A stretch of DNA of 45,894 nucleotides, from contig DAOWGM010000019.1 of the NCBI GenBank assembly GCA_030637515.1, forward strand, positions 1 through 45,894, read 5' to 3'. How positions within the stretch are numbered: the stretch's first letter is position 1; every line of letters starts with the position of its first letter. Below the pieces are notes generated by a model that made no database searches, was not told the origin of the DNA, and saw nothing but the letters and a program-made list of their open reading frames with translations. A program made the translations under genes and the position numbers. Below, piece by piece: positions 1 through 45,894 of the stretch. Source of the DNA: Bacteroidales bacterium. GTDB taxonomy: Bacteria; Bacteroidota; Bacteroidia; Bacteroidales; UBA12077.

Positions 1-509
1 GAGATTATTAAAAAATATAATGGTGTTTTAGAATCTCCTAAGCCACGAAGAACTGCACTTGTTCCATTGAATCCAAAAGATACTATTACTCCACCAATAA
101 AAATATTAAAATAAGTTGTCGCTTGTGGAAGTATTTCTTCAGGTAATTTTAGAAATCTAAAAATATCTTCGCTAAATATTATTCCAACAATACTTATAGT
201 AATAGACGCAAAGAATAAAAAAATAAATAAGGTGTCAATTGTTCTTTTTACTTTATCAATATTCTTAGCACCGAAGTATTGAGATATAACAATTGTACTT
301 CCAGATGCAATACCAATAATAAGTGAAAGAAATGCAAAGATAATGGGGAAGGAAGCGCCAACAGCAGCCAAGGCTTCTTTTCCAATAAATTTACCAACAA
401 TAATGCTATCAACAGTATTATAAAGTTGTTGAAAAACGTTTCCTAAAAGCATTGGGAGAGCAAATCTCAGAATAAGCGAGCCTTCTCTACCTGTTGTTAA
501 ATCTTTCAT
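1..509 (-). CDS. MATE family efflux transporter, N-terminal part (cut by window edge)
   Basis: The reverse strand reads from an ATG at 507-509 leftwards, without a stop, to the window edge, giving about 169 residues. The protein begins MKDLTTGREGSLILRFALPM, followed by LLGNVFQQLYNTVDSIIVGK and later GASFPIIFAFLSLIIG. This is the typical start of MATE (multi-antimicrobial extrusion) transporters, which are cytoplasmic-membrane Na+ or H+ antiporters exporting drugs or metabolites. About four membrane segments are visible. MATE proteins usually have about 450 residues, so roughly 60 percent of the gene lies outside the window. The family call is firm; the substrate cannot be read from the sequence. 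Confidence 0.9.
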   Translation of the reverse strand, partial: MKDLTTGREGSLILRFALPMLLGNVFQQLYNTVDSIIVGKFIGKEALAAVGASFPIIFAFLSLIIGIASGSTIVISQYFGAKNIDKVKRTIDTLFIFLFFASITISIVGIIFSEDIFRFLKLPEEILPQATTYFNIFIGGVIVSFGFNGTSAVLRGLGDSKTPLYFLII

Positions 510-605
510 CAAAGGGTTTTAGAATCATGCAAAACTGCCTAAATATATATTAGTATCAAAACTTTTAAATTAATAAAGTGAAACAAACTTTTTTTAATAT
601 AGTTG

Positions 606-637
606 AAAAAAATACCCCGGAATTCATTCCGAGGTAT
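606..637 (-). terminator. Intrinsic terminator downstream of tnaA
   Basis: Read on the minus strand, ATACCTCGGAA and TTCCGGGGTAT form an 11-bp stem with one G-U pair around a TGAA loop, followed at once by seven T. It sits 24 bases past the tnaA stop codon and is a classic rho-independent terminator for that gene. Confidence 0.85.
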
Positions 638-661
638 CTAATATATGAGTTTATTTTTTTA

Positions 662-2038
662 TTATATTCTTTCCAGTTCAACTGTAAAGTGTCTCATTAT
701 TGGAGCTTCATCTACAATTTTTAATCCTTTTGTAATCTGATTTTTTTTATCGAAAACATTCTTTAAAGCTACAGCAATAACATCCATATGGTTGTTAGTA
801 TAAACTCTACGAGGAATTGCTAAGCGTAATAACTCTAATGCAGGATAACGATTTTCACGAGTTTCAGGATCACGATCAGCTAGTAATGCTCCGATTTCAA
901 CTCCACGAATACCTGCTTCAAGATATAATTCAACAGCAAGTGTTTGAGCAACAAACTCTTCTTTAGGAAGATTTGGTAAGAATTTTTTAGCATCAACAAA
1001 TATAGCATGTCCACCGTAAGGTTTTTGAACAGGAATTCCGAAATTGGTAAGTCTTTGACCTAAGTATGCCACTTGATTAATTCGGGTTTCTAAATAGTCA
1101 AATTCTGTTCCTTCATCAAGACCTTGAGCTAAAGCGTTCATATCACGACCCGACATTCCACCATATGTAATATATCCTTCAAAAATGATATTAAACATAG
1201 TAGCTTTTTTAAAGATTTCTTCGCTCTTCAATCCAATAAAACCACCCATGTTAACAATAGCATCCTTCTTACTACTCATTGTCATTCCATCAGCATAAGA
1301 ATACATTTCCTTCACAATTTCCTTGATGGTTTTATTTTCACAACCTTTTTCGCGTATCTTAATAAAATAAGCATTTTCGGCAAAACGAGCAGAGTCATAA
1401 ATTACAGGAATATTATATTTGTCGGCAATTTTACGAATGCCTTTCATATTTTCAATAGATACAGGTTGTCCTCCAGATGAGTTACAAGTAACAGTAAGTA
1501 CAATAAAGGGGATTTTTTCAGGTGTATGTTCTTGAATTGTCTTTTCTAATTTTTCCAGATTCACATTTCCTTTAAATGGATGATCAATTTCAGTATCAAA
1601 AGCTTCATCAATAGTACAATCAATCGCTTTTGCTTTTCTAAATTCAATATGTCCTTTTGTAGTATCAAAGTGAGTATTTCCAGGAATAATATCACCTTCT
1701 GTAATTAAAGCTGAAAATAAAACATTTTCAGCAGCTCTACCTTGATGAGTAGGAAGAAAATATTCAAATCCTAAAAGTTCTTTTATCTGATTTTTTAATT
1801 TATAATATGATGTTGCTCCAGCATAACTTTCATCACCGATCATCATAGCCGACCATTGTTTGTCGCTCATTGCTCCGGTTCCTGAATCAGTTAACAGATC
1901 AATAAATACCTGTTCGCTTTTTAAATTAAATAAATTGTAATTCGCTTCTTTAATCCATTTCTCGCGGTCTTCACGAGTACTTTTTTTGATAGTTTCAACC
2001 ATCTTTATTTTATATGATTCTGCAAATGGAAGTTCCAT
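662..2038 (-). CDS. tnaA: Tryptophanase (tryptophan indole-lyase)
   Basis: A PLP-dependent beta-eliminating lyase that splits L-tryptophan into indole, pyruvate and ammonia in the cytoplasm. The 458-residue length is normal. Visible family marks are IDLLTDSGTGAMSD (46-59), PTHQGRAAENV (96-106), the PLP-binding lysine in MSSKKDA (second Lys, K258), and GGHAIFVDA. The close relative is tyrosine phenol-lyase. There, the substrate-binding Arg (Arg381 in Citrobacter numbering) lies in MERG, whereas here the same place reads VEIG (I382), as in tryptophanases, so tryptophanase is preferred. The protein starts MELPFAES, much like the Bacteroides enzyme. It stands alone, with its own terminator (606-637) and a long structured leader (2039-2206) that suggests regulation after transcription starts. 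No tnaB permease is adjacent. Confidence 0.95.
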   Translation of the reverse strand: MELPFAESYKIKMVETIKKSTREDREKWIKEANYNLFNLKSEQVFIDLLTDSGTGAMSDKQWSAMMIGDESYAGATSYYKLKNQIKELLGFEYFLPTHQGRAAENVLFSALITEGDIIPGNTHFDTTKGHIEFRKAKAIDCTIDEAFDTEIDHPFKGNVNLEKLEKTIQEHTPEKIPFIVLTVTCNSSGGQPVSIENMKGIRKIADKYNIPVIYDSARFAENAYFIKIREKGCENKTIKEIVKEMYSYADGMTMSSKKDAIVNMGGFIGLKSEEIFKKATMFNIIFEGYITYGGMSGRDMNALAQGLDEGTEFDYLETRINQVAYLGQRLTNFGIPVQKPYGGHAIFVDAKKFLPNLPKEEFVAQTLAVELYLEAGIRGVEIGALLADRDPETRENRYPALELLRLAIPRRVYTNNHMDVIAVALKNVFDKKNQITKGLKIVDEAPIMRHFTVELERI

Positions 2039-2206
2039 AATATATAATTTTAATAATTTAATAAATTGAGAATATTATAAGAATAGAGAGAATGCTCTCT
2101 ATAGAGATTCATTAGAAGTGATACGAATCTCTCTTTTTAATGTTTATATAAACATGTTTTGCTGAATGCAACATAACCGATTCTTTTATTCAGTTAATTC
2201 TGAATT
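2039..2206 (-). promoter_or_regulatory. tnaA 5' leader with two adjacent hairpins
   Basis: If transcription starts just downstream of the -7 box at 2213-2220, the tnaA mRNA carries about 165 untranslated bases. They contain a perfect 8-bp stem with a 4-base loop (2083-2102: ATAGAGAG, AATG, CTCTCTAT) and, touching it, a second perfect 8-bp stem (2103-2110 AGAGATTC with 2125-2132 GAATCTCT, 14-base loop). AGAGAG at 2085-2090 can instead pair with CTCTCT at 2129-2134, so the two hairpins and a long-range structure exclude each other. Such switching is typical of attenuators, but neither hairpin is followed by a T run. Regulation here is inferred, not shown. Confidence 0.5.
2112..2174 (-). CDS. 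Possible 20-residue leader peptide upstream of tnaA
   Basis: Within the tnaA leader an ATG at 2172-2174 opens a 20-codon frame, MLHSAKHVYINIKKRDSYHF, whose TAA stop (2112-2114) lies in the loop of the promoter-proximal hairpin. Its position resembles tnaC of Escherichia coli, but it has no tryptophan codon and none of the TnaC residues known to matter, and no clear ribosome binding site. It may be a chance frame. Its only support is position and its overlap with the hairpin. Confidence 0.2.
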   Translation of the reverse strand: MLHSAKHVYINIKKRDSYHF

Positions 2207-2212
2207 TCTGTA

Positions 2213-2220
2213 CAAATATA
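2213..2220 (-). promoter_or_regulatory. -7 box of a Bacteroidota promoter for tnaA
   Basis: The minus strand reads TATATTTG, an exact match to the Bacteroidota -7 consensus TAnnTTTG, pointing at tnaA. The triplet 19 bases upstream is ATG rather than TTG, so the -33 element is weak, which would fit a regulated promoter. It lies back to back with the plus-strand box at 2252-2259. Confidence 0.5.
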
Positions 2221-2251
2221 CGAGTTTCTTAAATAATTGCATAAAATTAAA

Positions 2252-2259
2252 TATTTTTG
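2252..2259 (+). promoter_or_regulatory. -7 box candidate for the DUF3078 gene
   Basis: TATTTTTG matches the Bacteroidota -7 consensus TAnnTTTG and lies 53 bases before the start of the DUF3078 gene. No convincing TTG is seen 19-21 bases upstream. Confidence 0.35.
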
Positions 2260-2312
2260 TACTGATAAAATATTCCGATAAATTGTCAATGCATTGTAAA
2301 TCAAGATTGTAA

Positions 2313-3902
2313 ATGTTTAAGCGGCTTTTGTATATAATTTTTATTTCTGGAATTTATTTAACATCATTTTCGCAGAATTCGAAACATGACTCACTTATTG
2401 TAGTAGAAGATTCAAGTCTATTAGACTCAATTGAGTATGAGTTAGTTCAAGACACTATAAGGAATATATTGAATATTACCGAAGATCAATTTAATGATAC
2501 TATTGTTGTGATTGATACAATCTCAAGTGAGTTGAATTATCAAAAGATAATGGCATTCAAGGATTCAATTTCATTTGAAGAATTAGATACTGTTCATTAC
2601 ATTATTTACAACGTGGATAAAATCTTTGCTGAAGATTCCATTGTTTTTTCTGATTCTATAAAACAAGCCATAAATAAATTAACAGAATTTATACAAAGTC
2701 AGAATATTAAACCAATAATTACATATTTAGAGTCAGAAATTAAAGATTCATCTCTATTTAAAATGGATGAATATGTATTTGATGCTGTTCAATATTTAAT
2801 TAGGAGTATTCCTGAGGATTCCATCAAAATTCTATTTACAAATGCAGAGAACGATTCGGTTTTAATTGCAGCTAAAGAAAGTGAGTCAGATTCAGCTCTT
2901 TTTAAACTGTACGATAATCGTGGTGAGGTTGCAGTTTTATGGATAAAAAAGAATAAACAGAGTAATATAGATATATCTCTTGAAGACGGATTTTATTTAG
3001 AGAAAACAAAACGTCGTAGTCTTGTTGAACAAAGGTTTGATGTAAATATGGAAGATCCTGAATTAAAAGATGTTGAAATGGTGAATGTTATTATTCCTAT
3101 ATGGAAATTTGAAGGGCTGGCAGATATAAAATTTAATCAGGGTTATATATCACCATCATGGGCAGAAGGAGGAGAGAATAGCTTATCAGCGTTATCAGTT
3201 TTAAAATACAGTGCTGATTATACTTATGGAAAAAAACGAGATTTGGATACAGATATTGAATACAGATTAGGCTATCTGAAAGCGGGAGATAATGACCTGC
3301 AGAAAAATGATGATAAATTTGAAATTAATGTCAAGTATGGACGCTCTGCATTTAATAATTGGTATTATAGTGGTTTGCTGAATTTTAAGACACAGCTTTT
3401 AAAAGGTTATGATAATTCAAATGATACTTCAATTAAAGTCTCGGAATTTTTATCACCGGCATATATGATTTTTTCTTTAGGTCTTGATTATAAGCCAAGT
3501 AGTAAATTGACTATTCTGTTTTCTCCACTTACTTCAAAATTTACAATTGTTGCTGATACAGTGAATTATGACCAGACAAGATTTGGTGTTGGGAATAATG
3601 AAATGATCAGGAAAGAAGTAGGAGCATATATTAAGGCAATTTCAAAGATCAAATTCAGAGAAATTATTATGCTTGAAAACAAGGTCAATTTCTTTACGAA
3701 TTACACAGAGGATCCTCAGAATATAGATGTAGACTGGGAAACTAATTTAGTGGTTAGTTTAACAGAGTATATAAAAATGTCGGTAAATGCACATTTTATT
3801 TACGATAATGATGTTGCTTTTATTGATAAGGATGGAAATGAGAGAGGAGCCAGAGCTCAGTTCAAAGAATTATTTGGAATAGGTTTTACATATAGTTTCT
3901 AA
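2313..3902 (+). CDS. DUF3078 outer-membrane protein with long N-terminal extension
   Basis: The 529-residue protein starts with a signal peptide (MFKRLLYIIFISGIYLTSFS, cleaved near residue 20). Residues from about 265 to the end carry the DUF3078 pattern: NQGYISPSWAEGGENSLSAL, alternating short strands with aromatic residues (SAFNNWYYSGLLNFKTQ), KLTILFSPLTSKFTIVAD, and NKVNFFTNYTEDPQNIDVDW. The protein ends in Phe (FTYSF), as outer-membrane barrels do. DUF3078 proteins are predicted Bacteroidota outer-membrane beta-barrels of unknown function. Residues 25-240 are an acidic, Asp-Ser-rich extension with no domain I recognise; most DUF3078 proteins I know of are markedly shorter. The 3' end overlaps the convergent acyltransferase gene by the stop codons only. 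Confidence 0.85.
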   Translation: MFKRLLYIIFISGIYLTSFSQNSKHDSLIVVEDSSLLDSIEYELVQDTIRNILNITEDQFNDTIVVIDTISSELNYQKIMAFKDSISFEELDTVHYIIYNVDKIFAEDSIVFSDSIKQAINKLTEFIQSQNIKPIITYLESEIKDSSLFKMDEYVFDAVQYLIRSIPEDSIKILFTNAENDSVLIAAKESESDSALFKLYDNRGEVAVLWIKKNKQSNIDISLEDGFYLEKTKRRSLVEQRFDVNMEDPELKDVEMVNVIIPIWKFEGLADIKFNQGYISPSWAEGGENSLSALSVLKYSADYTYGKKRDLDTDIEYRLGYLKAGDNDLQKNDDKFEINVKYGRSAFNNWYYSGLLNFKTQLLKGYDNSNDTSIKVSEFLSPAYMIFSLGLDYKPSSKLTILFSPLTSKFTIVADTVNYDQTRFGVGNNEMIRKEVGAYIKAISKIKFREIIMLENKVNFFTNYTEDPQNIDVDWETNLVVSLTEYIKMSVNAHFIYDNDVAFIDKDGNERGARAQFKELFGIGFTYSF

Positions 3903-4783
3903 GCATTAGGAATATCACTTCTTTTTTTCTTCCATCTCTTATGCGACCAAAGCCAGTTTTCAGGCTTATCATTCAGAATCTGTTCAAGTTTTTTCATATA
4001 TAATTCTGTAAGTTCACCTTCCTTAAGCTCAAGCGGATTTTCCGTAAGAATCTCTATTGTTACCTCATAATATCCACGTTTAACTCTTTGTGTATTTAAA
4101 AATATTACCGGATAATTATTAATTCTTGCATGTTTTTCTGGTCCATGCAAACATGCAGTATCCTGGTTCATGAAATTAACCCAAATAGCTTCTCGCATAT
4201 TTGTAGGACTTTGATCAGCAACCATAACAAACAAACAAGTCTGGTCTTTAAATAATTGAAATGTTTCGGGAGTGTTTTTAAAGGATCTAAGTAAAGTTCC
4301 GTTTTCTGCTCTTATTCGCTTTATAAAGCTATCGATATATTTATTTGACAAAGGTTTATAAAATCCAATTGCTCTATGTTTAATTTGTAAATTACCTATT
4401 GTTGCACCCCATTCCCAGTTTCCGTAATGTGCCGCTACACCAATTACACTTTGTTTCTTTTCAAAAAAATCATTCAGAACTTCAGGATTTGTAATAATAA
4501 AACGTTTTGAGAGTTTCTTGCTTGATAAAGTAAACCCTTTAATGCTTTCAACTAGAATATCCGAAATATTTTTATATGTTCCTTTTATAATCTTCTTGAT
4601 TTCTTTTTTGTCTTTCTCAGGAAATGAATTATTTAGATTTTTAACTATAACCTTTTTTCGATAATTAAATACGTGGTGAAATAAAAATGATAAAAAATCT
4701 GAGAAGGCATAGAAAATCCAAAATGGAATTAAATAAATTAAATAAATCGAAAATAGAAATATGAGATAAATAAAGTATTGCAT
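3899..4783 (-). CDS. Lysophospholipid/lipid A acyltransferase, LpxL/HtrB family
   Basis: A 294-residue inner-membrane enzyme of the bacterial lipid A biosynthesis acyltransferase family, which transfers a secondary acyl chain to the lipid A precursor. A hydrophobic N-terminal segment (1-36) anchors it. The catalytic HX4E motif is visible as HYGNWE (H119, E124), followed by the family's VMVADQSPT and, near the C-terminus, NWLWSHKRWK, the usual W-x-HxRW ending. The family call is secure. Whether it acts as LpxL/LpxM on lipid A or makes aminolipids, as some Bacteroidota relatives do, cannot be told from sequence. LpxB (13578) and a PagL-like deacylase (15445) are in the same window. Confidence 0.9.
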   Translation of the reverse strand: MQYFIYLIFLFSIYLIYLIPFWIFYAFSDFLSFLFHHVFNYRKKVIVKNLNNSFPEKDKKEIKKIIKGTYKNISDILVESIKGFTLSSKKLSKRFIITNPEVLNDFFEKKQSVIGVAAHYGNWEWGATIGNLQIKHRAIGFYKPLSNKYIDSFIKRIRAENGTLLRSFKNTPETFQLFKDQTCLFVMVADQSPTNMREAIWVNFMNQDTACLHGPEKHARINNYPVIFLNTQRVKRGYYEVTIEILTENPLELKEGELTELYMKKLEQILNDKPENWLWSHKRWKKKRSDIPNA

Positions 4784-4825
4784 TTCTTTTTTTTAGGATG
4801 CGAATATAATAAAAAGTGAATAGGT

Positions 4826-5965
4826 TTAGTCTGTTTTATTGATAAGCTTAAGGTATTTTTGATATAATTGGGATTTAAATTTTTCTGCTTCCAAAAGTCT
4901 TTCTTTATATTCAGTTCTGCTTTCACCAGAGCTCTTTGGATCAAATAATCTGCAATTTTCAAGCTCGTTTTGAAATTCATTGTTATAGTAATAATCAATA
5001 AGAATTTCAGGATGTATTTCCCAAATATTAATAGTATTATCACTTGAACCACTAATAATATAATGGTTGTCAGGACTAATGTCAATATCGTTTACTGGTA
5101 AGCTATGTCCAATATATGTATGAATCTGTTCACCATTTTCCACATCCCAAAGCCGAACCGTAGCATCATATGAGCCAGAAACTAAAAACTTATCATTATT
5201 GCTAAATTTTATACTCATAACACTACGCTCATGCTTTGTTAAGGCATGAATGATTTCCATTTTCTCTATATCCCAAATTTTTATAGTGTTATCGCGTGAA
5301 GCACTGGCTAAGTATTTCCCGTTATGACTAAATCTAAGTGAATATATATTACTTCCATGGGCAGGAATCGAATGAATAAGCTCAAAATTGTCAAAAGTAT
5401 AAATTTCAATTGTTCCGTCTTGTGTTCCACATGCGATAAAATTATTTGAAATAGAGTAAGCTACCGCTAAAACGCTTTTTTTATCGTTCTCAAAAACATG
5501 AATTGTTTCACCTTCTAAAATATCCCATAATCTGAAACTATTGTCAAAAGAGCCGCTAACCAAATACTGACCATTTTTAGAAATGCCAACAGACCAAACA
5601 GCAGTTGAATGACCTAACAATGATTTAATATAAGTTCCGTCTTCTTGCCAAATTTTTATGGAGTTATCGCCTCCGCTTACTATATAATTTCCATCATGAG
5701 TATATGTAAGCTCATATATTGTTGCATGATGCTTTTGAAGTGTATTAATTACTTCAAAGGTTTTAAAATCCCAAATTTTTATGGATTCGTCTTTCGATCC
5801 ACTAATAAACTGGCTCCCGTCATGATTAAATGCAACAGAATAAACTTGATCAGTGTGATCTTTAATGGTTTTGATTAGATTTTCATCTTTTTGAGCAAAA
5901 AGAGAATCTGACATTATTGAGAATACCAGAAAATAAAATAAAATGCAGAATTTATTAATTCGCAT
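4826..5965 (-). CDS. Secreted seven-bladed WD40 repeat protein
   Basis: The 379-residue protein has a signal peptide (about 1-24, ending SDSLFA before QKDE) and seven WD40 repeats, ending in IKIWD, IKIWQ, FRLWD, IEIYT, IKIWD, VRLWD and INIWE, each with the GH/SGS-D pattern. Together these make a complete seven-bladed propeller. About 65 C-terminal residues (LFDPKSSGESRTEYKERLLE onward) form a charged helical tail also seen on other Bacteroidota WD40 proteins. It should be exported to the periplasm or cell surface and act as a binding scaffold; the partner is unknown. The next upstream gene on the same strand begins 24 bases away and may be co-transcribed. Confidence 0.88.
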   Translation of the reverse strand: MRINKFCILFYFLVFSIMSDSLFAQKDENLIKTIKDHTDQVYSVAFNHDGSQFISGSKDESIKIWDFKTFEVINTLQKHHATIYELTYTHDGNYIVSGGDNSIKIWQEDGTYIKSLLGHSTAVWSVGISKNGQYLVSGSFDNSFRLWDILEGETIHVFENDKKSVLAVAYSISNNFIACGTQDGTIEIYTFDNFELIHSIPAHGSNIYSLRFSHNGKYLASASRDNTIKIWDIEKMEIIHALTKHERSVMSIKFSNNDKFLVSGSYDATVRLWDVENGEQIHTYIGHSLPVNDIDISPDNHYIISGSSDNTINIWEIHPEILIDYYYNNEFQNELENCRLFDPKSSGESRTEYKERLLEAEKFKSQLYQKYLKLINKTD

Positions 5966-5989
5966 AGCAAAAGTATTTTTTTGAAAATC

Positions 5990-6397
5990 TTACCTGCCTT
6001 TATCAATGAAGTATTTGGCAACAATTATTCCGCAGGCTAATGTTCCTCCTACTGCAATGCCCAGATTTACGCTGGTTGCACTATTACTTGTGAAATTTTC
6101 AGGATCGTTTGTCAGAATAAGTGTGGCAGTAGCAATAGCTAATCCACCGGCAACGTAAAGCATCAAATCGTCTGATTTCTTTTTTCTTCTTCTTTTTGTA
6201 AGATAAGTATAATCAAGAGAATTCGTTGTTTCCAGATTTATAACCTGAAACTTAAATTGTTGGTAGTTATTATTAAGCTTAACTTCAGATGTATTATAAT
6301 TATTTAAAAGCAATGCATTATTTGATGCTCCCGGACTTAGCGAATATGAAAGCTTGAAAAATAAAATGCAAAACGTAAATATTATAATCTTCTTCAT
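5990..6397 (-). CDS. Small membrane/exported protein of unknown function
   Basis: From the ATG at 6395-6397 it codes for 135 residues: a signal peptide (MKKIIIFTFCILFFKLSYS), a polar stretch rich in Asn, a basic cluster (TKRRRKKKSDD, about 68-78) and two hydrophobic segments (LMLYVAGGLAIATATLIL and VNLGIAVGGTLACGIIVA) joined by a short loop. The reading frame is open further upstream (to 6490), but the promoter at 6436-6468 lies in that part and the signal peptide begins at 6397, so the shorter form is chosen. I do not recognise a family. The gene lies 24 bases upstream of the WD40 gene and may be its operon partner. Confidence 0.6.
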   Translation of the reverse strand: MKKIIIFTFCILFFKLSYSLSPGASNNALLLNNYNTSEVKLNNNYQQFKFQVINLETTNSLDYTYLTKRRRKKKSDDLMLYVAGGLAIATATLILTNDPENFTSNSATSVNLGIAVGGTLACGIIVAKYFIDKGR

Positions 6398-6435
6398 CCT
6401 TGTTACTCTTTTAAAGCGAAAAAATACATTTAAAC

Positions 6436-6468
6436 CAAAACTACTATAAAAAGCCTTAAAATACCAAA
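6436..6468 (-). promoter_or_regulatory. Promoter for the small membrane protein (and perhaps the WD40 gene)
   Basis: On the minus strand TTTG (6465-6468), 21 bases, then TAGTTTTG (6436-6443), matching the Bacteroidota -33/-7 pair. The expected start of transcription is about 30 bases before the ATG at 6397. Confidence 0.55.
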
Positions 6469-6592
6469 CTTTAAAGGTAATAATTATCAACTATTTATAA
6501 TCCTTTACAGAGGTTTATTACGTAAATATGTTGAAAAAATCCTTGAATCTTTAAAGTTTGTTGATTAAAGCGATGCAAATATAAAATTAAAT

Positions 6593-7477
6593 CTAAAACC
6601 ACATATCAATTGCAAGTTCAGTAATTATAAAAGCAGCAAAAATTACACTTGCTATTCCGTTTGTAGTAAAAAATGCGATATTAATCTTACTTAAATCGTT
6701 TGGCTTTACTAAGGTATGCTGATAAAAAAGTAAACCAATAAATATGAATGATCCAATCCAATATAGAATTCCAAATTGGCCAAAATAACCGGCAAATATT
6801 GTAATTAACGCCGTAATAGTATGCAATAAGTTTGATGCTGATAAAGCTCCTCTTTTACCAAAAAAAACAGGAAAAGACTTTAGCTCTTCTTCTTTGTCAA
6901 AATCCAGATCTTGTAAAGCATAAATTATATCGAAACCACTTACCCAAAGCAATACTACAAATGAATATAAAATAGGAAGTAAGGCAAACTCACCGGTTAC
7001 TGCCAAATAAGCTCCAATAGGAGCAAGGGATAATCCTAAGCCAAGAACTAAATGGCATAATGCGGTGAACTTTTTAGTTATGCTGTAACCTAAAATTATT
7101 AGCAAGGCAAAAGGTGATAATCTGAATGTTAAGGTATTTATAAAATAAGTAGTAGCAATAAGAAGTATTGAATTTATGATAACAAATAACAAAGCCGATT
7201 TGGCTTTAATAATTCCAGCAGGAATCTCACGAATTGCCGTTCTTGGATTTTTTATATCAATTTCTCGATCAATAAAACGATTAAATGCCATTGCTGCATT
7301 GCGGGCAAATACCATGCACAGAATCACAAATACAAATAATTTCCATTCAAACTCTATTCCCGTTTGGTGCAATGCTAAAAAGTATCCGATTAAGGCAAAA
7401 GGCATTGCGAAAATAGTGTGACTGAATTTTACTAACGATAGGTAGTTTTTAACTTTCTTTCTTGTTTTCTTTATCAT
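6593..7477 (-). CDS. mqnP: UbiA-family prenyltransferase, probably MqnP of the futalosine menaquinone pathway
   Basis: A 294-residue polytopic membrane prenyltransferase with about eight or nine hydrophobic segments. Both Mg-diphosphate binding motifs are present: NRFIDREID (N66, D70, D74) and DLDFD (D190, D194). It belongs to the 4-hydroxybenzoate polyprenyltransferase-like group (UbiA) that in organisms lacking ubiquinone serves the futalosine route to menaquinone (MqnP). Ubiquinone is not expected in a Bacteroidota, and mqnA is 20 kb away in this window, so MqnP is the favoured assignment. The macro-domain gene starts 43 bases upstream on the same strand, followed by pheT, so co-transcription with pheT is possible. 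No promoter is seen directly before it. Confidence 0.8.
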   Translation of the reverse strand: MIKKTRKKVKNYLSLVKFSHTIFAMPFALIGYFLALHQTGIEFEWKLFVFVILCMVFARNAAMAFNRFIDREIDIKNPRTAIREIPAGIIKAKSALLFVIINSILLIATTYFINTLTFRLSPFALLIILGYSITKKFTALCHLVLGLGLSLAPIGAYLAVTGEFALLPILYSFVVLLWVSGFDIIYALQDLDFDKEEELKSFPVFFGKRGALSASNLLHTITALITIFAGYFGQFGILYWIGSFIFIGLLFYQHTLVKPNDLSKINIAFFTTNGIASVIFAAFIITELAIDMWF

Positions 7478-7519
7478 TCTGTATAAATAACAATGAGCAT
7501 CTTTAAATGCTCATCAGAT

Positions 7520-8038
7520 CTATTCAAGTGTTAATTGTATGAGTTTTTCTTTATAAATATCAAAATTCTCTTCATCAAAGCAAACAAAGTAAACGGTTTT
7601 TAGTTCTTTTTGATCCTTTAAAAATTTATCAACTGTGCGAATTGCAATACCAGCAGCCATTGTTTTTGGAAAACGATAAACTCCGGTACTAATATTAGGG
7701 AAGGCAATAGTTTTTAGCTTTTTAGCCTTGGCAATATTTAAACTATTTAAATAGCATCCGGCTAATAATTCTGTCTCGTTTTTATCACCCCCACGCCAAA
7801 TAGGACCTACAGTATGGATAATATATTTTGCCGATAAATGATATGATTTTGTTATTTTAGCTTCACCGGTTTCGCAACCATCTAATGTCTTGCATTCTTC
7901 CAATAAATCAGGACCTGCAGAGCGATGAATTGCACCGTCAACACCACCACCACCTAATAATGATTTGTTGGCTGCATTTACTATTGCATCAACCTTCATT
8001 TTGGTTATATCACCTCGTACAAGTTCAATTTGGGGCAT
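7520..8038 (-). CDS. Macro domain protein, YmdB-like O-acetyl-ADP-ribose deacetylase
   Basis: A 172-residue single macro domain. It shows the ADP-ribose-binding signatures [18 protein letters not shown] (D10, N24), [10 protein letters not shown] (D34, in the catalytic loop of MacroD/YmdB types), YIIHTVGP, and [10 protein letters not shown], the phosphate-binding loop. Known relatives remove acetyl from O-acetyl-ADP-ribose and mono-ADP-ribose from protein side chains in the cytoplasm; both key residues N24 and D34 are in place. It lies 37 bases downstream of pheT and 42 bases upstream of the prenyltransferase, all on minus, probably as a run-on transcript. No ADP-ribosyltransferase or sirtuin is nearby. 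Confidence 0.92.
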
Positions 8039-8075
8039 TAGTTAAGATGTTAGATGTTAAACTTTTAACTTTAAA

Positions 8076-10523
8076 CTATCGTATTTGTGCGTTTATTTCT
8101 TTTTCGTATACTCTGATAAAGTTATTCATTATTTTATCAATCTGCTTATCGGTTAATGTTTTATTTTCATCTTGTAAAACAAAACTTATAGCATATGACT
8201 TTTTATTTGCACCTAATTTTTCTCCTTCAAAAACATCAAATAAAGAAACTTTCTTTAATAACTTTCTTTCAGATCTATAAGCAAGATCTTTAATTGAAGC
8301 AAACTTAATGTCTTTATCAATTAATAAAGCTAAATCACGACGTACTTCAGGATATTTAGGTATTTCGGTATAACGAATATTGTTTTTTGCCGATAACTTT
8401 AAAACATTATCCCATGTAAACTCAGCAAAATAAACTTTCGTATCAATATCAAATTCTTTCAGCACTTTTTTGTTTAAAATACCAAAATTAACAAGCTGTT
8501 TTTTGTTAAACTGATATTTTAATCCTTCTGCAAAAATATCAGAAGAAACTTCTTCACTTTCAATTTGATTTAAATCGAAACCTAATTTCTCAAGAATGTT
8601 TTCGACGTATGCTTTAAGAAAAAAGAAGCTTGTTGGTTCCTCTTTCATTATCCAGCTTTCTTCTACTTTATTTCCAGTAATGAAAATAGCTAAATGCTGT
8701 TCTTCGTTATACTTTTTTAGAGGATTTTCGCTTTCAGATTTTTTTAAATTATAACAGTTTCCAAATTCATATAATTTCAAATCCTGATTTCGTCTATTTC
8801 GATTATATGCTACTGACTCTAAACCTCCAAATAGCAAAGTCTGACGCATTACATTCAGATCATTACTTAAAGGATTTACAATATTAACCAGATTTTCAGG
8901 TTTATATGATTCTAATTTCTTGTAGTAATCTGCTTTAGTAAGCGAATTACACATAATTTCATTAAATCCATTTGCTGTTAGGATATCTGAAACAGTGTTT
9001 TGAACTTTTTCTTTATCAGGTTTTTGAGAATATGATAAGGATGAATTTACATGTTCTGAAATTTCAATATTGTTGTATCCATAAATACGCAGAACTTCTT
9101 CAATTACATCAGCTTCACGAAGCACATCAACTCGATATGTAGGAACTTCAAGACTCAATTTTTCATCATCTTCAGAAACAATTTTAATATCTAATGATGT
9201 AAGAATATTTTTTACTTTATCTTTTTCAATTTCTTTTCCAATAAGTCTTTTAAGATTATGGAAAGTTAAATCAACTTTATAATCTGCTACAGGTTCAGGA
9301 TAAACATCAACTATTTCAGAAGAAATTTTGCCATCTGCTATTTCCTTAATTAATAAAGCGGCACGCTTAAGCGCATAAACTGTAATATTTGGATCAGATC
9401 CACGTTCAAATCGGAACGATGCATCAGTATGTAAATCGTGTCTCTTAGCTGTTTTTCGAACAAAAACGGAATTGAAATGAGCACTTTCAATGAAAATGTT
9501 TTTTGTGTTTTCTGAAACACCTGATGAAATTCCACCAAATACTCCGGCAATACACATCCCATTATTTTCATTACAGATCATTAAATCGTCAGCAGAAAGT
9601 TCTCTTTTTTCTTCATCAAACGTAGTAAAAAGAGTTCCTCTGGGTAAAGTTTTTATAATTACTTTATTTCCTTCAATTTTATCGGCATCAAAAAAGTGCA
9701 ATGGCTGACCTGTTTCGTGCAATACAAAATTTGAAATATCGACTAAGTTATTAATTGGATTTAATCCAATTGCTTTCAATCTGTTCTGTAACCATTCTGG
9801 TGATGTTCCAACTTTTACGTTAGTAATAGTTATTCCTGTATATCTTGGGCAGGCTTCATTGTTTTCAACAATAATTTCAATTGGTAAGTTGTTATTATCA
9901 ACTTTAAATTCGTCAACAGAAGGTTTAATAAGCTCCGTTTTTTGTGTCTGACTTAAAAATGCAGCTAAATCGCGAGCTGTTCCAAAATGAGAAGCTCCGT
10001 CAATTCTGTTTGGTGTTAATCCAATTTCAAAAACAGTATCGGTTTCAATATTAAAATATTCTTTGGCAGGCATACCAATTTTAGCCGATTCATCCAGAAC
10101 CATAATTCCATCATGCGATGTTCCTAATCCAATTTCATCTTCGGCACAAATCATCCCTTCAGATGGCTCTCCACGCATTTTGGCTTTTTTTATTTTGAAT
10201 TCTTCATCACCGGAATAAAGTGTTGTACCAACAGTTGCTACAACTACTTTTTGTCCTTCAGCAACATTAGGGGCACCACATACAATGGGTAATTCTTCTC
10301 CGGTACCAACATCAACTGTAGTAACTGTAAGTTTGTCAGCATTAGGGTGTTTTGCACATGTAACAACTTTTCCAATCACCAATCCTTCCAAACCACCTTT
10401 TACAGATTCAAAATTTTCAATGCCTTCAACCTCAAGTCCTGTATCTGTAAGTATTTTTGATACTTCTTGTACCGATAAATCAGTGTTGATATAGTTTTTT
10501 ACCCAATTGTATGAAATTTTCAT
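8076..10523 (-). CDS. pheT: Phenylalanine-tRNA ligase beta subunit
   Basis: The large (beta) subunit of the alpha2-beta2 phenylalanyl-tRNA synthetase, which charges tRNA-Phe. The 815-residue length is normal for the bacterial type. Domain order: EMAP/Myf-like tRNA-binding fold (about 40-155, with CAKHPNADKLTVTTVDVG), B3/B4 editing domain (about 210-390, NPINNLVDISNFVLHETGQP), B5 DNA-binding-like domain (about 405-475), the non-catalytic core-like domain, and the C-terminal ferredoxin-fold anticodon-binding domain (about 720-815, KYPEVRRDLALLID). pheS is not adjacent, as is usual in Bacteroidota. A -7 box lies 37 bases before the start codon. Confidence 0.97.
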   Translation of the reverse strand: MKISYNWVKNYINTDLSVQEVSKILTDTGLEVEGIENFESVKGGLEGLVIGKVVTCAKHPNADKLTVTTVDVGTGEELPIVCGAPNVAEGQKVVVATVGTTLYSGDEEFKIKKAKMRGEPSEGMICAEDEIGLGTSHDGIMVLDESAKIGMPAKEYFNIETDTVFEIGLTPNRIDGASHFGTARDLAAFLSQTQKTELIKPSVDEFKVDNNNLPIEIIVENNEACPRYTGITITNVKVGTSPEWLQNRLKAIGLNPINNLVDISNFVLHETGQPLHFFDADKIEGNKVIIKTLPRGTLFTTFDEEKRELSADDLMICNENNGMCIAGVFGGISSGVSENTKNIFIESAHFNSVFVRKTAKRHDLHTDASFRFERGSDPNITVYALKRAALLIKEIADGKISSEIVDVYPEPVADYKVDLTFHNLKRLIGKEIEKDKVKNILTSLDIKIVSEDDEKLSLEVPTYRVDVLREADVIEEVLRIYGYNNIEISEHVNSSLSYSQKPDKEKVQNTVSDILTANGFNEIMCNSLTKADYYKKLESYKPENLVNIVNPLSNDLNVMRQTLLFGGLESVAYNRNRRNQDLKLYEFGNCYNLKKSESENPLKKYNEEQHLAIFITGNKVEESWIMKEEPTSFFFLKAYVENILEKLGFDLNQIESEEVSSDIFAEGLKYQFNKKQLVNFGILNKKVLKEFDIDTKVYFAEFTWDNVLKLSAKNNIRYTEIPKYPEVRRDLALLIDKDIKFASIKDLAYRSERKLLKKVSLFDVFEGEKLGANKKSYAISFVLQDENKTLTDKQIDKIMNNFIRVYEKEINAQIR

Positions 10524-10559
10524 TCTTCTCTTATTTTTCTGTTACAATTTAACGAAATG

Positions 10560-10567
10560 CAAAGATA
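10560..10567 (-). promoter_or_regulatory. -7 box candidate for pheT
   Basis: The minus strand reads TATCTTTG, an exact TAnnTTTG match, which would give a leader of about 30 bases before pheT. No TTG lies 19 bases upstream, so only the -7 element is supported. Confidence 0.4.
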
Positions 10568-10781
10568 AGAAAAAAGTGCTTTGATATTAAAATTGTTTGG
10601 TGCTTGCTCAATGAATTACAGGCTTAAAATCTTTAAACAGTCAGAAGTTGATTTTTACACTTTTCTTTGAGATCTCGAGTCTATTGCATTTTTTGCATGA
10701 TTTCAAGCTACAAATCTCAATATTAATAGAAGATCGCGCTTATTGTTATTGAGTATGAGGTTTTATATAAATTTTATTAGG

Positions 10782-12176
10782 TTATATCATCCCACAGTTA
10801 TTTGGATAAATTATTTTTTCCCCAGCTCCAATAACAATCACAGCTGAATTTGAAATACGTTCATCTGTTGTACGTTGCCAAATTATTTCCCCATCAGTTA
10901 AATCAATTGCATAGAACTCTTTATTCCAGGATCCTATAAAGATTGTTTCATCGTAAACAATTGGTGAAGACCTAATTCCTCCCTCAAATTCTTTTTTCCA
11001 AATTAAATTTCCCGAATCAGAATCTATAACAAAAACATAACTTGATCCATTATCATATGAACTCAGGATTAGCTTATTCTCATATATAAAAGGTGAAGAA
11101 TAAATAATTCCAGGAATACTTGAGTTAATCCAATTAATATCTGCTGTAGAAATATTTATAGAATAAACTTTATTTTCAATAGGAATAATTAGATTATCAT
11201 TATAAATTACTGGTGCACCACTACTTTCCTCAAATAACCCCATGTCTTTACTCCAGTTTTTTACACCATTCGTTGCATTTACAGAATAAATTCTACCAAT
11301 ATTATCACCAAAAAATAAACTATTTTCATATAAAACAGGTTGGCTAGATATATTAGGAGCTGCAGAGGTACTTTCGGGATCTAAATTAAAACTCCATAAA
11401 TTAATACCAGTTTCTTTATCAATTGCAATCAAATCTGGTGCACTAAAACCGTTTGTAACATATATGTTATCTCCAATTACAATATGATCACCTTCAGAAT
11501 ATGATTGCCATAATGTTTCTTGAGTACTTATATCTATAGCTATAGTTTTATCCTGATTATACTCTCCTATGTATAGAATATCTCCTTCAAGCACAGAAGT
11601 CCAACCACTATTAAAATTACTATAAGGTTGTATTGTCCAGTTTACTTCTCCTGTATAAATATCAAAAGCTCGTATATTATGTAATGGAGAAATTAATTGA
11701 TTATTATGAATTAAATGAGGAGTATTATATCCTGAGTTCACACCATCTTGCTGCCAAATAACTTCTTTTGAATATAAATCAATAGCATAAAGAGTTCCAG
11801 CCCAAGTTGAAAAAAATAAAATGTTACTTTTAGGAGTTGTGAAATTTATATTTGCCGAAGTAGCTTCTTCATTTGGGTATAAAGCAATTATTTCAACTTC
11901 ATAACGAGTATCATATTCTAATTCTTTTGTAAAGGTCTTGTATGGATTCTCATAAATGCTATCATTTAATTTTAAAGAGTATTGCATACCTTCTACTTCT
12001 GTATCATGACTCCAAGTTAATTTTAATTTATTTCCAATAATTTCATTACTATTAACCACTGGGTTAGATTTCTCAATTTCAACTTCAATATCGTTCTCAT
12101 TCTCGTCTTTATCGCATGATACAAACATAGCTCCTGAAAGTAACACAAGAGCTAATAAATAAATAATTTTTTGCAT
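10782..12176 (-). CDS. Lipoprotein with fibronectin-III-like domain and PQQ-type beta-propeller
   Basis: The 464-residue protein has a lipoprotein signal peptide (MQKIIYLLALVLLSGAMFVS then C21, followed by DKDENEND). Residues 36-113 look like a fibronectin type III fold (SNEIIGNKLKLTWSHDTEVE, with final NINFTTP). From about 115 onward there are six or seven PQQ-like blades of the form ...YAIDLYSKEVIWQ, AFDIYTGEVNWT, AIDKETGINLWSF, SVNATNGVKNW, VIDSDSGNLIWKK, AIDLTDGEIIWQR. Such proteins are surface or periplasmic scaffolds; the propeller does not imply PQQ binding or BamB function, though BamB shares the fold. The gene is monocistronic and divergent from surE, with a full promoter at 12217-12246. 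Confidence 0.85.
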   Translation of the reverse strand: MQKIIYLLALVLLSGAMFVSCDKDENENDIEVEIEKSNPVVNSNEIIGNKLKLTWSHDTEVEGMQYSLKLNDSIYENPYKTFTKELEYDTRYEVEIIALYPNEEATSANINFTTPKSNILFFSTWAGTLYAIDLYSKEVIWQQDGVNSGYNTPHLIHNNQLISPLHNIRAFDIYTGEVNWTIQPYSNFNSGWTSVLEGDILYIGEYNQDKTIAIDISTQETLWQSYSEGDHIVIGDNIYVTNGFSAPDLIAIDKETGINLWSFNLDPESTSAAPNISSQPVLYENSLFFGDNIGRIYSVNATNGVKNWSKDMGLFEESSGAPVIYNDNLIIPIENKVYSINISTADINWINSSIPGIIYSSPFIYENKLILSSYDNGSSYVFVIDSDSGNLIWKKEFEGGIRSSPIVYDETIFIGSWNKEFYAIDLTDGEIIWQRTTDERISNSAVIVIGAGEKIIYPNNCGMI

Positions 12177-12216
12177 AATCGGTTTAATTGTTTTGTGTTT
12201 ATTAAAAATAAAGATG

Positions 12217-12246
12217 CAAATTTAGTAAGTAAGTTTTCAATTACAA
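12217..12246 (-). promoter_or_regulatory. Promoter of the propeller lipoprotein gene
   Basis: On the minus strand TTG (12244-12246), exactly 19 bases, TAAATTTG (12217-12224). This is a full match to the Bacteroidota housekeeping promoter. The start codon is about 40 bases downstream. Confidence 0.75.
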
Positions 12247-12322
12247 GAAATGACATATGCTTTTTTGCGATTAAAATTCTCAATTTTGTGAAATTATCTA
12301 TTTAAGAAATTGCATGAACATA

Positions 12323-12352
12323 TTGAAACTTCTTTCTATTTGAATATCTTTG
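12323..12352 (+). promoter_or_regulatory. Promoter of surE-lpxB
   Basis: TTG (12323-12325), exactly 19 bases, TATCTTTG (12345-12352), a full Bacteroidota promoter. The surE start follows 20 bases later, so the leader is only about a dozen bases long. Confidence 0.75.
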
Positions 12353-12371
12353 CATATTAAATATTTAGCAG

Positions 12372-13163
12372 ATGGAGGAGGAAATGAGTAAACCTTTAAT
12401 TTTAGTAACAAATGATGATGGCGTTAATGCAAAAGGAATTTCTGCATTAGTAGAGATGGTTAAACCTTTAGGTGAGGTAGTTGTTATGGCTCCTTTTCAT
12501 GGGAATTCAGGAATGTCGCACGCAATAACAGTTAAAGTACCTATTCGATATAAAAAAATACGTGAAGAGGAAAATGTAACTGTATATGGCTGTAGTGGAA
12601 CTCCTGTCGATTGTGTTAAACTTGCCATGAGCGAAGTTTTGCATCGTAAACCCGATATTTTGGTCTCTGGAATTAATCATGGATCGAATGCATCCATAAG
12701 TATTATTTATTCAGGAACAATGGGTGCTGTAATTGAAGGATGTGTTAATGGAATTCAGTCTGTTGGTTTTTCTTTACTTGATTATGCAAGTGATGCCGAT
12801 TTTTCACCAACAATTGAGCATGGACGCAAAATAGTTTCAAATGTTTTAGAAAACAGTTTGCCTGATCTTACTTGTTTAAATGTGAATTTTCCTGCAATTA
12901 AAAAGGAAGAAATAAAAGGAGTGAAGATTTGTCGTCAGGCAAAAGGAATGTGGAAAGAAGAGTTTGATAAGCGTTTGGATCCAAGAAGTGGAGAATATTT
13001 TTGGCTAACAGGTTATTTCGAGAATTGCGAAAACGGATCAACCGATACCGACGAATGGGCATTAGCCAATAATTTTATTTCAATTGTTCCTGTAGAAATT
13101 GATTTTACTGCTTATGATAAAATAGAACACTTGAAAAAATGGAATTATGAAGTCAAAGATTGA
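12372..13163 (+). CDS. surE: 5'/3'-nucleotidase SurE
   Basis: Survival protein E, a metal-dependent phosphatase that removes phosphate from nucleoside 5'- and 3'-monophosphates and short polyphosphates. The 263-residue length is typical. The metal-binding N-terminus ILVTNDDGVNAKGI, the GNSGMSHAITV loop and SGINHGSNASISIIYSGTMG, which carry the remaining ligands, are all present. Two starts are possible: ATG at 12372, used here, and ATG at 12384, which is preceded at 5 bases by GGAGG (12374-12378), an unusually good Shine-Dalgarno for this phylum; the true protein may begin MSKPLILVTNDDG. It is followed, with overlap, by a small membrane protein and then lpxB. I believe surE-lpxB proximity recurs in Bacteroidota. 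Confidence 0.95.
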   Translation: MEEEMSKPLILVTNDDGVNAKGISALVEMVKPLGEVVVMAPFHGNSGMSHAITVKVPIRYKKIREEENVTVYGCSGTPVDCVKLAMSEVLHRKPDILVSGINHGSNASISIIYSGTMGAVIEGCVNGIQSVGFSLLDYASDADFSPTIEHGRKIVSNVLENSLPDLTCLNVNFPAIKKEEIKGVKICRQAKGMWKEEFDKRLDPRSGEYFWLTGYFENCENGSTDTDEWALANNFISIVPVEIDFTAYDKIEHLKKWNYEVKD

Positions 13164-13440
13164 TAATGTAAAACTTGGACTCTTATTGGGTCTATTAGCA
13201 CCGGCCCTGACTATGTTGGTGATATATTTAGTGCAATTTACAGAACATAATTTCAAGGAAATAATTGATTTGTTAATCTCAAAAAGGATATTTACAAAAA
13301 TTGTGAGTTTGTGTGTAATACCAAATTTAGCATTGTTTTTTTTATTCTTAAATAAGAATTATTTCAGATCAGCGCGTGGAGTTTTATTTGCCACAATTCT
13401 TTTTGCACTTTTTGTTTTTATAACAAAGTTCACTCTTTAG
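13147..13440 (+). CDS. Small three-helix membrane protein of unknown function
   Basis: A 97-residue protein with three hydrophobic segments (LGLLLGLLAPALTMLVIYLV about 10-29, FTKIVSLCVIPNLALFFLFL about 49-68, GVLFATILFALFVFITKF about 78-95) and a short basic connection. Its ATG lies inside surE (17-base overlap), which indicates translational coupling and co-expression with surE and probably lpxB. I recognise no named family; small membrane proteins of this size next to lpxB occur in related genomes. A role in envelope assembly would be a guess from position only. Confidence 0.7.
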   Translation: MKSKIDNVKLGLLLGLLAPALTMLVIYLVQFTEHNFKEIIDLLISKRIFTKIVSLCVIPNLALFFLFLNKNYFRSARGVLFATILFALFVFITKFTL

Positions 13441-13509
13441 ATTATTTTATTAATGATTGGGTTTTTCGTTGCAAATAAAGTGAGAAAAATATTTATAATT
13501 CAAGCTGAT

Positions 13510-13569
13510 AGCATTTAGCTATTAGCTTTTAGATAAATGCTAATGGCAAATAGCCAATAGCTAAAAGCT
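13510..13569. repeat. Interspersed imperfect inverted repeat, copy 1
   Basis: Left arm 13510-13523 (AGCATTTAGCTATT) pairs with right arm 13556-13569 (AATAGCTAAAAGCT) at 13 of 14 positions. The right half (13540-13569) matches 25103-25132 at 26 of 30 positions, ungapped. It is rich in AGCTA/TAGCT words and ends 8 bases before the lpxB start codon. Confidence 0.65.
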
Positions 13570-13577
13570 GAGATAAA

Positions 13578-14696
13578 ATGAAATACTACATAATAGCAGG
13601 CGAAGCTTCAGGTGATTTACATGGTTCAAACCTTATGAAAGGCCTGAAAATGGTTGATTCTGAAGCCGATTTTCGTTTTTGGGGTGGCGATTTAATGAAA
13701 GCGCAAGGAGGAGAGATTGCCAAACATTATAAAGAAACTGCCATAATGGGATTCGTTGAGGTTTTAATGAATCTGGGAAAAATAAAACGATTTTTTAAAG
13801 AATGTAAGGCTGATATACAGAATTACAAACCAGATGTTTTGGTTCTTGTTGATTATCCGGGTTTTAATCTTCGAATGGCAGAATTCGCCAAATCAATTGG
13901 GTTAAAAACATATTATTATATTTCTCCTAAAATTTGGGCTTGGAAAGAATCACGAATAAAAAAGATCAAAGCATTTGTCGATAAAATGTTTGTGATTTTT
14001 CCATTTGAAGTTGAATATTTTAAAAAGCATAACTATCCTGTTAATTATGCCGGAAATCCATTATTAGATGCTGTTCAGGAAAAGATTGATGAAGAAAGCA
14101 GTTTTGAAGATTTTATTGCAAAAAATAAACTTGAGAATAAGCCTGTAATAGGGATTTTAGCTGGAAGTCGGAAGCAGGAGATTGACCGGAATCTGGGTAT
14201 TATGCTGGATATTATTCCGAATTATAAGGAGCATCAGTTTGTTATTGCTGCTGCACCTTCAATAGAACCCGACTACTACAATAAATTTATTGAAGGGCAT
14301 AATGTTAAAGTTGTATTTAATCAAACCTACGATGTGCTAAAACATTCAATAGCTGCATTAGTAACATCAGGGACTGCAACTCTTGAAACTGCTTTGTTTA
14401 ATGTGCCGCAGGTTGTGTGTTACAGGGCGGGTAATTTGACCTACTATATTGCTAAACAGCTTATTAAAATCGAATATGCTTCATTAGTGAATCTTATTAT
14501 GGATTCTGAAGTGGTTAGGGAGCTGCTACAATTCGACATGAATTCTAAAATGGTAAATGAAGAATTAGATAAAATTCTGAAAGACACCGATTATCGTAAG
14601 CATATGCTTGAAAATTATACTAAACTTCGGGAAGTTTTAGGAGGAACAGGAGCTTCAGAAAGGGTAGCGAAACTCATGTATGAGAACTTGAAATAG
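13578..14696 (+). CDS. lpxB: Lipid-A-disaccharide synthase
   Basis: A glycosyltransferase that joins UDP-2,3-diacylglucosamine and lipid X into the tetra-acyl disaccharide of lipid A at the inner face of the cytoplasmic membrane. At 372 residues it has normal length. The N-terminal GEASGDLHGSNLMKGL (8-23), YYISPKIWAWKESRIKKIK, YAGNPLLD, GILAGSRKQEI and SGTATLETAL motifs are all those of LpxB. It lies downstream of surE and the small membrane protein, separated from them by 137 bases that hold an inverted repeat. It ends two bases before the convergent DUF2807 gene. Confidence 0.97.
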   Translation: MKYYIIAGEASGDLHGSNLMKGLKMVDSEADFRFWGGDLMKAQGGEIAKHYKETAIMGFVEVLMNLGKIKRFFKECKADIQNYKPDVLVLVDYPGFNLRMAEFAKSIGLKTYYYISPKIWAWKESRIKKIKAFVDKMFVIFPFEVEYFKKHNYPVNYAGNPLLDAVQEKIDEESSFEDFIAKNKLENKPVIGILAGSRKQEIDRNLGIMLDIIPNYKEHQFVIAAAPSIEPDYYNKFIEGHNVKVVFNQTYDVLKHSIAALVTSGTATLETALFNVPQVVCYRAGNLTYYIAKQLIKIEYASLVNLIMDSEVVRELLQFDMNSKMVNEELDKILKDTDYRKHMLENYTKLREVLGGTGASERVAKLMYENLK

Positions 14697-14698
14697 CT

Positions 14699-15421
14699 TC
14701 AATCTAATTTTATTAATTGTTCCTTAGCCTTCTCATTTAAATATTCAATTTTATAAGGGTTTCCTTTATAATAAATATATCCAGAGCGTAATACTTCGAC
14801 AGAAAGTTCTTTGTTTACATGTATGGAACAATCACCTATGCTTTCGGTTTTTACGGTAACATAATTTGCTATAAAATTCTCAGCGTTTAATTGAAGAGAT
14901 GCTCGTGCCCAAACTGTAAAAGAATTTGTTTCTCCTTGCAGATTAATAATACCTCCGGATGTTCCTGAATTTGCAATATAACAGTTATCACAATTTAAAT
15001 TAATATTAATTTCTGAATAATCTGTTATCGACATTATTTTTATTTCAGGAGTAATTAAAGTGTTTTGTGAAACGATTTTTGATGAAGAATTTAATCTCAG
15101 AAACCTTAATGTATCCACTGAAATATTTAATTCTATTTTATCATAATCTCTCGACCATCGTGCTGAGTTATTATCATTAATGGTTAGTTTTTTATCTGCA
15201 TCAACATTAAATTCCAGGTTCGGGATAAGATTACTTCCAGCAATAACTTCAATTTTACAAACCGTATCCTGAATCAGATTTATTTCAAAGATGTCATTAA
15301 CATGAATTTCTTTAAAATCTGAGATTGCGATATCTTTAGTAATAATATCGCCTTCATTAAACAGATTATTATCACATGATAAAAGGAATAATAAAAATAT
15401 TATATGTATTATTTTTTTCAT
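14699..15421 (-). CDS. DUF2807 (GIN domain) lipoprotein
   Basis: The 240-residue protein has a short lipoprotein signal (MKKIIHIIFLLFLLSC, lipidated Cys16). The rest is a right-handed parallel beta-helix type, DUF2807 or putative auto-transporter adhesin head GIN domain: FKEIHVNDIFEINLIQ, IEVIAGSNLIPNLEF, DTLRFLRLNSSSKI, then the repeated short strands with small residues typical of the family. DUF2807 proteins are common Bacteroidota envelope lipoproteins of unknown function. The gene lies 23 bases downstream of the PagL-like gene and probably shares its promoter. Confidence 0.87.
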   Translation of the reverse strand: MKKIIHIIFLLFLLSCDNNLFNEGDIITKDIAISDFKEIHVNDIFEINLIQDTVCKIEVIAGSNLIPNLEFNVDADKKLTINDNNSARWSRDYDKIELNISVDTLRFLRLNSSSKIVSQNTLITPEIKIMSITDYSEININLNCDNCYIANSGTSGGIINLQGETNSFTVWARASLQLNAENFIANYVTVKTESIGDCSIHVNKELSVEVLRSGYIYYKGNPYKIEYLNEKAKEQLIKLD

Positions 15422-15444
15422 TTTTAATTATTCATTCCAAATTA

Positions 15445-16548
15445 TTAATTAAAACTATATCCAATTCCCCATTCAAAATAACTTGCTTTTGCATAATGCG
15501 ATTTAAGAGTAAAGTTAGTTATGAATTTTTCTTTAATTCTGTATCGCAAACCAATCCTGCTATAAAAAGGAGCTAAAACCTCAACAGGAGCGTAAATATA
15601 TCCTCCAATATTAATTACTAATGCCAGATGTCCCATCACCAGATCGTGTCCGGCGTGTAATCCAACCTGGTATAAATCTGAGTTTATTATATCTGCTTTT
15701 TCTGTATTAATGGAATATTGCTCGTTGGTTCCGTCAAAAAAAATATCAGCTCCTAATACCCATCTTCCTTTTAAAGAATAATTCCTTTTATAATCCAGCA
15801 TTAACGATGAGGCAAAATAATAACCAGGCTCGTATCTTGATTGAGTTTTTATTCCTGCAGCATAAACTATTGTATATTCATTTTTAGATTCTATCTGAGG
15901 GAGCTCAATTTGTATTCGCTCAGGTTTATCTTTTAAATGGTATGCCAGACCAACAGAACCTGAAATAACATTCAATCCTTTGTTAGGAGATTTTATTTTC
16001 CCGTTGGAAAAATGTGTGAACCGAATACCATTTGTAAGCGATAGCTTTTTCGAAAGAATAATTGTGGATTGAAGACTAAGATCAATGAATATATTTAAAT
16101 TAGATCCAATAGCCAGATTTTGTGGATTATTTTCAATGTCAAAAAAATCTGTTAAATACGAAGCCCCAAAAGATATTTGCCAACTTAAATTAGTCTTGTT
16201 TGAGCTACCGATAAACGGAACTTTAACAAACGTATACAAAGCGTTTGCATATCCAAAAACATCATCATTTCCAAGATTTGACCTGTGAAATCCAATTCCG
16301 TATTTAGGATAGCGGTACAATTGATTCCAGTATTTATTTCCATAAGTAGATTTTGTTAATTTCAGATCAAATGTTTTAATATGATCTTTAACAAAGTATT
16401 CTATCGATTTGTGATGAGGCATAACAAATCCATAACCATAATCAGCCTCAAGAGACAAGCCTTTTAGTTTAAAATCCTGATTCTGCCCTTTTACAAGAAT
16501 AGGAATAATAAAAACAATGAATACGAAAATGTGTCGTTTTAAAATCAT
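15445..16548 (-). CDS. PagL-like lipid A 3-O-deacylase (acyloxyacyl hydrolase family)
   Basis: The 367-residue protein has a signal peptide (1-21, ending LVKGQ) and a C-terminal Phe-Asn (GYSFN). The motif THFSNGKIKSPNKGLN (178-193) holds the His-x-Ser pair (H179, S181) and the PNxG turn of PagL, an outer-membrane esterase that removes the 3-O acyl chain of lipid A. PagL itself has about 150-170 residues; the Bacteroidota members are roughly twice as long with extra strands, as here. Activity is plausible since the His and Ser are kept; the acidic third residue cannot be placed by eye. A full promoter precedes it (16572-16601), and the DUF2807 lipoprotein follows. Confidence 0.82.
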   Translation of the reverse strand: MILKRHIFVFIVFIIPILVKGQNQDFKLKGLSLEADYGYGFVMPHHKSIEYFVKDHIKTFDLKLTKSTYGNKYWNQLYRYPKYGIGFHRSNLGNDDVFGYANALYTFVKVPFIGSSNKTNLSWQISFGASYLTDFFDIENNPQNLAIGSNLNIFIDLSLQSTIILSKKLSLTNGIRFTHFSNGKIKSPNKGLNVISGSVGLAYHLKDKPERIQIELPQIESKNEYTIVYAAGIKTQSRYEPGYYFASSLMLDYKRNYSLKGRWVLGADIFFDGTNEQYSINTEKADIINSDLYQVGLHAGHDLVMGHLALVINIGGYIYAPVEVLAPFYSRIGLRYRIKEKFITNFTLKSHYAKASYFEWGIGYSFN

Positions 16549-16571
16549 TTAATGGTAAATAGTTCTTCGTG

Positions 16572-16601
16572 CAAAATTAACAATTGATTTTTCATGAGCA
16601 A
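16572..16601 (-). promoter_or_regulatory. Promoter of the PagL-like/DUF2807 operon
   Basis: On the minus strand TTG (16599-16601), exactly 19 bases, TAATTTTG (16572-16579). The start codon is 23 bases beyond the -7 box. Confidence 0.7.
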
Positions 16602-16638
16602 TTATAAGTTGATGTATTCGGAAATTAGCATTTCAGGG

Positions 16639-16669
16639 TTTTGATTAAAAAATTTAAAAGCTAAATTTG
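16639..16669 (+). promoter_or_regulatory. Promoter of the gldF-gldG operon
   Basis: TTTTG (16639-16643), 18 bases, TAAATTTG (16662-16669), then 21 bases to the ATG at 16691. Because the -7 box covers the upstream TTG codon at 16667, translation must start at 16691. Confidence 0.65.
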
Positions 16670-16690
16670 TGTTCAATAATAAAACGAACT

Positions 16691-17422
16691 ATGTATACAC
16701 TGTTTAGAAAAGAGATTAGTGGTTTTTTTAGTACACTAACAGGTTATATTGTAATTATTGTTTTTTTGGTAATAAATGGTTTGTTCATGTGGATTTTTCC
16801 GGGAGCTTATAATGTTCTGGATAGCGGTTATGCTACTCTTGATACTTTGTTTGTGATTGCTCCCTGGGTATTTTTATTTTTGGCACCTGCAGTTACAATG
16901 AGAATGTTTGCCGACGAAAAAAAATCAGGAACAATAGAGTTACTTTATACTCGTCCTTTAACAGATTTTCAGATTATTTTTGCTAAGTATTTGGCAGGAT
17001 TAGTTTTGGTTCTGTTTTCAATATTGCCGGCTCTAATATATTTCTATTCAGTTTATAAACTGGGGAATCCTGTTGGGAATATCGACACAGGAGGTACATG
17101 GGGCTCGTTTATAGGACTTTTCTTTTTAGCAGCAATTTATGTTGCAATTGGAGTTTTATCCTCTTCTTTTACTGAAAATCAAATTGTTGCATTTGTTCTT
17201 GGAATGCTACTTTGCTTTCTTGTTTATATAGGATTTGATTACGTAAGCGAGCTTTCTTTATTCAGAAGTTTTGACGGATTCATAATTAATCTCGGAATAA
17301 ATGAACATTATAAATCGATGAGCCGCGGAGTTATTGATAGCCGCGATATGATTTATTTTATAAGTGTTATTGCATTTTTTCTTTTAGTTACAAAAACAAT
17401 TCTGCACAGCAGGAAATGGTAA
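16691..17422 (+). CDS. gldF: Gliding motility-associated ABC transporter permease GldF
   Basis: A 243-residue membrane permease of the ABC-2 type: six hydrophobic segments and the family pieces MYTLFRKEISGFFSTLTGYI, FLFLAPAVTMRMFADEKKSGTIELLYTRP and QIIFAKYLAGLVLVL. With GldG and the ATPase GldA it forms an ABC transporter known from gliding Flavobacterium but also kept in non-gliding Bacteroidota; the substrate is unknown. An in-frame TTG lies 24 bases upstream, but it is covered by the -7 box, so ATG 16691 is chosen. gldG overlaps by 7 bases. gldA is not in the window. Confidence 0.92.
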   Translation: MYTLFRKEISGFFSTLTGYIVIIVFLVINGLFMWIFPGAYNVLDSGYATLDTLFVIAPWVFLFLAPAVTMRMFADEKKSGTIELLYTRPLTDFQIIFAKYLAGLVLVLFSILPALIYFYSVYKLGNPVGNIDTGGTWGSFIGLFFLAAIYVAIGVLSSSFTENQIVAFVLGMLLCFLVYIGFDYVSELSLFRSFDGFIINLGINEHYKSMSRGVIDSRDMIYFISVIAFFLLVTKTILHSRKW

Positions 17423-19131
17423 AAGAATTTACAATGAAAAAAAATCTAAAAAAAGAAAATATAGTTAGCCTGATAATACTGCTAGTAATTATCCTATTGA
17501 TAAATTACATTTCTTCTAATGCTTATTTCCGTCTTGATTTAACATCAGATAAAAGATACACATTATCAGATGCAAGTGTAAATATTCTTGATTCACTTGA
17601 TGATTACGTATATATTGAAATTTACCTTGATGGTGATATGCCAATAGGTTTTCAGCGAATGCAAAAATCTGTTAAGGAATTAATGGAGGAATTTAGGGTT
17701 GTAGCAGGAAAAAATATTCAGTATCAATTTATTAATCCTTCAAAATTGGATAATCAATCTGAGAGAAATGCATTATATCAGGATTTGTACGATAGAGGTT
17801 TAATACCAACAAATGTAAAGGACCGAGATGAAGAAGGCGGATTAGCAGAGAAAATATTATTTCCTGGTGCTTTCATTACATATAAAGATAGAGAAACATC
17901 GGTTAATTTACTGGTAAATAATCCTGGTTCTTCTGCTGAGCTTAATCTTAATAAATCAATACAAACGCTCGAATATGAATTTATAAATAGTATTCGAAAG
18001 ATAACAGTTGAAAATAGAAAGAAAATAGCTTTTATCGAAGGGCAGGGCGAATTAGATGAATTTTATACCGGAGATATTACAAGAGCCTTAAACGAGTATT
18101 ACGATATCGACAGAGTTACAATAAAGGATTACATTAACATACTTGAACCTTATGATGCTGTGATTATTGCCGGACCAACAGAACCTTATACTGAAAAGAG
18201 TAAATTTATTTTAGATCAGTATATCATGAATGGTGGCAAAGTGCTGTGGTTTATAGAATCTGTAAAGGTTAGTATGGACAGCCTTTCAACAGGAAGTTCA
18301 ACCTTTGTAGTAATGAGCGATGTAAACCTGAATGATCAGCTTTTCAGATACGGAGTAAGAGTTAATTCAAATGTAATTCAGGATATGAATTGTGCATTTG
18401 TTCCGGTAAACACCGCAATTTCTGGAACTCAGCCAAAATTTACACCCGCACCATGGTTATATTTCCCTTTATTAATGCCTCCCAATAATAATCCTGTGAC
18501 AAGGAACTTGAATATGATCAAATCAGAGTTTTCAAGTGTAATTGATACTGTAGGTAGTAATTCGGAAATTAAAAAGCAAGTATTGCTTTCTTCTTCAGTT
18601 AGTACAAGAGTTCAAAATGTACCTTTATTGGTAAGTCTTGAACAACTAAAAGAACAGGTTGATCCTTTAACTTTTAATCAACCTTACAGTCCGGTTGCAG
18701 TTAGTCTTGAAGGAAAATTCCAGTCGGTATTTAAGAATAGATCGATTAAAAATTTTACGGAAGGTTCCGAAACTGAATTTAAAGAAAAAAGTGTTTCTAC
18801 AAGAATGATTGTTGTATCTGACGCAAATATTATTAAAAATGATGTGGTCAACAGACCTGACGGGGTATTTATCACACCTTTAGGTTTTGATAGGTATACA
18901 CAGCAAACATATGGTAATAAAGAGTTTGTTATGAATGCAGTTCATTCTCTGGTAGATGAAAGTGGAATTTTAAATGTTCGTTCACGTGAGATTAAACTTC
19001 GAATTCTTGATAAACAGAAAGTAAAGGAAGAAAGATTAAAGTGGCAGATGGTTAATACCGTTTTACCTGTTCTTTTAATAATAATTTTTGGTATTCTATT
19101 AACGCTGCTTCGTAAAAGAAAATACGTATAA
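17416..19131 (+). CDS. gldG: Gliding motility-associated ABC transporter component GldG
   Basis: The 571-residue protein has an N-terminal membrane anchor (IVSLIILLVIILLINYIS, about 15-32), the family start RLDLTSDKRYTLSDAS, a large periplasmic region of the ABC-type uncharacterised transport domain (EKILFPGAFITY, KKIAFIEGQGELDEFY, YDAVIIAGPTEPYTEKSKF, MNGGKVLWFIE) and a C-terminal membrane helix (VLPVLLIIIFGILLTLL) before basic residues. It partners GldF. It starts inside gldF (7-base overlap), so the two are coupled; an ATG 18 bases later (17434) would give MKKNLKKEN and is an alternative start. Confidence 0.92.
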   Translation: MVKEFTMKKNLKKENIVSLIILLVIILLINYISSNAYFRLDLTSDKRYTLSDASVNILDSLDDYVYIEIYLDGDMPIGFQRMQKSVKELMEEFRVVAGKNIQYQFINPSKLDNQSERNALYQDLYDRGLIPTNVKDRDEEGGLAEKILFPGAFITYKDRETSVNLLVNNPGSSAELNLNKSIQTLEYEFINSIRKITVENRKKIAFIEGQGELDEFYTGDITRALNEYYDIDRVTIKDYINILEPYDAVIIAGPTEPYTEKSKFILDQYIMNGGKVLWFIESVKVSMDSLSTGSSTFVVMSDVNLNDQLFRYGVRVNSNVIQDMNCAFVPVNTAISGTQPKFTPAPWLYFPLLMPPNNNPVTRNLNMIKSEFSSVIDTVGSNSEIKKQVLLSSSVSTRVQNVPLLVSLEQLKEQVDPLTFNQPYSPVAVSLEGKFQSVFKNRSIKNFTEGSETEFKEKSVSTRMIVVSDANIIKNDVVNRPDGVFITPLGFDRYTQQTYGNKEFVMNAVHSLVDESGILNVRSREIKLRILDKQKVKEERLKWQMVNTVLPVLLIIIFGILLTLLRKRKYV

Positions 19132-19141
19132 AATAGTTTGA

Positions 19142-20134
19142 ATGAGAACTAATCTAAAATATATTCTTGTATTAGTAGGCTTACTTATTTTCGCTGGCTT
19201 ATACTATTTCTCAAATACAAAAGGGACCTTAAATTTGAAAAAAGCGAATTTTTCAATTGAAAATCCCGATGATATAACTGAGATAAAATTAATTGCAAGT
19301 GATGTTGAGGTTTTACTAAGTAAAAATTCAGATCATTGGGAATTAAATAATAATTACAGAGCACACACTAAAACTGTGTTTGAATTTTTAAGAGTTCTCA
19401 GTAGTATTGATGTTCATTCTCCGGTCTCAAAAATGGAAAAGGACCAGGTTGCATCTATTTTAAAAGCCGAAGGTATTATTGTTGAGGTTTATAAAGGTAA
19501 GAGAGTTGCTAAGAGGTTTTACGTTAGTAAACCATCTATGAATAAGGAAAAAACCTATATGATGATGACACGAGCTGGTCAGCCATATGTTGTAAGAATT
19601 CCTCTTTTTAAAGGTAATTTAGCAGATTTATTTACAGTCAATGAAAACCTGTGGAGAGATCGTACATTATTCGATTATCAACCTCAAAATATTAAAGAAA
19701 TAAGAGTTATATATTCTGAAAATTTTGAAAAGTCCTTTGCGGCAACTAATTATGGTGACGGAACCTTCTCCTTAAAGGAAACAAATTCTGATAGTTATAT
19801 AGAAAGTTTTGATGTTGAGAAACTGAGTCGATATTTCACCTATTTCCAAAATATATGGTTTGAGAGTATAGCAACAGATCTAAAACAATTGGAAACAAGT
19901 TCTGTAATGAATTCTTCACCTTTTGTAACTGTCGAAGTGGAAGATGTTAAAGGTCAGGTAAATAAACTAAGAATTTATAAGAAGTTAGCTGCCAATGAAT
20001 TTGACGAATTTGGGAAGAAAATAGAATTTGATTTTAATAGGGCATATGCCTTATTAAATGAAAATAACGAAATATTAATAATTCAATATTATATTTGTGA
20101 TCCGATATTAAAGGAAATTGATTATTTTCGTTAA
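19142..20134 (+). CDS. DUF4340 domain protein following gldG
   Basis: The 330-residue protein has one N-terminal membrane segment (YILVLVGLLIFAGLYYF, 7-23) and a long periplasmic portion of the DUF4340 type (SKNSDHWELNNNYRAHTKTVFEFLRVLS, RFYVSKPSMNKEKTYMMMTR, PYVVRIPLFKGNLADLFTVNENLWRDRTLF, broken here into pieces of the pattern). DUF4340 proteins often follow GldG-type ABC components, also outside Bacteroidota, so it is likely an accessory of the GldFG transporter. It begins 10 bases after gldG. Function beyond that is unknown. Confidence 0.82.
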   Translation: MRTNLKYILVLVGLLIFAGLYYFSNTKGTLNLKKANFSIENPDDITEIKLIASDVEVLLSKNSDHWELNNNYRAHTKTVFEFLRVLSSIDVHSPVSKMEKDQVASILKAEGIIVEVYKGKRVAKRFYVSKPSMNKEKTYMMMTRAGQPYVVRIPLFKGNLADLFTVNENLWRDRTLFDYQPQNIKEIRVIYSENFEKSFAATNYGDGTFSLKETNSDSYIESFDVEKLSRYFTYFQNIWFESIATDLKQLETSSVMNSSPFVTVEVEDVKGQVNKLRIYKKLAANEFDEFGKKIEFDFNRAYALLNENNEILIIQYYICDPILKEIDYFR

Positions 20135-20246
20135 CGCAAAATTACGCCTGTCTTATTGGCTACTTGATAAATTTTTCGTATAATTGATAATTGATTTTAT
20201 TGCACAAAAAATAAAATAGATCTTTAAAAATTTAAAATAGAAACAG

Positions 20247-21377
20247 ATGAAGTTTGTTATTTCCAGTACAGAGTTGTTGAGCCATTTACAGGCAATTAGC
20301 AGAGTAATTAGCAATAAAAATACTTTGCCAATACTCGATAATTTTCTTTTTCAGTTAAACGATAAAGAGTTGAAGATTACTGCTTCTGATTTGGAAACTA
20401 CATTGATTACTACAATTTCTTTGGAAAATGTAACTGATGAAGGTAGTATTGCAATTCCTGCAAGAATCTTAACCGATACCTTAAAAGAATTCCCGGATCA
20501 ACCTTTAACCTTCGACATTAATAATGAAACTTTCGCAATCGTTATTACAACAGAAAACGGAAAATATAATGTAGTTGGTCAAAATGGTGAAGATTTCCCA
20601 CAACTTCCTGTTATTAAAGATGATCAGAAAACAACTATCAAGTTAACAGCAGATGTTTTACTAACTGGAATTACAAAAACATTATTTGCTACAGCCGACG
20701 ATGAGTTACGTCCTGTAATGAATGGTATTTATATTGAGTTATTCCCAGATAACATGACATTTGTAGCTTCTGATGCTCATAAATTAGTTCGTTACAGAAG
20801 AAATGATGTTAAAGCAGATCAGGAATCAGCTTTTATATTACCTAAAAAGCCAGCTTCATTATTAAAAGCAATTCTTCCTAAAGAAGAAAATGAAGTAATG
20901 CTTGAGTTTGATGATAAAAATGCATTTTTCACTTTATCAAATTATAAGTTAGTTTCAAGATTAGTTGAAGGAAATTACCCAAGCTATAATTCCGTAATTC
21001 CAACAAACAATCCTAACAAACTAACAATTGACCGTTTGGAATTATATAATGCATTAAAACGTGTTGCATTATTCTCGAATCAGGCAAGTAACTTGGTTAA
21101 ATTAGAATTAAAAGGAAATCAACTTAATGTATCTGCACAAGATATTGATTTTTCAATTTCTGCAAACGAACGTTTGAATTGTCAGTACGAAGGTGATGAT
21201 ATGGAAATTGGATTCAAATCTTCATTTTTAATCGAGATATTATCAAATATTGCATCAACTGATGTTTTAGTAGAATTATCAGATCCTTCACGCGCAGGAA
21301 TATTGTTCCCTGCTGAGAAAGAAAACGACGATGAAGATGTATTGATGCTGTTAATGCCAATGATGATAAATGTTTAA
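20247..21377 (+). CDS. dnaN: DNA polymerase III beta subunit (sliding clamp)
   Basis: The ring-shaped processivity clamp of the replicative polymerase. The 376-residue protein shows the three clamp domains. Recognisable pieces are MKFVISSTELLSHLQAISRV, NTLPILDNFLFQL, ITASDLETTLITTISLE, FVASDAHKLVRYRR and the C-terminal LLMPMMINV, matching the family ending (MPMR/MPM). It follows the gldFG genes after 112 bases and is not next to dnaA, so this is not an origin region of the dnaA-dnaN type. A terminator (21401-21429) closes the gene. Confidence 0.97.
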   Translation: MKFVISSTELLSHLQAISRVISNKNTLPILDNFLFQLNDKELKITASDLETTLITTISLENVTDEGSIAIPARILTDTLKEFPDQPLTFDINNETFAIVITTENGKYNVVGQNGEDFPQLPVIKDDQKTTIKLTADVLLTGITKTLFATADDELRPVMNGIYIELFPDNMTFVASDAHKLVRYRRNDVKADQESAFILPKKPASLLKAILPKEENEVMLEFDDKNAFFTLSNYKLVSRLVEGNYPSYNSVIPTNNPNKLTIDRLELYNALKRVALFSNQASNLVKLELKGNQLNVSAQDIDFSISANERLNCQYEGDDMEIGFKSSFLIEILSNIASTDVLVELSDPSRAGILFPAEKENDDEDVLMLLMPMMINV

Positions 21378-21400
21378 TATATTGTAAACAGATATTTTAA

Positions 21401-21429
21401 AAGAGTTTCATATGAAACTCTTTTTTTTT
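21401..21429 (+). terminator. Intrinsic terminator after dnaN
   Basis: GAGTTTC (21403-21409), ATAT loop, GAAACTC (21414-21420), preceded by A and followed by nine T. It sits 24 bases behind the dnaN stop and separates dnaN from the exonuclease gene. Confidence 0.85.
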
Positions 21430-21452
21430 CAATAAACGATAAATACACAGTA

Positions 21453-22220
21453 ATGGAATTAAGTTTAAAAAAGCCGATTGTTTTTTTCGATTTAGAAACA
21501 ACAGGAATTGATGTTGTAAAAGATAGAATTGTTGAAATTTCACTTCTAAAAGTTTCTCCCGACGGAAAAGAAGAAACCAAAACAATGCGAATAAATCCTG
21601 AGATGCCAATACCTCCTCATGTTACAGAAATTCATGGTATTAGCGATGAAGATGTGAAGAACGAACCAACTTTTAATACAGTTGCCAAAGACGTTGCTAA
21701 ATATATTGAAGGTTGCGATCTTGCTGGTTATAATTCTAATAAATTTGATATTCCACTATTAGCAGAAGAGTTTTTGAGGGTTGATGTTGATTTTGATATG
21801 AAGAAATGTCGTTTTGTTGATGTGCAGGTTATTTTCCATAAAATGGAACAACGTACTTTAAGTGCAGCTTATAAATTTTATTGCGAAAAAAATCTGGATA
21901 ATGCACATAGTGCTGAGGCCGATACAAAAGCAACATACGAAATTTTAAAAGCGCAAATTGATCGTTACAACGATATAACAAATGATGTGGAAGAGCTTTC
22001 AAAGGTTTCTTCTCATAATAAAAATGCTGATTTTGCCGGAAGAATTATTTTTAACGATAAAGATCAAGAAGTTTTTAATTTTGGAAAATACAAAGGGCAA
22101 ACAGTGGAATCTGTTTTAGAAAAAGACCAGGGTTATTTTAGCTGGATGTTAAACAGCGATTTTCCTCTTTATACAAAAAAAGTTTTAACTGCCATAAAGC
22201 TGAGAAAATTTAATTCGTAA
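21453..22220 (+). CDS. DEDDh 3'-5' exonuclease, DNA polymerase III epsilon-like
   Basis: The 255-residue protein starts with exonuclease domain motif I, VFFDLETTGID (D13, E15), then motif II around GYNSNKFDIPLLAEEF and motif III HSAEADTKATYEIL with the His and Asp of the DEDDh type. The catalytic set looks complete. Residues from about 200 hold FNFGKYKGQTVESVLEKD and GYFSWMLNSDFP, a C-terminal module also found in exonuclease-X-like proteins. It could act as proofreading subunit or as a stand-alone repair or RNA-trimming nuclease; being next to dnaN is suggestive only. The start lies just past the dnaN terminator. Confidence 0.85.
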   Translation: MELSLKKPIVFFDLETTGIDVVKDRIVEISLLKVSPDGKEETKTMRINPEMPIPPHVTEIHGISDEDVKNEPTFNTVAKDVAKYIEGCDLAGYNSNKFDIPLLAEEFLRVDVDFDMKKCRFVDVQVIFHKMEQRTLSAAYKFYCEKNLDNAHSAEADTKATYEILKAQIDRYNDITNDVEELSKVSSHNKNADFAGRIIFNDKDQEVFNFGKYKGQTVESVLEKDQGYFSWMLNSDFPLYTKKVLTAIKLRKFNS

Positions 22221-22228
22221 AATAAATT

Positions 22229-22258
22229 GTCATTCCTGCGAAGGCAGGAATCTGTTTT
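22229..22258. repeat. REP-like palindrome with ATTCCTGC/GCAGGAAT arms
   Basis: ATTCCTGC (22232-22239), GAAG loop (22240-22243), GCAGGAAT (22244-22251): a perfect 8-bp hairpin preceded by GTC and followed by CTGTTTT. This is the widely dispersed intergenic palindrome GTCATTCCTGCGAAGGCAGG found in many bacterial genomes. The T run behind it may let it act as a weak terminator between the exonuclease and FAA hydrolase genes. Confidence 0.7.
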
Positions 22259-22261
22259 AAT

Positions 22262-22873
22262 ATGAAAATAATAGCAATAGGTCGAAACTATATTGATCAC
22301 GCAAAAGAATTGAATAATCCGGTTCCAAAAGAACCAATCTTTTTTTTAATGCCTGATTCAGCTTTACTTCGAAATAATCAACCTTTCTTTTATCCCGATT
22401 TTTCAAATGATATTCATTTTGAAGTAGAGATTGTAGTTAGAATAAGTAGACTTGGGAAAAATGTAGCTTCAAAATTTGCTCATCGTTATTACAATGAAAT
22501 TGGAATCGGAATTGATTTTACAGCTCGTGACTTGCAGCAAAAATGCAAAGAAAAAGGTTTGCCTTGGGAAATTTCAAAATCATTCGATGGTGCAGCTCCG
22601 ATAAGTAATTTTATTTCTTTGGATAAATTTGATGATATTAATAACATCAATTTTAGGCTGGAAATAAATGGAGAGGTAGTTCAGAAAGCCAATACCAGCG
22701 AAATGATTTTTAAAGTTGATGAGCTAATTGAGCATGTTTCAAAGTTCATGACAATCAAAATAGGAGACTTAATGTTCACCGGAACACCTTCAGGTGTAGG
22801 TCCTGTAAAAAAAGGAGATAGACTTATTGCTTATATTGAAGACGAAAAATTACTGGATTTTGTGATCAAATAA
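22262..22873 (+). CDS. Fumarylacetoacetate hydrolase family protein
   Basis: A short (203 residues) single-domain FAH-fold enzyme. The metal-binding acidic residues are seen in IHFEVEIVVRISRLGKN; further marks are GIGIDFTARDLQQKCK, KGLPWEISKSFDGAAPIS, GDLMFTGTPSGVGPVKKGD. Relatives include acylpyruvase (FAHD1/YcgM type) and oxaloacetate tautomerase or decarboxylase; the short form with TPSGVGP belongs to that group, so acylpyruvate/oxaloacetate handling is likely, but the exact substrate is not readable. An acetyltransferase gene follows after 14 bases and may be co-transcribed. Confidence 0.88.
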   Translation: MKIIAIGRNYIDHAKELNNPVPKEPIFFLMPDSALLRNNQPFFYPDFSNDIHFEVEIVVRISRLGKNVASKFAHRYYNEIGIGIDFTARDLQQKCKEKGLPWEISKSFDGAAPISNFISLDKFDDINNINFRLEINGEVVQKANTSEMIFKVDELIEHVSKFMTIKIGDLMFTGTPSGVGPVKKGDRLIAYIEDEKLLDFVIK

Positions 22874-22887
22874 AATACTATCCCTTG

Positions 22888-23487
22888 ATGCAAGCTGGAA
22901 ATCATAACAAGGATCGAATAATTGAAATTCTTACAAACTCTTTTGATGACAATAAAAGCACAAATTGGGTAGTAAAGAATGATAAACATAGAGTTTCGAG
23001 AATTCAGAAGCTAATGTTATATGCATACGATTTGTGTGAAAAACAAAATGGTACTCATATTTCTGATGATCAAAATGGAGCGGTTATTTATGATTATCCT
23101 GTAACTTCAAAATATACATTAGTAAGGCTTTTAAAAGATATTAGTTTTATTTTTAATGTTATTGGACCCGAAAGGTTAATTAAAGTATTAAAACGTGAAG
23201 GGTATATAAAAAAGCATCACCCAAAAGAAAATTTTATTTATTTGTGGTTTTTAGGTGTTTCTTCTGAACATCAGGGGAAAGGAACTGGTAGTAAATTGTT
23301 GAGCGAACTTGTTGATGTTGCTGATAAAAAAAAACTTTCAATATATTTGGAAACATCAAATCCAAGAAATTTGGAATTGTATAAGAGATTTGGTTTTTCG
23401 ATTTACCACGAATGGAATACTGATTTTATTGGATTCTCTATTTGGTTTATGCGAAGAGATAGTAAAAAATCACAACTCTTTTTTTAG
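22888..23487 (+). CDS. GNAT family N-acetyltransferase
   Basis: A 199-residue protein with the GNAT acetyl-CoA loop in FLGVSSEHQGKGTGSKLLSEL (Q/RxxGxG form QGKGTG) and the late motif YLETSNPRNLELYKRFGF. The N-terminal third is divergent, as is usual when the acceptor differs. ATG 22888 is chosen over the adjacent upstream TTG at 22885. The substrate is unknown. Its 3' end overlaps the convergent HD-domain gene by 18 bases, so the two transcripts are antisense at their tails. Confidence 0.83.
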   Translation: MQAGNHNKDRIIEILTNSFDDNKSTNWVVKNDKHRVSRIQKLMLYAYDLCEKQNGTHISDDQNGAVIYDYPVTSKYTLVRLLKDISFIFNVIGPERLIKVLKREGYIKKHHPKENFIYLWFLGVSSEHQGKGTGSKLLSELVDVADKKKLSIYLETSNPRNLELYKRFGFSIYHEWNTDFIGFSIWFMRRDSKKSQLFF

Positions 23488-24123
23488 GTTTTCGAAGAAC
23501 TTTTTGGAAGCTAAATATCGATCTTTATGTTTTTCAACGAATTTTGGAAAGTTTTTATATGTCCTTTCAAAATTTGCAAACCTATTGTCAAGATTTTGGA
23601 TAATTGATTTTGGTAAATCGTTGAGGCTAATTCCACGAAGTAGGTATATTTCTGTATACCTTATCACTCCGATATTCCCAAAAGCATCTAAATCATCAGC
23701 AGCTGATAATACAGCTAAAATGGAATTGGGTATAATGTTTTCTTGTTTATAGTTTTTATCATCATGCATTTCTATTGCATGAAGAATCTCATTAAAATTC
23801 TCAGGTTTTTTCAGGTTGACGTTTTCAAAATAATCTGAACAGATTATACGGCTATCATTTCCGTGATCTTCATTTAAATTTTGAGTTAAACCTGTATCAT
23901 GAAACAGAGAAGCAATCAATGTAGCTTCAATAAAATTATTGTCAATATCAAAAGAATTGCTGATAGCATTAAGTATTTCTTTGGAGTATTCCCAAACTCT
24001 TAAGTGATGAGTATGATCATGTGACAGTATTTTTTTACCATCAAATAGTTTTTTGCAATAACTGAGCAATGAGTTCAACCATTTTTCTTCGGCAGATATT
24101 ATATAATTTTCTATGTCATTCAT
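23470..24123 (-). CDS. HD domain protein (putative metal-dependent phosphohydrolase)
   Basis: A 217-residue protein of the HD superfamily. The metal-ligand set is visible as SHDHTHHLRVWEYS (His about 35-40), the doublet FHDTG (H75, D76), and AADDLDAFG (Asp 143/144). HD proteins hydrolyse phosphate esters of nucleotides or nucleotide second messengers in the cytoplasm. No attached synthetase, RelA or GYP signature is present, so the substrate is open. Downstream it overlaps the convergent acetyltransferase gene by 18 bases; upstream it is separated from the HTH gene by a terminator, so it needs its own promoter within 24124-24150, where none is obvious. Confidence 0.82.
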   Translation of the reverse strand: MNDIENYIISAEEKWLNSLLSYCKKLFDGKKILSHDHTHHLRVWEYSKEILNAISNSFDIDNNFIEATLIASLFHDTGLTQNLNEDHGNDSRIICSDYFENVNLKKPENFNEILHAIEMHDDKNYKQENIIPNSILAVLSAADDLDAFGNIGVIRYTEIYLLRGISLNDLPKSIIQNLDNRFANFERTYKNFPKFVEKHKDRYLASKKFFENLKKEL

Positions 24124-24151
24124 TATTTACAAATATACAATCAGTTGAAAT

Positions 24152-24188
24152 AAAAAAAAGCAGTCCCCAAATCTTTCGGGACTGCTTT
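24152..24188 (-). terminator. Intrinsic terminator after the HTH gene
   Basis: Minus-strand stem GCAGTCCC/GGGACTGC (24160-24167 with 24178-24185) flanked by A and a run of eight T on the minus strand. It lies 20 bases downstream of the small HTH gene. With three T on the other side it is strongly directional. Confidence 0.85.
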
Positions 24189-24207
24189 ATTCGGAATTTC
24201 TTCTGGC

Positions 24208-24462
24208 TTAATTTTTTGACTGTGTTTCTTCCGTCATTTTAATAGCCATATCTAATATTGTAGTATCATCAATTGTTACAATTCCTCCATCAGGACCTTG
24301 CCCAATATGGATTCCAATCGACTCACCTTCGCGATAATTTGTACCTCCGAAGTAATTCCTTACAGTTTCCTCATTCATATTTAAATTACTGGCAATTCTT
24401 CTGATTGCACCATGAGGTAATTGATCTTTAATTTTTCGTAACGCGTTGAATGTTAATGTCAT
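24208..24462 (-). CDS. Small HTH DNA-binding protein conserved in Bacteroidota
   Basis: An 84-residue protein. Residues 1-40 (FNALRKIKDQLPHGAIRRIA, then SNLNMNEETVRNYFGG) form a helix-turn-helix in which NMNEETVRNYFGG looks like the recognition part. The C-terminal half has HIGQGPDGGIVTIDDTTILDMA, a small beta-hairpin plus helix. I know similar short proteins from many Bacteroidota, annotated simply as DNA-binding protein; their targets are not known. The gene is monocistronic, closed by a strong terminator. Confidence 0.72.
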   Translation of the reverse strand: MTLTFNALRKIKDQLPHGAIRRIASNLNMNEETVRNYFGGTNYREGESIGIHIGQGPDGGIVTIDDTTILDMAIKMTEETQSKN

Positions 24463-24567
24463 AACAGTGTGTTTTTTAGGTTAGACACGAACTATAAAAG
24501 TACAGATTATTAGCCGTAGAAAAAAATTTAAATACGTATTTAAGGAAAAAATTAATGAATTTTAACA

Positions 24568-25008
24568 TTAAAATTTTATGGAATCGAGCTCTCTTACAAT
24601 GTACACATCATAATCGCCTAAAAATGTAAATCCAAGTTTTTTATATATCTCAATTGCTTTTTTATTTGACTGATGAACTTCGAGTTTTATCTGACAACCT
24701 TTTTCTTTCGCAAACTTTAATGATTCTTTAGTAAGTATTTTGCCAAAACCTTTATTTTGATAAGATGGTTTAACACCAATATGATGCAAATGAATTCGTC
24801 TTCCATCAAAAGTCATCCATGAGGAGCCGAAAATTTCTTTTGTTTTTGTATTCTCAAGTAGAATTAGTTTACCTCCTAATTTAATACTCTGAGCAATAAT
24901 CTTGGCATTATCTCCGCGTTGGGAACCTCCGAGTCCGGTTTCTTCCCAAAGTTCATTTAAGCTGCTGAAATCGTTGTCGTAATAATCACGAATAATATAA
25001 TTTGTCAT
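24568..25008 (-). CDS. GNAT family N-acetyltransferase
   Basis: From ATG 25008 a 146-residue single GNAT domain: IRDYYDNDFSSLNELWEETG at the start, the acetyl-CoA loop HHIGVKPSYQNKGFGKILTK (QNKGFG), and HQSNKKAIEIYKKLGFTFLG at the end. The frame is open 54 bases further upstream, but MTNYIIRDYYDND is the natural beginning for this family. The length is typical. The substrate is unknown; it is not related closely to the acetyltransferase at 22888. Confidence 0.83.
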   Translation of the reverse strand: MTNYIIRDYYDNDFSSLNELWEETGLGGSQRGDNAKIIAQSIKLGGKLILLENTKTKEIFGSSWMTFDGRRIHLHHIGVKPSYQNKGFGKILTKESLKFAKEKGCQIKLEVHQSNKKAIEIYKKLGFTFLGDYDVYIVRELDSIKF

Positions 25009-25079
25009 ATTGTAGATATTAAAATGATTCGCAATAGACAATTGGTTTATCTTTCTCTGCAAATTGTATTTAACTTTTA

Positions 25080-25132
25080 GATATTGGCTTTTAAAATTTA
25101 TTCTAATAGCAAATTGCCAAAAGCTAATAGCT
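25080..25132. repeat. Interspersed imperfect inverted repeat, copy 2
   Basis: Left arm 25080-25092 (GATATTGGCTTTT) pairs with right arm 25119-25131 (AAAAGCTAATAGC) at 11 of 13 positions. The part 25103-25132 matches 13540-13569 at 26 of 30 positions in the same orientation. It lies between the acetyltransferase gene and the stop codon of the nfeD gene. Confidence 0.65.
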
Positions 25133-25139
25133 TTTTTAA

Positions 25140-26561
25140 TTACTCTGCAATCATTACATAAACTTGACCTGATCTGTAGTCAATAACTTTAACTTTTTCA
25201 CCTTTTTCTATATATCCAATTTCGGATTTTGCGTCATAAGTTTCATTTTCAATTTCAACTTTGCCACTTGGTCTTAGAGTTGTTGATGCAGTACCAACTT
25301 TGCCAATCAATTCCCTTTGCTTGCTTTCAACTGCAACAAATCCTTCGTTTTTATCTTGAGTGGAATTTAAAACTATCCATGAAAATGCTTTGGAGGTAAG
25401 CATTTTTTTACTTAAATAAATTGATAAGACTAAGGATAGGAACATTGAAACTGAAACAATGAGTAATGATTTCATAACTGCAGCTATTGCTTCTGCTGCA
25501 TGAAATTCAAACTCAAATATTATATTGTCAACCATACTTAAAACCAGTCCGGATAGAGCAAGGATTAATCCACCAATTCCGGCTATGCCAAATCCTGGAA
25601 TGACAAATATTTCAAGAATTATCAGAATTAAACCAACACCAAAAATTACCATTTCCCAGTTTTCTGCTAAACCTTCAAGATATAAAGGTGCAAAGTACAA
25701 AATAGCGCCCACAACGGCAGCGCCGAGAGCAAAGCCAATTCCGGGACTTTGTAATTCAAAATATATTCCACCAACAATGAGCATAATTAAAATTCCCTGA
25801 ATAGCTGGACTCATAAGAAAACCAATGAAGATTTCAAGTTTTGTTGGCTTGTATCTTTTTATCTCGTAATTGTCTATTTTTGAATGAACGAGGATTCCAT
25901 CCAAATCTTCAACAATTGCTTCGCAATAACCATTTTCTAAAGCTTCGTTAGCAGTGAATGCAACTATTTGTCCTGTATCACTAACACCTTCTATATAAAT
26001 TCTTGGATCTACCATAGCTTCTGCTATTTTAGGATCTCTGTGCCATTTAAAAATAGTATCTCCGTTTTCAGTAATAATAGTGTCTTTACCATGCGCTTCT
26101 GCTGTTGCACGCATAGTTGAACGCATATACGACTGATATTTCTCAGGCATTATTTTACCCGTTTGATCAACAACAGAAGCAGAGCCAATTTTTGCACCTT
26201 TCTTCATATAGATTTTATCTGCAGCAATAGAAATTAGAGCTCCGGCCGATGCAGCATTGTTTGTAATAAACACATAAACAGGAATTTTACTTTCTAATAT
26301 TTTGGTTCGGATGGAATCAGCCATATTAACCATTCCTCCATATGAGTTCATGTTAATGATAATATATTCAGCATTTGCTTTTTTTGCCTCTTCAAAACTC
26401 TTTTGTGTTTGTCTCCACATTGCAGGAGCAATTTCTTTATCTATATCATATATAAAAACAACCTGTTTTTTATTTTCCTGTACTTGAGTAGTGTCATTTA
26501 CTGCAAATAGTTGAATAGAAGCAAAAGCAATTATTACTAAGGTGATCAACGATTTTCTCAT
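25140..26561 (-). CDS. nfeD: NfeD family membrane-bound ClpP-class serine protease
   Basis: The 473-residue long form of NfeD: signal peptide (1-20), a ClpP/Clp-class protease domain (about 30-225) with candidate catalytic Ser105 in NNAASAGALIS and candidate catalytic Lys141 in PEKYQSYM, then about five membrane segments (FIGFLMSPAIQGILIMLIVG; IGFALGAAVVGAILYFAPLY; further ones to about 395) and a C-terminal OB-fold (GKVGTASTTLRPSGKVEIEN, residues about 415-473). The archaeal homologue cleaves the hydrophobic tail of stomatin. The usual SPFH/flotillin partner is not adjacent here. mqnA ends 33 bases upstream on the same strand. Confidence 0.9.
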   Translation of the reverse strand: MRKSLITLVIIAFASIQLFAVNDTTQVQENKKQVVFIYDIDKEIAPAMWRQTQKSFEEAKKANAEYIIINMNSYGGMVNMADSIRTKILESKIPVYVFITNNAASAGALISIAADKIYMKKGAKIGSASVVDQTGKIMPEKYQSYMRSTMRATAEAHGKDTIITENGDTIFKWHRDPKIAEAMVDPRIYIEGVSDTGQIVAFTANEALENGYCEAIVEDLDGILVHSKIDNYEIKRYKPTKLEIFIGFLMSPAIQGILIMLIVGGIYFELQSPGIGFALGAAVVGAILYFAPLYLEGLAENWEMVIFGVGLILIILEIFVIPGFGIAGIGGLILALSGLVLSMVDNIIFEFEFHAAEAIAAVMKSLLIVSVSMFLSLVLSIYLSKKMLTSKAFSWIVLNSTQDKNEGFVAVESKQRELIGKVGTASTTLRPSGKVEIENETYDAKSEIGYIEKGEKVKVIDYRSGQVYVMIAE

Positions 26562-26594
26562 ATTATTTATATTTTACTGCTAATTTCTGCATTA

Positions 26595-27350
26595 TTATTT
26601 AAATTCTTCGGCGTATTTTAAAAATAATTTCATTCCTTCTGATTTTTCATGATCAAAAGAATAATCTATGTTTTTGATTAAGTATTCTTTTAGATCGATG
26701 TGTTTGGGCAAATTTAAATTACGAGCAGAATTTACCACTTTTTCGATACTTTTTGTACCAAACTCTAATGCGTCGTTAAAATCATGAATAAATAACTCAT
26801 TTAATTTTTTGTTTGCAACCCAGGCAGCAAAAACAAAAGGCTTATTAGTAAACTTTATCCATTCAACAGCCAGATCATAAACATAAGGGAAATTCTTTTC
26901 CGCGGCTAAAGCTTTATCACCAATAATAACTCCGGCTTCATTATTTTTAATTCTATTCTCAAATCCATCTGTTGTATCAACCCAGTTTATATTTATCTTC
27001 CAGAAATGTTTAGCAAGAATTCTTGTTAGCATAACCGATGATCTCGAATGATAATCAAGAAAAATAGTTTTAACTTCTTCTAATGGGCAATGTGAACCTA
27101 AAATTACGGATCTTACAGGACCAACGGCGCCAATGCAAAAGTCAGATATGATTTCGTAATTTTTCAGTTTTGGTATAATTGCAACGGGAATCAATCCTAA
27201 ATCGACTTCGTTATTTAATAATTTTTGAGCACAGATCGAAGGAATGTCCTTTGTAAGCTCTATTTGATTCATTAAGCTGCTATTCTCAATTCCATAAATA
27301 AAAGGAAGAGTATTGGTATATGATACGGCAGAAATTTTAATTTTTGGCAT
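26595..27350 (-). CDS. mqnA: Chorismate dehydratase MqnA (futalosine menaquinone pathway)
   Basis: The 251-residue protein has the periplasmic-binding-protein-like fold of MqnA/MqnD without a signal peptide. It starts KISAVSYTNTLPFIYGIE, then SICAQKLLNNEVDLGLIPVA, IGAVGPVRSVILGS, LDYHSRSSVMLTRIL and NNEAGVIIGDKALA, all as in MqnA. MqnA dehydrates chorismate to 3-[(1-carboxyvinyl)oxy]benzoate, the first committed step of the futalosine route. mqnB, C, D and E are not in this window. A -7 box stands 22 bases upstream; nfeD follows closely. Confidence 0.92.
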   Translation of the reverse strand: MPKIKISAVSYTNTLPFIYGIENSSLMNQIELTKDIPSICAQKLLNNEVDLGLIPVAIIPKLKNYEIISDFCIGAVGPVRSVILGSHCPLEEVKTIFLDYHSRSSVMLTRILAKHFWKININWVDTTDGFENRIKNNEAGVIIGDKALAAEKNFPYVYDLAVEWIKFTNKPFVFAAWVANKKLNELFIHDFNDALEFGTKSIEKVVNSARNLNLPKHIDLKEYLIKNIDYSFDHEKSEGMKLFLKYAEEFK

Positions 27351-27371
27351 TTTAGTATAATTTCATTGAAA

Positions 27372-27379
27372 CAAATATA
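27372..27379 (-). promoter_or_regulatory. -7 box candidate for mqnA-nfeD
   Basis: The minus strand reads TATATTTG, an exact TAnnTTTG match, 21 bases before the mqnA start codon. No TTG lies at the usual distance upstream. Confidence 0.45.
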
Positions 27380-27484
27380 CAATTGCTCGTATTATTATAA
27401 TAGTAAAATAAATTGTTTTTGTTTAATTTGCATTTGGTTAACGATTAACCAATTTTTCATCCCTATTGTTTAAAATAAAAAACT

Positions 27485-28828
27485 ATGAGCTTTTCAACAC
27501 TTACTGCAATTTCTCCTATTGATGGAAGATATAGAAATAAAGTTGATGAATTAGGAAACTATTTTTCCGAATTCGGATTAATTAAATATCGTGTTTTAGT
27601 TGAAATCGAGTATTTTATTTCCTTGTGTGAATTGCCCTTAGAACAATTACAAGATTTTGATAAGAAACTTTATTCTGATTTACGAAATATTTGTATTGAT
27701 TTTAATACCAATGATGCTCAGCAAATCAAGGATATTGAAAAGGTTACAAACCACGATGTAAAAGCTGTTGAGTATTTTATTAAGGAAAAATTTGATGAGT
27801 TGAAGCTTGAAAAATATAAAGAGTTTATTCATTTTGGACTTACTTCACAGGATATTAATAATACTGCAACGCCATATTCCTTAAAAGAAGCTTTAGAAAA
27901 TGTATATTTTCCTGTACTTGAAGAATTAAAAGAAAAAATGAGGTCTTTATCTGAGGAGTGGAAATCAGTTTCGATGCTTGCTCGTACTCATGGACAGCCT
28001 GCATCTCCAACACGTTTAGGTAAAGAAATAAATGTTTTTATTGAAAGAGTAGAACGCCAGATTGAACAATTAAAAGTCATTCCATATTCGGCAAAATTTG
28101 GAGGTGCAACAGGTAATTTTAATGCACATCATGTTGCTTATCCTCAAATAGATTGGAATAAATTCGGAAATCATTTTGTAAATGATGTTTTAAAATTACA
28201 CAGATCGGCACCTACAACACAAATTGAGCATTACGATAATATTGCAGCATCTTTTGATGCAATGAAACGTATCAATACTATTCTTATTGACTTAGCAAGA
28301 GATTTTTGGACTTATATTTCCATGAATTATTTTAAGCAAAAGCTTGTAAAAGGAGAAGTTGGTTCGTCTGCAATGCCACATAAAGTTAATCCTATTGATT
28401 TTGAAAATGCTGAAGGCAACTTTGGTGTTGCTAATGCCTTGTTTGAGCATTTTTCGGCAAAACTACCTATTTCTCGTTTGCAAAGAGATTTAACTGATTC
28501 TACTGTTTTAAGAAATATCGGAGTTCCGGTATCACATACAATAATTGCATTTAAATCTTTATTAAAGGGATTAACAAAAGTAATAATTAATAACGAGGCT
28601 ATTAATTCTGATTTAGAAGAAAACTGGGCTGTAGTAGCTGAAGCAATTCAGACAATATTGCGAAGAGAAGCTTATCCGAAACCTTACGAGGCTCTTAAAG
28701 ACTTAACTCGTACTGGCGAAAAAATTACAAAAGAGAGCATTCATTTATTTATTGATAAAATGAATATTTCCGATTCGCTTAAAAAAGAATTAAAAGAAAT
28801 AACACCCTTTAATTATACCGGAATATAA
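27485..28828 (+). CDS. purB: Adenylosuccinate lyase
   Basis: A homotetrameric lyase acting twice in purine synthesis: SAICAR to AICAR plus fumarate, and adenylosuccinate to AMP plus fumarate. The 447-residue protein is of the longer PurB type seen in Escherichia coli (opening SFSTLTAISPIDGRYRNKVD). Visible motifs: FGLTSQDINNTA, ARTHGQPASPTRLGKE, and the superfamily signature GSSAMPHKVNPIDFENAEGN with the mobile catalytic serine. It stands alone on plus, with an ABC exporter gene following after 61 bases behind its own -7 box. Confidence 0.96.
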   Translation: MSFSTLTAISPIDGRYRNKVDELGNYFSEFGLIKYRVLVEIEYFISLCELPLEQLQDFDKKLYSDLRNICIDFNTNDAQQIKDIEKVTNHDVKAVEYFIKEKFDELKLEKYKEFIHFGLTSQDINNTATPYSLKEALENVYFPVLEELKEKMRSLSEEWKSVSMLARTHGQPASPTRLGKEINVFIERVERQIEQLKVIPYSAKFGGATGNFNAHHVAYPQIDWNKFGNHFVNDVLKLHRSAPTTQIEHYDNIAASFDAMKRINTILIDLARDFWTYISMNYFKQKLVKGEVGSSAMPHKVNPIDFENAEGNFGVANALFEHFSAKLPISRLQRDLTDSTVLRNIGVPVSHTIIAFKSLLKGLTKVIINNEAINSDLEENWAVVAEAIQTILRREAYPKPYEALKDLTRTGEKITKESIHLFIDKMNISDSLKKELKEITPFNYTGI

Positions 28829-28858
28829 TTTACATAGATTTTTTTATTGGTTTTTATT

Positions 28859-28866
28859 TACCTTTG
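28859..28866 (+). promoter_or_regulatory. -7 box candidate for the ABC exporter
   Basis: TACCTTTG, an exact TAnnTTTG match, ends 23 bases before the start codon of the exporter gene. The -33 position is not recognisable. Confidence 0.4.
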
Positions 28867-28889
28867 GTTTAAATACAAAAACTTAAGGT

Positions 28890-30716
28890 ATGATTAAAAA
28901 GTTTGGTGCCATTATTAAATATGTTATCCCATATTGGACTGAAGCTTTTTGGAGTGTTTTGTCAAATTTAATTGCAGCAGTATTTTCAGTTGTTTCTTTT
29001 ACAATGGTAATACCATTTCTTGGTATTTTATTTTCTGATCAGTCTTTTGAGACTAATTCTTTACCTTTAAAATTGAATATTGATACTTTTCAGCATAATT
29101 TCAATTACTACCTCGGTAAACTAACTGCAGAATATGGTCAAATGGGTGCCCTAATTTTTATAATTTGCGTAGTTCTTATATCTGTGGTATTAAAAAATAT
29201 ATTCCTTTATTCAGGTAAGTCAAAAATAATTCATATAAGAACAAATGTTGTTAAGGATATTCGAAACAAATTAATGAATAAGATTTTTGATTTTGATTTA
29301 AGCTATTTTTCAAATCAAAAGAGGGGAGATATTATTTCTAAAATAATTATTGATGTTAAAGAAATAGAATCTTCAATTGTTAGCTCATTTGAGATGATTT
29401 TTAAAGACCCTGTTTTAATTGGAGTCTACCTCTGTGTGCTTTTTATAATGAGTGCAAAACTGACTATTATTGTATTGATTGTATTTCCGATCTCAGCATT
29501 AATTATAGGGCAAATTGGAAAGACCCTAAAGCAAACAACTTTAAAGGGGCAAAGAAAAATGGGTGTTTTAATGGGAATGCTCGATGAGATTTTATCAGGA
29601 ATAAAAATAATAAAAGCTTTTGGTGCTGAAAAATTAGTAGAAAATCACTTTAAAACAAAAAATGATATATACGCAAAGGCTATTGGAAAATCATGGAGAA
29701 AGAGATCTTTGTCCGGTCCGGTAAGTGATATAATTGGTACTATATCAATTCTTTTGGTGATGTTTTTTGGAGGAAAATTAGTGCTTAACTTAGACAGTGT
29801 AATGAGTCCTAAAGTGTTTATAGCATATCTGGCTGTATTTACTCAGGTCATTGGACCGGCAAGGTCATTTACCGGTGGTTATTATAATATTTTAAAAGGA
29901 ATGGCTTCTATTGAGAGGATTAATACAATTTTAAATCATAAATATAAGATTACTGAAAAGCCGGATGCTATTGATGTAAAAGATTTTAAAAATAAGATTG
30001 AATTTAAGGATGTTGGGTTTTCTTACGAAACAGAAAACAAGCACGTATTAAATAATATCAATATAACAATTAATAAAGGACAAACTGTAGCACTGGTTGG
30101 GCAGTCTGGCTCAGGAAAATCAACGATAGTTGATTTAATTCCTCGTTTTTTCGATCCTGTTAAAGGAGAAATATTTTTAGATGATGAAAACCTTAAAAAC
30201 TATTCTATTAACTCGCTTCGTAGTTTATTTGGATACGTAAATCAACAACCAGTTTTATTTAATGATACTATTTATAATAATATTCTTTTTGGTAAACCTG
30301 ACTCATCGATAGAGGAGGTTGAGCAAGCTGCAAAGCTTGCCTTTGCTCATGATTTTATAGTTGAGAAGGAAACAGGATACCAAACCAATCTTGGTGAAGG
30401 AGGTGACAATTTATCTTTAGGTGAGAAACAAAGAATAAGCATTGCCAGGGCAATTTTGAAGAATCCTCCTGTTTTAATTCTCGACGAAGCTACATCTGCT
30501 TTGGATTATAAATCTGAGATAATTGTGAGGGATGCTTTACAAAACCTAATGAGAAATAGAACAACTGTCGTTATTGCTCACCGATTGTCAACAGTAAAAT
30601 CTGCTGATACAATTTATGTTATTAAAGAAGGGAAAATAATTGAAGAGGGTAACCACTTAGATTTGATGGGGATAAACGGTTATTATACAAAATTACATAA
30701 TCTCGAAGTATTTTAA
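28890..30716 (+). CDS. MsbA-like ABC exporter (fused membrane and ATPase domains)
   Basis: A 608-residue half-transporter of the type I exporter (ABCB/MsbA) group. Residues 1-310 hold six membrane helices; the ATPase domain from about 345 has Walker A GQSGSGKST, Q-loop VNQQPVLFND, signature LSLGEKQ, Walker B VLILDEATSALD and switch His in IAHRLST. All catalytic parts are intact. Family members flip lipid A core (MsbA), lipids, drugs or peptides. Since Bacteroidota need an MsbA, lipid A flipping is a reasonable guess, but paralogues are common. A bidirectional terminator follows 4 bases behind the stop. Confidence 0.9.
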   Translation: MIKKFGAIIKYVIPYWTEAFWSVLSNLIAAVFSVVSFTMVIPFLGILFSDQSFETNSLPLKLNIDTFQHNFNYYLGKLTAEYGQMGALIFIICVVLISVVLKNIFLYSGKSKIIHIRTNVVKDIRNKLMNKIFDFDLSYFSNQKRGDIISKIIIDVKEIESSIVSSFEMIFKDPVLIGVYLCVLFIMSAKLTIIVLIVFPISALIIGQIGKTLKQTTLKGQRKMGVLMGMLDEILSGIKIIKAFGAEKLVENHFKTKNDIYAKAIGKSWRKRSLSGPVSDIIGTISILLVMFFGGKLVLNLDSVMSPKVFIAYLAVFTQVIGPARSFTGGYYNILKGMASIERINTILNHKYKITEKPDAIDVKDFKNKIEFKDVGFSYETENKHVLNNINITINKGQTVALVGQSGSGKSTIVDLIPRFFDPVKGEIFLDDENLKNYSINSLRSLFGYVNQQPVLFNDTIYNNILFGKPDSSIEEVEQAAKLAFAHDFIVEKETGYQTNLGEGGDNLSLGEKQRISIARAILKNPPVLILDEATSALDYKSEIIVRDALQNLMRNRTTVVIAHRLSTVKSADTIYVIKEGKIIEEGNHLDLMGINGYYTKLHNLEVF

Positions 30717-30720
30717 ACTA

Positions 30721-30749
30721 AAAAAAGCAACCCGTAAAGGTTGCTTTTT
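30721..30749 (+). terminator. Intrinsic terminator after the ABC exporter
   Basis: GCAACC (30727-30732), CGTAAA loop, GGTTGC (30739-30744), with six A before and five T after. It is symmetric enough to stop transcription from both sides, that is, from the exporter and from the convergent tRNA-Ser. Confidence 0.85.
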
Positions 30750-30753
30750 CGTT

Positions 30754-30841
30754 TGGCGGAGAAAGAGGGATTCGAACCCCCGGTACCTCGCGGTACAACG
30801 GTTTTCAAGACCGCCGCATTCGACCACTCTGCCATTTCTCC
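30754..30841 (-). tRNA. tRNA-Ser (anticodon TGA)
   Basis: The minus strand gives an 88-base tRNA with encoded CCA: acceptor arms GGAGAAA (30835-30841) and TTTCTCC (30758-30764), discriminator G at 30757, CCA at 30754-30756. The D arm starts GCAGAGTGGTCGAATGC, the anticodon TGA is at 30805-30807 in the loop CTTGAAA, a long class II variable arm follows (TACCGCGAGGTA), and the T arm contains GGTTCGAATCCC. The long variable arm and TGA identify serine (UCA/UCG and wobble codons). It stands alone, with the terminator at 30721-30749 just behind it. No integrase or duplicated 3' end is visible nearby. Confidence 0.97.
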
Positions 30842-31035
30842 AGCGGCAAAAGTATAATTATTTTTTATTTGTGCAAAATTTTATGAAAAAATAATTGAAA
30901 TAAAAAAAAATAGTTGTTTAACCTGCTGAAAGGCCAATTTTTATACGATTTTACCCGAAAACAAGCATTTTTTTATTCAAATATTAACAAAATCAACATT
31001 TTTATAAAAATTCGGCTAATTTTTTTTGTAGAACA
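30842..31035. other. AT-rich intergenic stretch between tRNA-Ser and the HU promoter
   Basis: About 190 bases with no open frame of note, no clear hairpin and no exact TAnnTTTG box on the minus strand that would serve the tRNA. Together with the tRNA, terminator and HU promoter it fills the 405-base gap between the exporter and HU genes. Confidence 0.5.
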
Positions 31036-31066
31036 TTTGCTAAACACCAGAATTAGTCTATATTTG
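31036..31066 (+). promoter_or_regulatory. Promoter of the HU gene
   Basis: TTTG (31036-31039), exactly 19 bases, TATATTTG (31059-31066). This is the best full-consensus Bacteroidota promoter in the window, fitting a highly expressed gene. The leader of about 50 bases is A/T only and ends in an A-rich stretch and TTTTTTTATT before the ATG. Confidence 0.8.
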
Positions 31067-31121
31067 TATGTAGAAGCTAAAAAAAAATAATTATTTTACT
31101 AACCCTAAAAATTTTTTTATT

Positions 31122-31394
31122 ATGAACAAAGCAGAATTAATTGATGCAATTGCAGGTGGAGCTAGTTTAACAAAAGCTGACGCTAAAAAAGCTTTAGACG
31201 CGTTTATTACAAGTACTACTTCTTCTTTGAAAAAAGGTGATAGAGTTGCTTTAGTTGGTTTTGGTTCTTTCTCAGTAGCTAAAAGAAACGCTAGAACAGG
31301 TAGAAACCCTCAAACAGGAAAACCAATTACTATTAAAGCTAAAAACGTTGTTAAATTTAAAGCTGGAAGCGATTTAGCAGACGCTGTTCAATAA
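31122..31394 (+). CDS. HU family DNA-binding protein
   Basis: A 90-residue nucleoid protein. It starts [20 protein letters not shown] and has [20 protein letters not shown] followed by [11 protein letters not shown], the beta-arm signature GFGxFxVxxRxARxGRNPxTG with the Pro that intercalates in DNA, and [14 protein letters not shown] at the end. HU bends and compacts DNA as a dimer. The strong promoter and the terminator at 31416-31448 make it a single-gene unit, as expected for an abundant protein. Confidence 0.96.
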
Positions 31395-31415
31395 AGATAC
31401 TTAATTTATTACCAG

Positions 31416-31448
31416 GGAGTACATTGTAAATATTGTACTCCTTTTTTT
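31416..31448 (+). terminator. Intrinsic terminator after the HU gene
   Basis: GGAGTACA (31416-31423), 10-base loop, TGTACTCC (31434-31441), then seven T. The next gene's start codon (31460) lies just past it, so that gene must rely on read-through or its own promoter. Confidence 0.9.
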
Positions 31449-31459
31449 ATGTAGTTGCT

Positions 31460-32137
31460 ATGAGCAAGGAACTAATAAAATTTCTGGAACAATTCATAAC
31501 AGAAGAAAGACTTACGCAATTTAACAAGATTCTCGAAAACAGGACTAAGTATATTACAATTGCTCTTGAAGATATTTACCAATCACAAAATGCAAGTGCC
31601 GTACTGAGAACTTCTGAATGTTTTGGCTTGCAGAATATTAATATTATTGAAAATAGAAATGAATATCAGTTAAACCCAGATGTAGTCCAGGGTTCTTCAA
31701 AATGGTTAAATCTGATAAAATATAACAATTCAGAAAATAATACCCTCGAATCAATTAAGAATTTAAAGGCAGGTGGTTATAGAATTATTGCAACAACACC
31801 TCATTCTAATGACATTAATTTAGAGGACTTTGATATTGAAAAAGGAAAATTTGCTTTATTTTTTGGTACAGAAGGAACTGGCTTAAGCGATGTAATGATG
31901 AAAAATGCTGATGAATATCTAAGAATTCCAATGTACGGATTTACTGAAAGCTATAATATTTCTGTTTCAGCAGCAATAATCCTGCAGCATTTAGTCCATA
32001 AATTAAGAAATTCTGATATTAAGTGGCAACTATCTGATTCAGAAATAGACGAACTAAAATTAGACTGGCATAAAAAATCTATAAAAAGTTCATCAATGTT
32101 AATTGATACCTTTTTATCTAAGAAAAGAAACAATTAA
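31460..32137 (+). CDS. trmH: TrmH-family tRNA (guanosine-2'-O)-methyltransferase
   Basis: A 225-residue SPOUT methyltransferase. The knot motifs are visible: ALEDIYQSQNASAVLRTSEC (motif 1, Asn and Arg), ALFFGTEGTGLSDVM (motif 2, Glu) and IPMYGFTESYNISVSAAIIL (motif 3, Asn-x-Ser). These fit TrmH, which methylates the ribose of G18 in tRNA using S-adenosylmethionine; rRNA-modifying relatives cannot be fully excluded. The frame is open to a TTG at 31433, but that lies within the HU terminator stem, so ATG 31460 (MSKELIKF) is chosen. The short distance to HU suggests read-through expression. Confidence 0.87.
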   Translation: MSKELIKFLEQFITEERLTQFNKILENRTKYITIALEDIYQSQNASAVLRTSECFGLQNINIIENRNEYQLNPDVVQGSSKWLNLIKYNNSENNTLESIKNLKAGGYRIIATTPHSNDINLEDFDIEKGKFALFFGTEGTGLSDVMMKNADEYLRIPMYGFTESYNISVSAAIILQHLVHKLRNSDIKWQLSDSEIDELKLDWHKKSIKSSSMLIDTFLSKKRNN

Positions 32138-32205
32138 CCATTAAATTTTGTATATTCATGTAAATTTTTTAAAAGAATAATAGTCCATTCTTCTTTTAAT
32201 TTTTC

Positions 32206-32213
32206 TATTTTTG
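32206..32213 (+). promoter_or_regulatory. -7 box candidate for the LytTR regulator
   Basis: TATTTTTG, matching TAnnTTTG, 20 bases before the start codon. No -33 TTG is seen at the usual distance. Confidence 0.35.
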
Positions 32214-32233
32214 AAGATATTAAGATAAATAGT

Positions 32234-32938
32234 ATGAATTGTATTGTAATTGATGATGATCCTCTTTCCAGAAGAGTTGTTGATGAGTTTATAAACAGGA
32301 CTGATTTTCTTGAACTTAAACACTCTTTTCAAAATGCTGTTGAGGCAATTAATTTGCTTCAAAAAAGCACAGAAGATATTGATTTAATATTTCTTGATAT
32401 TGAGATGCCTGAAATGGATGGGATTGATTTTTTAAATACCTTAAAGAATTTACCACAGGTTATTATTGTTTCTTCAAAAGAAAAATATGCATTGGAGGCT
32501 TTCGATTATGATGTTACAGATTATTTGCTGAAACCTGCCACGTATAGCCGGTTTTATAAAGCAGCTTTGAAGGCAAAGAACATATTTGAATCAAGAAGCA
32601 AAAAAGAATCTAATGAAATCTTTATAAAAAAGAATTCAGCTCTTGTTCAGTTAAAATATGACGATATACTTTGGGTTGAAGCATTGGAAAATTATGTAAT
32701 TGTAAATGCATTTAATGAAAAATTCACCATTCATTTTACAATGAAATCTATTGAAAGCCAACTGCCTGCTTCTCATTTTAAAAGAGTTCACAGATCTTAT
32801 ATTGTTAATGTAAAAAGAATAAATAGAATTGAAGATAATTCAATTTATATTAAATATAGTGAAGGATTGAAAGCTATACCAATTGGAAAAGCCTATAAAG
32901 AAAAGTTTATGAATGATATTAACTTAATGGGTAAATAG
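32234..32938 (+). CDS. LytTR-family response regulator
   Basis: The 234-residue regulator has a receiver domain (1-120) with the acidic pocket IDDDP (D7-D9), phosphoacceptor D55 in FLDIEMPEMDG, and Lys100 in YLLKP, and a LytTR DNA-binding domain (about 130-230; WVEALENYVIVNAF, HFKRVHRSYIVNVKRI). LytTR regulators usually pair with a membrane histidine kinase of the LytS/YpdA type, but none is adjacent, so it is an orphan here. A TATTTTTG box at 32206-32213 may be its promoter. A terminator (32966-32991) follows. Confidence 0.93.
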   Translation: MNCIVIDDDPLSRRVVDEFINRTDFLELKHSFQNAVEAINLLQKSTEDIDLIFLDIEMPEMDGIDFLNTLKNLPQVIIVSSKEKYALEAFDYDVTDYLLKPATYSRFYKAALKAKNIFESRSKKESNEIFIKKNSALVQLKYDDILWVEALENYVIVNAFNEKFTIHFTMKSIESQLPASHFKRVHRSYIVNVKRINRIEDNSIYIKYSEGLKAIPIGKAYKEKFMNDINLMGK

Positions 32939-32965
32939 CTATTCTATAGCTATAAAGGAATTATG

Positions 32966-32991
32966 AATTGGGGTAATTCCCCAATTTTTTT
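32966..32991 (+). terminator. Intrinsic terminator after the LytTR regulator
   Basis: AATTGGGG (32966-32973), TAATT loop, CCCCAATT (32979-32986), then a run of T to 32991. It closes the regulator gene and precedes the aminotransferase by 17 bases. Confidence 0.8.
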
Positions 32992-33008
32992 GTTTAGAAT
33001 TATCAATT

Positions 33009-34196
33009 ATGATTTCACAAAGACAATTATTTCTCGAGCATGTTGGACAAACATCTGATTTTCCACTTGAAATTGAAATAGAAAGAGCAAAAGGAATTTA
33101 TTTATTCGACAAGAATAATAAACCCTATATTGACTTGATATCAGGAGTTTCTGTAAGCAATATTGGACATTTGCATGACAAAGTTGTGGAAGCTGTAAAA
33201 AAACAGGCTGAAACCTATATGCATCTTATGGTTTATGGAGAGTATATTCAATCTCCACAAGTTGTATTTGCCGAAAAAATCAGTAAAATTCTGCCTGGCG
33301 AATTAAATTCTACATATTTTGTTAATTCGGGAAGTGAAGCTATTGAAGGAGCTTTGAAGTTGGCTAAAAGATATACAGGCAGAACAGAAATTATTTCATT
33401 TAATAATGCATATCACGGAAGTACTCATGGAGCTCTAAGTGTTATGGGGAATGAGGAGTTTAAAAATTCTTTCAGACCTTTATTGCCTGATATTAAATTC
33501 CTGACTTTTAACTCAGAACAAGATTTGGAAAAGATTTCCAATAAAACAGCTTGTGTTTTAGTTGAATCAATACAGGGAGAGGCTGGGATAAGAATTCCTG
33601 AAGACAATTTTCTGAAGAAACTTCGTAAAAAATGTGATGAAACTGGAGCATTATTAATTTTTGATGAAATTCAAACTGGTTTCGGAAGAATCGGAAGTTT
33701 TTTTGCTTTAATGGAATTTGATGTTATACCTGATATTATGACAATTGCAAAAGGAATGGGAGGAGGTATGCCAATAGGAGCTTTTATTTCAACAAATGAA
33801 ATAATGTCTTGCTTAAAAACAAATCCTATACTTGGACATATAACCACTTTTGGTGGTCATCCGGTTTCTTGTGCAGCAGCAGTAGCAACTCTTGATGTTT
33901 TAACAAACGAAAATATTATTAGTGATGTAAAAAGAAAAGGTGAATTATTCCGTAAATATCTTACACATCCACAAATAAAAGAAATAAGAGGTATGGGGTT
34001 ATTTATGGCAGTTGAACTAAAGGATTTTACTCAAGTTAAAAAAGTAATTGATTTATCAATTAAAAATGGATTAATAACAGACTGGTTTTTATTTCATGAT
34101 AGTGCCTTTAGAATTGCTCCTCCACTTATTATTACTGACGATGAAATAATTAAAGCTTGCAATATATTAAATGAATCGATCGAAAGTAGTATATAA
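33009..34196 (+). CDS. Class III aminotransferase (ornithine/acetylornithine type)
   Basis: A 395-residue PLP enzyme of fold type I, class III. It shows the cofactor region FVNSGSEAIEGALKLAKRYT, NAYHGSTHGALSVMG, IFDEIQTGFGRIG and the PLP lysine in TIAKGMGGGMPIGAFIS. Members move amino groups between omega-amino acids (ornithine, acetylornithine, 4-aminobutyrate) and 2-oxo acids. There are no other arginine-pathway genes nearby, so the substrate stays open. It follows the regulator's terminator; the next gene starts 45 bases downstream. Confidence 0.87.
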   Translation: MISQRQLFLEHVGQTSDFPLEIEIERAKGIYLFDKNNKPYIDLISGVSVSNIGHLHDKVVEAVKKQAETYMHLMVYGEYIQSPQVVFAEKISKILPGELNSTYFVNSGSEAIEGALKLAKRYTGRTEIISFNNAYHGSTHGALSVMGNEEFKNSFRPLLPDIKFLTFNSEQDLEKISNKTACVLVESIQGEAGIRIPEDNFLKKLRKKCDETGALLIFDEIQTGFGRIGSFFALMEFDVIPDIMTIAKGMGGGMPIGAFISTNEIMSCLKTNPILGHITTFGGHPVSCAAAVATLDVLTNENIISDVKRKGELFRKYLTHPQIKEIRGMGLFMAVELKDFTQVKKVIDLSIKNGLITDWFLFHDSAFRIAPPLIITDDEIIKACNILNESIESSI

Positions 34197-34241
34197 TAAA
34201 AAGAGCTTGCTGTAGTTTTATATTCAATAAAGAAATAGTTT

Positions 34242-35090
34242 ATGTTTTCATTTTATAAAAAGCTTATTATTATACTGTTTTTGTTTATTAGCACTAATTA
34301 TAACATGTACGCTGATGAGGTTCTCAATAGCTATCAAGATAGCTTGGTACATTATTTTACTTTAATATCAACTGAAAAAACCGATCAGAAAAAAGAAGAA
34401 CTTAATAATGAAATCCTCAAAATATTTAGAAAAGCAATAAAACTTGAAGAGTCTTTTGATTTTCGATTTGATTCCCTTGCATACGTTGGAGTCATTTATT
34501 CTCCTGACAATAAAGTTAAAATTATTAATTGGAACTTACCATATAACAACCGAACTCATAAATACTTCGGATTTATTCAATATAAAAGCACTAACAGAAA
34601 TATTTTATCGTATGAATTGTTTGATAATTCTGCAAAAATAAAAAATCCGGAGTTGGCTATACTAAATAATGAAAATTGGTATGGAGCGCTGTATTATAAA
34701 ATAATTGAAAATAAATATTCAGGGAAAACTTATTATACATTGCTTGGAGCAGATTTAAATAACCTCTTATCTAAAAAGAAGATAGTAGAAATTCTCTATT
34801 TTGATCGTAAGAATGAGCTTGTTTTTGGCAAAGCGGTATTTAAAAATAGAAATCAAGCAGTGTCAAGAATCATATTTGAGTTTAACGCGCAAAGCAATAT
34901 GGTTCTAACTTACAATGAAGAAATGGAAATGATTATTTACGATCATTTATCACCATCACGACCCAACTTGGAAGGTCAATATGAGTTTTACGGACCTGAT
35001 TTTTCGTATGATGGCTTGAAGTTTGAACGAGGAATATGGAATTCATATCCAGATATTGATGTCAGAAATTATAGTATTGATGGTTTTTGA
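34242..35090 (+). CDS. Secreted protein of unknown function, conserved in Bacteroidota
   Basis: The 282-residue protein has a signal peptide (about 1-24, ending NMYADE) and a mixed alpha/beta body. Marked stretches are WNLPYNNRTHKYFGFIQYKS, NENWYGALYYKIIE, YYTLLGADLNNLLSKKKIVE, RIIFEFNAQSNMVLTYNEEM and YDHLSP...GQYEFYGPDFSYDG. I have the impression of a conserved Bacteroidota family with the WYGALYY and YGPDFSYDG signatures, but I know no function for it. It has no lipobox, so it is probably periplasmic. The pseudo-receiver gene follows after 66 bases. Confidence 0.7.
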   Translation: MFSFYKKLIIILFLFISTNYNMYADEVLNSYQDSLVHYFTLISTEKTDQKKEELNNEILKIFRKAIKLEESFDFRFDSLAYVGVIYSPDNKVKIINWNLPYNNRTHKYFGFIQYKSTNRNILSYELFDNSAKIKNPELAILNNENWYGALYYKIIENKYSGKTYYTLLGADLNNLLSKKKIVEILYFDRKNELVFGKAVFKNRNQAVSRIIFEFNAQSNMVLTYNEEMEMIIYDHLSPSRPNLEGQYEFYGPDFSYDGLKFERGIWNSYPDIDVRNYSIDGF

Positions 35091-35156
35091 AAAGATTTAG
35101 TTCTTGACTTATTGGTATAAAACTCTTATTTTTAATAAATAATAACAGATCTAAAT

Positions 35157-35702
35157 ATGCCAAACATTGTATCAAAACAAAATACACATGTAATTTTTAT
35201 TGATAATGATGATTCATATATTCGTGATTTATTAGCTAAATTAGAGGAAGTTAATCAATACAATATTAAAATATATTCCCGATCAAGAGATTTTTTTGAC
35301 GACTTTGAATTGATAAAGCTTGACAAAAAAGTAACATTTATTGTTTTCTTATCAACAAACCTTGAAACAGATGAAGATAACAATGATATTAATGTGCTTG
35401 ATGTTTTAAAAAGAATTAAAAAGATAAACTCCCAATGTGAGGTTATTTTGTATTCTGAAAATGATGACATTAATATTGTTTCTTCGGCATTTCATTTTGG
35501 AGCATATACCTTTATTAAAAGGAATGATAATTTAATTCTTCGTATTGAAAATAATATATTGGGGATAATAAGTCTTAAGAATTTCTTATTGAAAAAGGAT
35601 GCAAGTCGCAGATTTACAAGAATATTCCTGCTGTTTTTTGCAGGCGTAACAATAATTCTACTTATTTTTTATATGCTTTTCCCTCATTGGTTCTCAATTT
35701 GA
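35157..35702 (+). CDS. Degenerate receiver domain with C-terminal membrane anchor
   Basis: A 181-residue protein. Residues 9-135 follow a response-regulator receiver: FIDNDDS (acidic pocket D16, D18, D19), FIVFLSTNLE where FLDxxLP is expected, so Ser66 replaces the phosphoacceptor Asp, VILYSEND (Ser100 in the Thr/Ser position) and FIKRN (Lys121). Residues 154-176 (TRIFLLFFAGVTIILLIFYM) are a membrane helix, leaving a six-residue tail. The receiver would therefore hang on the cytoplasmic face as a tail-anchored protein unable to take phosphate in the normal way. It has no output domain. Neighbours are a secreted protein upstream and htpG downstream; no kinase is near. Function unknown. Confidence 0.75.
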   Translation: MPNIVSKQNTHVIFIDNDDSYIRDLLAKLEEVNQYNIKIYSRSRDFFDDFELIKLDKKVTFIVFLSTNLETDEDNNDINVLDVLKRIKKINSQCEVILYSENDDINIVSSAFHFGAYTFIKRNDNLILRIENNILGIISLKNFLLKKDASRRFTRIFLLFFAGVTIILLIFYMLFPHWFSI

Positions 35703-35871
35703 ACAACTCTACCCTGATAAATAATCATTGATTCTTGTTCTGTAATAATTTCATTACTTTAATTACAAATTCTATTTTTTGCTGTCTATTTGTCAGTGAT
35801 ACTTAAATGGCACATTAATTGAAAAAGAGCCAGAAGTTAAAATGATGTAAAACTCAAAATATTATAGAAAA

Positions 35872-37920
35872 ATGCAAAAAGGTAAAATTGGTGTAACAAC
35901 GGAGAACATTTTTCCTATTATTAAAAAGTTTCTTTATTCTGATCATGAAATATTTCTAAGAGAACTTGTATCAAATGCAATTGATGCAAGCCAAAAATTG
36001 AAGAAACTGGCTTCTATAGGTGATTTTAAAGGTGAGCTTGGAGATTTAAAAGTGAAAATTTCTTTAGATCCAAAGAAAAAAACACTTACAATAAGTGATA
36101 ATGGTATTGGTATGACCGAGGAGGAAATCGATAAATATATAAACCAGATAGCCTTCTCAAGTGCTGGTGAGTTTCTTGATAAGTTTAAAGACAAAACTGG
36201 AATTATTGGTAAATTTGGATTAGGCTTCTATTCTTCTTTCATGGTTTCAGAGAAAGTTGAAATTGTTTCAAAATCATATAAAGAAGACTCTAAGGCAGTT
36301 AAATGGGCTTGTGATGGAAGTCCTGAATATCAGCTTGAAGAAGTAGAAAAAGAAACAAGAGGAACAGATATTACTCTTTTTATTGACGATGAATCAAAGG
36401 AATTTGCTGAAGAAGGAAGGATAAAAGAACTCTTAAACAAATATTGTCGCTTCTTGCCAATAGAGATTGAATTTGGTAAGCAAAAAGATTGGAAAGATGG
36501 CAAGGAAGTTGAAACAGACAAGCCTAATATTATAAATGATACAAATCCAGTTTGGACACAAACTCCAACTGATTTGAAGGATGAAGATTATAATGAATTT
36601 TATACAAAGCTTTATCCAATGAGTGAAGAACCCCTTTTTCATATTCATCTAAATGTCGATTATCCTTTTAATCTTACAGGGATTCTTTATTTTCCACGAA
36701 TAAAAGCTAACATTGAAATACAGAAAAATAAAATACAATTATATGCTAATCAAGTTTTTGTAACCGATTCTGTTGAAGGAATAGTTCCTGAGTTTTTGAC
36801 TCTTTTACATGGTGTTCTTGATTCGCCTGATATTCCATTGAACGTTTCACGTAGTTATTTACAAAGTGATACAAATGTTAAGAAGATATCGAGTCATATT
36901 ACTAAAAAAGTAGCAGACAGACTCGAAGAGATATTTAAAAACGACAGAGAACAATTTGAGAAGAAGTGGGATGACTTAAAAGTTTTTATTGAGTATGGAA
37001 TGCTTACTGAAGAAAAATTTTACGAAAAGGCTGAGAAATACTTCTTATTTAAAAGCACCGATGGCAAATATTTTACTATTGAAGAATACGAAAAATTAGT
37101 AAAAGAGAACCAAACAGATAAAGATAAAAATCTCATCTATTTATATTCAACTGATACCGAAAAGCAATTTACATTTATTGAAAATGCTAAAGCAAAGGGT
37201 TACGATGTTTTAGTTATGGATGGACAGCTGGATTCACATTTTATAAATCATATTGAGCAAAAAATGAATGGAACACGATTCATGCGTGTTGATTCTGATG
37301 TGGTTGATAATATGATAAAAAAAGAAGATGCTGAAGAGTCTAAGATTTCTGAAGAGGATAAAAGTCAATTAACACAAATGTTTGAGAATCAGTTACCAAC
37401 TTTTGCAACATTTACTGTTTCATTCGAAAATTTAAAAGAAGATGCTGATCCAGTAATGGTAACGCAATCAGAATTTATGAGAAGAATGAAAGATATGTCT
37501 GCTATGGGTGGTGGTGGAATGAATTTTTATGGAGATCTTCCTGATAGCTATAATCTTGTCCTTAATTCAAATCATCGTTTGGTTGAAAAAATAATTGAGC
37601 AGAAAGAAAAGAAAGTTGGAGCAAAGATTTCTAAAATAATAGAAGAAGTAAAACCTTTCGAAGATGAGAAAGTAACTCTGGAGAAAGCGAAAGAAGGCAA
37701 AAAAGAAGAAGAAATTAACCAGAGCGAAAAAGATAAATTAACAGATGTTGAAAAGAAAATTGAAGAAGTAAATAACAAGAAAAATGAAATCCTTAACAAA
37801 TACGGCGTAGAAAATAAGTATGTTAAGCAACTTATTGATCTGGCGCTTCTTGCAAATAATCTTCTTAAGGGAGAGGATCTTACAAAATTCGTAAAAAGAA
37901 GTGTAGATTTAATCAAATAA
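35872..37920 (+). CDS. htpG: Molecular chaperone HtpG (Hsp90)
   Basis: A 682-residue dimeric ATP-dependent chaperone of the cytoplasm. The GHKL ATP site is clear: LRELVSNAIDASQKL (Glu and Asn), ISDNGIGMTEEE, GIIGKFGLGFYSSF. The middle domain and the C-terminal dimerisation region follow (SHFINHIEQKMNGTRFMRVD; RLVEKIIEQKE). It is longer than the Escherichia coli protein (about 624 residues), with an extra charged Lys/Glu segment near the C-terminus (about 590-650), as in other Bacteroidota. It is closed by a terminator at 37945-37973; the heat-shock promoter, if any, is not recognisable. Confidence 0.97.
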   Translation: MQKGKIGVTTENIFPIIKKFLYSDHEIFLRELVSNAIDASQKLKKLASIGDFKGELGDLKVKISLDPKKKTLTISDNGIGMTEEEIDKYINQIAFSSAGEFLDKFKDKTGIIGKFGLGFYSSFMVSEKVEIVSKSYKEDSKAVKWACDGSPEYQLEEVEKETRGTDITLFIDDESKEFAEEGRIKELLNKYCRFLPIEIEFGKQKDWKDGKEVETDKPNIINDTNPVWTQTPTDLKDEDYNEFYTKLYPMSEEPLFHIHLNVDYPFNLTGILYFPRIKANIEIQKNKIQLYANQVFVTDSVEGIVPEFLTLLHGVLDSPDIPLNVSRSYLQSDTNVKKISSHITKKVADRLEEIFKNDREQFEKKWDDLKVFIEYGMLTEEKFYEKAEKYFLFKSTDGKYFTIEEYEKLVKENQTDKDKNLIYLYSTDTEKQFTFIENAKAKGYDVLVMDGQLDSHFINHIEQKMNGTRFMRVDSDVVDNMIKKEDAEESKISEEDKSQLTQMFENQLPTFATFTVSFENLKEDADPVMVTQSEFMRRMKDMSAMGGGGMNFYGDLPDSYNLVLNSNHRLVEKIIEQKEKKVGAKISKIIEEVKPFEDEKVTLEKAKEGKKEEEINQSEKDKLTDVEKKIEEVNNKKNEILNKYGVENKYVKQLIDLALLANNLLKGEDLTKFVKRSVDLIK

Positions 37921-37944
37921 TTGCATGAAAATTGTTTTTAATCA

Positions 37945-37973
37945 GCCTGTCAGAGTATTGACAGGCTTTTTTT
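37945..37973 (+). terminator. Intrinsic terminator after htpG
   Basis: GCCTGTCA (37945-37952), GAGTAT loop, TGACAGGC (37959-37966), followed by seven T. It is the strongest stem of this type in the window, 25 bases past the htpG stop. Confidence 0.92.
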
Positions 37974-38012
37974 ATTTTAATATTTTGTATTTTCGTGAAT
38001 AAAAGCAATAAA

Positions 38013-38726
38013 ATGTTAACCAGAGGTGGAGTGAAATTAGGTATTATTATATTAGTTCTGTTAAGTCAGAGTTGTATCTTATTTGCTCAGAATGATTCTG
38101 AAATATCGACCTTTGGTATAAAGGGAGGAGTCCTTTTGTCAACGGTAACAGGTGATAATGCAATTGATCAGTATGCAAAGAAGCTCGGAGCTCAAATTGG
38201 AGTAACCGGAGCATTATATTTTAATCCGAAATTATCAGTTCGTGCTGAACTTAACTATGAATTAAAAGGAGGGAAATTTGCAAATCATGAAATGAATATG
38301 AATTTGCATTATGCTACTATTCCTTTATATCTAAAGTTTAATTTTACCCGAGATCCAGAGTTTTATATTTATGGTGGTGGCTATGGATCATATCTTATTA
38401 CTGCAAATACCAAAGGAACATATGAAATTATTATAGGTGATGATTTTATTACTGAAAATATTAATGAAGATATTAATGCAAACCTGAACCATTTTGATGC
38501 AGGATTTATTGTTGGTCTTGGAGCTCAAGGGAGATTTAATAGATGGGCAGATATTTTTATAGATATACGATATACTCAGGGTTTTTTTAATTTAAATAAC
38601 AATACTGCAGATTTAAGATATAACTTTAATTATGAGTCTTTCTGGCCGGTACAAGAAGTAGGAACTCCCCTAAATAAAACACTAATGTTTACTACAGGAT
38701 TTGTAATTTTTATTGATCCAAGATAA
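38013..38726 (+). CDS. Outer membrane beta-barrel protein (porin-like, OmpX-type family)
   Basis: From ATG 38013 (an in-frame GTG lies 18 bases before) the 237-residue protein has a signal peptide (MLTRGGVKLGIIILVLLSQS ... ILFAQ) and then alternating strands of an eight-stranded outer-membrane barrel: FGIKGGVLLSTVTG, GVTGALYFNPKLSVRAEL, HYATIPLYLKFNF, EFYIYGGGYGSYLI, GFIVGLGAQGRF, FIDIRYTQGFFNL, MFTTGFVIFI. It fits the Bacteroidota outer membrane protein beta-barrel family (OMP_b-brl_2). These proteins are adhesins or structural barrels of unknown function. It meets the convergent acetyltransferase gene with only one base between. Confidence 0.85.
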   Translation: MLTRGGVKLGIIILVLLSQSCILFAQNDSEISTFGIKGGVLLSTVTGDNAIDQYAKKLGAQIGVTGALYFNPKLSVRAELNYELKGGKFANHEMNMNLHYATIPLYLKFNFTRDPEFYIYGGGYGSYLITANTKGTYEIIIGDDFITENINEDINANLNHFDAGFIVGLGAQGRFNRWADIFIDIRYTQGFFNLNNNTADLRYNFNYESFWPVQEVGTPLNKTLMFTTGFVIFIDPR

Positions 38727-38727
38727 A

Positions 38728-39357
38728 TTAACTGTTTAATAATTCCTGAAAAAGATTTAGATATTTTCCTGCATGTGATCCGTCAATTAATCCATGATGT
38801 CCATTTATTGAAATACTCATAATCTTTTTATTTCCAACTTGTTCAAATTTTCCAAAAGTGATTTTGGGTACGCTATCTTCAAATTTATAGTTTCGTGCAT
38901 GTGTTAACCCGGTAATTTTATACCATGGTACTGATGAATAATGAATTGTATCTTTACGCGCCGTGTCTGAATTAACACCTAAACCGGTAATTCTGGCTAC
39001 CCTATCTGCTTCTTTTTTTATGTTTTTGCTAAATTCTTCTAAATCTTCGTGGTATTCAATAAACGACATGGCATATAAACCATCTTTATTATTTAATGTA
39101 GCCGAAGCATGAACTTTATCGTAGCAAACAATCTGGTCATTTTCAATTCTTAGCTTAAAGTCTTCTAAAAGATTAACTGCTTTTAATGATTTGTGTAGAT
39201 AATTATGATAAAAAGGGATATCTTCTTTCTTAGACGAATCGTAAGCTTTGCTACAGTCAACTTCTGAAACAATTCCCCAGAATGGCTCATCAAAGTTTTT
39301 GAACCATTCAAAGTGTTCTTTTCTTTCCCAGGTATTATAATCAATAATTTTCTTCAT
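38728..39357 (-). CDS. Chloramphenicol acetyltransferase-like protein
   Basis: A 209-residue protein of the trimeric CAT family. It shows TWERKEHFEWFKNFDEPFWG at the start, FYHNYLHKSLKAVN, SSVPWYKITGLTHARN (the SxxPW stretch) and the catalytic HHxxxDG motif as NGHHGLIDGSHAG (His 187/188, Asp192). All active-site pieces are kept, so acyl-CoA transfer is likely. Bacteroidota chromosomes carry CAT-like genes that need not give chloramphenicol resistance, and nothing mobile is nearby. Its ATG overlaps the stop of the upstream HAD gene (TAATG), so the two are translationally coupled. Confidence 0.85.
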   Translation of the reverse strand: MKKIIDYNTWERKEHFEWFKNFDEPFWGIVSEVDCSKAYDSSKKEDIPFYHNYLHKSLKAVNLLEDFKLRIENDQIVCYDKVHASATLNNKDGLYAMSFIEYHEDLEEFSKNIKKEADRVARITGLGVNSDTARKDTIHYSSVPWYKITGLTHARNYKFEDSVPKITFGKFEQVGNKKIMSISINGHHGLIDGSHAGKYLNLFQELLNS

Positions 39358-40052
39358 TATAAATAATTTAAAACTTCAGATATACTTTTAACTTCAATAA
39401 AACTATTATCATCAATTTTATCTGAAACCACATTTTCATACTCCCAGGTTGTATGATAAGGTACATGAATGCCTTTACCTCCAATCGCTACAATAGGTAA
39501 AATATCTGATTTTATAGAATTTCCAATCATAACAAATTCACTTGAGTTAATCTCCAGATGATTTAGAAGTTTTGTGTAATCAGATTCCTTCTTTTCGCTC
39601 ATAATTTCGATATGATGAAAGAATTTTTCCAATCCTGATTTCTTCAGTTTTCTTTCCTGATCCAAAAGATCTCCTTTGGTTGCAACAATTAGTTTATATC
39701 CATCATTAAATAATTTACTAAGAACTTGTTCAACACCATCTAAAAGTATAACAGGCTTATTTAATTGTTGTTTACCCAAATCTAATATCTTTTCTATAAT
39801 CTCAAGTGGTACTTTTTTATTGCTAATATTAATGGCAGTCTCAATTAAAGAAAGCATAAATGCTTTAACTCCATAACCATATAACTGTAGATTTTGAATT
39901 TCGGTTTTAAAAAGTCGTTTTGAAATATCCTTGGTTGGAAGATAGTTCTTTAGTAGTTCACAGAAATTATCTTCTATCTCCTTGAAATAAGGCTCATTTA
40001 TCCAAAGTGTGTCATCGGCATCAAAACCAATTACTTTTATATGTTTAAACAT
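39357..40052 (-). CDS. HAD family hydrolase
   Basis: A 231-residue haloacid dehalogenase-like phosphatase. Motif I is GFDADDTLW (D11 nucleophile, D13 acid), motif II VATKGD, motif III a Lys around SEKKESDYTK, and motif IV MIGNSIKSDILPI. A helical cap lies between motifs I and II. It probably dephosphorylates a small metabolite in the cytoplasm. It forms a two-gene unit with the CAT-like gene by overlapping stop and start codons. The substrate is unknown. Confidence 0.87.
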   Translation of the reverse strand: MFKHIKVIGFDADDTLWINEPYFKEIEDNFCELLKNYLPTKDISKRLFKTEIQNLQLYGYGVKAFMLSLIETAINISNKKVPLEIIEKILDLGKQQLNKPVILLDGVEQVLSKLFNDGYKLIVATKGDLLDQERKLKKSGLEKFFHHIEIMSEKKESDYTKLLNHLEINSSEFVMIGNSIKSDILPIVAIGGKGIHVPYHTTWEYENVVSDKIDDNSFIEVKSISEVLNYL

Positions 40053-40078
40053 AAATAATTATTAGAAAAGAATAATGT

Positions 40079-40600
40079 TTAATAAAACTTCTTTACTTCG
40101 CTTTTTAATGCATCAAGAGCCATACTTACGGGAGATTTTTCTTGAGCAACTAAATTTTCAAGTATAACTTTACTTAAGTTAAATGCTGGAGCATCTGGGT
40201 TTACTTTACTTGCTGATCCATTAATTAATTGAATAGTATTCGTTCGGGCATTTTTAATTATTTCCCAAACTTGAGCAGAAATGTAAATTTGTTGAGAAAC
40301 ATTATGATCAAATTCTGATCGTATAGTATTTAATAATTCAGTTTGAAGCTGCTTTGCAGTATATTCAGGCTTGTTTAAACGCATAACTAATGACTCAGGA
40401 GAAATACGCTCAAGCAACAAAGTAATACGCTCATAAGCTTGTAATCGAATAGGAGTTATTATCTTTTGATTTCCTAAGGCAATTTCTGAGTTTCTTTTGT
40501 GTTGATCATTTTTAATCATTTTTTTTATTAAAACTATACTAACAATTAAAACAATGATTGCAGGTAAAGTATATTTTAAAATCTCGAATAATTCATTCAT
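40079..40600 (-). CDS. Small membrane-anchored protein of unknown function
   Basis: The 173-residue protein has one N-terminal membrane helix (YTLPAIIVLIVSIVLIKKMI, about 10-29) followed by a basic stop-transfer and a helical, charged body (PIRLQAYERITLLLERISPE; LQTELLNTIRSEFDHNVSQQ). The body would face the cytoplasm. It has no enzymatic motif. I take it for a conserved Bacteroidota family (I think DUF7935) of unknown function, from the LQAYERxxLLLERI pattern. It stands 26 bases upstream of the HAD gene and may head that operon. Confidence 0.7.
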   Translation of the reverse strand: MNELFEILKYTLPAIIVLIVSIVLIKKMIKNDQHKRNSEIALGNQKIITPIRLQAYERITLLLERISPESLVMRLNKPEYTAKQLQTELLNTIRSEFDHNVSQQIYISAQVWEIIKNARTNTIQLINGSASKVNPDAPAFNLSKVILENLVAQEKSPVSMALDALKSEVKKFY

Positions 40601-40792
40601 AACTTTGATATTAAGGGTTTTGTAATTATTGTTTATGTTGTTTTACAACACAAATAATTAGCTTAATTTATTTTATCTTTACACAATAACGAAAAAAAAC
40701 AATTAACAATATTATTAGTTTGATCAAATTTAATAAAAAATAATTCATATTGGTTGATGTAAGCACATTGACCCTTTTAATTTTTAAGAATT

Positions 40793-41989
40793 ATGGAAAA
40801 TGTATCACAAAGAGTTTCTTCGCTGTCTATTTCTCAAACACTGGAAATGAGTCAGAAAAGTCGAGATTTGCAGGCTAAAGGTGTTGATGTTATTAATCTT
40901 AGTGTTGGTGAACCTGATTTTAATACACCAGACCATATAAAAGAAGCAGCAATTAAAGCTATTAATGATAATTACAGCCATTATTCTCCGGTACCTGGTT
41001 TCCCTCAATTATTAAAAGCGATTTCAGGAAAGTTAAAAAGGGAAAATAACCTTGATTATGGTACAGACCAGATTATTGTTTCTAACGGAGCAAAACATTC
41101 ATTGGCAAATGTAATTTTAACGTTGATTAATAAGGGTGATGAAGTTATTGTACCTGCTCCATATTGGGTAAGCTATGTTGAGCTTGTTAAACTTGCCGAA
41201 GGGAAAAATGTAGTTATTGAAACTTCAATAGATTCAGACTTTAAAATTACACCGGAACAGCTAAAAAATGCAATTACACCAAAAACTAAAGCATTGTTTT
41301 TATGCTCTCCATCAAACCCATCAGGAAGCTTATATTCAAAAAATGAGTTAGAGGCAATTGCAAAAGTAATTGAAAATTGCGGAGTAGAAATGTATATTTT
41401 ATCGGATGAAATATATGAACATATAAACTTCGTTGGAAAGCATGAAAGTATAGCGCAGTTTGAATCAATTAGAGATAAAGTTATTATAATTAATGGTGTT
41501 TCAAAGGGATATGCAATGACTGGTTGGAGAATTGGTTATATCGCAGCTCCAAAATGGATTGCAAAAGCGTGTAATAAGATTCAGGGACAGTTAACTTCAG
41601 GTGCTTCTTCCGTATCTCAGATGGCTTCTGTTGCAGCACTTAATATTGAAACTCCAAGTATTGCCAATATGGTATCAGCATTTAAACGTAGAAGAGATCT
41701 TGTAGTGAAATTGGTGAAAAATATTGATGGGTTTAAGGCAAATGTGCCAGAAGGAGCATTTTATTTATTTCCTGAAGTAAAATCACTTTTTGGAAAATCA
41801 GATGGTGAAATAACAATAAAGGATTCTTCTGATTTATCAATGTATATTTTAGAAAAGGCTCATGTTGCAACAGTTCCGGGTTCTGCTTTTGGATCGCCAG
41901 ATTATATAAGATTTTCATATGCTACTTCAGATGAAAAGTTGATTGAAGCAATGACAAGAATGAAAAATGTAATAGATAAGCTCAAATAA
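40793..41989 (+). CDS. Class I PLP aminotransferase, aspartate aminotransferase Ib type
   Basis: A 398-residue fold type I aminotransferase. It shows GVDVINLSVGEPDFNTPDHI, YSPVPGFPQLLKAISGKL, PYWVSYVELVKLAEGKNV, SPSNPSGSLYSK, ILSDEIYEHINF, and the PLP lysine in NGVSKGYAMTGWRIGYIA, followed by the substrate-binding Arg region FSYATSDEKL. The pattern is the thermophile/Bacillus-type (Ib) aspartate aminotransferase that moves the amino group between aspartate and glutamate; broader activity, including prephenate, is known in the group. It is a single gene closed by the terminator at 41991-42020. Confidence 0.88.
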   Translation: MENVSQRVSSLSISQTLEMSQKSRDLQAKGVDVINLSVGEPDFNTPDHIKEAAIKAINDNYSHYSPVPGFPQLLKAISGKLKRENNLDYGTDQIIVSNGAKHSLANVILTLINKGDEVIVPAPYWVSYVELVKLAEGKNVVIETSIDSDFKITPEQLKNAITPKTKALFLCSPSNPSGSLYSKNELEAIAKVIENCGVEMYILSDEIYEHINFVGKHESIAQFESIRDKVIIINGVSKGYAMTGWRIGYIAAPKWIAKACNKIQGQLTSGASSVSQMASVAALNIETPSIANMVSAFKRRRDLVVKLVKNIDGFKANVPEGAFYLFPEVKSLFGKSDGEITIKDSSDLSMYILEKAHVATVPGSAFGSPDYIRFSYATSDEKLIEAMTRMKNVIDKLK

Positions 41990-41990
41990 T

Positions 41991-42020
41991 AAAAAGACCG
42001 GTTTTAAACCGGCTTTTTTT
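41991..42020 (+). terminator. Intrinsic terminator after the class I aminotransferase
   Basis: Five A, then CCGGTT (41998-42003), TTA loop, AACCGG (42007-42012), then C and seven T. The T run ends on the stop codon of the convergent phosphatase gene, so it may serve both transcripts. Confidence 0.85.
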
Positions 42021-43869
42021 ATTCATGTTTTTCAATGTGTTTACACATAGTTGCGTATAATTCTTTAATATTTATAGGTTTTGAAATGTAATCGTCACAA
42101 CCTGCTTTAAAACTTTTCTCTTTTTCAGATGACATAGTAAAGGCAGTTTGCACAATAACAGGAATTTCTTTATCAATATGTTTAATTTGAGTAGTAGCTT
42201 CAATTCCATCCATTATTGGCATTCTTATATCCATTAGTACTAAATCAATATCAGGATTAGTTCTGAAGAGCTTAACAGCATCTTTACCATTTTCTGCATG
42301 GATGATATCAACGTTGGTTTTTTCAAGTGCTTTCCTAAGTAACATGAAATTGGCTTCATCATCTTCAGCAATTAAGACAGTTTTTCCAGCCCAATCGTAA
42401 TCAAGTTTTGATTTAACTTCTTCTTTTCCAAATGCAATTCTAAATCCAATTATTAATATATCATCAAGTTGTTTTCGTTCACCTTTCCATTGTTCAAATG
42501 ATTGCTCAATAATATATTTTTGTTGTGCAAGAGATTTTGCATTGTGTTCAACTAACAGCTTTTTAAAATTTGCTGAAAGATATTTCCTGCCATCTGGTCC
42601 GCCAAACTGGTCAATGAAACCATCAGAGAAAATATAAATTAAATCATCTTTTTCAAGCTTAATTACATTATTCTGAAATGATTCCTTTGCACGACGGTGG
42701 ATTCCAATTGGCATTCTGTCAGGTTTTGTTTCCTGTAATTCGTTGTTTCTGATTAAATACAATGGGTTGTTTGCTCCGGCATATTCAAGCGATTTATCTT
42801 CATGATTTAATATGCAAAGTGCAATGTCAAGACCATCGCGACTTTCTCCAGTTGAGCCCGTTTGTCGTAATGAACTAATAATATGAATTCTTAGCTCATT
42901 TAATATTTCATTTGCATGAATATTCGAATTCTTATTAATAATCTCATTTAGGAATGTTATACCCAACATACTCATTAAAGCTCCCGGAACACCATGACCT
43001 GTGCAATCGGCAGCTGCAATAAATATTTTATTATCTACTTGTTTTGTCCAGTAAAAATCACCACTAACAATGTCTCTTGGTTTATAAAATATAAAATGTT
43101 CCGACAGTAAGTGTTGTATAAACCTGTTAGGCGGTAATACCGCAGACTGGATTCTCTTTGCATATAAGATGCTATCTTCAATCTTTTTGTTTTGCTTACG
43201 AACAATATCGTGCTGTATCTTAAGCTTATGTTTTTGCTCGGCAATCTTATCACCTTGTTTCATAATAAAATTCAGATCTTCTTCCATTCGTTCTTTTTGT
43301 CTGGCCATTTCGGATTTTTCCTCAGCCATTGTATCTCTTTCTTTCTGAATTTTTGTTCTCTGGCTTGTTACAACATCGCCTTGTTTAATATAAAAATTAA
43401 CATCCTTTTCTAAAGTAGATATTTTATTCTCGTGTTCCTCTATTTTTTTATTTAGTTTTTCTTCATTTAATCTGAGCTTGGTAATATCGTGCGCTAAGAG
43501 TACATAACCTAATACTTCACCTCTTTCAGATTTTAATTCAGAAATTTTTGCGTATAAAAAGAATGTATCTAAATTTTTCGAAATTGTAAATTCAAATTCC
43601 TGATTAATGGTAGTTTCCTTAAGCTTAATTAAGTGCTTTTCAAAGTTTAATTTAAAATCATTACTAATGAATACTTCCTTAAAATTCTTATTTAATGATT
43701 TCTCAGGATTTATATCAATAATATTATGCCTTTCAGGTAATCTGATATCAATGTATTTTTCTTCTGTATCAAGGATAAAAAGATAATCTGCTAAGGATGA
43801 AATAGTATAGAAAATATTTTCTTTTAACGATTCCAGGTTTGTATTTATCGAATTATTTGATTTACCCAT
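42019..43869 (-). CDS. PAS / coiled coil / SpoIIE phosphatase / receiver hybrid protein
   Basis: A 616-residue soluble signalling protein. Order: PAS-like domain (about 12-130), long coiled coil (130-240) with FYIKQGD (159-165) and FIMKQGD (201-207) repeated 42 residues apart, SpoIIE-type PP2C phosphatase (about 245-478), and a C-terminal receiver (about 495-612). The phosphatase metal ligands are present: SGDFYW (D271), ADCTGHGVPGA (D288), FSDGF (D416), LDDI (D469/D470). The receiver is intact: EDDE (D503/D504), MDIRMP (D547), SKP (K597). It should dephosphorylate a Ser/Thr-phosphorylated partner under control of the PAS and receiver domains. The SiaC-like protein of the same operon is the obvious candidate substrate. 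It starts 8 bases behind the single-domain receiver gene. Confidence 0.93.
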   Translation of the reverse strand: MGKSNNSINTNLESLKENIFYTISSLADYLFILDTEEKYIDIRLPERHNIIDINPEKSLNKNFKEVFISNDFKLNFEKHLIKLKETTINQEFEFTISKNLDTFFLYAKISELKSERGEVLGYVLLAHDITKLRLNEEKLNKKIEEHENKISTLEKDVNFYIKQGDVVTSQRTKIQKERDTMAEEKSEMARQKERMEEDLNFIMKQGDKIAEQKHKLKIQHDIVRKQNKKIEDSILYAKRIQSAVLPPNRFIQHLLSEHFIFYKPRDIVSGDFYWTKQVDNKIFIAAADCTGHGVPGALMSMLGITFLNEIINKNSNIHANEILNELRIHIISSLRQTGSTGESRDGLDIALCILNHEDKSLEYAGANNPLYLIRNNELQETKPDRMPIGIHRRAKESFQNNVIKLEKDDLIYIFSDGFIDQFGGPDGRKYLSANFKKLLVEHNAKSLAQQKYIIEQSFEQWKGERKQLDDILIIGFRIAFGKEEVKSKLDYDWAGKTVLIAEDDEANFMLLRKALEKTNVDIIHAENGKDAVKLFRTNPDIDLVLMDIRMPIMDGIEATTQIKHIDKEIPVIVQTAFTMSSEKEKSFKAGCDDYISKPINIKELYATMCKHIEKHE

Positions 43870-43877
43870 AATTGTAA

Positions 43878-44246
43878 TTAGTTAAGTAAAATACTTTTTA
43901 CCAGTTTTAGAACGTTGTCTACATCAATAGGCTTTTGAATGAGATCTGTTGCACCAGCTTCAAGAGCTGCTTTTCTGATATTGGTATCATTCTTGGCAGT
44001 TATAAAAACTACAGGAATATTTTTCATATCAGGTTTGCTCTTTAATTCTTCTAATACCATAAAGCCGTCTTTGTCAGGCATCATAATATCAAGAAGTATT
44101 AATGATGGCTTTTTGGCTTCGAGGAAATCAAAAGCTTCTTTTCCACTAACTGCTACAGATGATTTTATACCTTCTGTTTCCAGTATACTTTGTAAAAGGA
44201 AAATATTTGTGTTCGAGTCATCTACTATTAAAACAGTTTTTTCCAT
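43878..44246 (-). CDS. Single-domain response regulator (CheY-like)
   Basis: A 122-residue receiver with no output domain: acidic pocket VDDS (D9, D10), phosphoacceptor D53 in LLDIMMPDKDG, Thr83 in FITAK, Lys105 in IQKPID. All functional residues are kept. It lies between the DUF4476 gene (14 bases upstream) and the PAS/SpoIIE/receiver gene (8 bases downstream), so it is most likely a phosphate carrier or allosteric partner in this operon. No histidine kinase is in the window; one must act from elsewhere. Confidence 0.93.
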   Translation of the reverse strand: MEKTVLIVDDSNTNIFLLQSILETEGIKSSVAVSGKEAFDFLEAKKPSLILLDIMMPDKDGFMVLEELKSKPDMKNIPVVFITAKNDTNIRKAALEAGATDLIQKPIDVDNVLKLVKSILLN

Positions 44247-44260
44247 AAAATGTTGGGTAA

Positions 44261-45337
44261 TTAGAGTGTTTTACTATTTATATAATTAAGAAGATTCTTT
44301 TTACTATTCTCAAAATCCAGAGCTTGGCTAACTGTTATATAATAATCAGATTGATTAATAGTAAATTCATATGCATATTTAGCAATTTCCAGTTTAGAAT
44401 TTTCATAACTAAATTGTTCAATTATACCTTTTATTTGAAGGGCAGTAAAACATTTTTTTGACTTAATAAGATGCTTTGCTGTATTTATTTTATTTGTATT
44501 GAACTTCTCGTTTTTTATTGTTGTAATAACATTTCTATATTCCGTATTGCTTACTTTACAAGTATTAACAACTATTGATTCTTGATTTCCGAGGGTTTCC
44601 ATAAACCTGTTTCTTCCTGATGGAGTATTGAAAATTTGTTTCATTTCAATATAATTATCAAGATCAAATACTGATTTTTGAGCTATAGATGCAAATTTTA
44701 GTTTAAAACCTTCTGATTGAAATAAGGACCCAATTTTCATAAGATCCGAAGTTGGCAAACAATTACTCTTGATTAAATTCGCAGCTTTGCTATATTTTTC
44801 CTGATCATTGTTTATGTCATATAGTTGACTGACAATGTAATTAAAGCTATTTTTAGAGATTACCTGTGAACAGTTCTTTGTTCCTTGGTAATTCTTATAT
44901 GAGGGATAATTATAGTTCGGGAATTCGAAAGTATTTGTTCCCGGATTTTCATTACCAGTATTGTTGTCGTTTTCCTCTTTATTGTTTATAAAATCATATA
45001 AACGAAACGCATTTGAGAAATATACGAATGCATCGAAAACTTCATAAAAATTTTGTTTATCAATAGTTCGTTTGTATGCTGTTTTTGTAAATTTTAATCG
45101 TGCAACGTCATTTTCATACAAAAATGCAATATCTTTTACTTGCTTACTTGATAAGCAAAAACTTCTAAATAACTGTTTTGAAATCTGCAATCGAGAATTA
45201 TCATTTTGTTTGCTTTTTATTAGCTGATACTTCTGTTTAAATTGCTGATCAGAAATTTTTTGCTGACAATTAGGGTTTTGTGCATATAACAAACCCGTAA
45301 ATGCTGTTAGAAGTAGTAGAACAACAAATCTTTTCAT
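44261..45337 (-). CDS. Secreted protein with three DUF4476 repeats
   Basis: The 358-residue protein has a signal peptide (MKRFVVLLLLTAFTGLLYAQ) and three copies of the DUF4476 helical unit at about 24-117, 156-248 and 260-355, recognisable from RLQISKQLFRSFCLSSKQVK, KAANLIKSNCLPTSDLM and NTAKHLIKSKKCFTALQIK. Each copy starts with a Cys and has a second one 36-37 residues later (C24/C61, C156/C193, C260/C296), suggesting one disulphide per repeat in the periplasm. A Pro/Asn/Tyr-rich linker lies between copies 1 and 2. DUF4476 is a mainly Bacteroidota domain with no known function. It is embedded in a signalling operon, so it may be a periplasmic sensor or effector for it. Confidence 0.85.
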   Translation of the reverse strand: MKRFVVLLLLTAFTGLLYAQNPNCQQKISDQQFKQKYQLIKSKQNDNSRLQISKQLFRSFCLSSKQVKDIAFLYENDVARLKFTKTAYKRTIDKQNFYEVFDAFVYFSNAFRLYDFINNKEENDNNTGNENPGTNTFEFPNYNYPSYKNYQGTKNCSQVISKNSFNYIVSQLYDINNDQEKYSKAANLIKSNCLPTSDLMKIGSLFQSEGFKLKFASIAQKSVFDLDNYIEMKQIFNTPSGRNRFMETLGNQESIVVNTCKVSNTEYRNVITTIKNEKFNTNKINTAKHLIKSKKCFTALQIKGIIEQFSYENSKLEIAKYAYEFTINQSDYYITVSQALDFENSKKNLLNYINSKTL

Positions 45338-45399
45338 AAACGAAAATTTAAAAGAGTGAAATGGATATTTACTTATTGCAAGTAAAAAGATCGAATTAA

Positions 45400-45768
45400 T
45401 TATAATTCCTCGTATTCAATGTATTTAAAAGGAATTCCAATTATTGATTCAAAATATTGTCCTGATTCTAATACATCAAGATCACCTTCTTCATAAAACC
45501 AATTTACTAAAATATTACTATTGTCAGGATTATTTTCAAGAAGTCGCAGCATTTCAAGTATGAACTTTGAAGAGCTGGTATTAAAGTACTCAAGTTTTAT
45601 GTCAACCCGTATTTCGTTGGATGTAAATTCTTTTGTCCAGTCAAGAAGAGGCTTGAAAAATCTAGCAGCATCCTCAGGAATTGAACGCCCCTCAATTTTT
45701 AGAACACCATTTGTACTTAAAGCAACGGAAGGAGTCTTCTCTGTTTCTTTTAAAACTAAATCTTTCAT
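45400..45768 (-). CDS. siaC: SiaC-like regulatory phosphoprotein (DUF1987)
   Basis: A 122-residue protein of the DUF1987/SiaC family. The pattern TPSVALSTNGVLKIEGRSIP, EDAARFFKPLLDW and KLEYFNTSSSKFILEMLRLL is characteristic; Thr64 in YFNTSSSK corresponds to the threonine phosphorylated in Pseudomonas SiaC. In Pseudomonas aeruginosa SiaC is phosphorylated by SiaB, dephosphorylated by the PP2C phosphatase SiaA, and when unphosphorylated activates the diguanylate cyclase SiaD, setting aggregation. Here it is first of four minus-strand genes ending in a SpoIIE phosphatase; a SiaB-like kinase would be expected upstream, beyond the right edge. No SiaD-like cyclase is present. Confidence 0.87.
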   Translation of the reverse strand: MKDLVLKETEKTPSVALSTNGVLKIEGRSIPEDAARFFKPLLDWTKEFTSNEIRVDIKLEYFNTSSSKFILEMLRLLENNPDNSNILVNWFYEEGDLDVLESGQYFESIIGIPFKYIEYEEL

Positions 45769-45894
45769 ATTTTATTATCCTAACTAAAGTTTAACCCAAT
45801 TTATTAAAATTCTTGCAAAAAAAGTAAAAATCAATACTAATTTACAATTTATTTATAAATATATGCAAAAAGTTTGACTGAATGTTTCAAATAA

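Follow-up and report, generated by a model that had tools for sequence, protein, structure and literature searches.

The stretch of DNA analysed here (the window, 45,894 nucleotides, which is the whole of its contig) carries near its right end a minus-strand operon that, with a probability we put at about 0.62, supplies one half, phosphatase plus substrate, of a SiaABC-type partner switch, gated by receivers, using SiaB from elsewhere and directed at a non-cyclase target. In the mechanism suggested by the sequences, the phosphatase would remove the phosphate from Thr64 of the adjoining SiaC, and a histidine-kinase phosphorelay would raise or lower its activity via the C-terminal receiver, together with the stand-alone receiver and, where present, the PAS domain. 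Phosphorylation of SiaC would fall to one or more SiaB kinases with genes at other loci of the genome, and the unphosphorylated protein would then bind and regulate a protein other than a diguanylate cyclase.

From right to left, the four minus-strand ORFs encode a SiaC-family STAS-like phosphoprotein of 122 amino acids (45400 to 45768), a secreted triple-DUF4476 protein (44261 to 45337), a stand-alone CheY-like receiver (43878 to 44246), and a soluble SiaA-like phosphatase (42019 to 43869); both their positions and the spacings of 62, 14, and 8 bases given in the initial annotation are correct. A convergent plus-strand gene from the ORF list (40793 to 41989), by its looks presumably an aminotransferase, forms the downstream boundary of the operon and lies outside the switch. 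Its orthologue occupies the same place in 12 of the 13 relatives with contigs that long, and L201 has a different gene there. Between the start of siaC and the right end of the window there are 126 bases. A siaB-type kinase gene had been suggested to lie just right of position 45894, but in all 17 fetched relatives that place is taken by a divergent yceG/mltG gene, and neither the window nor the relatives' stretches (3.6–10.5 kb) revealed a SiaB in the operon; a kinase gene just past the contig end is thus unsupported.

The identification of the SiaC-like protein and its candidate phospho-threonine was borne out. The protein matches PF09345 with an E value of 7e-32 (110 bits versus a cut-off of 24.5) over profile positions 2–120 of 120, and Thr64, in the motif YFNTSSSK, aligns with Thr68 of Pseudomonas aeruginosa SiaC (PDB matches 6kko/6k4f); it is T in 18/18 orthologues, window included. 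We therefore regard it as a true SiaC whose threonine is predicted to be phosphorylatable. PMC7647112 assigns 6kko and 6k4f to P. aeruginosa SiaC and 6k4e to SiaA. Orthologues of the window SiaC occur in 18 of the 20 genomes of the genus (its own and 17 others, at 83–98% identity), with a mean pairwise identity of 90.9% (n = 18). Two kinase-adjoined SiaC groups have values of 91.1% (C8, n = 17) and 88.0% (C181, n = 16), and another SiaC group used for comparison has 68.0% (n = 15); the window SiaC is kept as strongly as the groups with a neighbouring kinase.

The phosphatase was described as a PAS/coiled-coil/PP2C/receiver hybrid with intact catalytic residues, and all of this stands, although the PAS (about residues 25–133) is weak, with a best match of 0.017 that is below the Pfam cut-off. 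The coiled coil is followed by the SpoIIE/PP2C domain (residues 279–477; 3.9e-21) and the C-terminal receiver (residues 498–606; Response_reg 4.8e-27). Among 235 PDB sequences the best match was SiaA (6k4e; E 1.7e-39 over residues 204–478), and D271, D288, D416, and D470, which we take to be the metal-binding Asps of the family, align with Asps of 6k4e and are invariant in 15/15 sequences; D547 of the receiver is kept in 14/14 readable sequences. By sequence comparison, SiaA is the solved protein nearest to the linked phosphatase, and the Asps are kept. SiaA carries a membrane-bound sensor part. The window phosphatase has no strongly hydrophobic segment, its maximum 19-residue average being 1.38, versus 2.4–3.0 for the most hydrophobic 19 residues of three other SpoIIE proteins adjoining SiaC in the same genome, and the earlier description of it as soluble holds for this protein. 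Among the relatives measured, the L201 phosphatase is a possible exception and may be membrane-bound, with a hydrophobic stretch of 1.89 near its N-terminus. The operon thus offers a small, soluble phosphatase-substrate pair for studying the receiver gating of a SiaA-type phosphatase.

Conservation within the genus points to a core smaller than the operon. In 17/17 readable genomes, all of one genus (the window and 16 of the 17 fetched relatives), the SiaC and phosphatase genes are co-directional and adjacent, either directly or with the receiver or DUF4476 gene between them; the phosphatase is readable for only its first 106 amino acids in L191 and is split by unresolved bases in L197, and L198 stops after SiaC. 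The stand-alone receiver, annotated as a single receiver and matching PF00072 at 7.2e-29 (D9, D10, D53, T83, and K105), is present in 13 of these 17 genomes, and D53 is kept in 12 of the 13, with N in L201. The DUF4476 gene is intact in only five of the 17, with remnants in four. Its product does have three PF14771 stretches (1.1e-30) and a signal-peptide-like start as read from the sequence, in agreement with a secreted three-repeat protein, and is most simply seen as an exported accessory, losable and decaying in relatives, outside the working switch. Because the DUF4476 gene and, less often, the receiver gene are lost in relatives, we consider SiaC plus phosphatase to be a two-part core, of which the four genes are a local form; the proposed four-gene order is kept in relatives only as to that core, and the four-gene unit was rejected as a functional module. 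A scan of genome contigs gave 12 close orthologues, two of which (L072 and L077) are pieces without SiaC on the contig; the remaining rows match mostly by the receiver, and neither of the two inspected (L094 and L116) had a SiaC match.

Some features speak against the preferred reading: in L201 the stand-alone receiver lacks the phospho-acceptor Asp and the phosphatase may sit in the membrane, four of the 17 genomes lack a stand-alone receiver, and the PAS match is below its cut-off. A degenerate N-terminal receiver in L190, L197, and L199, with a profile match for L199 alone, weakly resembles the stand-alone receiver; we claim no descent.

Two receiver-PP2C partner switches have the receiver at the N-terminus and a fused kinase: HptB-HsbR-HsbA, which PMC7647112 names, and the Campylobacterota REC-PP2C-STYK proteins (PMC9239204). 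They resemble the window operon in that a receiver is coupled to a PP2C with a STAS-type substrate, but they act on STAS proteins and not on SiaC, whereas here the receiver is C-terminal and a second one stands alone. The operon also resembles SiaABCD of P. aeruginosa (PMC7647112 and PMC8457831), where the SiaC phospho-threonine lies in the same motif (YLNTSSIK there) and a SiaA-type PP2C with a preceding helix shares an operon with SiaC. The window operon differs in having no siaB or siaD, with no GGDEF match in the assembly, and in its soluble phosphatase with a PAS-like part and a receiver. The claim of a partner switch of new layout is supported as to a SiaA/SiaC-type pair with a soluble, receiver-bearing phosphatase and no adjoining kinase or cyclase, but the pairing of SpoIIE-receiver with SiaC is not unique. 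It recurs without SiaB in the same genome (C182 = L022) and in two other families (L275 and L278). These TPR-SpoIIE-receiver loci, to which L282 also belongs, continue with one or two SiaC genes; they differ in a membrane-anchored sensor and TPR (both shown for L022), a phosphatase gene that comes first, and no stand-alone receiver in between.

What the switch acts upon can be narrowed somewhat. The absence of a cyclase, first noted for the operon, holds assembly-wide, with 0 GGDEF matches (assembly 91% complete). A SiaD-type target is unlikely for this reason, and a c-di-GMP output is unsupported. Including this one, 11 of the 20 genomes of the genus are GGDEF-free, the other nine having one or two matches, and the window-type SiaC is present in 10 of the 11. 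Since SiaC varies very little within the genus and 11/20 of its genomes have no GGDEF protein, the switch must do something else, and this uncultured Bacteroidales genus is a compact test case for the role of SiaC without its only known target. Our literature search found no described SiaC target other than a diguanylate cyclase, nothing on SpoIIE partner switches or on TerB plus ABC-2 in Bacteroidetes, and nothing on the SiaC family, SiaB family, or DUF6272.

Other Bacteroidales loci supply a concrete candidate target in the link between SiaC and a TerB-ABC2 exporter, and the window SiaC could be an extra, phosphorelay-driven input to an exporter of that type, a reading we consider rather unlikely. 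The SpoIIE(GAF/PAS)-SiaB-SiaC-TerB/ABC2 operons (C181 = L019; L220–L244) resemble the window in combining a SiaA-like phosphatase and SiaC, but have their own kinase and an exporter as the likely output; that order was found at 10/10 loci sampled outside the genus for one exporter type. In L242, a 71-amino-acid opposite-strand ORF lies between SiaC and the exporter. Across 149 Bacteroidales genomes, uncorrected for kinship, 57 had both SiaC and the exporter, five the exporter only, six SiaC only, and 81 neither. However, this co-distribution is not exporter-specific: SiaA-like phosphatases (E <= 1e-70 to the PP2C-receiver part of the window phosphatase) track SiaC equally or better, occurring in 55 genomes, every one of which belongs to the 63 that have SiaC (again uncorrected for kinship), a pattern that favours the phosphatase-SiaC reading and leaves the exporter link less distinctive. 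Moreover, 24 of 40 sampled exporter loci had no SiaC in the stretch, the SiaC-adjoining C123 exporter of this genome belongs to an otherwise unlinked exporter branch, and, judged by the sizes and starts of the ORFs, no gene beside the window SiaC or in the relatives' stretches looks like an exporter gene. The exporter is thus a candidate output of the SiaC switch, though not one beside the window SiaC. A broader proposal is likewise rather unlikely: that in Bacteroidales the switch has exchanged diguanylate cyclases for TerB-domain ABC-2 exporters as its target, with 9–19 SiaC copies per genome of this genus sharing a few SiaB kinases, and operons of the window's kind adding phosphorelay-controlled phosphatases as extra inputs.

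The assembly contains 16 SiaC, 23 SpoIIE, and six SiaB matches, two of the last in one tandem gene; SiaB matches over the cut-off number four to nine in each of the 20 genus genomes, where SiaC copies range from nine to 19. With SiaB elsewhere in the genome and none at the locus, any kinase would need to come from another locus. That SiaC outnumbers SiaB also suits an alternative in which the window SiaC is a decoy and regulates no target itself: an active phosphatase would leave it unphosphorylated and tying up a remote SiaB, another SiaC would escape phosphorylation, and the operon would thereby pass its phosphorelay signal on to a separate SiaB-SiaC module. In favour of this, the genome has SiaB-SiaC pairs without an adjoining SpoIIE (C8, C55, and C142) as well as SpoIIE-SiaC pairs without SiaB (C177 and C182). 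The nearest SiaB-linked paralogue of the window SiaC is of the C8 type (46%), and a tree of 53 of the 95 sequences places the two groups close with weak support (85/69), although its deep support is weak, its branches are long, and it names no secure sister group. The C8-type pair, however, was not found in the operon carriers G009 (70% complete) and G014 (96% complete), which also weakens a C8-type SiaB as sole kinase, and conservation extends over the full SiaC, even to a C-terminal stretch unlike that of the C8 type, and so points rather to a separate partner; we therefore think this alternative improbable. That SiaC is a passive leftover, the phosphatase-receiver acting on other SiaC or STAS proteins, is very improbable, since SiaC retains its 90.9% identity and its threonine while other operon parts get lost, even though the genome is rich in SiaA-like SpoIIE proteins and SiaC was missing next door at 16 of the 19 SpoIIE loci sampled. 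Under the preferred reading of a phosphatase-substrate pair, the adjoining phosphatase need not be the only one acting on SiaC, as there are 23 SpoIIE proteins in the genome.

Four minus-strand genes lie where the initial annotation placed them, separated by gaps of 62, 14, and 8 bases: siaC (45400-45768), a DUF4476 protein gene (44261-45337), a stand-alone receiver gene (43878-44246), and the gene for a PAS/coiled-coil/PP2C/receiver phosphatase (42019-43869). Pfam backed the domain assignments of all four products, PAS weakly. The observation of a four-gene operon is sound, and the operon is a variant of the known SiaC switch, smaller in novelty than had been proposed. At E <= 0.01, its SiaC matched two PDB sequences, both P. 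aeruginosa SiaC (E 1.4e-11), in which Thr64 aligns with Thr68, described in PMC7647112 as the phosphorylated residue. Residues 204-478 of the phosphatase gave as top match, best of 235 PDB sequences, 6k4e (E 1.7e-39), given in PMC7647112 as the PP2C domain of SiaA; the matches ranking after it, among the best 60 of 235, were mostly receivers. No strongly hydrophobic segment was present in the phosphatase (maximum 1.38 over 19 residues); three other SpoIIE proteins adjoining SiaC in the same genome have such segments (2.4-3.0), and among relatives, the phosphatase of locus L201 has a hydrophobic stretch of 1.89 close to its N-terminus.

Of the 20 genus genomes, 18 have window-type SiaC: the genome of the window and 17 more, whose copies are 83-98% identical to the window protein. 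The nearest paralogues beyond this set are at most 50% identical, and the two genomes without window-type SiaC, G001 and G004, are 78% and 86% complete. Among 295 order genomes, it was matched at E <= 1e-40 in four, each a member of this genus. The locus from the 17 relatives was annotated with profiles built on window sequences, on others from the same genome, and on the YceG of one relative, and, counting the window, 17 genomes were readable past SiaC (L198 stops after that gene). The phosphatase was present in all 17, a count that includes L191 (first 106 amino acids only) and L197 (split by unresolved bases), and the stand-alone receiver in 13, being missing from L190, L196, L197, and L199. 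The DUF4476 gene was intact in only five (the window, L185, L191, L192, and L193); in a further four (L187, L188, L194, and L195), remnants lie between siaC and the receiver, as detected by tblastn against 12 gap sequences only, with best E values from 6e-4 (L187) to 1.5e-10 (L188), those of L187, L194, and L195 matching the protein start only. The reading as a candidate partner switch, in which phosphorelay signals would set the phosphorylation state of SiaC, points in the right direction, with DUF4476 taken out of it and the stand-alone receiver optional. A divergent yceG/mltG lies upstream of the operon in 17/17 relatives (family assigned by Pfam in three loci), and no SiaB profile match was found in any of the 17 relatives' stretches. 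A scan of named contigs gave 12 close orthologues and the same picture, some of these being, judged by length, the same contigs as in the genus set.

The YFNTSSSK motif that includes Thr64 was kept in 18/18 SiaC orthologues, and aspartates 271, 288, 416, and 470 of the phosphatase were invariant in 15/15 sequences. The phosphatase carries its C-terminal receiver in 15/15 readable cases, with D547, T575, and K597 kept in 14/14 that could be read at these residues; in the stand-alone receiver, D9, D10, T83, and K105 were kept in 13/13 and D53 in 12/13 (N in L201). The phosphatase N-terminus resembles the PAS part of the window protein in 13 cases; L195 has no such part, and in L190, L197, and L199, its place is taken by a degenerate receiver that lacks the usual acidic pocket. 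In these last three loci (from G006, G019, and G003), replacement of the PAS part accompanies loss of the stand-alone receiver. Mean pairwise identity, with groups defined by first residues, was 90.9% for window-type SiaC (n = 18), 91.1% (n = 17) and 88.0% (n = 16) for the kinase-linked groups C8 and C181, and 68.0% (n = 15) for the less conserved group C8-2.

Across the order, the PP2C-receiver part had matches at E <= 1e-70, most spanning the PP2C part alone, in 55 of 149 genomes, and all 55 fall within the 63 that have SiaC, leaving eight SiaC genomes without such a match (Fisher 1e-32, kinship not corrected). SiaC was adjacent in three of eight SpoIIE-receiver hybrids fetched (L275, L278, and L282, the last from the window genus; L280 and L281 are truncated by contig ends); SpoIIE-receiver plus SiaC without SiaB is therefore a recurring layout. 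No SiaC adjoined SpoIIE without a receiver in 11 loci fetched (L284 cut on one side). The window operon is a soluble, genus-restricted form of this layout.

Because the window spans an entire contig, the sequence stops 126 bases upstream of siaC. The assembly, which is 4.1 Mb in size and 91% complete with 7.7% contamination, has 16 SiaC, 23 SpoIIE, and six SiaB matches, two of the last in one tandem gene. In the stretches fetched, two of the 16 SiaC have both SpoIIE and SiaB adjacent (contigs C181 and C94), three have SpoIIE only (the window and two at C182), three have SiaB only (C8, C55, and C142), and eight have neither. The 16 paralogues are spread over 14 loci (genus range, 9-19 per genome), with side-by-side duplicates at G000:C139 (L027:5715-6605) and G000:C182 (L022:5189-6014). 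A tandem two-domain SiaB adjoins SiaC at G000:C55:61212-62285 (L023:6204-7310), and its type, judged by open-frame length (345-392 amino acids), occurs in 18/20 genus genomes.

All 20 genus genomes have SiaB matches (4-9 each), and each could therefore supply a kinase in trans. Among SiaB-linked SiaC, the C8 type is closest in sequence to that of the window (46% identity); in the SiaC tree, the window group joins two orphan SiaC (support 92/78, weak) and next the C8 type (85/69, weak). The C8-type SiaB-SiaC pair was found in 17 of the 20 genomes, own included, and not in G004, G009, or G014. Since G009 and G014 have the window-type operon and the tree is weak, we name no SiaB as its kinase.

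The stronger interest of the operon is its output, which is probably not a cyclase. Eleven of the 20 genus genomes, among them that of the window, gave no GGDEF match, and 10 of these have window-type SiaC; within assembly completeness (70-100%), a SiaD-like target is excluded in all 11. In PMC8457831, DUF1987 proteins are called widespread and suggested to modulate adjacent proteins; its main text has no occurrence of "bacteroid", and a literature search, with most subscription papers outside its reach, turned up no study of SiaC from Bacteroidota.

A lead for SiaC output, drawn from other loci, is a TerB-domain ABC-2 exporter; none was recognised beside window-type SiaC in the window or its orthologues. 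The C181 locus reads SpoIIE(GAF/PAS)-SiaB-SiaC-TerB/ABC2 exporter (Pfam), an order kept in 14 other genus genomes fetched, where the exporter was recognised by start and length (one truncated by a contig end). Operons of this type are complete SiaABC switches with the exporter in SiaD's place. That at G000:C181 (L019:2618-9357) also has counterparts in 10 sampled other-family genomes (L220-L244). Forty non-genus exporter loci were sampled non-randomly among the matches listed (10 top-ranked C181-type and 30 spread over the rest). SiaC was the neighbouring gene in 15 and in one more lay beyond a 71-amino-acid opposite ORF, against a rough chance expectation of 0.5% per locus (3,500 genes assumed); no SiaC was found in 24. 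The linked loci comprise 10/10 of C181 type and 6/30 of the others, the six exporters being convergent with a SiaC-SiaB pair. In the exporter tree, co-directional SiaC loci form a single clade (support 100) and convergent ones lie among unlinked exporters. Overall, with exporters scored at E <= 1e-100, 57 of 149 order genomes have SiaC and exporter, five exporter only, six SiaC only, and 81 neither (Fisher 4e-28, kinship not corrected). Another SiaC, at G000:C123 (L029:2234-5960), carries a C-terminal extension and adjoins an ABC2 exporter that falls in a different branch.
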